A DNA stretch of 43,000 bases from Bacteroidota bacterium (GTDB taxonomy: Bacteria > Bacteroidota > Ignavibacteria > SZUA-365): contig JACZJN010000134.1 in assembly GCA_014860565.1 (NCBI GenBank), positions 1-43,000 of the forward strand. Reading direction: 5' to 3'. Within the stretch, counting starts at the first letter, position 1. Every line of letters begins with the position of its first letter. A program made the translations under genes and the position numbers. Positions 1 through 43,000 of this stretch are shown here, one piece after another. The notes beneath the pieces were generated by a model. That model worked only from the letters and a program-made list of their open reading frames with translations. It was not told the origin of the DNA and did no database searches.

Positions 1-452
1 GTGCCGCCATAGCGGATTGACACATAGCGCATGACGCCCGAGTTGTCCTCGTCGTCCTGGCCGCCGAACGCCCCGCGGGGCTCGGTCGAAGGAATGCCAT
101 CGATCTGACCGATGCCGGTGGCGGTATTGATGCGCGCGTTGCCGAGCAGGATCACGCCGCCCCAGAGGCCACGTGTATCGAAGGGGAGATCGTTGGACTT
201 ACTTACGTCGTCCGCCTCAGCGGTGAAGATGATCGGTGCGTCCACTGTTCCGTTCGCATAGATGCGACCGCCCTGTGCCACGATGAGCGCACTGGCGTTC
301 TCGGCCTGTCCGGGTCTGCCCTTGATCACGGTTCCCGGCTGGATAGTAAGGGACTCCCCATTTTCGACAAACACGAAACCGTTCAGGATATAGGTGTTGC
401 GTGCAGTCCAGACCACGTCACCGTCGATGTCGGCATCGGTGACTTGTACGAT
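1..452 (-). repeat. Tandem repeat unit 3 (partial)
   Basis: Third unit, cut by the window edge. It carries a two-codon insertion (EADDVSKSNDLPFD in place of EADQLNGNLPLD) and is more diverged than units 1 and 2 are from each other in the same stretch. Confidence 0.8.
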
Positions 453-3065
453 TTCAGACTGCGGCTCTGCCACGAAACCGAGTTTGGAGATGGCCGTCCA
501 GCCATCGACCCAGAGGTCGTAGGGACCAAACGCACCGAGGTAGGTGACTTTGCTGAAGAACTCGTCGCCATCAGGAGTCGAAGCTGCACCGCTGAGCGCA
601 GGGCTGCCCTCGAGCGGTCGCGGATCCAGCGTCGCGGAATTATTGCGGCTGATGCCGTGAAGTTTCGGGTCGGCGATCATGTTATTGTTGCTGCCGAGAT
701 GCGTACGGACGAAATCCTGCGTGGCGATGGCTTCGAGGGTATTACCCGCGCCGAAATTCCACCACAGGTTGTTGTTCATTACCAGATCGCCCGCCTCGAG
801 ACGCGCGCGGCTGTCCTCACCACTGGCGAGATCCTCGACCTGCACACCGTTCGCTGCGTAATCGGTGAATATGCTGTTGAAGTACTTGCCGCCCGCATTG
901 TCGCGGAAGATCATGGCAAGATCGTTGTCGGCGTTCGCGGAATTCATGCCGCTGCCGATATAGGTCACGTTGTAAAGCTGCGGGATGGCGAAGGGAAGCC
1001 CATCTTCCGGCGTAGTGCCGCCGTCCTGCTCCGCACCACGGTTGCCGAGATCCTCCGCCTGGATGGCGAACCAGAACTGGCCCTTGCCGCGGAATCCTTC
1101 GTCGTAGTCAAACGAATCGTCACCGTTGAATGCGCTGACAAGATATTTGCAGTTGACCGTACCGCCGAACCACTCGTAACCGTCGTCGGCGTTATTGAAC
1201 ACTTCGATGTATTCGATCCGCGTCTTGCTGCCGACCGCGCCGAACGTCAGGCCGTTGATTTCGTTGCCTTCGCCGATGTTCGTGCCGCCGTAGCGGATTG
1301 ACACATAGCGCATGACACCCGAATTGTCCTCGTCGTCCTGGCCGCCGTACGCACCGCGGGGTTCGGTCGAAGGAATGCCCTCGATCTGACCGATGCCGGT
1401 GGCGGTATTGATGCGCGCGTTGCCGAGCAGGATCACGCCGCCCCAGAGGCCACGTGTATCGAGCGGAAGATTGCCGTTGAGTTGATCCGCTTCGGCGGTG
1501 AAAATGATGGGTTTGGTCGGGGTACCGTTGGCGAAGATCTTTCCGCCGCGGGCAACGATCAGGGCGCTGGCATTCTCCGCCTGGCCGGGCCGGCCTTTAA
1601 TCACGGTACCGGGCTCGATGGTCAGCGTTTCGCCATCCTCGACAAACACGAGTCCGTTGAGAATGTAGGTCTTGTCGGCGGTCCATGTCACATTGCCGTT
1701 GATGTCGCCGTCCGAAACCTGCACGATTGCCGACTGCTGTTCTGCAACGATGCCGTACTGCGACAGCGCTGTCCATCCCTGGATCCAGAGATCGGTCGGA
1801 CCAAAGGCGCCAAGATAGGTAACCTTGGTGAAGAATTCGTTGGTCGGCACGTCCGCGGCACCACTGAGTGCGGCACTGCCGCTCATCGGACGCGGATCAA
1901 GACCCTTGTCGGCAGTACGGCTGATGCCACGCAGCATCGGATCGACGATGGTGTTATTGTTTGCAGCCAGGTGTGCACGAACGAAATCCTGCGCTGCGAT
2001 GGCTTCGAGGGTATTGCCCGCGCCGAAGTTCCACCACAGGTTGTTGTTCATTACCAGATCGCCGGCTTCGAGACGGACGCGGCTATCCTCGCCGCTGGTG
2101 AGATCCTCGACCTGCACACCGCTCGCGGCGAAGTCGGTGAAGATGCTGTTGTAGTACTTGCCACCCGCGTTGTCGCGGAAAATCATGGCGAGGTCGTTGT
2201 CGGCGTTGGCCGAACTCATACCACTGCCGATATAGGTCGCGTTGTACAGCTGCGGAATGGCGAAGGGCAAGCCATCTTCCGGGGTCGTACCGCCGTCCTG
2301 CTCCGCGCCTCGGTTGCCGAGATCCTCCGCCTGGATGGCGAACCAGAACTGGCCCTTGCCGCGGAATCCTTCGTCGTAGTCGAAGGAGTCGTCGCCGTTG
2401 AAAGCGCTGACAAGATACTTGCAGTTGACCGTACCGCCGAACCACTCGTAACCGTCGTCGGCGTTATTGAACACTTCGATGTATTCGATGCGCGTCTTGC
2501 TTCCGACCGCACCGAAGGTCAGTCCGTTGATCTCGTTGCCTTCGCCGATGTTGGTGCCGCCGTAGCGGATTGACACATAGCGCATGACACCCGAATTGTC
2601 CTCGTCGTCCTGGCCGCCGTACGCACCGCGAGGTTCGGTCGAAGGAATGCCCTCGATCTGACCGATGCCGGTGGCGGTATTGATGCGCGCGTTGCCGAGC
2701 AGGATCACGCCGCCCCAGAGGCCACGTGTATCGAGCGGAAGATTGCCGTTGAGTTGATCCGCTTCGGCAGTGAAAATGATGGGTTTGGTCGGGGTACCGT
2801 TGGCGAAGATCTTTCCGCCGCGGGCAACGATCAGGGCGCTGGCATTCTCCGCCTGGCCGGGCCTGCCCTTGATGACGGTACCGGGTTCGATGGTGAGCGA
2901 TTCCCCGTTCTCGACGTACACGAAGCCGTTGAGAACGTAAGTGTTGTTGGCTGTCCATGTCACATTGCCGTTGATGTCGCCGTCCGAAACGTTCACGATA
3001 TTCTGTGCGAACGCACCGGTCGTCATCAGGGCAACAAGAAATACGGTCAGCAATCTTGTCGTCAT
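1..3065 (-). CDS. Giant secreted tandem-repeat protein, probable parallel beta-helix (partial, runs off left edge)
   Basis: An open frame of about 1,021 codons begins at the ATG at 3063-3065 and is still open at base 1, so the C-terminus is missing. A GGAG lies about 7 bases before the start. Residues 1-20 form a signal peptide ending in GAFA, so the protein is exported. The rest is a long repeat of about 425 residues, seen twice in full and once in part. Each unit starts near SDGDINGNVTW, then has IEPGTVIKGRPGQ, YVSIRYGGT, DGYEWFGGTV, DSFDYDEGFRGKGQFWF and DEFF or NEFF motifs. The short alternating hydrophobic and Gly/Asn-rich pattern suggests a right-handed beta-helix (inference). Similar secreted proteins are common in Bacteroidota and relatives, often ending in a type IX secretion domain; that end cannot be seen here. 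The gene follows the TonB-dependent receptor by 48 bases, so the two are probably co-transcribed. Function is unknown; surface binding or adhesion is a guess. Confidence 0.85.
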   Translation of the reverse strand, partial: MTTRLLTVFLVALMTTGAFAQNIVNVSDGDINGNVTWTANNTYVLNGFVYVENGESLTIEPGTVIKGRPGQAENASALIVARGGKIFANGTPTKPIIFTAEADQLNGNLPLDTRGLWGGVILLGNARINTATGIGQIEGIPSTEPRGAYGGQDDEDNSGVMRYVSIRYGGTNIGEGNEINGLTFGAVGSKTRIEYIEVFNNADDGYEWFGGTVNCKYLVSAFNGDDSFDYDEGFRGKGQFWFAIQAEDLGNRGAEQDGGTTPEDGLPFAIPQLYNATYIGSGMSSANADNDLAMIFRDNAGGKYYNSIFTDFAASGVQVEDLTSGEDSRVRLEAGDLVMNNNLWWNFGAGNTLEAIAAQDFVRAHLAANNNTIVDPMLRGISRTADKGLDPRPMSGSAALSGAADVPTNEFFTKVTYLGAFGPTDLWIQGWTALSQYGIVAEQQSAIVQVSDGDINGNVTWTADKTYILNGLVFVEDGETLTIEPGTVIKGRPGQAENASALIVARGGKIFANGTPTKPIIFTAEADQLNGNLPLDTRGLWGGVILLGNARINTATGIGQIEGIPSTEPRGAYGGQDDEDNSGVMRYVSIRYGGTNIGEGNEINGLTFGAVGSKTRIEYIEVFNNADDGYEWFGGTVNCKYLVSAFNGDDSFDYDEGFRGKGQFWFAIQAEDLGNRGAEQDGGTTPEDGLPFAIPQLYNVTYIGSGMNSANADNDLAMIFRDNAGGKYFNSIFTDYAANGVQVEDLASGEDSRARLEAGDLVMNNNLWWNFGAGNTLEAIATQDFVRTHLGSNNNMIADPKLHGISRNNSATLDPRPLEGSPALSGAASTPDGDEFFSKVTYLGAFGPYDLWVDGWTAISKLGFVAEPQSEIVQVTDADIDGDVVWTARNTYILNGFVFVENGESLTIQPGTVIKGRPGQAENASALIVAQGGRIYANGTVDAPIIFTAEADDVSKSNDLPFDTRGLWGGVILLGNARINTATGIGQIDGIPSTEPRGAFGGQDDEDNSGVMRYVSIRYGG
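453..1727 (-). repeat. Tandem repeat unit 2 (425 codons)
   Basis: Second unit, 1,275 bases. It is one codon longer than unit 1, near the DGDEFF motif at its end. All length differences between units are multiples of three, so the reading frame is kept. Confidence 0.85.
1728..2999 (-). repeat. Tandem repeat unit 1 (424 codons)
   Basis: First unit of the repeat protein, 1,272 bases. Its first 300 or so codons are nearly identical in DNA to unit 2: across roughly 270 aligned bases near 2593-2870 against 1321-1600 I count only a handful of differences, including at third codon positions. Confidence 0.85.
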
Positions 3066-3113
3066 GGAGGACTCCACTAGTTGATATAAAAAGGAATAAC
3101 AGATGTGATATAA

Positions 3114-5984
3114 CTATTCAAAGAGATAACTGAATCCGATATTGAATTCTCGGCCCGCGCTGTATCGTGAGTAGACGTAGTCTCGGCCTTCGAAATGGTG
3201 CACATGCTCGACTGCCTCGTTGAGCATGTTCTTGGCGGCAAGCTTCAGGGAGATGTTCCAGAACAACCGCTGCGACACGACCAGATCCAGCATCCCCCGA
3301 GGCTGCTCGTACACGTTCGGCGTCCCTCCGAGAGAAACGGCCGAAAGGCGCTCCCCGAACACGTTATAGAAAAGGCTGACCGATGTCCCCGCCTCGAAGT
3401 CCTGATATGCAAGGTTGACGTTCAGGAGATAGGGACTCTGTCCCTGCAGTTCCCGTGTGCCTTCGGCATATGGATTCACGGCGCGGATAACCGCGAGCTC
3501 GTCCTCGGAAACATCCACGACGGATCTGGTCCATGTGAAATTCGCCCCGAAATAGATGTTGTCGAGGAAGCCCGCCAGTTGGTCAAGACGTTTGCGGAAT
3601 TCTAATTCCACTCCGTAGACACGGGCTTCCGACACGTTCTGGTACTGGATTTCACCGTTTACGTTCTTGATCACGCGCTCGATCGGATTCTTGAAATTCT
3701 TGTAGAAGCCGCTGAGCGCCCAGATCTCGCCCGCCCGCATGAACCATTCCCAGCGCAGATCGTAATTGTCGACGAGTGTGCGCTGCAGTGCGGCGTTGCC
3801 GATAAAGGTGAAATCATTGACGAAGTTGAACGAGGCGTACGGTGCCAGTTCACGGAAGGTCGGCCGTGCGAGTGTTTTGCCGTACGCTGCACGGAGGTTC
3901 ATGTCATCCATGACATTGTAGAGGAGATTGACCGACGGGAGTATATCGCTGTTGTCGAGCGTTCCGTGAGCAAGAGCTGTGTCCAGGCTCGCCACGTCCA
4001 TCTGCGTCGTCTCGTAGCGGGCTCCGGCGATGACACGGAAATCGTTGAACACCGGAAGATCGAACATCATGAAGCCACCGTACACATCCTGAGAACCGTC
4101 GTAATTGTTCGACAGCGACGTAGCATCGATTACATAGTTGCCGAATCTATAGAATCCGTTCCCACTTTGCGATTCAAGTATCCCTACATTCTCCGGATTG
4201 AAGAAATCGTCGGCGTTCCCATCATACTTGAGTTTGTCCTGACCGAAATCGAACCGCCGCTCCCGGAATGTCCGCTCCTTGTTCAGGATGGACGCACCGA
4301 ATTTGATCTTGCTGGCAAGCCCGTTCCACTGCTGGAAGGGCATTTCAAGATCGAGATTGAAGCTTCGATTGTCTTCGGCAAGGTCACGGAAATAGCGCGA
4401 GGGTATGGGATAAATTGAGGGACGAATCGCGTAAATCGTGTCGATGACCCCGTTCAGATCGCGAATGGTATAATTGTCGGTGAAGTAGCGCACGTCGGGT
4501 TCGTCCTGCGTATTGCTCGACATCGAACCGATCCATTCTACCTTGAGTCCCCCGAGATCCTGGAAATTGTGCTTGCCGCGAAGCTGGTAGGTCTGCAGTT
4601 CCCGCTCGGTGTAGTGCAGGCTGCGTGTCTCATAGACGGCGTTGCCCGTCAGATCACGAGGGAAGCTTCCGGCGAGAGAGCGGGCGACATTGTCGGCTGC
4701 GCGGTTGTAGATCAGATTGAATCCCACCTCATGCTGTGCGCCGAGCCTGTACGAAAGATTCGCCAGGCCCCCCCACAACACCTCGTCCGTTGACTGATGA
4801 TCTGCGAAGAGATAGTCGTTGGTCAGTTCGTCGACCTGATCGACATGTCCAGTCAGCTGATACCGTCCAACCGAACCGTTTGTGTAGGTGGAGTACTTCC
4901 GACCGTAGGTCAGGCTGGCAAGGAAGCCCAGCGGTTGACCGAGCATATCGTACTGGTTGCCGAACGAGATCGCGTAGCTCTGGTTGATAGGAGCCGTCGT
5001 GCGCTTGGGCGCCATCGAGGAGTTGAAGGCCTTCGAAAGACGGTCGAGCTCGTTCGCCTTGGCTTCGTCGCTGAATGCATAGCTCAGATCGGGGACTATG
5101 ACCGAGGGGTCCCTCAGCGCATCGGGGATGGCGCGGGTTCCATCGTCGAAACCCAGCCAGTCATTTCTGCCCCCTTGATACGTGAGAAAGTCGCTGCTTC
5201 CTGTCGTCTGCGTGTTCCACGAAGTCGATGTAGAAAGTGACAGCGTCATCCTGTCGGGGAAGGATTTCGTGGTGATGTTCACACTGCCGCCTGTGTAATC
5301 TCCAGGCTTGTCGGGTGTGAATGTCTTTGTAGTCACAAGGTTTTCGAGAAAATTCGAGGGGAAGATGTCGAGCTGTACGGCACGACGATTGGGGTCTGCA
5401 CTGGGCACCTCGGCCCCGTTGAGCTGCGTCGAAGTGTAGCGTTCGCCGAGTCCGCGAATATATATGTATTTGCCATCCACGGTCGAGGCGCCGGTCACTT
5501 TGTTCATGGCCGCTGCGGCATCACCTGAACCAGAACGGGAAATGTCCTCCGAGCTGATCGCATCTGAAATCGAGGTGGCCTTCTGCCGGTCCTTGAGGAG
5601 ACCCGTCTCGTTGTTGAGAAGCAGCTTTGCTTCCACCACGACTTCATCCATTTCGAACGCTTCGGGCGCGAGGTCGATGTCAATGCGCGTGATTTCACCC
5701 TCCTTGACGGCAACGCCGGTTACGGTTTTTCTGGCATAACCTATCATGGAGGCATGTATGGTGTAGGTTCCCGCTGGAACCGGATCGATCGTGAAGTTGC
5801 CATCAATATCGGTTGCAGCGCCGAGGGATTTCCCGGCGAGAATGACATTGGCACCAATGAGCCCTTCGCCGGTCGATGCGTCTACCAACTTTCCTCTGAT
5901 CTTACCGGTGTTCTGGGCAAAAACACTCGGAGCGAAAAGAATGAGGATGGAGAGGAATGCGGTAAGAAAGAGTTTGGTTCGCAT
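3114..5984 (-). CDS. TonB-dependent outer-membrane receptor with carboxypeptidase-regulatory-like N-terminal domain
   Basis: A 956-residue outer-membrane receptor expected to import a ligand using TonB energy. Residues 1-23 are a signal peptide (ends VFA, then QNTG). Residues about 29-108 are a CarboxypepD_reg-like beta-sandwich (GKLVDASTGEGLIGANV, DIDGNFTIDPVPAGTY), typical of FCB receptors. The plug follows at about 115-250, with DEVVVEA as TonB-box-like segment, IYIRGLGERYTSTQLNG and GGSVNITTKSFPD. The remainder is rich in aromatic beta-strands and ends FNIGFSYLFE, as expected for a barrel. The RGLGERY and DIFPSNFLE motifs resemble the receptors that FCB genomes pair with secreted beta-helix proteins. 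The repeat-protein gene starts 48 bases after its stop, so an operon is likely. The ligand cannot be told from sequence. The ATG at 5984 gives a clean signal peptide although no strong ribosome site precedes it. Confidence 0.95.
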   Translation of the reverse strand: MRTKLFLTAFLSILILFAPSVFAQNTGKIRGKLVDASTGEGLIGANVILAGKSLGAATDIDGNFTIDPVPAGTYTIHASMIGYARKTVTGVAVKEGEITRIDIDLAPEAFEMDEVVVEAKLLLNNETGLLKDRQKATSISDAISSEDISRSGSGDAAAAMNKVTGASTVDGKYIYIRGLGERYTSTQLNGAEVPSADPNRRAVQLDIFPSNFLENLVTTKTFTPDKPGDYTGGSVNITTKSFPDRMTLSLSTSTSWNTQTTGSSDFLTYQGGRNDWLGFDDGTRAIPDALRDPSVIVPDLSYAFSDEAKANELDRLSKAFNSSMAPKRTTAPINQSYAISFGNQYDMLGQPLGFLASLTYGRKYSTYTNGSVGRYQLTGHVDQVDELTNDYLFADHQSTDEVLWGGLANLSYRLGAQHEVGFNLIYNRAADNVARSLAGSFPRDLTGNAVYETRSLHYTERELQTYQLRGKHNFQDLGGLKVEWIGSMSSNTQDEPDVRYFTDNYTIRDLNGVIDTIYAIRPSIYPIPSRYFRDLAEDNRSFNLDLEMPFQQWNGLASKIKFGASILNKERTFRERRFDFGQDKLKYDGNADDFFNPENVGILESQSGNGFYRFGNYVIDATSLSNNYDGSQDVYGGFMMFDLPVFNDFRVIAGARYETTQMDVASLDTALAHGTLDNSDILPSVNLLYNVMDDMNLRAAYGKTLARPTFRELAPYASFNFVNDFTFIGNAALQRTLVDNYDLRWEWFMRAGEIWALSGFYKNFKNPIERVIKNVNGEIQYQNVSEARVYGVELEFRKRLDQLAGFLDNIYFGANFTWTRSVVDVSEDELAVIRAVNPYAEGTRELQGQSPYLLNVNLAYQDFEAGTSVSLFYNVFGERLSAVSLGGTPNVYEQPRGMLDLVVSQRLFWNISLKLAAKNMLNEAVEHVHHFEGRDYVYSRYSAGREFNIGFSYLFE

Positions 5985-6192
5985 GATTCTTGGGTATTAT
6001 GAAATGAAACTGCATTGCTGGCTGTTTGACAGATGTGAAATCATCACTTAAATCTGCTCTTTGAGTGTTTCAGTGTCATTAATCGCGTGTGAGTGCTTTG
6101 TTAGAATGCCGATCGCATTGAAACCACGCTCTCCCCGGCGTCGCTCCGTACCTCCGGTATTACCTCCTCTCTCCCTGCGGATATGAAATTAT

Positions 6193-6222
6193 TTGCGGCA
6201 CATCCGCGTTGTCATGTATAAT
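6193..6222 (+). promoter_or_regulatory. Candidate sigma-70-type promoter of the photolyase gene
   Basis: TTGCGG (6193-6198), an 18-base spacer and a perfect TATAAT (6217-6222), about 39 bases before the photolyase ATG. A GGAG at 6249-6252 serves as ribosome site. Assigned by eye only. Confidence 0.5.
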
Positions 6223-6260
6223 CCCTGAATTTCCCCTTATCGATATACGGAGCACCTGTC

Positions 6261-7718
6261 ATGCCCTCATCCGACCACACATCCTCATCCGGTACAACGA
6301 TAATCTTCTGGTTTCGACGCGATCTGCGGACCTCCGACAATAGCGGATTCGCGGCAGCGACTGCCGATGCGACGCGGGTAGTGCCAGTATTCGTTTTCGA
6401 CCGCAATTTCCTTGATGACCTGACCGATCAGCACGATCGGCGGGTCAGCTTCATTCACGAGAGTGTGAAGGAACTGCGCGCGCGACTCCGTGGACACGGG
6501 TCGAATCTCATCGTCCTGCATGGGGATCCTCTCCAGGCCATCCCGGAATTGGCCGAGGCCTTCGACGCCGACGCGGTCTACACAAACCGCGATTACGAAC
6601 CCTATGCAAAGCTGCGGGACGATGCCGTCGCACGTGCTCTGGCGAAGCAAGGACGCAATCTCCGCAGCTTCAAGGATCAGGTGATATTCGAGGGAAAAGA
6701 AGTGGAGAAGGCGGACGGTGAACCGTATCGCGTGTTCACACCTTACAAAAAGGCCTGGCTGCGCCGCATCGAGGAGGAGGAATTTTATGGGAGTCCACCC
6801 GATATGCCGCATGTCGCGGACCTCAGCCGCCTCGCCCCCGCAAGTCACATGCAGGGCTATGGCGATCCATGGTCATTGAAGGATCTCGGATTCAAGGAAA
6901 GCGAACTCTGGCTGACACCCGGTGAAGCGGCAGCTCTCGAACGGCTGGCCGACTTCATTCCCCGCATGGCCCGCTACAAGGAAGAACGAGATTTCCCGCA
7001 GCGAAACGTCACCTCGGGGCTCTCGGTGCACCTGCGCTTCGGAACGATCTCCGTACGCGAATGCGTGCGCGCAGCAAGGGCGGTGCGTTCGGAAGGCGCG
7101 GCCACTTGGCTCTCGGAGTTGATCTGGCGGGAATTCTATCAGATGATTCTCGACCGCTATCCCTTTATTGTCAACCATGCATTCCAGCAGCAGTACGACA
7201 GGATTGCATGGCCGGGAAGTGATGCCCATTTCGAAGCGTGGTGCGAAGGACGCACGGGGTATCCCATCGTCGACGCCGCCATGCGGCATTTCAACGCGAC
7301 CGGGTGGATGCATAACCGCCTCCGTATGATCGTTGCGATGTTCCTTACCAAGGATCTTCTCGTCGATTGGCGCCGGGGCGCGGAATACTTCGCGGCGGGC
7401 TTGCTGGATTTCGAACTCGCATCGAATAACGGCGGATGGCAGTGGTCCGCCTCAACAGGCGTCGATGCCGCACCGTATTTCCGGATATTCAATCCTGTGC
7501 TGCAATCCCGCAAATTCGACGCCGAGGGCGCCTATATCCGCACCTGGGTACCCGAACTGCGGGCCTTCGACAGCAGAGACATCCACTGGCCCGCGGATGC
7601 CGATATGCTCGCACAGCGCGAGGCCGGCTGCATTCTGGGAGAGGACTACCCCTTCCCCATCGTCGATCATGCGGAGCAGAAAGAACGAGCGATCGCGCTG
7701 TTTGCATCGCAGGACTGA
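6261..7718 (+). CDS. phrB: Deoxyribodipyrimidine photolyase (class I cryptochrome/photolyase family)
   Basis: A 485-residue flavoenzyme that uses blue light to split UV-induced pyrimidine dimers in DNA. Residues about 12-140 form the N-terminal alpha/beta domain for the antenna chromophore, opening with IIFWFRRDLRTSDN. The FAD-binding helical domain at about 200-480 has the family signatures TGYPIVDAAMRHF (332-344), TGWMHNRLRM (347-356) and NNGGWQWSASTG (389-400). By alignment with E. coli photolyase from memory, W327, W370 and W393 would be the electron-transfer tryptophan triad, and N389 or N390 the flavin-facing Asn. Length matches CPD photolyases (about 470). The gene stands alone with its own promoter-like sequence and converges on the transporter gene. 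A cryptochrome-like role cannot be ruled out, but the conserved triad and motifs favour repair. Confidence 0.93.
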   Translation: MPSSDHTSSSGTTIIFWFRRDLRTSDNSGFAAATADATRVVPVFVFDRNFLDDLTDQHDRRVSFIHESVKELRARLRGHGSNLIVLHGDPLQAIPELAEAFDADAVYTNRDYEPYAKLRDDAVARALAKQGRNLRSFKDQVIFEGKEVEKADGEPYRVFTPYKKAWLRRIEEEEFYGSPPDMPHVADLSRLAPASHMQGYGDPWSLKDLGFKESELWLTPGEAAALERLADFIPRMARYKEERDFPQRNVTSGLSVHLRFGTISVRECVRAARAVRSEGAATWLSELIWREFYQMILDRYPFIVNHAFQQQYDRIAWPGSDAHFEAWCEGRTGYPIVDAAMRHFNATGWMHNRLRMIVAMFLTKDLLVDWRRGAEYFAAGLLDFELASNNGGWQWSASTGVDAAPYFRIFNPVLQSRKFDAEGAYIRTWVPELRAFDSRDIHWPADADMLAQREAGCILGEDYPFPIVDHAEQKERAIALFASQD

Positions 7719-7753
7719 TTTGCGCGTGACGGACGACCCATTGCTGACAGAAC

Positions 7754-7786
7754 GAAAAAATGAAGGCGCGAGCAATTCGCGCCTTC
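7754..7786 (-). terminator. Intrinsic terminator between photolyase and transporter genes
   Basis: Perfect 10-base stem GAAGGCGCGA / TCGCGCCTTC (7762-7771 and 7777-7786) with a 5-base loop. Read on the minus strand it is followed by ATTTTTT, so it best ends the transporter transcript; on the plus strand the T-run is missing. Confidence 0.75.
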
Positions 7787-7825
7787 GCATTATCAGCCAG
7801 CAGGTATCAGCCACGAGTCATCGCA

Positions 7826-9211
7826 TTACGCCACCTGTTTGCGAAGCCAGCGATTATACAGCCACATGCTGAACGCGGAAACGAGGCCGATCGCCATGAG
7901 CACCACCCAGCCGAGTGTATTCCAGGTCGGGTCGAGCTGCAGCAGGCCATTTTCCATCACGGTGGAATTCTTGCACATGATTTCGTTGAAGATCGCCGCG
8001 CCAGCAGGACCGCCGATAAGCGACCCGATCGCCATGGGCAGATTTGCATAACCGAGGAAAAGACCTTCTTGTCCTTTCGGAGCCAGGGCGCCGATGTACT
8101 CGTACGTTCGTGCCGAGGTGAAGAGTTCACCAAAAGCGATCATCGCCACCGTGAGCGTGATGAACAGGGAGCCGATCGGGAGCAGATCCCATACTTCCAT
8201 GCGCACGTTGTCCGCGAAATAGATCGGGATGATATTGATGAGCATGGATACGCCGATGATCACGATACCGACGATGATTGAACGAATCGGTTTCATTTTG
8301 CCGAAGAGCTTCGTGATCAGCAGCTGGAAAAACACGATGGTGAACGGATTGGCCATCGTGTAGATATCCACCGCGGGATCCGTTTCGACCACTTTCTTCA
8401 AATACAGCGGCAGCACGTTGTAGACCTGCGAGTAGATGAAGAAGAAGCCGCTGGAAACCACGAGGAACATCGCGAAGCGTCCGTTGCGAAGCACCAGCAC
8501 CATGTCAAGCAGGATACGGCCGATATTGCGGCGTCCCTTGCGCTCGCGACGCGCCTGCGTGTCCTCCGTGCTGTCTCGATAAAGGAACAGCACGACGATA
8601 AATGCGACGATGGAACAACCGACGGCCACCGCGAAAATAAAGCTCAGGTTATACGAGGTACGGACGTAATAGCTGATGCCGCGTCCCAGCAGTGACCCGA
8701 TGTTGATCACCATATAGAAAATACCGAAGGCCAGCGTGGCCCGGGCTCCGGCGGTTTTCTGCACGGTACCGGAAATACACGGTTTGATGACCGAACCGCC
8801 CATGCCGATGATAAGAATACCGAACATGACCGGGACCAGCACACCCGCCCCTGCAGTGATTTCGCTCGAAACCATGTCGCTCATCACCTGTCCGCCGAAC
8901 CACACCGGATATCCCATCAGGAAATACCCGATCGCAAGCAGAATGAACGCAGCGAGAAGGGAGCGCTTGAAGCCGACCTGGTCGGCGATCGTGCCGGAGA
9001 GAATCGGAAGGAAGTACACGAGTGTCCAGAGAATGCCGTTGAGGGTACTGGGCCAGTAATCGCCCAGTCCTAATTGGCCAAGATAGAGCACGACGAAACT
9101 CGCCATCGCATAGTACGCGCCGCGCTCGAATAGCTCGGTGAGATTCGCGGTCCAGAAGGTTATCGGGAAGCCCTGCTTCTCCGGGGTCGTCGAGGTCGCT
9201 GTCGCAGCCAT
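7826..9211 (-). CDS. POT/PTR-family proton-dependent oligopeptide transporter (MFS)
   Basis: A 461-residue polytopic inner-membrane transporter of the major facilitator superfamily, expected to take up di- or tripeptides with protons. The motif ELFERGAYYAM (residues 26-36) in the first helix matches the POT signature ExxERxxYY. At least ten clear hydrophobic segments follow, with charged loops such as the run around RRERKGRRN between the two halves. I place the start at 9211 (MAATATSTTPEKQGF) because GGAG lies 8 bases upstream and the first helix follows at once; the frame stays open to 9319 but the added 36 residues look non-coding. The final segment ends LYNRWLRKQVA. It may move another small peptide-like substrate. 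Its upstream region (9212-9347) is shared with the divergent FG-GAP gene. Confidence 0.85.
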   Translation of the reverse strand: MAATATSTTPEKQGFPITFWTANLTELFERGAYYAMASFVVLYLGQLGLGDYWPSTLNGILWTLVYFLPILSGTIADQVGFKRSLLAAFILLAIGYFLMGYPVWFGGQVMSDMVSSEITAGAGVLVPVMFGILIIGMGGSVIKPCISGTVQKTAGARATLAFGIFYMVINIGSLLGRGISYYVRTSYNLSFIFAVAVGCSIVAFIVVLFLYRDSTEDTQARRERKGRRNIGRILLDMVLVLRNGRFAMFLVVSSGFFFIYSQVYNVLPLYLKKVVETDPAVDIYTMANPFTIVFFQLLITKLFGKMKPIRSIIVGIVIIGVSMLINIIPIYFADNVRMEVWDLLPIGSLFITLTVAMIAFGELFTSARTYEYIGALAPKGQEGLFLGYANLPMAIGSLIGGPAGAAIFNEIMCKNSTVMENGLLQLDPTWNTLGWVVLMAIGLVSAFSMWLYNRWLRKQVA

Positions 9212-9347
9212 AGGCGCTCCATAGTTCAACAGTAGATTCGGTAATAATAGTGATTTTCCGTGGATTTCCCTCCGGCATTGAATCTTCGGTACATGCTTCG
9301 TATACTCGATACAATACACCCTTTGTCGTTTTCATCCGGATACTGGT

Positions 9348-11717
9348 ATGACACGATTGATGCTGACTGCTGCCTTGCTCTGTCTCCTCGGCGCGTATGC
9401 GCTTTCCCAGGACGTCGTGATCGCGAGAGACAACGGCTCGCCCGCAGGCGCATATTTCAACGCAATCACGTTCATGAACGAATCGGCGATCATTGCCTTC
9501 GATGGTCCCTGCCACGTTCTCGAACTGCGGATCTACTACATGGGAAACGGTCCGGCGAAAGATACGCTCTACGTCGTCGGCGACGCATCCGAAGGCGCGA
9601 TCCCCCCAACCCATTGGGTGTGGGGATACAATACACTTATTCCACCGATTGTTTTCGACTATCCCGGAACACCGGGCTGGTATACCATTGACCTGCGCGG
9701 TGTGAATCTGCGCAGTGACGGCTACGACCGCATCGTCGTGCAGCACTGGCTGAAGAAAGGCGTCGGACCCTGGTTCGCCGTCGATAGCGACAAGCAGACC
9801 ACACCGTACTGGTCTTTCCTGATGGATCCCACCGTGACCAACAGCCTCGGCGGACCGGGTCAGTATTTCCTTGTCACCAACGATTTTATGATTCGTGCTC
9901 TGGTGCAATATGATTTCCCCGCGGGCAACTCCTCAGAGGCCCCGCCGCCGCCCACGCTCCCGGATGTCGCGGTTCAGGCCGGCATTACCAGCGGCGGAAA
10001 TCCGATCAACGCGGCAATCGCCGCCGTGGCGGATTGGAACAGTGATGGCTGGGACGATATCAACATCGGATCGAATTATTTCCAGAACCGCGGTGACGGC
10101 ACGTTTGAAAACGTCGGAGCATCACTCGGCCTCCCCAGCGGCTACGCAGTGTGGGGCGACTTCGACAACGATGGCTATCCCGACGCCTACGTCGTGAACG
10201 GAGGCGACAACGACAAACTCTACCGCAACAACGGCAGCGGAAGCTTTTCCGACGTCACGGCGGTCGCGGGAATAAGCAATCCCGCCCCCACGGTCACGCC
10301 CATCTGGCTCGATTTCGATAATGACGGACAACTCGACCTTTTTCTTGCGAACGGACGTCGCACGGTCAATACCCAGGAGGTCTTCTATCAGGACAAGCTG
10401 TGGCGCAACAACGGCGACGGCACATTTACCGATGTCACCTCCGCCGCAGGCATCGCAGCCGCCGAACCGAGTCCGTACTATGATTGCTGGGGTGCCAGCG
10501 CGTGCGACTACAACAACGACGGACTGACGGATATTTTCGTTTCCACATACCGCCTCGCTCCCGATCTGCTCTACCGCAACAACGGCGATGGGACGTTCAC
10601 TGAAGTGGGCGCCTCCACTGGCGTACGCGGCGTGGAGACCGACGCGCCTCAGTATTTCGGACATGGCATGGGCAGCGACTGGGGCGATTTCGACAACGAT
10701 GGTCTTACCGACCTCGCCGTCGGAAATCTGGGCCATCCAGACTGGCGCGGGGCGGTCTCGAATCCTTCATTGATTTTTCACAACGACAATACCGCGCGGT
10801 TTTCCGAAGTGCATCATGAGATGGGACTCAAATTCCGTGAAATGAATGCCGCCGTGACCTGGGCCGATCTCGACTGCGACGGGTGGCTCGATCTCTGGCA
10901 ATCGCAGTACTCGTACTCAAAGGAAGGGGAAGACGGTGAACCGGGGCGCTATTCCCGCATCTACATGAACAGCGGCGCGCCCAATTTTGAATTGCGTGAC
11001 CGCACCTGGTTCTACGGATGCCAGGTGCATGGCGCGTGGACCGTTTCGCGACTCGATTTTGACAACGACGGAGACATCGATCTGCTCGTCGCCAGTCAGC
11101 ATGAAGGCGTCAAACTTTTCCGCAACGATCTGCCCCGCAGCGGCCGCTGGCTCGCGATCCGTCTCAGCGGGAGTCCCGACGACGGCGTGCCCATGAATGC
11201 GTTCGGATCCCGTGTTGTTGTCTTTGCAGACGGACGACAGTTCACGCGCACCCTGTCCACATCCTCCGCCGGTTCGCGCATGGCTACCAACAGCACTGAA
11301 CTGCATTTCGGTCTCGGTTCCGCGGTCGCCATCGACAGCGTGGTCATTCATTATCCCAACGGCACGACGCAGACGCTCACCACCCTTTCGCCCGACAAGC
11401 GTTACGCGATCGCGTACAACGGGCAGGTCAGCACCGGAATCGCCGACACACACGCCCCGCACGAATGGGAAATATCCGGGGTGCAGCTGGCGAGCGGCAC
11501 ACTGCGCTTCACGCTCGCTTCCGATCTCCCCCTGACCGATGTGCATATTGATGTATATAACACAATCGGCCAGCGCGTGCACAGCATGACGGCGAGTGAA
11601 CTGCGGCCGGGTCCGCAAAGCGTGCAGCTGCCTGTTCGGATGAGCGCCGGACTCCACTTGCTGGTACTCACCTCGGACGGAGAGATGCGCACCACTCGGA
11701 TGATGGTGGCGCCCTGA
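9348..11717 (+). CDS. Secreted FG-GAP/VCBS-repeat protein with ASPIC/UnbV domain and T9SS-type C-terminal domain
   Basis: A 789-residue exported protein. Residues 1-20 are a signal peptide (ends YALS, then QDVV). About 25-190 is an unassigned beta-rich region. From about 210 to 590 there are repeated FG-GAP/VCBS units recognisable by D-x-[DN]-x-D-G motifs such as DFDNDGYPDAYVVNG, DFDNDGQLDLFLANG, DYNNDGLTDIFV, DFDNDGLTDLAVGN and DFDNDGDIDLLVAS; these loops bind calcium in beta-propellers. About 600-690 matches the ASPIC/UnbV domain (GSRVVVF, TNSTELHFGLG, VIHYPNG). The last 80 residues (VHIDVYNTIGQRVHSM to the end) resemble a T9SS type A sorting domain, so the protein is probably carried across the outer membrane and anchored. 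The next gene starts 72 bases later in the same direction and has a similar C-terminal domain. The ligand is unknown. Confidence 0.9.
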   Translation: MTRLMLTAALLCLLGAYALSQDVVIARDNGSPAGAYFNAITFMNESAIIAFDGPCHVLELRIYYMGNGPAKDTLYVVGDASEGAIPPTHWVWGYNTLIPPIVFDYPGTPGWYTIDLRGVNLRSDGYDRIVVQHWLKKGVGPWFAVDSDKQTTPYWSFLMDPTVTNSLGGPGQYFLVTNDFMIRALVQYDFPAGNSSEAPPPPTLPDVAVQAGITSGGNPINAAIAAVADWNSDGWDDINIGSNYFQNRGDGTFENVGASLGLPSGYAVWGDFDNDGYPDAYVVNGGDNDKLYRNNGSGSFSDVTAVAGISNPAPTVTPIWLDFDNDGQLDLFLANGRRTVNTQEVFYQDKLWRNNGDGTFTDVTSAAGIAAAEPSPYYDCWGASACDYNNDGLTDIFVSTYRLAPDLLYRNNGDGTFTEVGASTGVRGVETDAPQYFGHGMGSDWGDFDNDGLTDLAVGNLGHPDWRGAVSNPSLIFHNDNTARFSEVHHEMGLKFREMNAAVTWADLDCDGWLDLWQSQYSYSKEGEDGEPGRYSRIYMNSGAPNFELRDRTWFYGCQVHGAWTVSRLDFDNDGDIDLLVASQHEGVKLFRNDLPRSGRWLAIRLSGSPDDGVPMNAFGSRVVVFADGRQFTRTLSTSSAGSRMATNSTELHFGLGSAVAIDSVVIHYPNGTTQTLTTLSPDKRYAIAYNGQVSTGIADTHAPHEWEISGVQLASGTLRFTLASDLPLTDVHIDVYNTIGQRVHSMTASELRPGPQSVQLPVRMSAGLHLLVLTSDGEMRTTRMMVAP

Positions 11718-11789
11718 AGAGATGCACACGGGTTTCTCACGCCGATGTTGTAGTTTGAACATGTATTCGATCAATTATTTGGAAGTCCC

Positions 11790-13469
11790 ATGAAACGTCT
11801 GATTCTCCTGTTGTCGATCGTTGTTCTCGCACTCCCCCTCCATGCGCAGCTGCTCGAGAAAGTGACGGTCAAGGAAATGCTGCCGACGGTGATCGGCAAG
11901 GCGCAAACCGAATTCGCCTCGGACGTCGTTCTCACCAACGCCCTGTTTTTCGGCTTCGAGTATCAGGGCGTCAAGCTTGAGCTTGACCTGACGAACGGCA
12001 AGGCCACCGGATGGCTGTATCGACTGTATTCCACGGCGCTTGATTCGAGCGTCTATTATATCGGCGCACGGATTCCGCTCCTCGGGGACCAGGCCGTCAA
12101 ACTCCCTCTCGACACCATTACCCAGTATTTTCCGGTCACGATCGGCATCACGCAGATGACCGAGCCCTGGGTAGACAGTGACGTCGCGCTGCAGGGCTCG
12201 AAAGACGGTGGTGCGGAGACCTTCCTGCAGAGCAATCCTGATGCAAGCGTTCCATTCGCTTTTGCGATAAACAATCCTCTGCCGAACCGCTACATCCCTC
12301 AGGGACAGTACTGGTTTTTCCGCTACGTCGCGTCCGCCGACACACTGACCTGTCTTGTTGATGCGAGTACCGGCCTGCCTTTTCGCTGCATTTCGGGAAA
12401 TGCGCCAACCATCATTTCCCTTCCCAAGACGACGGCCCGCGTCGGACAGCTCTACACGTACGAAGCGCAGGCGTATGGCGAACCGGCACCGACGTACACG
12501 CTCGCCACGGCTCCCGCCGGGATGTCCATCGACGCCGCGACCGGGCGCGTTACGTGGACGCCTGCCGCAGGACAGGAAGGGATGCAGAACGTGACCCTCG
12601 TCGCCAGCAATCAGTCGGGAAGTGATTCGCAATCCTTCCAGATCAACGTATCCGGCGCAGCGTCCGGGCCGACCGTCACATCGACCGCGGTCACCGAGGC
12701 GGAGGCAGGGAAACAGTACGCCTATCAAGTGGTCGTGAACGGGACCCCGCCGATCACCTACGCGCTTGCGGAAAGCCCGGCGGGAATGCTCATTGATCCG
12801 GCACGCGGAAGAGTGGCGTGGACTCCGACACGCCTGCAGGCCGGGCCGCACCCCGTGCGGATCACGGTGACAAACAGTGCCGGCACGGGCGAGCAGAGCT
12901 ATACGCTCGAAGTCTACAAGACCCCGATCATCGCCGCCGTCCCCAACCAGCGCATCGGTCCGGACAAGCCGTTCTGGTACCAGACTTCCATTGATGCGCG
13001 TCCCGATCCGACGTACGCGATCAACGCCGGTCCTGCGGGACTGACAATCGATCCGAGCAGCGGCATGATCAACTGGACGCCCACCGATCAGCAGATCGGG
13101 ACACACACTGTGCTGTTCGAAGCGAGCAACCGTTTTGGTAAGCATCAACAGTCGTTTGAAATTGAAGTCGACGCCACGGTCGGGGTCGACCGTGATCCCC
13201 AGCCTTTTGCATTCAGAGTCCTCTCCCAGTATCCGCATCCGGCGACGAATTCGCTGTCGGTGGGCGTCATTTTCGGCTCCGCCCCCGCAATCGATATCGA
13301 CATGTTCGATGCGCTCGGCCGCCTGATGGGATCACGCCGCGAGGCAGCCTTGCCCGGTACGAGAATGACGCTCGTACTGTCGACCGCAGAGTTGCAGCCC
13401 GGACTGTATTTCTACCGCGTGCGCGGCGGCGCGGAACAGCAGCTGCGAAGCTTCGTCGTGTCGCGCTGA
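11790..13469 (+). CDS. Secreted protein with putative Ig-like (He_PIG) repeats and T9SS-type C-terminal domain
   Basis: A 559-residue exported protein. Residues 1-19 are a signal peptide (LPLHA, then QLLEKV). About 20-200 is an unassigned domain. Three related Ig-like units follow at about 205-290, 295-375 and 380-465, each with the putative-Ig hallmarks: a P-x-Y-T/A-L-x-x-x-P-x-G-[ML]-x-I-D segment and a [RM]-[VI]-x-W-T-P strand (seen as GRVTWTP, GRVAWTP, GMINWTP). The C-terminal 85 residues (FAFRVLSQYPHPATNS, IDMFDALGRLMGS, LQPGLYFYRV) fit a T9SS type A sorting domain. A GGAAG ribosome site precedes the ATG. It is probably a cell-surface or released structural or adhesive protein; no catalytic motif is seen. 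A strong terminator follows at 13550. Confidence 0.87.
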   Translation: MKRLILLLSIVVLALPLHAQLLEKVTVKEMLPTVIGKAQTEFASDVVLTNALFFGFEYQGVKLELDLTNGKATGWLYRLYSTALDSSVYYIGARIPLLGDQAVKLPLDTITQYFPVTIGITQMTEPWVDSDVALQGSKDGGAETFLQSNPDASVPFAFAINNPLPNRYIPQGQYWFFRYVASADTLTCLVDASTGLPFRCISGNAPTIISLPKTTARVGQLYTYEAQAYGEPAPTYTLATAPAGMSIDAATGRVTWTPAAGQEGMQNVTLVASNQSGSDSQSFQINVSGAASGPTVTSTAVTEAEAGKQYAYQVVVNGTPPITYALAESPAGMLIDPARGRVAWTPTRLQAGPHPVRITVTNSAGTGEQSYTLEVYKTPIIAAVPNQRIGPDKPFWYQTSIDARPDPTYAINAGPAGLTIDPSSGMINWTPTDQQIGTHTVLFEASNRFGKHQQSFEIEVDATVGVDRDPQPFAFRVLSQYPHPATNSLSVGVIFGSAPAIDIDMFDALGRLMGSRREAALPGTRMTLVLSTAELQPGLYFYRVRGGAEQQLRSFVVSR

Positions 13470-13549
13470 TGTCTGCCGGCGCTTCTGGCGTCGGCCCATG
13501 AACACAGGCGCTGTATCCACGCATCCTGAAATACCATCAAGAAAACCGG

Positions 13550-13582
13550 AACGCCGGGTGTATGTTCACCCGGCGTTTTTTT
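13550..13582 (+). terminator. Intrinsic terminator after the Ig-like protein gene
   Basis: Stem AACGCCGGGTG (13550-13560), loop TATGTT, complementary arm CACCCGGCGTT (13567-13577), within a T-run ending at 13582. The stop codon of the convergent hydrolase gene (13566-13568) lies at the loop/arm junction, so the hairpin is partly coding on the other strand. Confidence 0.85.
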
Positions 13583-14390
13583 CGATCAGCGGAGCGGCCC
13601 ATTCGAGGGTCTCCGCCAGTACGATCGGTCGCGTCTGTAGGTGGGGACTGTGTCCCGTCCCATGCAGCCAGAGAATATCCGACTGCCCGCGCACATGCTC
13701 CGCGATGGCATCGACCTGTTTACGGCTCCCGTAATCATCCTCATCCCCTTGCACGATCAGCACGGGGCAACGAATGGCATGCAGGTCATCCAGCATGTTC
13801 CACTCCGCGAGAGCGGGATCGAGCCAGGTGTCAGCCCAGGAACTGAACAGCGTCGCGGTTTTCTCACCATGGAATCGCGCCAGCTTCATCGGGAGATCCG
13901 TTGTCTGGAACCGCTCGCGTGCATCGCGGATGCCGTTGATCGTTACATCCTCGATGACGACATGCGCGGCTTCCGAAACGACGCCCACCACCGAGTCGGG
14001 AAATGATGATGCAAATTTCAGCGCGATTGTTGCGCCGTCGCTGTGCCCGAACAGCAGCGGACGACGCACATTCAATGCCTGCAGCAAACCATGGAGATAG
14101 ACCTCCGCTTCCTCCCGATAGAAATCCAGATCCCACGCTTTCCGCTGGGGGGTGGAGTGCCCGCTGCCGACACGGTCGTAGACAATGCCGTCGCAGCCCG
14201 ACGCCTTGCATAATTCGAAGGGAAAACTTTTCCACTGGCCGACGCTGCCGAGAGCTTCATGCAGGAAAACCCACGTGGGCCGCACTTCCTCGGATTCCGG
14301 GGAGGCATGCAGCAGCAATTTGACAAACAGGCCGTCGTCCCCGACCGGTACGTGAAACTGTCTTTCTATTATGCGTGTATTCTCCATCAC
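13566..14390 (-). CDS. Alpha/beta-hydrolase fold enzyme
   Basis: A 274-residue cytoplasmic hydrolase (no signal peptide). The nucleophile elbow is GHSDG with Ser117. The acid is expected at GDEDDYG (D217 or D219) and the catalytic His in GTGHSPHLQ (H247), giving the usual order Ser-Asp-His. The oxyanion region is VFLHEALGS (41-49), and YDRVGSGHS follows the standard beta4 position. Length is normal for the family (260-300). The substrate cannot be inferred: esterase, lactonase and C-C hydrolase members share these motifs. The start could equally be the second Met at 14387. The 71 bases upstream separate it from a deleted DinB gene on the same strand, with no sign of coupling. Confidence 0.85.
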   Translation of the reverse strand: MMENTRIIERQFHVPVGDDGLFVKLLLHASPESEEVRPTWVFLHEALGSVGQWKSFPFELCKASGCDGIVYDRVGSGHSTPQRKAWDLDFYREEAEVYLHGLLQALNVRRPLLFGHSDGATIALKFASSFPDSVVGVVSEAAHVVIEDVTINGIRDARERFQTTDLPMKLARFHGEKTATLFSSWADTWLDPALAEWNMLDDLHAIRCPVLIVQGDEDDYGSRKQVDAIAEHVRGQSDILWLHGTGHSPHLQTRPIVLAETLEWAAPLIEKNAG

Positions 14391-14461
14391 GCGTCACTCC
14401 AATAACATTTGTATGCTATTCCTATTCAGGGAATTCCCCTCACCGCACCGTCAAGATTCGA

Positions 14462-14635
14462 TCAGGGATGGGGTGGCAATCCGTATGTGCTCCACTCCTC
14501 CCGCGACGGGCCGTAGATGCCGGGAACGAGCAAGCCGGCCTGGCGCATCAGCACGGTCAGCTGTGCGAACACCTTCATGGCATTCTCTACTTCCTGATTC
14601 CAATCATCGAGAAATTCCTGCAAGGTATGATACAT
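14462..14635 (-). pseudogene. DinB-family gene with large internal deletion
   Basis: A 57-residue frame starting at ATG 14635, preceded by GGAG about 6 bases upstream. The first 24 residues (MYHTLQEFLDDWNQEVENAM and on) look like the first helix of a DinB-family protein; the last 30 (QLTVLMRQAGLLVPGIYGPS, then REEWSTYG) match the extreme C-terminus of the same family, where an HHRGQ-T-VxLRQAG-xxVPGIYGP motif is usual. The middle of a normal 150-170-residue DinB protein, including the metal-binding histidines, is absent. The two ends are joined in frame at the residues AQLT. I infer an in-frame deletion of about 100-110 codons, leaving a product without the four-helix core or metal site. A real small protein is possible but less likely. 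An intact distant DinB gene lies at 18953. Confidence 0.65.
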
Positions 14636-14719
14636 TCCGATCTCCAGAGTCGTGGTAGAATATTCTTCGACTGCCAATCTACGCGATATCGCGAGGTGAA
14701 TCCAGTGCGGGGACAACGG

Positions 14720-14759
14720 AAAAGGACCGGCGACTGTGGATGGTATCGCCGGTCCTTTT
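14720..14759 (-). terminator. Terminator of the serpin gene (symmetrical)
   Basis: Perfect 14-base inverted repeat AAAAGGACCGGCGA / TCGCCGGTCCTTTT (14720-14733, 14746-14759) with a 12-base loop. It lies 24 bases after the serpin stop on the minus strand and ends in TTTT on either strand. Confidence 0.75.
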
Positions 14760-14782
14760 CTTCGGGGAAAAACCACGTGCGG

Positions 14783-16000
14783 CTATTCCCCCGGATTCGT
14801 CACCTGTCCGATAAAGAGGATCGCGCCGGAATTCCGTTCATGAATCACGAAGACAAACGGGTGGTCGACGCGCATGACCGGCGGCATGGAGGTAGTTCCC
14901 ATTTCGACCGAGGTCGCCGCGGCAGCTTCCGTCCCTTCCTCGTTCACCATCACATAGGTTTTATGCTTCACATTCGTGATGTACAATTTGCGGTCGCGGT
15001 TGATGCCCGAAAAATCAGCGAGATCCGGATCGAAGGCGCGTTCCATCCCCATGCTCTTGAGCATCTCATTGAGTCCCACTTCGTATTCGAGGGTGAAACG
15101 CGGCAGCTGCAAATCCATCTCGGTATCCTGCAACTTCGACTGCCAGGCCGCCCACTGTTCCGAAAGCAGCGCATCGCGCACTTGCCCCAGGGTCACTCCG
15201 GGCCGCGGCAGTATCACCGCCATGCTGTAGCGATCCCATCCATAGGGCAGATCCGCGATTTCCACGAGTTCTCCCTGATGGTAGCGCATTGAACCCGAAC
15301 GGTTCATCATCTTGATATTCTTCCGCCCGCCATCGATAGTCATGAAAATATCATCGCGTGTTTTCTGCGCGTCGAACTGCTCCGCCCAACTGCCCTTGAA
15401 ATACACGGCGTTGATCAGGTACATCATCACGAGATCCGGGATGGGGGTGCTGACGATGTCGGGAATCTTGCCCTGTGTCATCTGGCTCACCCAGGCATTG
15501 ATGATATCCGCGGCATCCGCGCGGGAAAAATCAAGCGTGCGTATTTCGGCGTCAAAATAGTAGCGATTGGAATCGACGAACGCCTGCTCGAGCGGAAAAC
15601 CCTCACGGCTCCAGATCGAATTCGCGATGTCGAGACGCACCCGGGGATCGATACCGCGCAGCAGGTCGAGCAGGCTGCGGTAGGACTGGTTGATTTCACT
15701 CTGCGTCATATCCGCGAAATGCAGCGCCTGCCGCATCCCCAACCATGTTTCGCCAGCCGCACCGTTTACCGTCATTCCCAAGGCCATCGAGACGCTCAGC
15801 GGTGAGAGGAAGATATTGGCGTCGGGGGTCGAGGCGGCAACCGAACGAAAGAGGGTGATACCGAAACTCGTGTTGGCGCGTGCCAGCGCGAGTTCCCCGC
15901 TGCTGATCGGGCGCACGGGAGTCGGAGTTTCAGGCCCCGTACTCTCTTCTGAACAGGAAAGAAGCATCAGGGGTAACAGGAGAAGGACAATTCGTTTCAT
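14783..16000 (-). CDS. Serpin (serine protease inhibitor), predicted lipoprotein
   Basis: A 405-residue serpin expected to trap serine or cysteine proteases by the suicide loop-insertion mechanism. The start is the ATG at 15998-16000: GGAGG lies 5 bases upstream, and the product opens with a lipoprotein signal (MKRIVLLLLPLMLLSCSEES, lipobox Cys16), so the protein is membrane-anchored facing the periplasm or cell surface. Family motifs include NIFLSPLSVSMALGM, INAVYFKGSW, and the C-terminal DHPFVFVIHERNSGAILFIG. The reactive-centre hinge EEGTEAAAAT (354-363) has the small-residue pattern of inhibitory serpins. Counting against alpha-1-antitrypsin puts P1-P1' near Thr370-Ser371, suggesting an elastase-like rather than trypsin-like target (inference). 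The full length of about 380 residues after the lipid anchor is normal. The target protease is unknown; the nearby rhomboid is an intramembrane enzyme and an unlikely target. Confidence 0.93.
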   Translation of the reverse strand: MKRIVLLLLPLMLLSCSEESTGPETPTPVRPISSGELALARANTSFGITLFRSVAASTPDANIFLSPLSVSMALGMTVNGAAGETWLGMRQALHFADMTQSEINQSYRSLLDLLRGIDPRVRLDIANSIWSREGFPLEQAFVDSNRYYFDAEIRTLDFSRADAADIINAWVSQMTQGKIPDIVSTPIPDLVMMYLINAVYFKGSWAEQFDAQKTRDDIFMTIDGGRKNIKMMNRSGSMRYHQGELVEIADLPYGWDRYSMAVILPRPGVTLGQVRDALLSEQWAAWQSKLQDTEMDLQLPRFTLEYEVGLNEMLKSMGMERAFDPDLADFSGINRDRKLYITNVKHKTYVMVNEEGTEAAAATSVEMGTTSMPPVMRVDHPFVFVIHERNSGAILFIGQVTNPGE

Positions 16001-16098
16001 CGGGACCTCCATCTTTCGCGGGGGGATGGGCCACAAACGCTATCTACGGTCGCGCTTGACGCTCGCTGTGACGCGCAGCATGCACAGAGCGTGCAGGA

Positions 16099-17502
16099 TC
16101 AGAACCCGATCGCAACGCCGAAAGTGAAATTGAGTTTCGTCGTATAATACGACATATCATCCACAGTATAGCGGAGCATGCCGCCTTCGATGCCGACGTT
16201 CAGCATGGAAAAATTCGAAGGATACATCTCCAGACCTGCACGCACTTTGCCCAGTGGACCGAGCTTTGTCGCCCCGACGAATGTGCGAAGATAGGGATAG
16301 ACGACATCGAACAGTCCGTATTCCGGGAGGGACAATTTCCAGACCGCTCCGACCAGATCGAGCATTCGATTCTCACGCTGCGGTCCGGTGATCCACTGAG
16401 CGGGCGGTGTATACATTTGCTGGACCGACTGATCGAGCACGACGGGAGCAGCGAGCGCGACGTCGGTGCGCTGATATTCCCGGCCGAAATTTTCGCGACC
16501 GTATTCAAATCCGAACGCGTGATGCTCCGTCGCCTTGTAGACTACGCTGATGGCCATGTTCTCGAACACCTTGTGCGAATTATGCTGCAAGTCGACGTCG
16601 GGATAGGACGTCCCGTAGTACTTGCGCAGTTCAAACACCAGATTCGAGAGAAAACTTGTCTGCGGTCCCGGCTGGAAGAATTTCCACGGCGGATCGATTG
16701 TCGGTACTTCGTTGATCACCACCTCGTCATGGTCGAGCCGCAGGTCCTGCACATGCTCACCCGGATGTTCCTGCGGTCCGAGCAGGGCGATCGACCGCGG
16801 GACCGGAAGTTCGCCGGGTTGCCCTGCTCCCTGCGCAAGCTGCATGCCCCCGGACGAAGTGGCTGCATCCCGCGCATTGAAAGATTCCGTCCGCCTTTCG
16901 GTCGAGGTCTTCGTCTGGCTGGCCGTACCCGCTGCCTGATCCGACGCGACCACCCGCTGATCCGACGGGATCGCGTGCTGATAAGCCGGGACCCGCGGTT
17001 CATCAGCCGGCATCTGATCCGACCAATCAACCGGATTATTGTCGGCACGCTGGGATACCGCATCTGCGTTCGCATTGTCCGTCGAGCTCTTTGCATTTTC
17101 CATCGAGCTCACCGTTGATCCTTCCGGACCGTAGATGCTGAACAGCAGCACGGCCGTGGCGATGGCGGAAAGCGCCGCGGTATAGATGTATTTCCGATTT
17201 TCGACGAGTCTGGAGTGCAGGCTGAGCAGCGCCGCACCCGCGCCGCTGCGCAGACGCTGGGCCCGTGTGAGTGTGGACTCTACAGGAGGAGTGAGGCCGA
17301 GCGTTGTAAACAACTGTTGGGACACATGCGACGGTGTCGTAATCCCGGCCACATCCTCCTGTATCATCGAATGCAACTTCAGATGCGCAGTGAATTCCCT
17401 GCGCAATTCCGGATCGAGGGCCATCTGCCCGAAGAGGATATCCTCGAGCGGCTCTTCGAGTCCTTCGTCAAAAAAGCGGTGAAGTAATTCCGTGTGCTGC
17501 AT
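16099..17502 (-). CDS. Fused anti-sigma factor / transmembrane / C-terminal outer-membrane-like barrel protein
   Basis: A 467-residue protein with an unusual layout. Residues 1-75 resemble the N-terminal anti-sigma domain of the second ECF module (both have an L-x-x-x-[FY], LF, [DN]PE, R-x-x-HL pattern and a conserved VxxxL stretch). No signal peptide precedes it. A single hydrophobic helix lies at 105-124 (YIYTAALSAIATAVLLFSIY). A low-complexity Ser/Thr/Asp/Gln linker of about 160 residues follows. Residues about 285-467 show alternating beta-strands and end LNFTFGVAIGF with a terminal Phe, as in outer-membrane barrels; this part resembles the C-terminus of the separate barrel protein at 23878. 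Cytoplasmic N-terminus and outer-membrane C-terminus would require one chain to span both membranes. It starts 34 bases after the ECF sigma gene. Alternative: the C-terminal domain is a soluble periplasmic beta-domain. Homology to anti-sigma factors is inferred from pattern and position. Confidence 0.7.
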   Translation of the reverse strand: MQHTELLHRFFDEGLEEPLEDILFGQMALDPELRREFTAHLKLHSMIQEDVAGITTPSHVSQQLFTTLGLTPPVESTLTRAQRLRSGAGAALLSLHSRLVENRKYIYTAALSAIATAVLLFSIYGPEGSTVSSMENAKSSTDNANADAVSQRADNNPVDWSDQMPADEPRVPAYQHAIPSDQRVVASDQAAGTASQTKTSTERRTESFNARDAATSSGGMQLAQGAGQPGELPVPRSIALLGPQEHPGEHVQDLRLDHDEVVINEVPTIDPPWKFFQPGPQTSFLSNLVFELRKYYGTSYPDVDLQHNSHKVFENMAISVVYKATEHHAFGFEYGRENFGREYQRTDVALAAPVVLDQSVQQMYTPPAQWITGPQRENRMLDLVGAVWKLSLPEYGLFDVVYPYLRTFVGATKLGPLGKVRAGLEMYPSNFSMLNVGIEGGMLRYTVDDMSYYTTKLNFTFGVAIGF

Positions 17503-17536
17503 GGGTACTATCTATATTCTCGTCTGACAAATCAAC

Positions 17537-18100
17537 CTAGCGGATCAGGTCGCTGATGTAAGGAGCGAGGATGCTCTTGACCTGATCTTTCGCGCGCATG
17601 ACGCGCACTTTCAATGAGGAGACCGAATCGCCCGTGATTTCGGAAATCTCCTTGTAGGAGAGTCCCTGATAGAATCGGAGAACAAACGCCTCGCGATACG
17701 GCAGGTCGAGCAATTCCAGCGCCGAGCTGATCATGTTCAGCAGTTCGCTGCGTTCATACAGGGGGGCGTGGCTCGCAATGACCTCGTCGTCGAATGGCGA
17801 CCAGAATACCTTATTGCGTCGCGTGTTGAGAAACACGTTCCTGGCGCTGGTGAGCAGATAGGCGAGGATATTGCTGACCGACTCGCCCGGCTTTTGCGTC
17901 TGCCGGTAAAACCGCGTGAACGTTTCCTGGAACACATCCCCCGCATCGTCGGGATTCCCGGTCATGCGCAGGCAGAAGACGTACACTCTTCTTTCGTACC
18001 GCGAAAAGAGCTCACGGAACGCCGCGTCTTTCTCCTTGCCGCTCTGTTTGAACGCCGTGAAGAGCTGTTCGTCGGTATGTTGGCTATAGTCTTCTGGCAT
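17537..18100 (-). CDS. ECF-family RNA polymerase sigma factor (module 1)
   Basis: A 187-residue sigma-70-type factor. Region 2 spans about 27-95, with the core-binding/-10 motif DDAGDVFQETFTRFYR. Region 4 spans about 125-180, with LPYREAFVLRFYQGLSYKEI and the helix-turn-helix ISEITGDSVSSLKVRVMRAK that reads the -35 element. Regions 1, 3 and any C-terminal extension are missing, as in ECF factors. The downstream gene encodes its probable anti-sigma partner, fused to a barrel-like domain. The ATG at 18098-18100 is used. A TGTAAC-N17-GTCT motif lies about 50-80 bases upstream, suggesting autoregulation. What activates it is not known; the partner suggests an outer-membrane signal. Confidence 0.93.
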   Translation of the reverse strand: MPEDYSQHTDEQLFTAFKQSGKEKDAAFRELFSRYERRVYVFCLRMTGNPDDAGDVFQETFTRFYRQTQKPGESVSNILAYLLTSARNVFLNTRRNKVFWSPFDDEVIASHAPLYERSELLNMISSALELLDLPYREAFVLRFYQGLSYKEISEITGDSVSSLKVRVMRAKDQVKSILAPYISDLIR

Positions 18101-18152
18101 GTGCCTGCCGCACTACCGTTACCTTCGGGCAGAAGAAGGTTTACGAGAACAT

Positions 18153-18179
18153 AGACACGTTTGTTGAGGGTCGGTTACA
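18153..18179 (-). promoter_or_regulatory. Candidate ECF-type promoter of the module 1 sigma gene
   Basis: On the minus strand, TGTAAC (18174-18179) and GTCT (18153-18156) separated by 17 bases, resembling GGAAC/GTC-type ECF promoters. A near-identical pair sits upstream of the other ECF sigma gene (22462). Assigned by eye. Confidence 0.4.
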
Positions 18180-18195
18180 TAAAATGTTCTGCGAT

Positions 18196-18822
18196 TCAGC
18201 CCCCCAGGCCAACCGCATGCAGGAATGTACCGAGGGACGAAGGATCGACGGCGATCGTGAGCAGAAGCCCCGAAAGCGCACCGTATATGTGGACGTCGTG
18301 GGCGACGTTATCCCACTTCCGCCGCGCCCCGTACATGCTTCCCGCGATGAACAGCACGGCAAACACCGGCCAGGGCATCGGGATGGGAAGAAACAGCAGC
18401 ATCACTTTCGCCTCCGGGAAATAGAGCATTCCTGCAAAAAAGAGTCCGGAAACAGCCCCCGAAGCGCCAAGTGCGCGATAATCGGGGTCATTGCGTTTGC
18501 GAATCGCCGGAATAATTCCGGAAATTATCAGTGAACCAAAGTAGATGACCAGAAAGGCCGGCGTCCCGGCTGCGGCTTCCACATACATCGAGACCGAATA
18601 CAGCGCAATGAGATTGAATAGCAGATGCATCATGTCGGCGTGAAGAAAACCCGAGACGATCAGCCGCTCGTACTGCTTTCCACGGAAGAGTTTCCATGGA
18701 TAAAGGAGAAAGCGCTCGGTGAACTCCCGGCTGCGGAATCCGATGAGACTTACGACCACGATGGCCACGATGATGGCGAGTGATGCCGGGGCGCGGGAGA
18801 ACATGAATTCAAGCTGGGTCAT
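18196..18822 (-). CDS. Rhomboid-family intramembrane serine protease
   Basis: A 208-residue inner-membrane protein with about six hydrophobic segments. The catalytic dyad is visible: Ser121 in GASGAVSG and a His in the last helix, H178 in DNVAHDVHIYGALSG (H175 is the other candidate). The HADMMHLLFN motif (61-70) is the conserved helix-2 segment with stabilising His and Asn. Rhomboids cut helices of other membrane proteins within the bilayer. I start at ATG 18822 (MTQLEFMFSR) because the first helix follows directly; the frame remains open to 18879 but those residues look unlikely. No clear ribosome site is seen, so 18804 is also possible. Its substrates are unknown. It is divergent from the DinB gene at 18953 and lies just upstream of the ECF sigma gene on the same strand, but with a separate promoter. 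Confidence 0.88.
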   Translation of the reverse strand: MTQLEFMFSRAPASLAIIVAIVVVSLIGFRSREFTERFLLYPWKLFRGKQYERLIVSGFLHADMMHLLFNLIALYSVSMYVEAAAGTPAFLVIYFGSLIISGIIPAIRKRNDPDYRALGASGAVSGLFFAGMLYFPEAKVMLLFLPIPMPWPVFAVLFIAGSMYGARRKWDNVAHDVHIYGALSGLLLTIAVDPSSLGTFLHAVGLGG

Positions 18823-18952
18823 GGGCGAAGCCGTGTGCAGGGTTCGTTGTATATTGCATGATACGACAGCGATGAACACGCACGCAAGTCTCCGTCACCG
18901 ACCCGTGCCTTATCACCGTATTTTTCGTCATTTCAAGGAAAAAAGGACCGCC

Positions 18953-19414
18953 ATGCAGCTGCGAGATCTCTTCCTTCGCACCTATGATTTCAACACCCGA
19001 GCAAACGAGCGCATCATCGACGCGTTGCGAACGGCAGGACATCCCGTCGATGAAGCGGTGGGACTGCTCGGACACATGCTGCAGGCAGAAAAACTCTGGT
19101 TTCTCCGTCTTGAAGGATTCGATTCGGGGGCGGTGCCGGTCTGGCCCGCCATGACATTGAACGAATGCGAGAACCTCGCGCGGATCACGGCCGACGCCGC
19201 CCGGGCCTACATCCGGCACCTTGATGACGAGGATTTCGAGCATCGAATCCATTACCGCACGTCGAAAGGCGATGTCTTCGAAAACACGGTCGCTGACATC
19301 CTCACCCACCTCTCGCATCACGGCGCCTACCACAGGGCGCAAATCAATCGCATACTACGTGAGCACGGTGATGCGCCCGCCGTGGTCGACTTCATTGCGT
19401 TTGCGCGATCGTGA
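18953..19414 (+). CDS. DinB-family protein (metal-binding four-helix bundle)
   Basis: A 153-residue cytoplasmic protein of the DinB/YfiT superfamily, whose members bind a divalent metal through three histidines; some are thiol-S-transferases for bacillithiol or mycothiol, others are of unknown role. The expected ligands are present: H41 in LLGHMLQAEKLW, and H123 and H127 in LTHLSHHGAYHRAQI. Length fits the family. The start is set at 18953 by the AAGGA site 7-8 bases upstream and the helix MQLRDLFLRTYDFNTRANER; the frame extends to 18719 but that part overlaps the rhomboid gene on the other strand and is not protein-like. The final segment HGDAPAVVDFIAFARS is typical. It is not closely similar to the deleted DinB gene at 14462. 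The enzyme activity cannot be named. Confidence 0.88.
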   Translation: MQLRDLFLRTYDFNTRANERIIDALRTAGHPVDEAVGLLGHMLQAEKLWFLRLEGFDSGAVPVWPAMTLNECENLARITADAARAYIRHLDDEDFEHRIHYRTSKGDVFENTVADILTHLSHHGAYHRAQINRILREHGDAPAVVDFIAFARS

Positions 19415-19474
19415 CTGTTCCGTCCGAGCCCTGCGACGGCGCTGCTTCCGGAAGCTCGTGAGCAAAGAGTCGCC

Positions 19475-20560
19475 TCAGCGCGGGATCAGCAGTTCCTGGA
19501 GCATCCGGCCGATTTCATTATTCCGATGAATTCCTCCGAATCTTGCGGAGGACGGCCCATACGCAAGCACGGGCACCATGTTCGCCGTATGTTCTCCCCA
19601 TATCCACCGCGCCTCCGCATCTGTGCCGTCAGGGGCATTCCCGACGAGCGCGAGGCCGCCGGTTTCATGGTCCGCCGTGACGACGATCAACGTGCGTCCA
19701 TCCTGCTTGGCGAAAGAGAGCGCTTCGGCGATGGCGCCGTCGAAATCGCGCAGTTCTTCCTTGAGCGTCGTGAAATCGTTGTCATGCGCCGCCCAGTCGA
19801 TCTGAGAACCTTCCACCATTAACACAAACCCCTTTTCCTGCCGCGAAAGCAGGTCGACCGCGACCTCGACAAGCTCACGTTGCGAGTAGGAACGCTGCCC
19901 TGCGGCAGGGAGCCCGTCGTCTGCAAGCAGCCACAGCAGGCGTCCGTGATCGGGGAGATCCGACGCATGCGCGTCGGCATACGCATACCCGACATTCTTC
20001 ATCTCATCCACGAGATTCCGTCCGTCCTCCCTGCCTCCGCCGTGCTCCTTGGGGAGAAAGAACTTTCTTCCGCCGCCGATGACAACATCCGCTCCGGAAG
20101 TGGCAATCTGTTCGGCGATCTCGAATTCCATCTTGCGATTGGCAACGTGACTCAGGAAACTGGCGGGTGTGGCATGCGTCACCGAACTCGTGGAGATCAC
20201 ACCCACGGCTTTGCCCTGTGCGCGTGCAACCTCCAGAAGCGTGCGCAGGGGCGTGCCGTCCGGCCGCTGGGCGAGTCTGTAGTTGTTCGTCCTTTCCCCG
20301 GTGCTCAAGGCTGTGCCCCCGGCCGCGGATTCCGTGACGAAGTCGTTGAGTGACTGTGTCAAGGAGAAACCGCCCACGGGGAATTCGTCGAGCGCCATTT
20401 CGCCGAGCACCGTTTTCATGGCAGTGATCTGTCCGGCTCCCATCCCGTCGCCGATGAGAAAAATGATGTTTCGTGGAAGTTCCGATTGCCCCACAACGGG
20501 CACCGCTGCTGTCAGGAGAGAAGCAATACAGAGAAGCAGAAGGGAGAGGACGCGTTTCAT
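19475..20560 (-). CDS. Alkaline phosphatase (PhoA superfamily)
   Basis: A 361-residue exported phosphomonoesterase that would release phosphate from organic esters in the periplasm. Residues 1-24 are a signal peptide (ends PVVG). Metal-site motifs are in order: IFLIGDGMG with Asp38, the nucleophile Ser78 in VTESAAGGTALSTG, MVEGSQIDWAAHDND (metal-binding Glu, Asp and His), TADHETGG (Asp-His) and GEHTANMVPVLAYGP with His. The residue before the Ser is Glu77, where many family members have Asp. The short length compared with the 450-residue E. coli enzyme reflects missing insertions and is common in this branch. It begins 71 bases after the redoxin gene on the same strand and may share its transcript. 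No Pho-box-like sequence was recognised. A related role with a different ester substrate is possible. Confidence 0.93.
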   Translation of the reverse strand: MKRVLSLLLLCIASLLTAAVPVVGQSELPRNIIFLIGDGMGAGQITAMKTVLGEMALDEFPVGGFSLTQSLNDFVTESAAGGTALSTGERTNNYRLAQRPDGTPLRTLLEVARAQGKAVGVISTSSVTHATPASFLSHVANRKMEFEIAEQIATSGADVVIGGGRKFFLPKEHGGGREDGRNLVDEMKNVGYAYADAHASDLPDHGRLLWLLADDGLPAAGQRSYSQRELVEVAVDLLSRQEKGFVLMVEGSQIDWAAHDNDFTTLKEELRDFDGAIAEALSFAKQDGRTLIVVTADHETGGLALVGNAPDGTDAEARWIWGEHTANMVPVLAYGPSSARFGGIHRNNEIGRMLQELLIPR

Positions 20561-20630
20561 GAGGTGTTTTGCGGAAAATGTATGCGAGGGAATTTGTTCA
20601 GAAATGCGGCATCACATGCAGGAGATCGGA

Positions 20631-21323
20631 TTATTTCGACGCATCGGTTCCCAACGGTCGCGTGCGGACGATGGCGCAGCCGAGGGAGATTTTCTCCTTG
20701 TCCCGCAGTGTTTTGCCTGCGAGCAGCGTGTCGAGCGCCAGCCGCAGCGACTCCTCCTCGACGAAAAGCCCGCTCTTGTCGTCGTCGATGCGTCCATGGT
20801 ATTGCAGTGCCCAGGCCGTATCGAAGACAAACACCTCCGGGGTTACCGAGGCGTACATCTGATCCGCAGCGGCTGACATCTCATCACGAAATACGGGCAG
20901 TGGATAGTCCTTGCGCTGAATGTACTGCGCCAGGCCATCGAGATTTTCATCCGCGCTGGCGTTGATGGCTATGAAGGAAACGCCTCGCGGCTCATAACGC
21001 TTGCGCAGGTCGCGGAGTCTGCCGATATAGCCATCCGAACAGGGGCATTTGTACGAGCAGAAAATGCCGACCGTGAAATGCTCGCCGGCCAGTTCCGAGA
21101 GCATTACGGGGCTGCGCTGCATGCTGACGAGAGCGACATCTTCCATCCGTTTTGAGAAGAGGGGGGATACCAGCGATGCGGCGTCGTCTGCGCATACGAG
21201 CGGAGATTCCGCTGCCTGCGGCTCCCTGCTGCCGATAAACCAGGCCACCACCGCGAGCACCGCCAGTGCCGCGACGAACAGCACGATGCGAGGACGCGCG
21301 CTTCTCAGCAATGACGACTTCAT
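20631..21323 (-). CDS. Membrane-anchored thioredoxin-fold redoxin (AhpC/TSA-like)
   Basis: A 230-residue protein with one N-terminal hydrophobic helix (11-31) that anchors or exports it, and a thioredoxin-fold domain at about 60-210. The active-site region is CSYKCPCSDGYI with Cys89, Cys93 and Cys95, which differs from the CxxC of TlpA proteins and is closer to redoxin-domain proteins of the AhpC/TSA group. VSFIAINASADEN and TPEVFVFD (the cis-Pro strand) are the expected fold elements. The C-terminal SLGCAIVRTRPLG adds a cysteine. It may reduce disulfides or peroxides in the periplasm (inference). Its ATG overlaps the stop of the HMA gene by 4 bases (ATGA), so the two are translationally coupled. 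Confidence 0.85.
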   Translation of the reverse strand: MKSSLLRSARPRIVLFVAALAVLAVVAWFIGSREPQAAESPLVCADDAASLVSPLFSKRMEDVALVSMQRSPVMLSELAGEHFTVGIFCSYKCPCSDGYIGRLRDLRKRYEPRGVSFIAINASADENLDGLAQYIQRKDYPLPVFRDEMSAAADQMYASVTPEVFVFDTAWALQYHGRIDDDKSGLFVEEESLRLALDTLLAGKTLRDKEKISLGCAIVRTRPLGTDASK

Positions 21324-21637
21324 TCCAATTCGTCCGAGGGTGCGGCGAACCCGAGCTTGACGATCAGATTATGGAGTTCTGCAGCAGGCGTCAGCGCCGT
21401 GTCGACCAGGACGAAGACATCCTTGCTCGCAAGGTCAGCGCGCACGGAATCCACTCCGGCCATCTTCGCAATCGTTTCTTCAACGGTCGCGGTGCAGCCG
21501 TCGCAGTGCATCCCCGGCGCAGTCAAATGCACCTCGACGACGGTATCGGCGCTCGCCTCGCTGCCGCAGGCCGGAAATGCCAGCGCAGACAGCAGCATCC
21601 CGCCTACGACGAAGCTCTGAAATGTTGATTTTCTCAT
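21320..21637 (-). CDS. Exported heavy-metal-associated (HMA) domain protein, probable lipoprotein
   Basis: A 105-residue protein with one HMA domain (about 33-100) whose metal-binding motif GMHCDGC carries Cys45 and Cys48. Such domains bind Cu(I), Zn or Hg in CopZ and MerP. The start is the ATG at 21635-21637 with AAAGGA upstream. The N-terminus (MRKSTFQSFVVGGMLLSALA, then FPACG) is a signal sequence; Cys24 may be lipidated although the lipobox FPAC is poor, and signal peptidase I cleavage is an alternative. This makes it a periplasmic, MerP-like protein rather than a cytoplasmic chaperone. It lies between DUF192 (2 bases between the genes) and the redoxin (4-base overlap), in an evident operon. 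Confidence 0.87.
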   Translation of the reverse strand: MRKSTFQSFVVGGMLLSALAFPACGSEASADTVVEVHLTAPGMHCDGCTATVEETIAKMAGVDSVRADLASKDVFVLVDTALTPAAELHNLIVKLGFAAPSDELE

Positions 21638-21639
21638 CT

Positions 21640-22239
21640 TTATTTCCTTTGCCACCGAACTTTATCTCCTTCCATGATACCGTGACGGTCGGAAAAGCCG
21701 GCGTTGACCTCGATCACATAGGTCGCGGGGGCGGTTGACGGCACGGATTCTTCGGAGTACGGGACAGTATTGCGTTGAATGGTAACGATTGTGTTGCTTT
21801 TATTGACATAAATGATATCGAGCGGTAGCGGAGTGTTGGCCATCCAGAACGAACGGTAGTCCTCGTCGGGGAATACGAAGAGCATCCCCTGATCTTCCGC
21901 CATGTGCTGCCGCCCCATCAATCCCTGGGTACGGGAGGCTTCTTCATCGGCAATTTCGATGTTGATGATGGTGCGTACCGCACCATCCGGAGTGACAAAA
22001 GTAAGCGCGGCATCCTCACGCATCTGTACCGCCCCCTGTTGCTCGTCCCCACTCGCCTCACCGCTGCGCTGTTTCCGGGATTGCTCGGAGAGCACGCGGC
22101 TCACTTCCGGATCGCGCTGATCAAGCATGGAGCGTGAGATGAAAAAGAATGCGACAGCGAGGAGAATGACGCTGCCGCCGATGATAACGAGCGGCGAAAG
22201 CTTTTTCTTTGCGCCTGCTCCACTGGTATTTCTGATCAT
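21640..22239 (-). CDS. DUF192 protein with N-terminal membrane anchor
   Basis: A 199-residue protein. An N-terminal basic stretch (KKK, 11-13) and hydrophobic helix (15-35) anchor it in the inner membrane; a charged linker follows. Residues about 80-197 are a DUF192 (COG1430) domain, recognisable by RTQGLMGR, GMLFVFPDE, FWMANTPLPLDIIYV and an IEVNAGFSDRHGIMEGD end. The family's function is not established. It is the first gene of the DUF192, HMA, redoxin cluster, which might act in metal or thiol handling outside the cytoplasm (inference from neighbours only). The ATG at 22239 has a weak GGA upstream. Confidence 0.88.
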   Translation of the reverse strand: MIRNTSGAGAKKKLSPLVIIGGSVILLAVAFFFISRSMLDQRDPEVSRVLSEQSRKQRSGEASGDEQQGAVQMREDAALTFVTPDGAVRTIINIEIADEEASRTQGLMGRQHMAEDQGMLFVFPDEDYRSFWMANTPLPLDIIYVNKSNTIVTIQRNTVPYSEESVPSTAPATYVIEVNAGFSDRHGIMEGDKVRWQRK

Positions 22240-22568
22240 TTCAGTCCGTTGGTTGAAGTCACTTCATCAGGAAAAATACGGAAAAGCAATGGTCCCCGCC
22301 TCATTGCTGTGAAATGATAACAAAATTTCCATCGCAAGCGCTCCCCGATCCGCCGAAAAATTGCAGGGAGTCGTTACGGGGAATACAGGCCGAGTATACA
22401 CAAGCCATTGATTTTTCGTATCTTGAGGGCATTCGAAGGCCTCCCTGACAACAGTCATTTCTGTAACTTTCCGTTGCCCGGCATTGTCTTGATTGAGCGG
22501 CATTAATGAACAAAACCCGAAGCCGCGAAGAAAATCCCGAACGATGGAGCTGGTGAGTCGAAGCATCC
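22240..22568. other. Divergent intergenic region (329 bases) between DUF192 and ECF sigma genes
   Basis: No convincing open frame. It must hold the promoters of both flanking operons. The plus-strand side has a candidate ECF promoter at 22462-22490. I see no strong sigma-70 pair for the DUF192 side, no long inverted repeat, and no RNA motif I recognise. Confidence 0.6.
22462..22490 (+). promoter_or_regulatory. Candidate ECF-type promoter of the module 2 sigma gene
   Basis: TGTAACTT (22462-22469) and GTCTT (22486-22490); 18 bases separate TGTAAC and GTCTT. It lies 79 bases before the sigma ATG. It matches the pair upstream of the other ECF gene (18153-18179). Assigned by eye. Confidence 0.4.
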
Positions 22569-23087
22569 ATGACCGAGCGCGAACGTCGCAAGCGTTTCGA
22601 TGAGATTTACGCGTCCTATGACCGTCGCGTGCTTGCGTATTGCATTTATGTCACCAGCGATCGTGATCTTGCGAATGATGTTTTTCAGGAGGTTTTCGTG
22701 AAGGCGTATCAGGCGCTGCACACGCTGCGTGACAACGACAAGGAGGCCAACTGGCTATTCCGGATCGCGCGCAACGAATGCCTGAACGCTCTCAAGTCGC
22801 GGCAGCGCAGCGACAAGCGGAATATCTCTCTCGACTACGCCCCGGAACCTGCGGCGCAAAGCGAAAGTCTCGAGACACGCGATGCGCATGAGCAGCTGCG
22901 CAAGGCGATTGACCAGCTGCCTCAGGATTATCGTGAGGCGCTGGTTCTTGCGGAGTTCGAAGGCTTCTCCCTGAAGGAAATCGCGGAAATCACGGGGGCT
23001 TCCCTGTCCAACGTCAAAGTGCGCATCCATCGCGCGAAACAAAAACTGCATACCATTCTCGAACCTATATTGAACGACTATGAATGA
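22569..23087 (+). CDS. ECF-family RNA polymerase sigma factor (module 2)
   Basis: A 172-residue sigma factor. Region 2 (about 8-75) has the DRDLANDVFQEVFVKAYQAL core and -10 recognition segment and the ANWLFRIARNECLNALKSR motif. Region 4 (about 105-165) has LPQDYREALVLAEFEGFSLK and the helix-turn-helix IAEITGASLSNVKVRIHRAK. It is the same type as the factor at 17537, to which it aligns along both regions, though clearly diverged. Its last 8 bases overlap the start of the anti-sigma gene, indicating coupled translation. The following two genes probably belong to the same operon. The stimulus is unknown. Confidence 0.93.
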   Translation: MTERERRKRFDEIYASYDRRVLAYCIYVTSDRDLANDVFQEVFVKAYQALHTLRDNDKEANWLFRIARNECLNALKSRQRSDKRNISLDYAPEPAAQSESLETRDAHEQLRKAIDQLPQDYREALVLAEFEGFSLKEIAEITGASLSNVKVRIHRAKQKLHTILEPILNDYE

Positions 23088-23874
23088 GCGCATCCAGGAG
23101 TTGATCTCCGCTTACCTGCATCGCGGCAGCACGCCGGAACAGGAGCGCGAGTTGTTTGAAGCCTGCAGCCGAAATCCGGAAACCGCCGAACTGCTGCGGC
23201 AGCATCTCGTCCTTTCCCTGAAGCTTCGCGGCCTGCGAGAAGAAGTGCAGGTTCCCGCCGATCTGCAGAACAACGTGCTGCGGCGCATCAACACCCTCGA
23301 GGCAGAGGGCCTTCGCAGCGAGGAAATGCACGCTGCCAGCGAAGCCGCGACCGAACCGCGCAGGCGTTTCGGTTTTGCGCACCTCCTCGGAACAGGGTTG
23401 GCCACCGCGGCCTGTGCGATAACGATCATGCTGTGGAGCGCAGGTCCCGATACCGGACCCGATGCTTCTCTTCAGCAAGTTGCACAAGTGCAGGACACGG
23501 TGTATATCGTAGAGAAGGACACCGTGATGCAGCTTCGCGAAGTCGAGCGCCCGGTGTATATCGTGCGCAATGCGCCCGTGGCGCCTGCACCGGAATCGCC
23601 GGCGAGCAACGACGCTGCCGACCTGGCCAGGGCGGCAGATGACAGGGTTGCGGCAACAGAGCCCGGCACCGCACTTGCGACTCGCACACAGCCTGACGCG
23701 GCAGTGCCGCCCTCACCTGCCGCCGTGGAAACTGAGATGCCGCTGATCGCCGAGATGCAGCCTCGGGAAGCCACGACTCGTGAAGCGAAAACCGAGAATT
23801 ACATTGATCAATACAACAGCATGCTTGTCTCCGTCGAAACCGTCCAGCTTTCCGCGAAGGACCGCATTCACTAA
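23080..23874 (+). CDS. Probable anti-sigma factor, single-pass membrane protein (module 2)
   Basis: A 264-residue protein. Residues 1-75 are the presumed cytoplasmic sigma-binding domain (LISAYLHRGSTPEQERELF, RNPETAELLRQHL), with no HxxxCxxC zinc motif. A hydrophobic helix lies at about 99-119 (FAHLLGTGLATAACAITIML). The remaining 145 residues are periplasmic, with a duplicated VYIVEKDTV / VYIVRNAPV segment and an Ala/Pro-rich tail. Its start overlaps the sigma gene by 8 bases, the classic arrangement for a sigma/anti-sigma pair. The N-terminal pattern is shared with residues 1-75 of the fused protein at 16099, but here the barrel is a separate gene, which starts 3 bases later. The anti-sigma role is inferred from position and topology. 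Confidence 0.8.
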   Translation: MNERIQELISAYLHRGSTPEQERELFEACSRNPETAELLRQHLVLSLKLRGLREEVQVPADLQNNVLRRINTLEAEGLRSEEMHAASEAATEPRRRFGFAHLLGTGLATAACAITIMLWSAGPDTGPDASLQQVAQVQDTVYIVEKDTVMQLREVERPVYIVRNAPVAPAPESPASNDAADLARAADDRVAATEPGTALATRTQPDAAVPPSPAAVETEMPLIAEMQPREATTREAKTENYIDQYNSMLVSVETVQLSAKDRIH

Positions 23875-23877
23875 TTC

Positions 23878-25350
23878 ATGAGCGTGCGCAGTCCAATAGC
23901 GATCCTTGTCTTTCCCTTCTTTCTCACGCTGCTCCTCACAATGAGAACAGCGGCGCAGGATATTTCCGCCTATGAATTGGTTTCGAAAGAGGATGTCTTT
24001 CAGCGTGAACTGAACGCTGCGGTCGCACGCGCCGCAATGTCGGGCACCCTCCCGCATCTGGATTGCGCCGTGGAATACATTCGACGGCAGAATGGCGAGG
24101 ATGTCGTCTATCGGCGCGGCCCCATCGATCTGCATCAGGAAGAATTCACGTCCGTCGATACGCGCCGGGAGACGCGGGGGACGCAACCCGCCGCATCCGA
24201 TTCGAAGGACCAGGTGTTCCGCGGCGGCATTCTCGTCGACCTCCCCCGGGCAGGGGAAACGGATCAGGAACTTGCCCTCGCCCCGCGTGGGTATCGCTAT
24301 ATGCTGCGCGTCGCTCTCGTGCCGACACATTACGAGAACGCCACGCTCAACGCACAAGTCTTTCTCGAACGCGCCGTCGTCACGGAGCGGGACGGCAAAC
24401 TCATTCTCCATAGCAGCGAGGTGTTCTCACGCACCGTCGAACTGCAGGGAAACCTTCCGCTGAAATTCGATTTGCCGGAATGGGATGCATCCCTGCCCGA
24501 GGGAGGACGCGTCGTACCGTCTTCCCTGCAGGAAGCCGCCCTCATCACCCTGGAGGTGCCCCGGCATTTCGGCCTTCCGGAGAACCTGCCCGAGCCCTTC
24601 GCGGAGAGCACGCTGCTTACCTACGCCGTGCCGCAAACCAGCATGGTACGCCTTTCCATACAGGTGCAGGGGGGAGAAAAAGTGATTGAAGAAGGGATGC
24701 GTCAGCCCGGAACGTACGAGGTCGTCTGGAATGCCGCGGAACTTCCCGATGAAGATTACACCGCTGTGTTCTCGGCGTCGGACGCAGACGGGAATCAACT
24801 GTACCACGATGAGCGGACGCTCAGCAAATCGCACGACGCGCAGAACTGGACCGGCCAGAGCGGCACGGTGCTCCGCGGCGACGGCGGCGCCTTTGTCGCG
24901 GGCCTTGAAAGCGGAGTGGCGTACCAGTTCCCGAGAGACGATGCGCGCGCGCTTCGAAACATGTTCACGCACGTGGTATTCCGCCTCGGGTACCGCTTCT
25001 CCAGCCGGTGGGAAGTTGGTGTGATCCTTGGGCAGGAAGCCTTTCAGGAAGTGCCCGGTCGCGAGGTGGATATCGAACGCATCAGCGATTACGGCGGCGT
25101 GGTTGGATATACCTACGGCTACGGCGGCGCATACCTGCGCTGGATGTTCGGGACTTCCTTCCTTCAGCCATACGTGGAACTCGGTGCCGGACTCAGCAGT
25201 GTCGCGGCATTGACACAGATCGCTGCCGGCGTCAAAGCCGACTTGATGAAGAACGTCGAGGTGTATCTCAGTCCCGCGGCAATGATGCATTTCAGGAGCG
25301 AGGTGAGCACAAAATTCGGCATTCATTATGGCATGAGCGTGCGCTTCTGA
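23878..25350 (+). CDS. Exported protein with FlgD-like Ig domain and C-terminal outer-membrane barrel (module 2)
   Basis: A 490-residue exported protein. Residues 1-26 are a signal peptide (ends MRTAA, then QDIS). About 27-245 is an unassigned beta-rich region. About 250-310 resembles a FlgD-like Ig domain (VRLSIQVQGGEKVIEEG, PGTYEVVWNAAELPDEDY). From about 335 the chain has alternating strands (HVVFRLGYRFSSRWEVGVIL, YGGAYLRWMF, PYVELGAGLSS) and ends FGIHYGMSVRF with the terminal Phe of outer-membrane proteins. This last part resembles residues 285-467 of the fused anti-sigma protein at 16099. The start lies 3 bases after the anti-sigma stop. A role as the outer-membrane sensor or as a main target of the sigma factor is inferred from context. 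Confidence 0.78.
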   Translation: MSVRSPIAILVFPFFLTLLLTMRTAAQDISAYELVSKEDVFQRELNAAVARAAMSGTLPHLDCAVEYIRRQNGEDVVYRRGPIDLHQEEFTSVDTRRETRGTQPAASDSKDQVFRGGILVDLPRAGETDQELALAPRGYRYMLRVALVPTHYENATLNAQVFLERAVVTERDGKLILHSSEVFSRTVELQGNLPLKFDLPEWDASLPEGGRVVPSSLQEAALITLEVPRHFGLPENLPEPFAESTLLTYAVPQTSMVRLSIQVQGGEKVIEEGMRQPGTYEVVWNAAELPDEDYTAVFSASDADGNQLYHDERTLSKSHDAQNWTGQSGTVLRGDGGAFVAGLESGVAYQFPRDDARALRNMFTHVVFRLGYRFSSRWEVGVILGQEAFQEVPGREVDIERISDYGGVVGYTYGYGGAYLRWMFGTSFLQPYVELGAGLSSVAALTQIAAGVKADLMKNVEVYLSPAAMMHFRSEVSTKFGIHYGMSVRF

Positions 25351-26027
25351 TGCAGAACCTGCGCCCCATATCGAGAGTCCTTGCGGCCGCGGCATTGATG
25401 TGCTTTGCTGCATTTCTTCTTGTCCGCTGTGATTTTCCCTCCGACCCACCGCTGAAATCCAGCACCACCGATCCTCCGGCCGTTGAGCCAACAGATTCAA
25501 CCGGCGTTCTCCTGCCGCTGTCGCGGCATATCCAGTGGGTATATCTTTTCGAGGCACCGCCTCGTCCAGTATCCGCTCCGCGCATTGTGTCGCCGCGTGA
25601 ACTCGATTTCGAAGGCAGCCACTTTTACTACGTCCCCTACACATCGACCATGGGCGGACCGGGCAGCCTGCGCGTCGCCTTCCCGGTGCTGCTGCGAAAC
25701 GACAGCCTGGGACTGAGCTTCTATCAGCCTGTTCGAGCCGAAGACACGCTCTCTATTTCGCTGCGGCCGAAATTCATGTTCACCCTTCCGTACCCTGCCC
25801 GTGAAGGGAAAATGTATACCGGACGCAACCCGGAGTTCTCCGTACGCATGACGAACAAGGATACCCTTGTCACGATGTACAATCACCCGGTCTCCCTCCC
25901 CTGTCATCGTTATGAAGTATGGCGCGGTGCTCGGGTCATCACCGTACTGTACGTCGTGCCCGGATTGTGCATTCTCCGCGTCGAAGAGGATGATATGGTA
26001 TATCATACCATCGGCTGGTCGATCTGA
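25350..26027 (+). CDS. Hypothetical exported protein, possible lipoprotein (module 2)
   Basis: A 225-residue protein not matched to a family I know. The ATG at 25350 overlaps the preceding stop (TGATG), so it is translationally coupled to the barrel gene; a much longer frame upstream to 25008 runs antiparallel in sense to nothing and is an alternative-frame artefact. The N-terminus MQNLRPISRVLAAAALMCFA and on to VRCDFPSD is a signal sequence; Cys27 is a possible lipidation site although LVRC is a poor lipobox. The rest is beta-rich with no low-complexity repeat beyond a Pro/Thr-rich linker (35-55). Its fixed position as the last gene suggests it acts with the barrel and anti-sigma proteins. 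Confidence 0.8.
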   Translation: MQNLRPISRVLAAAALMCFAAFLLVRCDFPSDPPLKSSTTDPPAVEPTDSTGVLLPLSRHIQWVYLFEAPPRPVSAPRIVSPRELDFEGSHFYYVPYTSTMGGPGSLRVAFPVLLRNDSLGLSFYQPVRAEDTLSISLRPKFMFTLPYPAREGKMYTGRNPEFSVRMTNKDTLVTMYNHPVSLPCHRYEVWRGARVITVLYVVPGLCILRVEEDDMVYHTIGWSI

Positions 26028-26069
26028 TCCTCCTCTTTCCCTCCTCCGCATTTATCACCATATTTGCTC

Positions 26070-27197
26070 ATGCAAGAGTCCCTTGGCCTGGCCATATGCT
26101 GCACGACCTATTCCCTGGGAGGGATTGAACTCAATGTTCTGCGCCTGGCAACATGGATGCAGGCGCGAGGACATCGCTGCCTGATCATCGGCGCGGCTAA
26201 CTCCCCTCTTGTTGATCGCGCACGGGTTGACGGGATCCCCGTGCTCGAACTCACCGCACGAGGCAGATACACGGTCGTGCGTTCAGCACGACAGCTCGCG
26301 AGGACCCTCCAGCGTGAACGCATCGGAACGCTCATCCTGAATGTCAACCGGGATCTGCTGCTCGGTGTGCTGACCAAACGCGCGACTGGGAATGCCCTCG
26401 CCCTTGTGCACACACAGCACATGCAATTCGGACATGCGAAAACGGATATCATCCATCGCTGGCAGCACCGCCAGCTCGATGCGTGGATCTCGCCACTGCC
26501 TTCTCTTGCCGAGCAAACCCGCCGGTTGACAAGTGTTCCAGCGGAGAGGATTCATCAGATCCCCTTCGGCATTGATCTCAAACCACTGCTCAACGCACCT
26601 TCACGGGAAGCGGCCCGTGCCGCACTGCAGCTCCCTCAGGATGTTTTTCTGGCAGGCGTCGTCGGACGTCTTGACCGCGGCAAGGGGCAGGAATATCTCA
26701 TCCGCGCGGCAGCCAATCTGCGAGCGGACGGCGTCGACCTTCATCTGCTGCTTGTGGGGGAGGAGACACGCGGAGAGCATCAGGGCTATGGGCACGAACT
26801 TCACATGCTGGTAAAAGAGCTGCATTTGGGAGACCGTGTGCACTTCCTCGGCTTCATCCAGGATGCATCCGTTGCGTACGCCGCCATGGATGTTTTTACG
26901 CTGACGTCCATATCGGAGACCTACGGCATGGTCACTATCGAAGCCATGGCGGCCGGCTGTCCGGTGATCGCGACCAATGGCGGTGGTACTCCCGACCTCG
27001 TGGGGGGCGGCGACACCGTGCTGCTGATTCCACCCGCAAACACAAACGCCCTGGCAGAGGCGCTTCTGCGCATCCAGCAGGACCCGGCGTTGGCCTCACA
27101 ACTTCGCACCTCCGGCCGCGCGTATGCACTACGCTACTTCAGCCATGACGCACAATGTGATGCAATTGAACAGCTTGTCGAACGCATTCGTCGTTAG
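26070..27197 (+). CDS. Glycosyltransferase, GT4 family
   Basis: A 375-residue cytoplasmic GT-B glycosyltransferase expected to transfer a sugar from a nucleotide sugar to a glycan or lipid-linked acceptor. The N-terminal Rossmann half shows CTTYSLGGIELNVLRLATWM (11-30), and the C-terminal half shows GVVGRLDRGKGQEYLI (196-211) and the nucleotide-binding EX7E motif ETYGMVTIE (E283 and E291) followed by AMAAGCPVIATNGGGTPDLV. The start is set at ATG 26070; an in-frame TTG at 26064 is the alternative. It begins 42 bases after the lipoprotein gene and may be read from that operon or its own promoter. The acceptor is unknown; surface polysaccharide or LPS synthesis is likely. A second GT4 gene lies on the other strand at 27769. 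Confidence 0.92.
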   Translation: MQESLGLAICCTTYSLGGIELNVLRLATWMQARGHRCLIIGAANSPLVDRARVDGIPVLELTARGRYTVVRSARQLARTLQRERIGTLILNVNRDLLLGVLTKRATGNALALVHTQHMQFGHAKTDIIHRWQHRQLDAWISPLPSLAEQTRRLTSVPAERIHQIPFGIDLKPLLNAPSREAARAALQLPQDVFLAGVVGRLDRGKGQEYLIRAAANLRADGVDLHLLLVGEETRGEHQGYGHELHMLVKELHLGDRVHFLGFIQDASVAYAAMDVFTLTSISETYGMVTIEAMAAGCPVIATNGGGTPDLVGGGDTVLLIPPANTNALAEALLRIQQDPALASQLRTSGRAYALRYFSHDAQCDAIEQLVERIRR

Positions 27198-27260
27198 ATG
27201 TGTTTTTCAATTAGGCGCAATACAACATTCCATGTTTCACTAATTGAGAGTTGTCCACCC

Positions 27261-27710
27261 ATGAAAAAATCGATCATTGCCATAAGCGCGCTCGTTGTGT
27301 TTTCCGCATGCGGCCAGAAACAGGATCAGCAAGCCCAGTCCACCTCCGAGCAACCGGCCGCCGTCGCTGCACAGCCTGCGGCCCAGCGGGACGTCTCCAC
27401 CGCGACGCTTGTTAAAATAGATGAAGATATCCAGAAGTATGCCGACGATGTCGATGCCGCAAAAGCAGCATACGACGGCGCAAAAAACGATGGAAACAAG
27501 GCGAAGCTGACTACTGCATATGTTGCATTCGGCGATTACATGCAATACGAAAGCAGTGTCTCTCCGCGCGAAGGCAAATACCACCGTGCACTGCTCGAGT
27601 ATCGGCACGCGCTGGACCTCGACCCCACGAATCAGAAAGTCGTCGGGGAAATCACACAGATCGAGGATATTTACCGCAGCATGGGACGCCCCATTCCCGG
27701 CCAGGAATAA
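27261..27710 (+). CDS. Small lipoprotein with tetratricopeptide-like helices
   Basis: A 149-residue protein starting at ATG 27261. MKKSIIAISALVVFSACGQK is a lipoprotein signal with lipobox Cys17. A Gln/Ala-rich linker (19-45) follows, then an alpha-helical region whose last 60 residues (YHRALLEYRHALDLDPTNQKVVGEITQIEDIYRSMGR) have the W/Y-A-L-D-P spacing of a single tetratricopeptide repeat. It is probably a periplasm-facing scaffold protein; no partner can be named. The 63 bases upstream contain no convincing ribosome site. A terminator follows at 27732. Confidence 0.85.
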   Translation: MKKSIIAISALVVFSACGQKQDQQAQSTSEQPAAVAAQPAAQRDVSTATLVKIDEDIQKYADDVDAAKAAYDGAKNDGNKAKLTTAYVAFGDYMQYESSVSPREGKYHRALLEYRHALDLDPTNQKVVGEITQIEDIYRSMGRPIPGQE

Positions 27711-27731
27711 TCAAGTACACATCCGATTGTT

Positions 27732-27760
27732 AAAAGGCGGCAGTATCACTGTCGCCTTTT
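27732..27760 (+). terminator. Intrinsic terminator between convergent genes
   Basis: AAAAGGCGGCAGT (27732-27744) and ACTGTCGCCTTTT (27748-27760) pair with one G-T, ending in a short T-run. The A-run at the other end lets it work on the minus strand too, after the GT4 gene at 27769. Confidence 0.7.
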
Positions 27761-27768
27761 CCATTACA

Positions 27769-28845
27769 TCACTTTCGAGGGAGTTGTCGATATACGTCTG
27801 CTGTCTCCGCGCACATCCGGAGCATATCATGCTCCTCACGTACCAGTTCCCTGCCACGCAATCCCATGCTGCGCATACGTTCCCGTTCGTTCATTGCCTG
27901 CGAGAGCGCCGACGCCAATGCAGCGGCATCCCCCACGGGGAAGGTCCGTCCGGTCAGTCCGGGGAGAACCAGCTGCGCAAGGATTCTAATATCACTCGCG
28001 ATGACCGGTATGCCCAGTGCCATGGCTTCGAGCGGTGTGTACGGAGCACTGTCCAAACCCAGTGATGGAAACAACAGTGCCGTCGCCCCGGCGATCAGCG
28101 GAGCCGTGTCACGAACATAGCCATGCAATCGTACGGTCCCGGATTCAAAATTCGATGCAACACGCTCCTCCAGCCAATGGAAGAGCGGTCCGTCACCGAT
28201 TACATCGACGAAAGGCAGGCAATCCCTCTCCTTCTGCAGGAGCAGCAGTGCATCATAGAGCACGCGCACGCCCTTCTCTTCACACAATCGTCCCGCAAAA
28301 CAGAACCGGGCCGACTGATCAAGTGCGATGGAGGGAAGTGCGGGTATCGTGACGCCATGTGCAACAACATGAAGCCGGCGCGAGTCCGAAGCGCGTGCAT
28401 GCGCCAGAAAGTGATCACGCACCGCCGCGCCAGGGGCGATGATATCGTCGGGATACCAGGGAAGCCAGCGCATATCATCGAAGGTGTTGTGCGCGGTGTA
28501 GAGTCGTCGAACACGACTGCCGCGTGCCGCCAGGCTGCCGAGCATCGTTGCATAACGGCTGTGCATATGCAGGATTTGCACTTGCTCTCCCTGGATTAGC
28601 TCGCGAAGAATGCGAAGGGAGTCGAGAAAACCAGAAGGTGATTTTCTGCCGCCCGCTGCTGCATACAGTGGAAGATGGACCGTGCGGACATCGTCATGCA
28701 GGGGGTCTTGTTCAGGCAGCCACGCAGCAATGATGGAACGAATGCCGTGTGCTGTCAGGCCATCCGCCAGGTCAAGCACATGCCTGCGCACGCCTCCCCA
28801 CTCCATGGTGTTGACGAGATGCAGCACTGTCTGTGTTTCACTCAT
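27769..28845 (-). CDS. Glycosyltransferase, GT4 family
   Basis: A 358-residue GT-B glycosyltransferase. The N-terminal half has NTMEWGGVRRHVLDLADGL (acceptor-side loop) and LHMHSRYATMLG; the C-terminal half has RFCFAGRLCEEKGVRVLYDA and the donor-binding motif LFPSLGLDSAPYTPLEAMALGIPVIASD, where the usual first Glu of EX7E is replaced by Asp in DSAPYTPLE. Many GT4 enzymes accept variation here, so this is not proof of inactivity. Its ATG overlaps the amylase stop by 4 bases (28842-28845), so it is translated with the GH13 gene. The pairing suggests both act on the same alpha-glucan, but the acceptor is unknown. Confidence 0.9.
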   Translation of the reverse strand: MSETQTVLHLVNTMEWGGVRRHVLDLADGLTAHGIRSIIAAWLPEQDPLHDDVRTVHLPLYAAAGGRKSPSGFLDSLRILRELIQGEQVQILHMHSRYATMLGSLAARGSRVRRLYTAHNTFDDMRWLPWYPDDIIAPGAAVRDHFLAHARASDSRRLHVVAHGVTIPALPSIALDQSARFCFAGRLCEEKGVRVLYDALLLLQKERDCLPFVDVIGDGPLFHWLEERVASNFESGTVRLHGYVRDTAPLIAGATALLFPSLGLDSAPYTPLEAMALGIPVIASDIRILAQLVLPGLTGRTFPVGDAAALASALSQAMNERERMRSMGLRGRELVREEHDMLRMCAETADVYRQLPRK

Positions 28846-30434
28846 GGCTTCTGGCGCTCCTCGAGCAGCCAGGCCACTCTTCCCGGACTGACGTGAAGCC
28901 GGCCTTCCGCGGAGAGAAGTCCAGCGGATTCAGGCCAGAGCTGCCAGCGCGTTCCCTCGGGGACGCTCCAGTCCTGCGTCTCCCCGGATGCGTTGTAGAT
29001 GATGAAAGCATGTTGCGAGCCATGGCTGCGCCGCAGCACAAGCAGCTGCCGCATCGTATCTGTCAGCGCGACCGTGCAATCGCCCTGGCGGAGAATCCCG
29101 TGACGCGCGCGCAGTTCGTTGAGCTGGAGAATATGACGGAACATCGCGGCGCTGCTGTCGAAGGCATCGCCCGACGGCTCTGCGCCCTTCCATCCATGAG
29201 CGAACATGGATTCGCGATTCTGCCAGTCGGGCCCTGTTCCGCCGCGGAAATTCTGCTCAGTCCCATAATAGAGAAGAGGAGTTCCCTGCAGGCCATACAG
29301 GAATGTCAGTGCTTCTCGCATTCGCGCAGTGTTGCCGTCGGCAACCGCAAGGAAGCGCGACTTGTCATGGTTATCGATGAAGATCATTTGAAGCGGTCGG
29401 CTTGCAGGAGCGTACAGCGACAGGTTTTCCACGCTGTGTGCGATGCGTTCAACCGAGGCGCCCCGGCCGAACACGTCGCGCATCGCTTCCGCCATGCTGA
29501 AATTGAACACCGCATCGAAGCCGCGACGGCCTTGGCCGTCCGACCGTGTATAGCTGGCGCATTTTTCGTCGTCGCCGGAAAACACCTCCCCAAAGATAAA
29601 AAAGTCCTTTTCCCCGATTTCCAGGGCATGCCGCCGCATCGCATGCAGCCAGGCATACCAGAAGGACATTTCAACGTGTTTGACCGTATCGACGCGATAT
29701 CCGTCGCAGCCGCTCTGCTCCATCCACCACGACCAGATCTCTATCATGATCGCCAGCACGCGCGGGTCCTCGGTGCGAAGGTCGTCGAGACTACCGGGTA
29801 ATTCGCCCAGCACCTGATACGGATCCGACCATTCCCTCACCTCGCCGAAATTATGGTACAGCGACAGATCCTGAAGCGCCCGCGGCGTCGGGAGCTGTGT
29901 ACTGTCTTTCCAGACCAGAGTATATCCGCTGTCATTCCAGGCCCACCCCCCCTCGACCGTCCCGATCCGCGGTCCGGTGTGATTGCACACAACGTCGAGA
30001 TACACCCTCATTCCCCGTTCATGCGCGCTGCGAACAAGACGCTGCAGATCCTCCATGGTACCGAGCCGCGGGTCGACACGTTTGAAATGCTGTATCCAAT
30101 ATCCGTGGAATGCGCCGGGGACATTCATCTGAACAGGAGTAATCCATATCGCGTTGATCCCCAATTGTTGAAGATATGGAAGCCGACGCTCGATGCCTTT
30201 AAGATCGCCACCTTGCACCGCGAGAGGATTTCGGTTGTCGCACACCCCGTTTGCATTATTATTGGCCGCATCCCCGTCATCGAAACGGTCGGGCATAATC
30301 AGGTACATGCGCAAATCATCAATCTGCGCGAGTTCGGGAGATCCAGTCCCACTGCGGAACAGGGTCATCGCCACCGCGGCTGTGAGCAGGAAAACGGCCG
30401 TTTTCCCGAGGAGAAGACTTCGTGTCTGCTTCAT
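28842..30434 (-). CDS. Alpha-amylase-family glycoside hydrolase (GH13), exported
   Basis: A 530-residue GH13 enzyme that would cut or rearrange alpha-1,4-glucans such as starch or maltodextrin. The start at 30434 gives a signal peptide or membrane anchor (MKQTRSLLLGKTAVFLLTAA). All four family motifs are present: region I DVVCNHTGP (147-155), region II GYRVDTVKH with nucleophile Asp249, region III FGEVFSGDD with acid/base Glu283, and region IV FIDNHD with His356 and Asp357. The C-terminal beta-domain runs from about 440. The length matches periplasmic alpha-amylases. The GT4 gene follows with a 4-base overlap. The exact activity (amylase, cyclodextrinase, maltogenic) cannot be told. The start lies 80 bases from the divergent histidine kinase gene, sharing its upstream region. 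Confidence 0.93.
   Translation of the reverse strand: MKQTRSLLLGKTAVFLLTAAVAMTLFRSGTGSPELAQIDDLRMYLIMPDRFDDGDAANNNANGVCDNRNPLAVQGGDLKGIERRLPYLQQLGINAIWITPVQMNVPGAFHGYWIQHFKRVDPRLGTMEDLQRLVRSAHERGMRVYLDVVCNHTGPRIGTVEGGWAWNDSGYTLVWKDSTQLPTPRALQDLSLYHNFGEVREWSDPYQVLGELPGSLDDLRTEDPRVLAIMIEIWSWWMEQSGCDGYRVDTVKHVEMSFWYAWLHAMRRHALEIGEKDFFIFGEVFSGDDEKCASYTRSDGQGRRGFDAVFNFSMAEAMRDVFGRGASVERIAHSVENLSLYAPASRPLQMIFIDNHDKSRFLAVADGNTARMREALTFLYGLQGTPLLYYGTEQNFRGGTGPDWQNRESMFAHGWKGAEPSGDAFDSSAAMFRHILQLNELRARHGILRQGDCTVALTDTMRQLLVLRRSHGSQHAFIIYNASGETQDWSVPEGTRWQLWPESAGLLSAEGRLHVSPGRVAWLLEERQKP
30389..30406. repeat. 18-base perfect palindrome in the 5' part of the amylase gene
   Basis: GGAAAACGGCCGTTTTCC is its own reverse complement. 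It lies inside the amylase signal-peptide codons and about 50 bases upstream of a candidate sigma-54 promoter for the kinase. It could be an activator-binding site or a coincidence of codons. Confidence 0.45.
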
Positions 30435-30456
30435 GCGCGCTTCCGGCTTTTCGTTC

Positions 30457-30472
30457 TGGCATGAAATGTGCT
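30457..30472 (+). promoter_or_regulatory. Candidate sigma-54 promoter of the histidine kinase/regulator genes
   Basis: TGGCATGAAATGTGCT matches the -24/-12 consensus TGGCACG-N4-TTGCW at 14 of the 12 core plus flank positions that matter: GG at 30458-30459 and GC at 30470-30471 are spaced exactly 10 bases apart. Transcription would start near 30483, 32 bases before the kinase ATG. Confidence 0.6.
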
Positions 30473-30514
30473 TTTTACATCGCTGCATGTTAATATGCGA
30501 CTACGAGTACATCC

Positions 30515-32566
30515 ATGCAACGCATACGCCAATTGTCTTCACGATCAAAACTCCTCCTGGCCGGGCTCTCCGTGCTGGCGGTGACCATCACGCTCTTTGT
30601 GTGGTTTGAAGTCTCCCAGAGCCGTGAGGAACTGCTGCATTTCGTGGAGACTGAAGCAGAAGTGCTGATAGAGACAGTCAATCGCAGCAGCATCACCACG
30701 GTGGCTGCAAACGCGGAACTCGAGCAGGCCATTATCGACCGCCTCCGGCTGGCGGCAAAACTTGTCGAATCGCGAAAAGAACCAACAGGAACTGCGCCGC
30801 TGAAGAATCTCGCTGGCGAGATCTCCGTTGACTTGCTGCTTGTCTTCGATGGAAACGGCGCGGTGACGGCTGCGAACATCCCGCTCCCCAGGGCTGCAGA
30901 CAAGGCGATTCCGGATACTCCCTTCTTCACCGATGTGCTGCAGCCGGTGTTGCGCGGAGAATATGCATGGCTCGCACAGGGGGGCGTCAATACTCCCTGG
31001 TCCGACCAGGCGATGTACGTGTTTGTCCAGGAGCGGGAAACGCATCCTGGCGCGGTACTCCTCGCCATCTCCTCCTCCACGATGCTCGAAATGAGGCGGC
31101 GGCTTGGCATTGGCAAGCTCCTGCGCGATATCGGCACCGCTGCGGGAATCGAATTTGTCGTACTGCAGGATAATGACGGCATCCTCACAGCCAGCGAAGG
31201 TATTCAAGACATGAGCGCGATCGCGACGGATGCCTTTCTGCGCTCCGCGTGGGCATCGGACAGCACGTGCACGCGCATCGTCGATTACAAAAACATACCG
31301 GTGTTTGAAGTGGTCAAACGCCTGCAGCTCGAGGAACAAGGGATGGCCCTCATGCGCATCGGACTCTCGCTCGAACATGTCCGCAGTATCCAGCAGCGCT
31401 CGATGCACAGGGTCGTGTTCATCGCGATTGGGTTCTTCATCACGGCAGCCATTCTCCTCTTTCTGCTTCACACCCGCCAGCGCTTCGGAATCCTGCAGCA
31501 GGAGCACCGGAAAGTGCGCAGTTATACCGGCCTCGTGCTCGACAATATCGCGGATGCCGTCGTCGCCACCGATGCCCTCGGCGTGATCACGGTGTTCAAC
31601 CAGACTGCGGCCCGACTGTTCGCTTTGGAGGCGGACGCAGTGCTCGGGCGTCCGTGCCATGAGATCTGCAGGGATGATACGCTCCGTCTACAGCACACAC
31701 GCGGCAACGCTGTCGCCATACCATACGAAGAAACAACGCTGAAACGAAAAGACGGAGATACGCGCACGCTGGCGGTGAGCACTTCGGTGATCCATGACGA
31801 CGGCGGAGCGGTAGAGACGATCGTCGCAATAGCGCGAGATATCACCGAGCAGCGCCGTATTCAAGAGCAGCTGCAGCGCAAGGATCGCGTCACCGCGATG
31901 GGTGAACTTGCCGGCGGCATCGCACATGAAATCCGCAACCCGCTCAACGCCATCAACATCATCGCGCAGCGATTTCAGAGCGAGTTCATTCCTGCTGAGG
32001 ATGCAGAAGAATACCTGCAACTCACGCGCACGGTGCGATCGGAAGTGCAGCGCGTCAATACCATCATCACCCAGTTCCTCGACTTCGCACGTCCTGCGCG
32101 CCTGGCGCTGCACCCGTGCGAAGTCCATGCGCTGCTGCGCGAAAGCTCGGAGGTCATCAGCAGCCAGGCAGCGTACAAGGGCATTCAGCTTGAATTGCTG
32201 GCGGACGAGGGCCTGATCGTCATGGCCGACCGCGCGAAAATGCAGCAGGTCCTGCTCAACATTTTCCAGAATGCAATCGAGGCACTGACGGAAGGCGGGA
32301 TAATCAAAACCGTCGCATGCCGCCGCGGCACACAGATTGCGATCACGATTTCGGACAATGGTCCAGGCATCCCGGAAGAAACGAGAAAAAAAATCTTCAA
32401 TCTGTATTTCACCACGAAAGCGACGGGCACGGGACTCGGTCTGAGTATCGTACATCAGATCGTCAGCGAGCACGGCGGCGACATCACCGTGACCAGCGCC
32501 GAGGGCGCCGGCAGCACATTCCGGATTCTCCTCCCGGCAATTTCCGATACGCAGGAAGCAGTATGA
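30515..32566 (+). CDS. Membrane-bound sensor histidine kinase with periplasmic sensor and PAS domains
   Basis: A 683-residue kinase. Transmembrane helices at about 14-33 and 299-317 enclose a periplasmic sensor domain of about 265 residues that I cannot assign. A PAS domain (about 334-450: LDNIADAVVATDALGVITVFN) precedes the HisKA dimerisation domain with phosphoacceptor His471 in GGIAHEIRNPLNAINI. The HATPase domain (about 565-680) has QNAIEAL (N box), DNGPGIPEETRKKIF (G1) and TGTGLGLSIV (G2). This is the NtrB/ZraS type that partners NtrC-like regulators, and the matching regulator gene follows 75 bases later. A candidate sigma-54 promoter lies upstream, so the pair may activate itself. The signal is unknown; the periplasmic domain suggests an envelope or extracellular one. 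Confidence 0.95.
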   Translation: MQRIRQLSSRSKLLLAGLSVLAVTITLFVWFEVSQSREELLHFVETEAEVLIETVNRSSITTVAANAELEQAIIDRLRLAAKLVESRKEPTGTAPLKNLAGEISVDLLLVFDGNGAVTAANIPLPRAADKAIPDTPFFTDVLQPVLRGEYAWLAQGGVNTPWSDQAMYVFVQERETHPGAVLLAISSSTMLEMRRRLGIGKLLRDIGTAAGIEFVVLQDNDGILTASEGIQDMSAIATDAFLRSAWASDSTCTRIVDYKNIPVFEVVKRLQLEEQGMALMRIGLSLEHVRSIQQRSMHRVVFIAIGFFITAAILLFLLHTRQRFGILQQEHRKVRSYTGLVLDNIADAVVATDALGVITVFNQTAARLFALEADAVLGRPCHEICRDDTLRLQHTRGNAVAIPYEETTLKRKDGDTRTLAVSTSVIHDDGGAVETIVAIARDITEQRRIQEQLQRKDRVTAMGELAGGIAHEIRNPLNAINIIAQRFQSEFIPAEDAEEYLQLTRTVRSEVQRVNTIITQFLDFARPARLALHPCEVHALLRESSEVISSQAAYKGIQLELLADEGLIVMADRAKMQQVLLNIFQNAIEALTEGGIIKTVACRRGTQIAITISDNGPGIPEETRKKIFNLYFTTKATGTGLGLSIVHQIVSEHGGDITVTSAEGAGSTFRILLPAISDTQEAV

Positions 32567-32641
32567 TCCACATCTTCGCCGCACTCTCCGGCACCTTCCG
32601 CGCATCCCATATCAGAATGATCGAAACAGACAGAGCATCTC

Positions 32642-34009
32642 ATGAGTGAATTCAACATACTCGTTGTCGACGACGAGGAATCCCAGCGTGCGGCCATCGC
32701 CGGCTTTCTCAGGAAAAAAGGCTTTACCGTGGACGAGGCGGCAAACGGTCGTGATGCAATCACCTTCGTCCGCAGCCATCATATCGATCTCGTGCTCACC
32801 GACTTTCGCATGCCCGATCTCACTGGGGGAGACGTATTGCGAGCGGTGCGGGATATCAATCCGGATATTCCCGTCGTCGTAATTACCGCCTTTGGCAGCA
32901 TCGAAACCGCAGTGGACATCATGAAAACGGGGGCGTTCGACTATCTGCAGAAACCGGTTGAACTGGAAGAATTGCTACTCATCATCGGTCGCGCCCGCGA
33001 ACATTGCATGCTGGTGTCGGAAAATCGCCTTCTGCGCGCGCAGCTCGCCGAACGCTATTCCTTCGCAAACATCATCTCCCAAAGCGGACCGATGGAAGAA
33101 GTGCTCAATACTGCCGGACGCGTGGCCAACAGCAAGGCGTCGGTTCTGGTCCGCGGCGAGAGCGGGACCGGAAAAGAACTCATCGCCCGCGCCATCCACA
33201 CTGCCAGCGATCGAAGGGACAAGCCGTTCGTCGTCGTCAACTGTGCCGCACTGCCCGAGACTCTGTTCGAAAGCGAATTGTTCGGCCATGAGAAAGGCTC
33301 GTTTACCGGCGCCGACCGCCAGCGCATCGGCAAATTCGAGCAGGCGAACGGCGGCACGCTGTTTATCGATGAAGTGGGGGACATCCCGCTTCTGATACAG
33401 GTGAAGCTGCTGCGCGCGCTGCAGTTCGGACAAATCGAACGCGTCGGTGGTTCGGAGACGCTGCAGCTCGATGTACGCATCGTCGCCGCCACGAACCGCG
33501 ATCTTGAGAGTATGATCGCAGAAGGAAGCTTTCGGGAGGACCTCTACTACCGGCTGAATGTCGTCACCATTCCCCTGCCCGCGCTGCGCGACCGGCGCGA
33601 GGATATCGGCCCGCTGGTACAGGAGTTTATCACCAAATACGCTGATATTAACGGCAAAGCCGTCCGTTCCCTTTCCCATGAAGCGATGGACGCCCTCATG
33701 CGCTACGATTTTCCGGGGAATGTGCGTGAACTCGAGAACATCATGCAGCGTGCCGTGGTATTGACGCGCGACGACACGATAACCACGCGGGATCTCCCTC
33801 CCAATATCACAGCGGCTGTTGCCGCCCCGCTCGCTGGTGCGCCCGAGCTGCTTGAGCTGGGCGACCTGACCGAACGCGTCGAGTCGCTCGAGCGAATCCT
33901 CATCGACAAAGCGCTCGAGAAAAGCGGCGGCAACCAGGTCAGGGCGGCAGAAATCCTCGGGATTTCCGAGCGAACGCTGCGGTATAAACTCGCGAAACTC
34001 CGCGGTTGA
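32642..34009 (+). CDS. Sigma-54-dependent response regulator (NtrC/ZraR type)
   Basis: A 455-residue three-domain activator. Receiver domain 1-120: acidic pair D10/D11, phosphoacceptor Asp54 in LTDFRMPD, Lys in YLQKP. AAA+ domain about 142-380: Walker A GESGTGKE (172-179), the sigma-54-contact loop GSFTGA (219-224, the usual GAFTGA with Ala to Ser), Walker B GGTLFIDEVGD (237-247). The C-terminal Fis-type helix-turn-helix is GNQVRAAEILGISERTLRYK. On phosphorylation by the upstream kinase it should form an ATPase ring that opens sigma-54 promoters. Two such promoters are visible nearby, at 30457 and 34142. The Ser in the GAFTGA loop is found in other natural regulators. Confidence 0.95.
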   Translation: MSEFNILVVDDEESQRAAIAGFLRKKGFTVDEAANGRDAITFVRSHHIDLVLTDFRMPDLTGGDVLRAVRDINPDIPVVVITAFGSIETAVDIMKTGAFDYLQKPVELEELLLIIGRAREHCMLVSENRLLRAQLAERYSFANIISQSGPMEEVLNTAGRVANSKASVLVRGESGTGKELIARAIHTASDRRDKPFVVVNCAALPETLFESELFGHEKGSFTGADRQRIGKFEQANGGTLFIDEVGDIPLLIQVKLLRALQFGQIERVGGSETLQLDVRIVAATNRDLESMIAEGSFREDLYYRLNVVTIPLPALRDRREDIGPLVQEFITKYADINGKAVRSLSHEAMDALMRYDFPGNVRELENIMQRAVVLTRDDTITTRDLPPNITAAVAAPLAGAPELLELGDLTERVESLERILIDKALEKSGGNQVRAAEILGISERTLRYKLAKLRG

Positions 34010-34050
34010 ATCGATGTCAGCAGGAACGTGGATTCCGGTACAGATCGACA

Positions 34051-34100
34051 AATGCTGCCGCCCCGTTTCGACGATATTGTCGATTCACATCTGCAGCATT
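34051..34100. promoter_or_regulatory. Inverted repeat, candidate upstream activator site for the sigma-54 promoter
   Basis: AATGCTGC (34051-34058) and GCAGCATT (34093-34100) form an inverted repeat with a 34-base gap, enclosing a second one TCGAC / GTCGA (34068-34072, 34079-34083). They lie 42-91 bases upstream of the -24 element, where NtrC-type regulators normally bind. No T-run follows, so it is not an intrinsic terminator. Confidence 0.4.
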
Positions 34101-34141
34101 CAGGGTATTCGCATTTCCCCTCCATAGCGGGCAACTATTTC

Positions 34142-34157
34142 TGGCATGATGGTTGCA
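34142..34157 (+). promoter_or_regulatory. Candidate sigma-54 promoter of the small-protein/barrel operon
   Basis: TGGCATGATGGTTGCA matches TGGCACG-N4-TTGCW with a single change (C to T at position 6). GG is at 34143-34144 and GC at 34155-34156, with exactly 10 bases between. Transcription would start near 34168, 29 bases before the ATG. The promoter immediately follows the gene for a sigma-54 activator. Confidence 0.8.
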
Positions 34158-34196
34158 TTTATTAAGCTGTACCTTCGTATACACCTAGAGGTCCTT

Positions 34197-34553
34197 ATGA
34201 AACACATCACTTTCCTCTTCGTCATCACTGTTCTACTGGTCGGTCTTGGCAGCAACGCCTCCGCACAGCAGAAACAGGATGGGAAAGACGGCAAGACCGC
34301 AGTCACCAAGCAGACCACGCAGAATCCGGGTCCGCGCTTCATTGATGAAGACGGCGACGGAATCTGCGACCATCAGGCAGATGGCACGTCACAGCAGCGT
34401 CAGCATGCACGCCAGGGCACCGGCAACGGTAACGGTACCGGCACCGGATCGTGCACTGGCACCGCACAGCGTGCACGACTCCGCGATGGTTCCTGTGGTG
34501 ACGGCGCGGCACCTTCCGGTGCCACGCGCAAAGGCCGCCAACAGGCAAAGTAA
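34197..34553 (+). CDS. Small exported protein with TSP3/dockerin-like calcium loop
   Basis: A 118-residue protein. ATG at 34197 with AGAGG 5 bases upstream. Residues 1-23 are a signal peptide (SNASA, then QQKQD). The mature part is hydrophilic, with one calcium-loop-like motif RFIDEDGDGICD (about 47-58), then an Asn/Gly/Thr/Gln-rich stretch and a Cys-containing tail with SCTGTAQRARLRDG and GSCGDG. The D-x-D-G-D-G-x-x-D spacing fits thrombospondin type 3 or dockerin calcium loops better than a canonical EF-hand. The loop and the C-[ST]-G-T motif recur in the next gene's product, so the two are probably paralogues. First gene behind the sigma-54 promoter. Function unknown. Confidence 0.85.
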   Translation: MKHITFLFVITVLLVGLGSNASAQQKQDGKDGKTAVTKQTTQNPGPRFIDEDGDGICDHQADGTSQQRQHARQGTGNGNGTGTGSCTGTAQRARLRDGSCGDGAAPSGATRKGRQQAK

Positions 34554-34560
34554 CGGAAAC

Positions 34561-34590
34561 GGCGGGCGGCACATCGCCGTCCGCCATTTT
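34561..34590 (+). other. Intercistronic hairpin between the two small-protein genes
   Basis: GGCGGGCGGC (34561-34570), ACAT loop, and CGCCGTCCGCC nearby can pair with one G-T, followed by ATTTTC. It lies between the two small genes and could stabilise the mRNA end or attenuate downstream expression. Confidence 0.4.
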
Positions 34591-34604
34591 CAAGGAGCAC
34601 AGAA

Positions 34605-34949
34605 ATGAAAATCACCTTCTTCCTCATAGCACTCGCCCTCAGCACCTCTCCGTTGTTTGCACAGGATAAACCTGAAAGCAAAACCACCGACGCGGGGAAA
34701 CAGGCGCAGATTCAGCAGCAGAAAGACCGCCCTACGTTCGTGGACGAAAACGGAGACGGCCTGGATGACCGCATCAACAAAGATGAACAGATAGGCGGAA
34801 GTACAAACGGACAGGGACGTCAGCTGCGCCAGCATCGCCGTGACCATTTCATCGATCAGGACGGCGACGGCATTAATGACGACCGCTGCAGCGGCACAGG
34901 CCTGCGGCAGGGACGTCGCCGCGGCGCAGCCAAGGGAGGGGGCGAATGA
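34605..34949 (+). CDS. Small exported protein with two TSP3/dockerin-like calcium loops
   Basis: A 114-residue protein. AAGGAG lies 8 bases before the ATG. Residues 1-19 are a signal peptide (SPLFA, then QDKPE). Two near-identical loops, FVDENGDGLDDR (about 45-56) and FIDQDGDGINDDR (about 83-95), are joined by a Gln/Arg/Gly-rich spacer; the tail is RCSGTGLRQGRRRG, very basic, with a single Cys. It shares the F-[IV]-D-x-[DN]-G-D-G loop and C-[ST]-G-T motif with the preceding product. Calcium binding is likely from the motif; the Arg-rich tail could interact with lipopolysaccharide (inference). Its last bases overlap the start of the barrel gene (ATGA), so translation is coupled. Confidence 0.85.
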   Translation: MKITFFLIALALSTSPLFAQDKPESKTTDAGKQAQIQQQKDRPTFVDENGDGLDDRINKDEQIGGSTNGQGRQLRQHRRDHFIDQDGDGINDDRCSGTGLRQGRRRGAAKGGGE

Positions 34950-36259
34950 TGCGACGCATGATTATTCTCCTGCTGCTTCTCGGCAGCAGTCCGGCGAGCG
35001 CACAATGGCTCGGAACAGTTTCCATCGAAAGCGGCTATGACGACAACATGTTTCACAATTACAACGCTGCCGCCGCTGCCTCGACCGATTTCACGCTGAT
35101 GTACGGATTCTTTCCCGAAGAAGGGAACTGGGCTCTCAACTATTCCGGCGTACTGACGACTTTCTCCCAATATGCGGAACGCATGTATTCCACCCATACT
35201 CTTGGGACATCGTGGACGCATCAGTACGGCGAGAACGACGTCAACAATGTGACCATCCTTGGAGTCGGGAGCATGCGCTTCGACCGTGAGGATTACACGC
35301 TGTACGATTACACACAGATGGTCGGTTCCGTTTCTCTCCGTCAGCAGGTGATGGGAGATCTCCCCGTACTGGCTTCCTACCGCGCCCGGTATCGAAGCTA
35401 CCCGAATTTCGGGGAACTGAGCTACCTCGAACATTTCGCATCGATCGGAACCATGCTCTTCTTTGAATCGCGCACCAGTGTTCGCTTACAGGCAGATCTT
35501 GGCTTTAAAAACTATATCTCTTCCGTAACCGTCGTTGATCCGACGAGCAGCGGATTTACCTCGCCGCAGACCGGGCTCACCGTCGATGGAGGCGGCAACG
35601 GAGGGGGAGGCAACGGCAATGCTGGCGGCGGAAATGGTGGTAGCGGCAGCAGCGGCGGCGGAAACAGTGGTATCGGAAACGGTGCTGGCAACGGGTCGGG
35701 AAGAATGGCCGTTGGTGGCCCGGGTGGAGGAATGGAGAGCAGTGTCGAGTATCTGGTTTTCGAGGAACCCTCCACCAGTCAGCTCAGCACCTGGATCAAT
35801 ATCGGACAGGGCCTCACCGATGGGACAGGGCTCAGCCTGCGCTATCTGCAGCGCTGGAACCTGACAGACCGCGGCCGTGCCTTCATCGGTGGAGCCGTGG
35901 ACTTCATCGGCGAGGAAGAACTCTTCGACGATCCCTACAGCTATGAAAGCAAAGAATTCACATTGACGCTGACCCAGGTCCTTCCCTGGACAATGAAGCT
36001 CAGGGCGGGCGGCTATTACCTGTACAAGACCTACGGGTACCCGTCGACGCTCGACTATTCAGACCCCAGCGTGCCTTCGCGCAATGACGATCGCATGGGA
36101 GGATGGCTGACGGTCAGCAAGGCGATCGGAGGCAATTGGCTTCTCTTCAGTGGACTCGATATTTCACTCGGATATGTGTATCTGCGAAATCAGTCGAACA
36201 CGAGCTACTACGATTACAGCAGTAATTCCGTCACTCTTGGAATCAGTACTGATTTCTGA
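34946..36259 (+). CDS. Outer-membrane beta-barrel protein with glycine-rich loop
   Basis: A 437-residue exported protein. Residues 1-19 are a signal peptide (SPASA, then QWLG). The mature chain is a run of amphipathic beta-strands with aromatic girdle residues, ending YSSNSVTLGISTDF with terminal Phe, as expected of an outer-membrane barrel. A stretch at about 213-255 is almost entirely Gly, Asn and Ser, and is probably a large surface or periplasmic loop. No family is recognised. It is translated with the small calcium-loop protein (4-base overlap, ATGA) in the sigma-54 operon, so the barrel and the small proteins probably act together. The second Met at 34949 is an alternative start. A strong terminator follows. 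Confidence 0.82.
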   Translation: MMRRMIILLLLLGSSPASAQWLGTVSIESGYDDNMFHNYNAAAAASTDFTLMYGFFPEEGNWALNYSGVLTTFSQYAERMYSTHTLGTSWTHQYGENDVNNVTILGVGSMRFDREDYTLYDYTQMVGSVSLRQQVMGDLPVLASYRARYRSYPNFGELSYLEHFASIGTMLFFESRTSVRLQADLGFKNYISSVTVVDPTSSGFTSPQTGLTVDGGGNGGGGNGNAGGGNGGSGSSGGGNSGIGNGAGNGSGRMAVGGPGGGMESSVEYLVFEEPSTSQLSTWINIGQGLTDGTGLSLRYLQRWNLTDRGRAFIGGAVDFIGEEELFDDPYSYESKEFTLTLTQVLPWTMKLRAGGYYLYKTYGYPSTLDYSDPSVPSRNDDRMGGWLTVSKAIGGNWLLFSGLDISLGYVYLRNQSNTSYYDYSSNSVTLGISTDF

Positions 36260-36274
36260 CACATTCTCTCCTGC

Positions 36275-36315
36275 ATAATAAGAAAGGGGTGCGCGTGGCA
36301 CCCCTTTCTTATTAT
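36275..36315. terminator. Bidirectional terminator between barrel and phosphatase genes
   Basis: Perfect 18-base inverted repeat (36275-36292 and 36298-36315, core AGAAAGGGGTGC / GCACCCCTTTCT) with a 5-base loop. The stop codon of the minus-strand phosphatase gene (36312-36314) lies inside the right arm. Confidence 0.85.
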
Positions 36316-37232
36316 CGACGAAGATCCGCGGTCTCATGCAGCAGCGCACCATGACTGTCGAACACCCGGATGCACATTTTTTCTTTCGAGAAATCGAGCC
36401 TGAAAAAGCCTAGAGAACTCGATGCGAATTCCGAATTCTTCCCCATTGACGTCTTCCGTGTCCCCCCACCTCCTCCACTGATGATATAGCGCACGCCATT
36501 GATCCTGCGCATGAGCTGAAGGTCATGTTCGTGACCATCGAGGTATGCACCGACACCGTACTTTTCGAGCAGCGGGGCGAGCTGTTTGACAAGCACGGGC
36601 GTATCACCGTAATGGCCGTGTGAATACACGGGATGATGCCCGATCACAAGAGTGTAATCCTCGTGGGCCAACGCCAGTGCGGAGTCGATCCACCGAAGGT
36701 GCTTTTTCCTCGCAGCAGCGCTCCCGACGAGTTGCTGCGTATCTATTCCGATCAACCGAACGCTCAGGGCGCCATCCTCACTCTTGAATACGGTGCTCCA
36801 TCCGTACCCTGGCATATGCCAGCGTGTAATGCTTCCATCGGGAAGGACATGTCCGGTATACGCCACCTGCGCATCGGGACTGCTGCGATAATCATGGTTA
36901 CCGAGCACGGCCCAGAAAGGAACCGGAAGTTTGTCCGCAGGATAAATGTTTTCAAACTTGCTCCGCCATTGCGGGTCATCCACGCTCTTCACACCGGAAG
37001 GATAAATGTTGTCCCCCGTACTGATCACCGCGTCCACCCGAGACATCGCGTGCTGCATGGCCATGGCACTTCCAACCTGGCGGGCCCCCTTTCCCCCTGT
37101 ACCCCAATCGCCGACGACGAGGAAAGAAACACCACTCTGTGCGCGAAGGCCAGGCGCGGCGGTGCAGAGGAGAAGGACAAGAAGAGCATGCGTAGCGGAA
37201 TGCCTGACGATCGTTCGAAGAATTTTCTGCAT
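36312..37232 (-). CDS. Exported metallophosphoesterase, purple-acid-phosphatase type
   Basis: A 306-residue binuclear-metal phosphatase. Residues 1-31 are a signal peptide (PGLRA, then QSGV). The five metal/substrate motifs are in order: GDWG (41-44), GDNIY (71-75 region), GNHD, GHHPVYSHG, and GHEHDLQ. This order is that of tartrate-resistant/purple acid phosphatases (ACP5-like), which hydrolyse phosphomonoesters. The Tyr in GDNIYP is the residue that gives purple acid phosphatases their iron-tyrosinate colour. Length fits the small, mammalian-like form. With the alkaline phosphatase at 19475, the window encodes two exported phosphatases. It converges on the sigma-54 operon and shares its terminator. 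It probably scavenges phosphate in the periplasm. Confidence 0.92.
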   Translation of the reverse strand: MQKILRTIVRHSATHALLVLLLCTAAPGLRAQSGVSFLVVGDWGTGGKGARQVGSAMAMQHAMSRVDAVISTGDNIYPSGVKSVDDPQWRSKFENIYPADKLPVPFWAVLGNHDYRSSPDAQVAYTGHVLPDGSITRWHMPGYGWSTVFKSEDGALSVRLIGIDTQQLVGSAAARKKHLRWIDSALALAHEDYTLVIGHHPVYSHGHYGDTPVLVKQLAPLLEKYGVGAYLDGHEHDLQLMRRINGVRYIISGGGGGTRKTSMGKNSEFASSSLGFFRLDFSKEKMCIRVFDSHGALLHETADLRR

Positions 37233-37328
37233 CGGAACTTTACCGGAATTATTTGGCTTATATCAGGGTCATCATTTCTTCAAATTACGTTTTTTCAGAA
37301 GAGTACAATAATACGGAGCACTTGCACA

Positions 37329-38798
37329 ATGAGCCGCATCACAGTGATCGGGTCCGGTTTTGGCGGAATGGGTTCCGCCCTTCGCCTGCTTGCCGCCGGG
37401 CACGACGTCACCGTCATCGAGAAGCTCGACAAACCCGGCGGACGGGCCTATGTATTCGAGCAGGACGGGTTCAAGTTCGACGCCGGTCCGACAGTCATCA
37501 CCGCGCCCTGGCTGATTCACGAACTCTTCGAGTTATTCGGGAAGAGCAGCGAAAGCTACGTGCGCATCGTCCCGGTCCATCCATTCTACCGTATCTACTT
37601 CTCCGACCACACATCTTTCGAATACAACAACGAGCCGGGCTTCATCGAGGAGAACATCCGACGCTTCAATCCCGACGATGTCGCGGGATACAGGGCCTTC
37701 ATGGAGAAAACCCGGCCGATATTCGAGAAGGGATTTCTCGAACTCGCCGACAAGCCCTTTCTGACGATCGGCAGCATGTTCAAGGTGCTTCCGGATCTGG
37801 TGAAACTGGGTTCGCACCGCAGCGTCTATTCGTACGTATCGAAATTCATCAAAGACCCGCGGCTTCGTATGGTCTTCACCTTCCACCCGCTCCTTGTCGG
37901 CGGCAATCCGTTTCACACGACTTCCATTTATTCGATGATTCATTATCTCGAAAAGGAATGGGGGGTGCATTATGCAATGGGCGGGACGGGCGAAGTGATT
38001 CGCGCGTTCGTGAAGCTGTTCGAGGAAGAAGGCGGCAAGCTCATGCTGAATACGGAGGTCGAATCGATAGATGTGCGCGAGGGACGCGCTCGCGGCGTGC
38101 GTCTTCGAGACGGATCGTTCATCGAGTCCGACGCGGTGGTTTCAAATGCGGATGTCGCCTATACCTATCTGAACATGATCGATCGATCACAGCGCAAGAA
38201 ATACACGGATGGGAAGCTGCAGCGGATGCGTTATTCGATGTCGCTGTTCGTGATCTATTTCGGAACGACGCGCCAGTATCCCGACATCGCCCATCATGAC
38301 ATCATCCTCAGTCATCGCTATCGCGAACTGCTTGAGGATATTTTCACCAACAAGATTCTTGCGGACGATTTCTCGCTCTATCTCCATCGTCCAACCGCGA
38401 CTGATCCGTCCATGGCCCCGGAGGGCTGCGATGCGTTTTATGCGCTGGTTCCCGTTCCTCACAATGCATCGGGCATCAACTGGGTAGAGGAAGCGCCGCG
38501 ATTCAAGGAAAAGATCATGGCTTTCCTCGAGAAGCATTATCTCCCCGATCTGCGGAAACACCTGGCTACGGAGCGCGTGTTCACGCCCGATGATTTCGAG
38601 TCCCGGCTCAACAGCTATCTTGGTTCCGCATTTTCGATCGAGCCCGTTCTCACGCAAAGCGCATGGTTTCGCCCTCATAACCGTAGCGAAGATGTTGAAA
38701 ATTTGTATTTTACCGGCGCCGGCACACATCCGGGCGCGGGTCTTCCCGGTGTGCTCTCCTCGTCGAAAATTGTGGAGAAACTGATCGGTCCGGCCTGA
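37329..38798 (+). CDS. crtI: Phytoene desaturase-family FAD enzyme (CrtI type)
   Basis: A 489-residue carotenoid desaturase/isomerase-family flavoprotein. Residues 3-35 are the FAD-binding Rossmann motif (VIGSGFGGMGSALRLLAAGH, then VTVIEK). FKFDAGPTVIT, MGGTGEVIRAFVKLFEEEGG and VVSNADVAYTYLNM are family motifs, and the C-terminal NLYFTGAGTHPGAGLPGVLS is the diagnostic second FAD segment. Length is standard (about 490). The ATG at 37329 sets the dinucleotide motif at the very N-terminus as in CrtI; the frame is open upstream to 36633 but runs antisense to the phosphatase gene. No phytoene synthase (crtB) is in the window, so a related enzyme (CrtN, CrtD) or retinoid/carotenoid oxidase is possible. 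The next gene starts 36 bases later. Confidence 0.85.
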   Translation: MSRITVIGSGFGGMGSALRLLAAGHDVTVIEKLDKPGGRAYVFEQDGFKFDAGPTVITAPWLIHELFELFGKSSESYVRIVPVHPFYRIYFSDHTSFEYNNEPGFIEENIRRFNPDDVAGYRAFMEKTRPIFEKGFLELADKPFLTIGSMFKVLPDLVKLGSHRSVYSYVSKFIKDPRLRMVFTFHPLLVGGNPFHTTSIYSMIHYLEKEWGVHYAMGGTGEVIRAFVKLFEEEGGKLMLNTEVESIDVREGRARGVRLRDGSFIESDAVVSNADVAYTYLNMIDRSQRKKYTDGKLQRMRYSMSLFVIYFGTTRQYPDIAHHDIILSHRYRELLEDIFTNKILADDFSLYLHRPTATDPSMAPEGCDAFYALVPVPHNASGINWVEEAPRFKEKIMAFLEKHYLPDLRKHLATERVFTPDDFESRLNSYLGSAFSIEPVLTQSAWFRPHNRSEDVENLYFTGAGTHPGAGLPGVLSSSKIVEKLIGPA

Positions 38799-38834
38799 TC
38801 TCGCATCGACTGTTCCACAGCATTGCATAGATAG

Positions 38835-39968
38835 ATGAATGGCGAACTGACACAACCCGCGGAGAAGACCCCGCCGTGTTGGCTCTTATACGGCGCCAAC
38901 GGATACACGGGGAAAATTATCGCGGAGGAAGCGCAGCGCCGCGGAATGCGCCCCTTGCTCGCAGGCCGCAACCGTGAGGCCGTTGCCGCTTTGGCGGAAG
39001 CACTCGGGCTGGAATATCGTGTGTTCGATCTCGCATCCCATGATGAGATCGTTTCCGCGCTTCAGGATGTGGAGGTGGTGCTCCACTGCGCCGGTCCTTT
39101 CACCGCCACTTCCCGTCCGATGGTAGACGCCTGTATCTCTGCAGGCGCGCATTACATGGATATTACCGGTGAGATTCCTGTCCTTGAATCACTGTTCGCT
39201 CTTCATGACACTGCCGTGCATGCGGGAATTTCGATTATCCCCGGTGCCGGATTCGACGTCGTGCCAACCGATTGTCTGGCACTTTCACTCAAGGAAGAAA
39301 TGCCGGACGCGACATCCCTTCGCCTCGCTTTCGCCGGCAAGGTGACGCAAAGTCCGGGGACGTGGCGCGCGACGCTGGAAGCGATTCCCCGTTGCGGAGC
39401 TATCCGCCGGGACGGCAAACTCGTTACCGTCCCCCATGCTTGGCGGGCCACCCGCATTCACTTCGATGATAAACCGCGCAGCGTCATGACGATTCCCTGG
39501 GGGGACGTCAGTTCGGCGTGGCGCAGTACACGCATTCCCAATATCATGGTTTTTGGAGGCGTTCCCAGGCTGTCGATCGCCGCCATGCAATTGTTTCGCG
39601 GCATTGTCTGTACTGTGATGGGTGTACCCGCTCTTCAGCGAGCCCTCAAATCGATGGTTTCATGGTTTGTGCGCGGTCCCGGGGAAAGGCATCGCAAGAC
39701 TGAAGTGTACCATCTCCGTGGCGACGTATGGAATGACCGTGGAGAACATGCAGCACGCTTCATGGTGACACCCGAGGGATACGCCTGCACGGTGCTCACT
39801 TCGCTCGCGATTCTCGAGACACTGCTTGAGGGAAAAATCGCCCCGGGAGTATGGACACCGGCTCAGGCGATGGGGAGCGGATTCGCAGCCACGCTGCCCG
39901 GTTTCAGGGTCATGGAGTGCGCCGACACGGTTCCGCAACCGGGGTCAGAGTACGCCTTCGATTCCTGA
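38835..39968 (+). CDS. Saccharopine dehydrogenase-like NAD(P)-binding protein
   Basis: A 377-residue Rossmann-fold protein. The N-terminal motif LLYGANGYTGKIIAEEAQRRG (17-37) with GRN at 53-55 is the nucleotide-binding site of the saccharopine dehydrogenase-like/trans-acting enoyl reductase group. VVLHCAGPFTATSRPMVDAC and HYMDITGEIPVLE are further family motifs, as is GAGFDVVPTDCLAL. True saccharopine dehydrogenase is not implied; members include enoyl reductases acting on lipids. It follows the CrtI gene by 36 bases on the same strand, so a common role in isoprenoid or lipid modification is possible. Its last 24 bases overlap the end of the convergent MarC gene. Confidence 0.87.
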   Translation: MNGELTQPAEKTPPCWLLYGANGYTGKIIAEEAQRRGMRPLLAGRNREAVAALAEALGLEYRVFDLASHDEIVSALQDVEVVLHCAGPFTATSRPMVDACISAGAHYMDITGEIPVLESLFALHDTAVHAGISIIPGAGFDVVPTDCLALSLKEEMPDATSLRLAFAGKVTQSPGTWRATLEAIPRCGAIRRDGKLVTVPHAWRATRIHFDDKPRSVMTIPWGDVSSAWRSTRIPNIMVFGGVPRLSIAAMQLFRGIVCTVMGVPALQRALKSMVSWFVRGPGERHRKTEVYHLRGDVWNDRGEHAARFMVTPEGYACTVLTSLAILETLLEGKIAPGVWTPAQAMGSGFAATLPGFRVMECADTVPQPGSEYAFDS

Positions 39969-40523
39969 CCGGATCATCATGACGGCGATGCCCGCCATGA
40001 ACAGGGACGCGACTTTGGCAAAGGCCTGCGATCCTGCCTCGCCCATGATGCGGATAATCCACTTCGAATTCAGCAAGACAATCAGTACGACAACACAGTT
40101 CGCCACCAGCGCGCCCATGGTGATCGCCAGGCCCTGCGCGTCGACGAGGATCAGGATGGTGGTCATTCCAGCGGGTCCCATGATCAGTGGAATGCCGATC
40201 GGTACCACGCCGACGTTGGAACGCGGCTTCCGCCGTTCTTCAGGCGAAGAGGAAGCCAGGTCCTGGATCGCCAGCACCAGCAGCACGATGCCGCCGCCGA
40301 TGCGGAAATCGTTGGAAGTGATGCCCAGAAAATCGAAGAGTGCGGTGCCTGAAAACATGAAAAGAATGGCGATGATAAATGCAGTGCCGGTGGCACTGTA
40401 GATCAGCCGGTGCAGTTCCTTGCGCTCCATCCCCTGTGTCAGGCCAAGAAAGAGCGGGATGAGCCCGAGTGTATCCATTGCCACGAAGAGGGGGATGAAC
40501 GATTGAATAAATGATTCGAACAT
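39945..40523 (-). CDS. MarC-family integral membrane protein
   Basis: A 192-residue inner-membrane protein with six hydrophobic segments. Family motifs are seen: FVAMDTLGLIPLFLGL, FRIGGGIVLLVLAIQDL, and the central PIGIPLIMGPAGMTTIL, equivalent to the PLAIPLIAGPGAI motif of MarC/YchE proteins. The family was once linked to multiple antibiotic resistance, but this has not held up and its function is unknown. Its gene ends inside the last codons of the convergent saccharopine dehydrogenase-like gene (24-base overlap), and lies 97 bases upstream of engB's end on the same strand, without clear coupling. Confidence 0.9.
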   Translation of the reverse strand: MFESFIQSFIPLFVAMDTLGLIPLFLGLTQGMERKELHRLIYSATGTAFIIAILFMFSGTALFDFLGITSNDFRIGGGIVLLVLAIQDLASSSPEERRKPRSNVGVVPIGIPLIMGPAGMTTILILVDAQGLAITMGALVANCVVVLIVLLNSKWIIRIMGEAGSQAFAKVASLFMAGIAVMMIRSGIEGVL

Positions 40524-40620
40524 GATCTTTCAAATGAGAGGAGTGGAGGTGTCGGACGCATCCTCGCCCGCCTCGTTGCGGGGTATTCGGATGCTATTCT
40601 CTGTAATATGTGCCGGGAGG

Positions 40621-41211
40621 TCAGGGAGCTTCGATACGTGTAAAGATGGAGGTGAGCAGTTCTTTCTTGCCGGTCCCCTTCAGGCTGGAGAGCATGATGC
40701 AGTTTCCGCGGTAGCCGAGCTGCAGGAAGGCCTCTCCCAGACTGCGCTCCTGGCGCACGCGCTCTCCCTGTTTGAGCTTGTCGACCTTGGTCAGCGCCAC
40801 CTGCAGCGGCAGTCCCTGCTGAACGAGCCACTGCATGACCTGCGCATCGGATTCCTGCAGCGGGAGGCGCGAATCGATCAGTTGCAGCACCATGGCGATC
40901 GGTCGGCCGATTTCAAAATAGGTTGTGATCAGCTTTCCCCATTCTCGCCGATCTTTCTGCGACGCCTTCGCGTAGCCATATCCGGGCAGATCGACAAATC
41001 GCATGCGTCCATCGACGAGAAAAAAGTTGATCTGCTGCGTCTTTCCCGGAGTCGAGCTGACGCGCGCGAGCTGCTTGGCACCGACGAGCATATTTAGCAG
41101 TGAGGATTTCCCGACATTCGAACGCCCTGCGAAGGCGATCTCCGGGAAGTCCGCCGTCGGGAACTGCTGCGGCGTGGCCGCACCTGTTTCAAAAAGTGTG
41201 CGTAGTTGCAT
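40621..41211 (-). CDS. engB: Ribosome biogenesis GTPase EngB/YsxC
   Basis: A 196-residue P-loop GTPase needed in other bacteria for late assembly of the 50S ribosomal subunit. Motifs: G1 GRSNVGKSS (29-37), G2 region STPGKTQQINFF, G3 DLPGYGYA (74-81), G4 TKVDK (about 140-144), and SSLKGTG as G5. The length is standard for the family. The start codon directly follows the U-run of the rplQ terminator (3 bases between), leaving no room for a ribosome site; no other in-frame start is seen before G1. It may rely on its own promoter within the terminator, on read-through, or on a later start that I cannot identify. Its position after rpoA and rplQ makes sense for a ribosome assembly factor. Confidence 0.93.
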   Translation of the reverse strand: MQLRTLFETGAATPQQFPTADFPEIAFAGRSNVGKSSLLNMLVGAKQLARVSSTPGKTQQINFFLVDGRMRFVDLPGYGYAKASQKDRREWGKLITTYFEIGRPIAMVLQLIDSRLPLQESDAQVMQWLVQQGLPLQVALTKVDKLKQGERVRQERSLGEAFLQLGYRGNCIMLSSLKGTGKKELLTSIFTRIEAP

Positions 41212-41214
41212 GCT

Positions 41215-41249
41215 AAAAAAAACGCCGTGGAGTTGACCGCCACGGCGTT
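41215..41249 (-). terminator. Intrinsic terminator of the rpoA-rplQ operon
   Basis: On the minus strand, AACGCCGTGG (41249-41240) pairs with CCACGGCGTT (41230-41221), followed by a run of eight T (41222-41215). It lies 20 bases after the rplQ stop and ends 3 bases before the engB start codon. Confidence 0.85.
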
Positions 41250-41268
41250 ATTGCTAATCGTACAGTGG

Positions 41269-41934
41269 TCAGGCTTCCTTCGTGCCTTCCTCGGCATCGG
41301 CGGCGGGCGCTTCCTCGGCAGGTGCCTGATCGGCGACAGCTTCGGCCACATCGGCGGCTTCGGCAATCACGGGGGCTTCCTGGATTTCCTCGGCAACGGC
41401 TTTATCCGCTTCGACAGCGACGGCTTCGTCAGCCGGGGCTGTAGTGGCCGTGGTCTTCGCCTTGCGCTCTTCCGCGGCTTTCCGGCGCTGGGCTGCGGCC
41501 TTCGACCGTGCCGCGCGCTCCTTGCGCTGCTTCGTGTCCTGTGCCTCGTTATAGTCGACCAGCTCGATGACCGCCATTTCGGCGCCATCACCCAGGCGAT
41601 GACCGAGTTTCAGAACGCGCGTGTAGCCACCCGGGCGCTTGCCGACCTTCTCCGCGATCTCGGAGAACAGTATCTGCACCGCTTCCTTGTCGCGGATGAA
41701 CTTGGCGATTTCGCGGCGTGCATGCACGTCCACGGCTTCACCACTTTTCTCGCGCATGTAGGCATCGCGGGCGCGGGTGATCAACGGCTCGACAATGCGG
41801 CGCGTTTCCTTTGCCTTGGCCGAGGTCGTCTGAATGCGTTTGTGCTTGATCAGCGCCGTCGACAGTGCCGAAAGCAGTGCTTTACGATGGCTTGCGGATC
41901 GGCTGAGTCTTCTTCCAACTTTTGCGTGTCTCAT
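41269..41934 (-). CDS. rplQ: 50S ribosomal protein L17 with long acidic-Ala tail
   Basis: Residues 1-130 are a normal L17, which binds 23S rRNA at the exit-tunnel side of the large subunit: [20 protein letters not shown], then [20 protein letters not shown], and the C-terminal [25 protein letters not shown]. The protein is 221 residues against about 120-130 in E. coli. The extra 85 residues start with a very basic stretch ([24 protein letters not shown], about 138-162) and continue as an Ala/Glu/Asp/Pro-rich tail; tails of this kind occur on L17 in FCB bacteria and are probably disordered. It starts 21 bases after rpoA and shares its transcript. Confidence 0.96.
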
Positions 41935-41955
41935 TTTTTCTCTCTATTCCTCGAA

Positions 41956-42951
41956 TTACTCGTCTTCCTGCGAAGAACCAATGTACTGGTCGACGTTCAT
42001 GCCGAACTGCAGACCGAAGTCGTCCACAATGGCCCCGAGCTCTGCAAGGGACTTGCGGCCAAAGTTGCGAAACTTCAGCATCTCCGCCTCTTCGCGACGG
42101 ACCAGATCAGCGATGGTTTTAATGTTGGCTGCCTTCAGGCAGTTGTGGGAGCGCACGGAGAGCTCCAGATCATCGACGGAGGTCAGGAGGATCTTGCGAA
42201 CGCGGGCTGTTTCGTCGTCTTCCTGCGTGCCTTCCTCTTCGTCATTCTTGTTGAGATCGAAGTTGAGGAACATCTGCACGTGGTCGAGAAGAATGCGCGC
42301 GGACTGCGAAAGCGCTTCCTGCGGTGTGATGGAGCCGTCGGTGGTGATATCCAGGGTCAACTTGTCATAATCCGTGCTTCCGCCGACGCGGGTGTTTTCG
42401 ACGAGCAGCTTCACATTCTGGATGGGTGTGAAGATCGCATCCATCGAAATGGTACCCAATGGCTGATCGGGGAGCTTGTTTTCATCTGCCGGGACGTAAC
42501 CGCGGCCGCGAGCGAGGCGCAGTTCAATATCCAGGTTGGCTTCCGGGCCAAGCGTGCAGATATATTTTTCCGGATTGAGCACCTCGAATTCTGCCGAGGC
42601 GGCCTGAATGTCGGCAGCCGTAAACGTGTGCTGCCCCTTCAGGGAAAACGTAATCGTCGTGGCTTTCGGGTTCAGGGCTTTGAAACGCACTTCCTTCATG
42701 TTGAGGATGATTTCGGACACATCCTCGACAACCCCATGAATCGTGGAGAACTCATGCATCACGCCATCGATCTTGAGGGCAGTGATAGCCAGACCGGTGA
42801 GTGAAGACAGCAGCACTCGTCTGAAGGAGTTCCCGATCGTAATTCCGTAACCCTTTTCTAGCGGCTGAATAACGAATCGTCCAAAAGTCTCGGTATAGGT
42901 CGCCTCGTCAAGGACGATGCCGTCGGGCATTTGAATCGTTGTCGTAGTCAT
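41956..42951 (-). CDS. rpoA: DNA-directed RNA polymerase subunit alpha
   Basis: A 331-residue RNA polymerase subunit. The N-terminal domain (1-235) dimerises and nucleates assembly: RFVIQPLEKGYGITIGNSFRRVLLSSL (family signature, about 25-51), MHEFSTIHGVVEDVSEIILN. An acidic linker (about 237-252) leads to the C-terminal domain (255-322), which binds UP elements and activators: SVDDLELSVRSHNCLKAANI, KFRNFGRKSLAELGAIVDDF. The last residues are SSQEDE. In other FCB genomes rpoA sits between rpsD and rplQ; the expected rpsD end is not seen in the 49 bases left upstream. An AGGAG lies 13 bases before the ATG. Confidence 0.98.
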   Translation of the reverse strand: MTTTTIQMPDGIVLDEATYTETFGRFVIQPLEKGYGITIGNSFRRVLLSSLTGLAITALKIDGVMHEFSTIHGVVEDVSEIILNMKEVRFKALNPKATTITFSLKGQHTFTAADIQAASAEFEVLNPEKYICTLGPEANLDIELRLARGRGYVPADENKLPDQPLGTISMDAIFTPIQNVKLLVENTRVGGSTDYDKLTLDITTDGSITPQEALSQSARILLDHVQMFLNFDLNKNDEEEGTQEDDETARVRKILLTSVDDLELSVRSHNCLKAANIKTIADLVRREEAEMLKFRNFGRKSLAELGAIVDDFGLQFGMNVDQYIGSSQEDE

Positions 42952-43000
42952 CTGCGTAAATGTTCTCCTGTTAGAGGGTACTGAGTCAGGTCGTGGTCCA

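Follow-up and report, generated by a model that had tools for sequence, protein, structure and literature searches.

The gene at 16099–17502 of the window (the whole 43,000-nucleotide stretch of DNA that was analysed) encodes a protein that is probably an anti-sigma factor tethered between the two membranes of the cell envelope, of the kind described as Dma or Reo. A single chain joins an anti-sigma-like domain, one hydrophobic helix, a long low-complexity linker and a predicted C-terminal β-barrel. The barrel would report the state of the outer membrane, with failed insertion or damage leading to breakdown of the chain and release of a sigma factor. This assignment is based on the homologues, the topology signals, the extracytoplasmic function (ECF) sigma gene directly upstream and the published precedents, which together support the suggestion of an earlier note, made from the sequence alone, that such a chain could span the envelope and control a sigma factor from the outer membrane. 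That note could not exclude that dual-membrane anti-sigma factors had been described before, and the architecture is indeed already published, as Dma1–3 and Reo. The new elements are its occurrence across an Ignavibacteria-like lineage, where the C-terminal half has no match elsewhere in the phylum among those listed, a split version of the system nearby, a predicted promoter that is exactly conserved, and rhomboid and serpin neighbours.

Architecture and conservation of the fused protein

The protein and its parts are as follows, with the basis of each assignment in brackets.

16099–17502, minus strand: predicted fused dual-membrane anti-sigma factor (Dma-like), 467 amino acids (translation; 29 aligned sequences alike in layout)
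17278–17502, minus strand: residues 1–75, class-I-like anti-sigma domain without zinc ligands (profile; AF2 helices)
17134–17190, minus strand: residues 105–123, single inner-membrane helix with basic residues on its N-terminal side (hydrophobicity; charge pattern)
16660–17133, minus strand: residues 124–281, long low-complexity linker, probably periplasmic (composition; AF2 model devoid of secondary structure)
16099–16659, minus strand: residues 282–467, predicted outer-membrane β-barrel with a C-terminal Phe (alternation, Pfam barrel matches of homologues and structural alignment, each weak alone)

The open reading frame starts with ATG, its product ends in ...VAIGF, and this product matches no Pfam or NCBIfam model. 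The layout read by the earlier note was recovered by measurement: residues 1–30 contain no hydrophobic signal peptide (best 19-residue hydrophobicity mean of 0.11), and the sole hydrophobic peak, placed by the note at residues 105–124, lies at 105–123. The linker, described there as 160 residues of low complexity, is approximately 155 residues long and rich in A, S, P, D and Q, with few hydrophobic residues and with P/S/T/A/Q/E/D/N/G accounting for 71% of the 156 residues from 125 to 280; judged by this composition, it is probably disordered. The strand-rich character given to the last 180 residues, which end in Phe, corresponds to β-type alternation over the 187 C-terminal residues.

The layout is conserved in an alignment of 29 sequences, most of which are 18–57% identical to the fused protein. 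A membrane helix precedes the linker in all 29 (between residues 58 and 131; a few have a second, weaker peak), an N-terminal signal peptide is present in none, and the linker varies in length from 95 to 216 residues. Phe is the last residue in most of the aligned homologues, and in most an amphipathic strand leads up to a terminal Phe or other hydrophobic residue. The fused protein and its close relatives show a clear positive-inside signal, but K/R residues are more numerous before the helix than after it in just 15 of the 29.

Matches to the fused protein were found in 46 of 149 genomes of the class, often as N-terminal and C-terminal matches within one frame of 340–520 amino acids. A profile search added full-length fused copies in further families, bringing the one-chain copies to at least 10 families of the class when both searches are counted together. 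An assembly artefact is ruled out by this distribution and by the layout common to the 29 aligned sequences. The nearest public relatives carry the labels Bacteroidetes and Ignavibacteria; among the profile matches listed outside the class, only N-terminal halves of the family were found. The spread suggests that direct control of transcription from the outer to the inner membrane is common in this mostly uncultured class, beyond the gut Bacteroidales.

The source genome contains four fused copies, on contigs C210 (the window), C98, C184 and C53. Downstream of each of two paralogous fused systems of this genome (L084:1956–3962 and L085:482–2458) come a lipoprotein gene and a gene for a secreted von Willebrand A protein, of which the L085 one has a match to a T9SS-type tail.

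Sigma gene and predicted promoter

Two features lie upstream of the fused gene.

17537–18100, minus strand: cognate ECF sigma factor, 187 amino acids, 34 nt upstream of the anti-sigma gene (Sigma70_r2, Sigma70_r4_2)
18153–18179, minus strand: predicted autoregulated ECF promoter, TGTAACC-N14-GTGTCT (exact and identically placed in all 10 family genomes that have the fused system)

In each of the 31 loci with enough sequence, the gene immediately upstream of the fused gene encodes an ECF sigma factor. The motif TGTAACC-N14-GTGTCT sits between the rhomboid and sigma genes with identical spacing in surroundings that have diverged, and it looks like an autoregulated ECF promoter, a prediction made from sequence. 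No exact copies occur in G081 and G088, the two of the 12 family genomes that lack the fused system. With at most one mismatch, the 12 genomes contain 75 sites, compared with about 20 for the reversed control. The other sites precede genes for secreted proteins, lipoproteins and a conserved 81-residue cytoplasmic protein. Once freed, the sigma factor would use promoters of this type to transcribe its own operon, probably including the serpin gene, as well as some genes for surface proteins.

A split counterpart in the same window

A second system in the window carries the same parts on separate proteins.

22569–23087, plus strand: ECF sigma factor of the split system (forming one clade in the family in a tree)
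23080–23874, plus strand: separate membrane anti-sigma protein, homologous to the N-terminal half of the fused protein (profile; hhalign)
23878–25350, plus strand: separate secreted barrel protein, with a C-terminus homologous to the fused barrel domain (profile)

The three genes are tightly ordered as sigma, anti-sigma and barrel, which is the order of the fused parts 5 kb away. The ATG of the lipoprotein gene that follows overlaps the barrel stop codon at 25350, and positions 22569–26027 of the plus strand take in the operon and this lipoprotein gene. The split anti-sigma and barrel genes adjoin in 11 family genomes, including G081, which is without an ortholog of the window's fused gene.

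A profile of the fused family, built without the split genes and run on the protein's own genome, matches both halves as separate genes in the window: at 23095–23496 with an E-value of 1.1e-4 and at 24958–25347 with an E-value of 6.5e-5. The first match, together with an hhalign E-value of 1.2e-6, bears out the likeness that had been noticed between residues 1–75 and the other anti-sigma protein (23080), and the second does the same for the resemblance of the C-terminus to that of the barrel at 23878. BLAST of the fused protein against these two proteins gave nothing significant, the best E-value being 0.04 for the anti-sigma protein at 23080. An hhalign comparison of the separate barrel with an alignment that already included it was circular and was discounted.

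It is conceivable, and is offered tentatively, that the lineage runs one signalling idea twice: as a fused chain bridging both membranes and as the split operon at 22569–25350, where a separate barrel would contact a separate anti-sigma protein in the periplasm, with the adjacent rhomboid perhaps making the releasing cut. If this is true, comparing the fused and split forms would reveal whether physical tethering is needed. The presence of both forms, together with the clean conserved promoter, opens both the mechanism and the regulon to comparative tests.

Serpin and rhomboid neighbours

The fused gene and its sigma gene are flanked on the same strand by two further genes.

14783–16000, minus strand: serpin lipoprotein, probable operon member directly downstream of the fused gene (PF00079, E-value of 4e-112)
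18196–18879, minus strand: rhomboid protease, upstream of the promoter (PF01694, E-value of 5e-24)

The serpin gene lies beside the fused gene in six relatives and is missing in G042. The rhomboid gene adjoins the system in the family genomes with resolved context; in G042 (locus L089) it instead follows the anti-sigma gene immediately and is still adjacent. Outside the family, rhomboid genes were not found beside Dma-like genes, so that the linkage may be plain synteny, and cleavage of the anti-sigma helix by the rhomboid is an idea rather than a result.

The rhomboid gene is also relevant to the alternative that the chain is cut in the periplasm in normal cells, with the barrel and the anti-sigma part acting as two proteins in the manner of the split system. 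Besides the adjacent protease gene, a linker that is probably disordered and a split system 5 kb away, conserved in the family and with these parts as separate genes in matching order, would fit such processing. However, the fused form has been retained in at least 10 families, suggesting a need for linkage, and routine cleavage is considered unlikely.

The probable N-terminal anti-sigma domain

In the tethered arrangement, the N-terminal helical domain would hold the product of the ECF sigma gene immediately upstream, and the single helix would anchor the chain in the inner membrane, leaving the N-terminus on the cytoplasmic side. A PDB profile search with the first 100 residues (177,635 sequences) ranked RsiW first (E-value of 0.015) and placed RseA (E-value of 0.3) and DdvA (E-value of 0.94) within the top nine. 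Three class-I anti-sigma domains among nine matches from a set of this size are unlikely to have arisen by chance. No single match is significant alone; a comparison of residues 1–75 with known anti-sigma domains had been proposed as a check by the earlier note.

The AF2 model (four-row alignment) places helices at residues 3–13, 19–29, 31–51 and 59–67, with a pLDDT of 51–69 up to residue 50; the whole-chain model from the four-row alignment is poor (pLDDT of 35). The HxxxCxxC zinc ligands that define the ZAS domain are absent, the fused protein having no cysteine at all.

The predicted C-terminal barrel

Hydrophobic alternation in the C-terminal half is of the kind usual for membrane strands: its mean z relative to shuffled sequences is 2.3, similar to the values for known PF13568 barrels encoded in this genome. 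Among four soluble controls, three have z below 0 and the fourth, the serpin, has a z of 1.8. When C-terminal domains were scanned singly against Pfam, in a set that has the window's separate barrel as row 30, the best match was to PF13505 (OMP_b-brl; E-value of 8e-5), with further matches to OmpA_membrane (E-value of 0.0014) and, for one homologue, OMP_b-brl_2 (PF13568; E-value of 0.004). Outer-membrane barrels make up half of the 14 Pfam families listed for these domains. An hhalign comparison with five of this genome's PF13568 proteins gave no match.

Modelled alone with AF2 (five-row alignment), the C-terminal domain forms an antiparallel meander with a pLDDT of 48 and a pTM of 0.42; the closed eight-stranded barrel that the earlier note proposed as a check was not confidently confirmed. 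Foldseek found no significant match for this model, the top seven being outer-membrane barrels, and only meaningless matches for the full-length model. VIA-align, which re-examined Foldseek's own candidates and typically gives a best Z-score of 7–8 where no clear match exists, placed OprF first (Z-score of 8.8, 95 aligned residues, 3.5 Å), with Ail, OmpX, NspA and OmpA at Z-scores of 8.0–8.5 and avidin-like chains (hoefavidin) at 7.3–7.7. This result supports a C-terminal barrel and is no proof of it.

The avidin-like alignments, the low confidence of the C-domain models and the alternation of the serpin control would also suit a soluble periplasmic β-sandwich or avidin-like sensor, which would make the protein a conventional anti-sigma factor of the inner membrane that carries a large sensor domain in the periplasm. 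Such a domain is improbable in view of the amphipathic strand with a final Phe or other hydrophobic residue in most homologues, the same kind of end in the separate homologue at 23878, the outer-membrane barrels among the best Pfam relatives and the negative scores of the remaining three soluble controls. In the favoured, tethered arrangement, the linker would cross the periplasm and the barrel would sit in the outer membrane; if the barrel failed to insert or the outer membrane were damaged, the chain would be cleaved or degraded and the sigma factor freed.

Comparison with known systems

The class-I anti-sigma factors RseA and RsiW have a short or soluble periplasmic part and no barrel; their likeness to the fused protein lies in the N-terminal helical domain, a weak profile match, and the single membrane helix. 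In the FecA–FecR–FecI system, an inner-membrane regulator relays control from an outer-membrane barrel to an ECF sigma factor; the regulator and the barrel are separate chains, the latter a TonB-dependent transporter. The split system at 22569–25350 is closer to this logic than the fused protein is.

Dma1, Dma2 and Dma3 of Bacteroides thetaiotaomicron consist of an anti-sigma N-terminal domain, a transmembrane helix, a long disordered tether and a C-terminal barrel (PMC13088901; PNAS 2024, doi 10.1073/pnas.2321910121). An ECF sigma gene is adjacent for Dma1 and Dma2, and according to the published account Dma proteins occur solely in Bacteroidota and have ECF21 sigma factors as partners (PMC13088901). 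The fused protein is like Dma in all parts and in the adjacent sigma gene, the likeness being one of architecture. Unlike Dma, it comes from an Ignavibacteria-like class, has a serpin gene downstream and has a C-terminal half without a match outside the class among those listed. In a phylum-wide PF13568 search for Bacteroides Dma genes, three long candidates were examined and none had the Dma layout.

Reo, paired with EcfO in Phocaeicola vulgatus and Bacteroides fragilis, is an anti-sigma factor predicted to span the periplasm and to end in an outer-membrane barrel, with the sigma gene upstream (PMC9308784, PMC13114119). The architecture has been investigated by genetics in both Bacteroides and Phocaeicola. 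In P. vulgatus, Reo has been described as spanning every compartment from the cytoplasm to the surface, and toxins damaging to the outer membrane induce the pair and its regulon (PMC9308784, PMC13114119). A plain sigma/anti-sigma pair carrying the barrel as a passenger with a function of its own and no role in sensing, which the lack of a known signal for the present lineage would allow, is highly improbable given this response of the Phocaeicola equivalent and the conservation of the fusion and gene order across the class. The Reo regulon of Bacteroidales includes nigD genes, and O-antigen length is affected (PMC9308784, PMC13114119). The fused protein shares with Reo the predicted envelope-spanning layout, the C-terminal barrel and the upstream sigma gene, and differs in its serpin neighbour and its predicted surface-protein targets.
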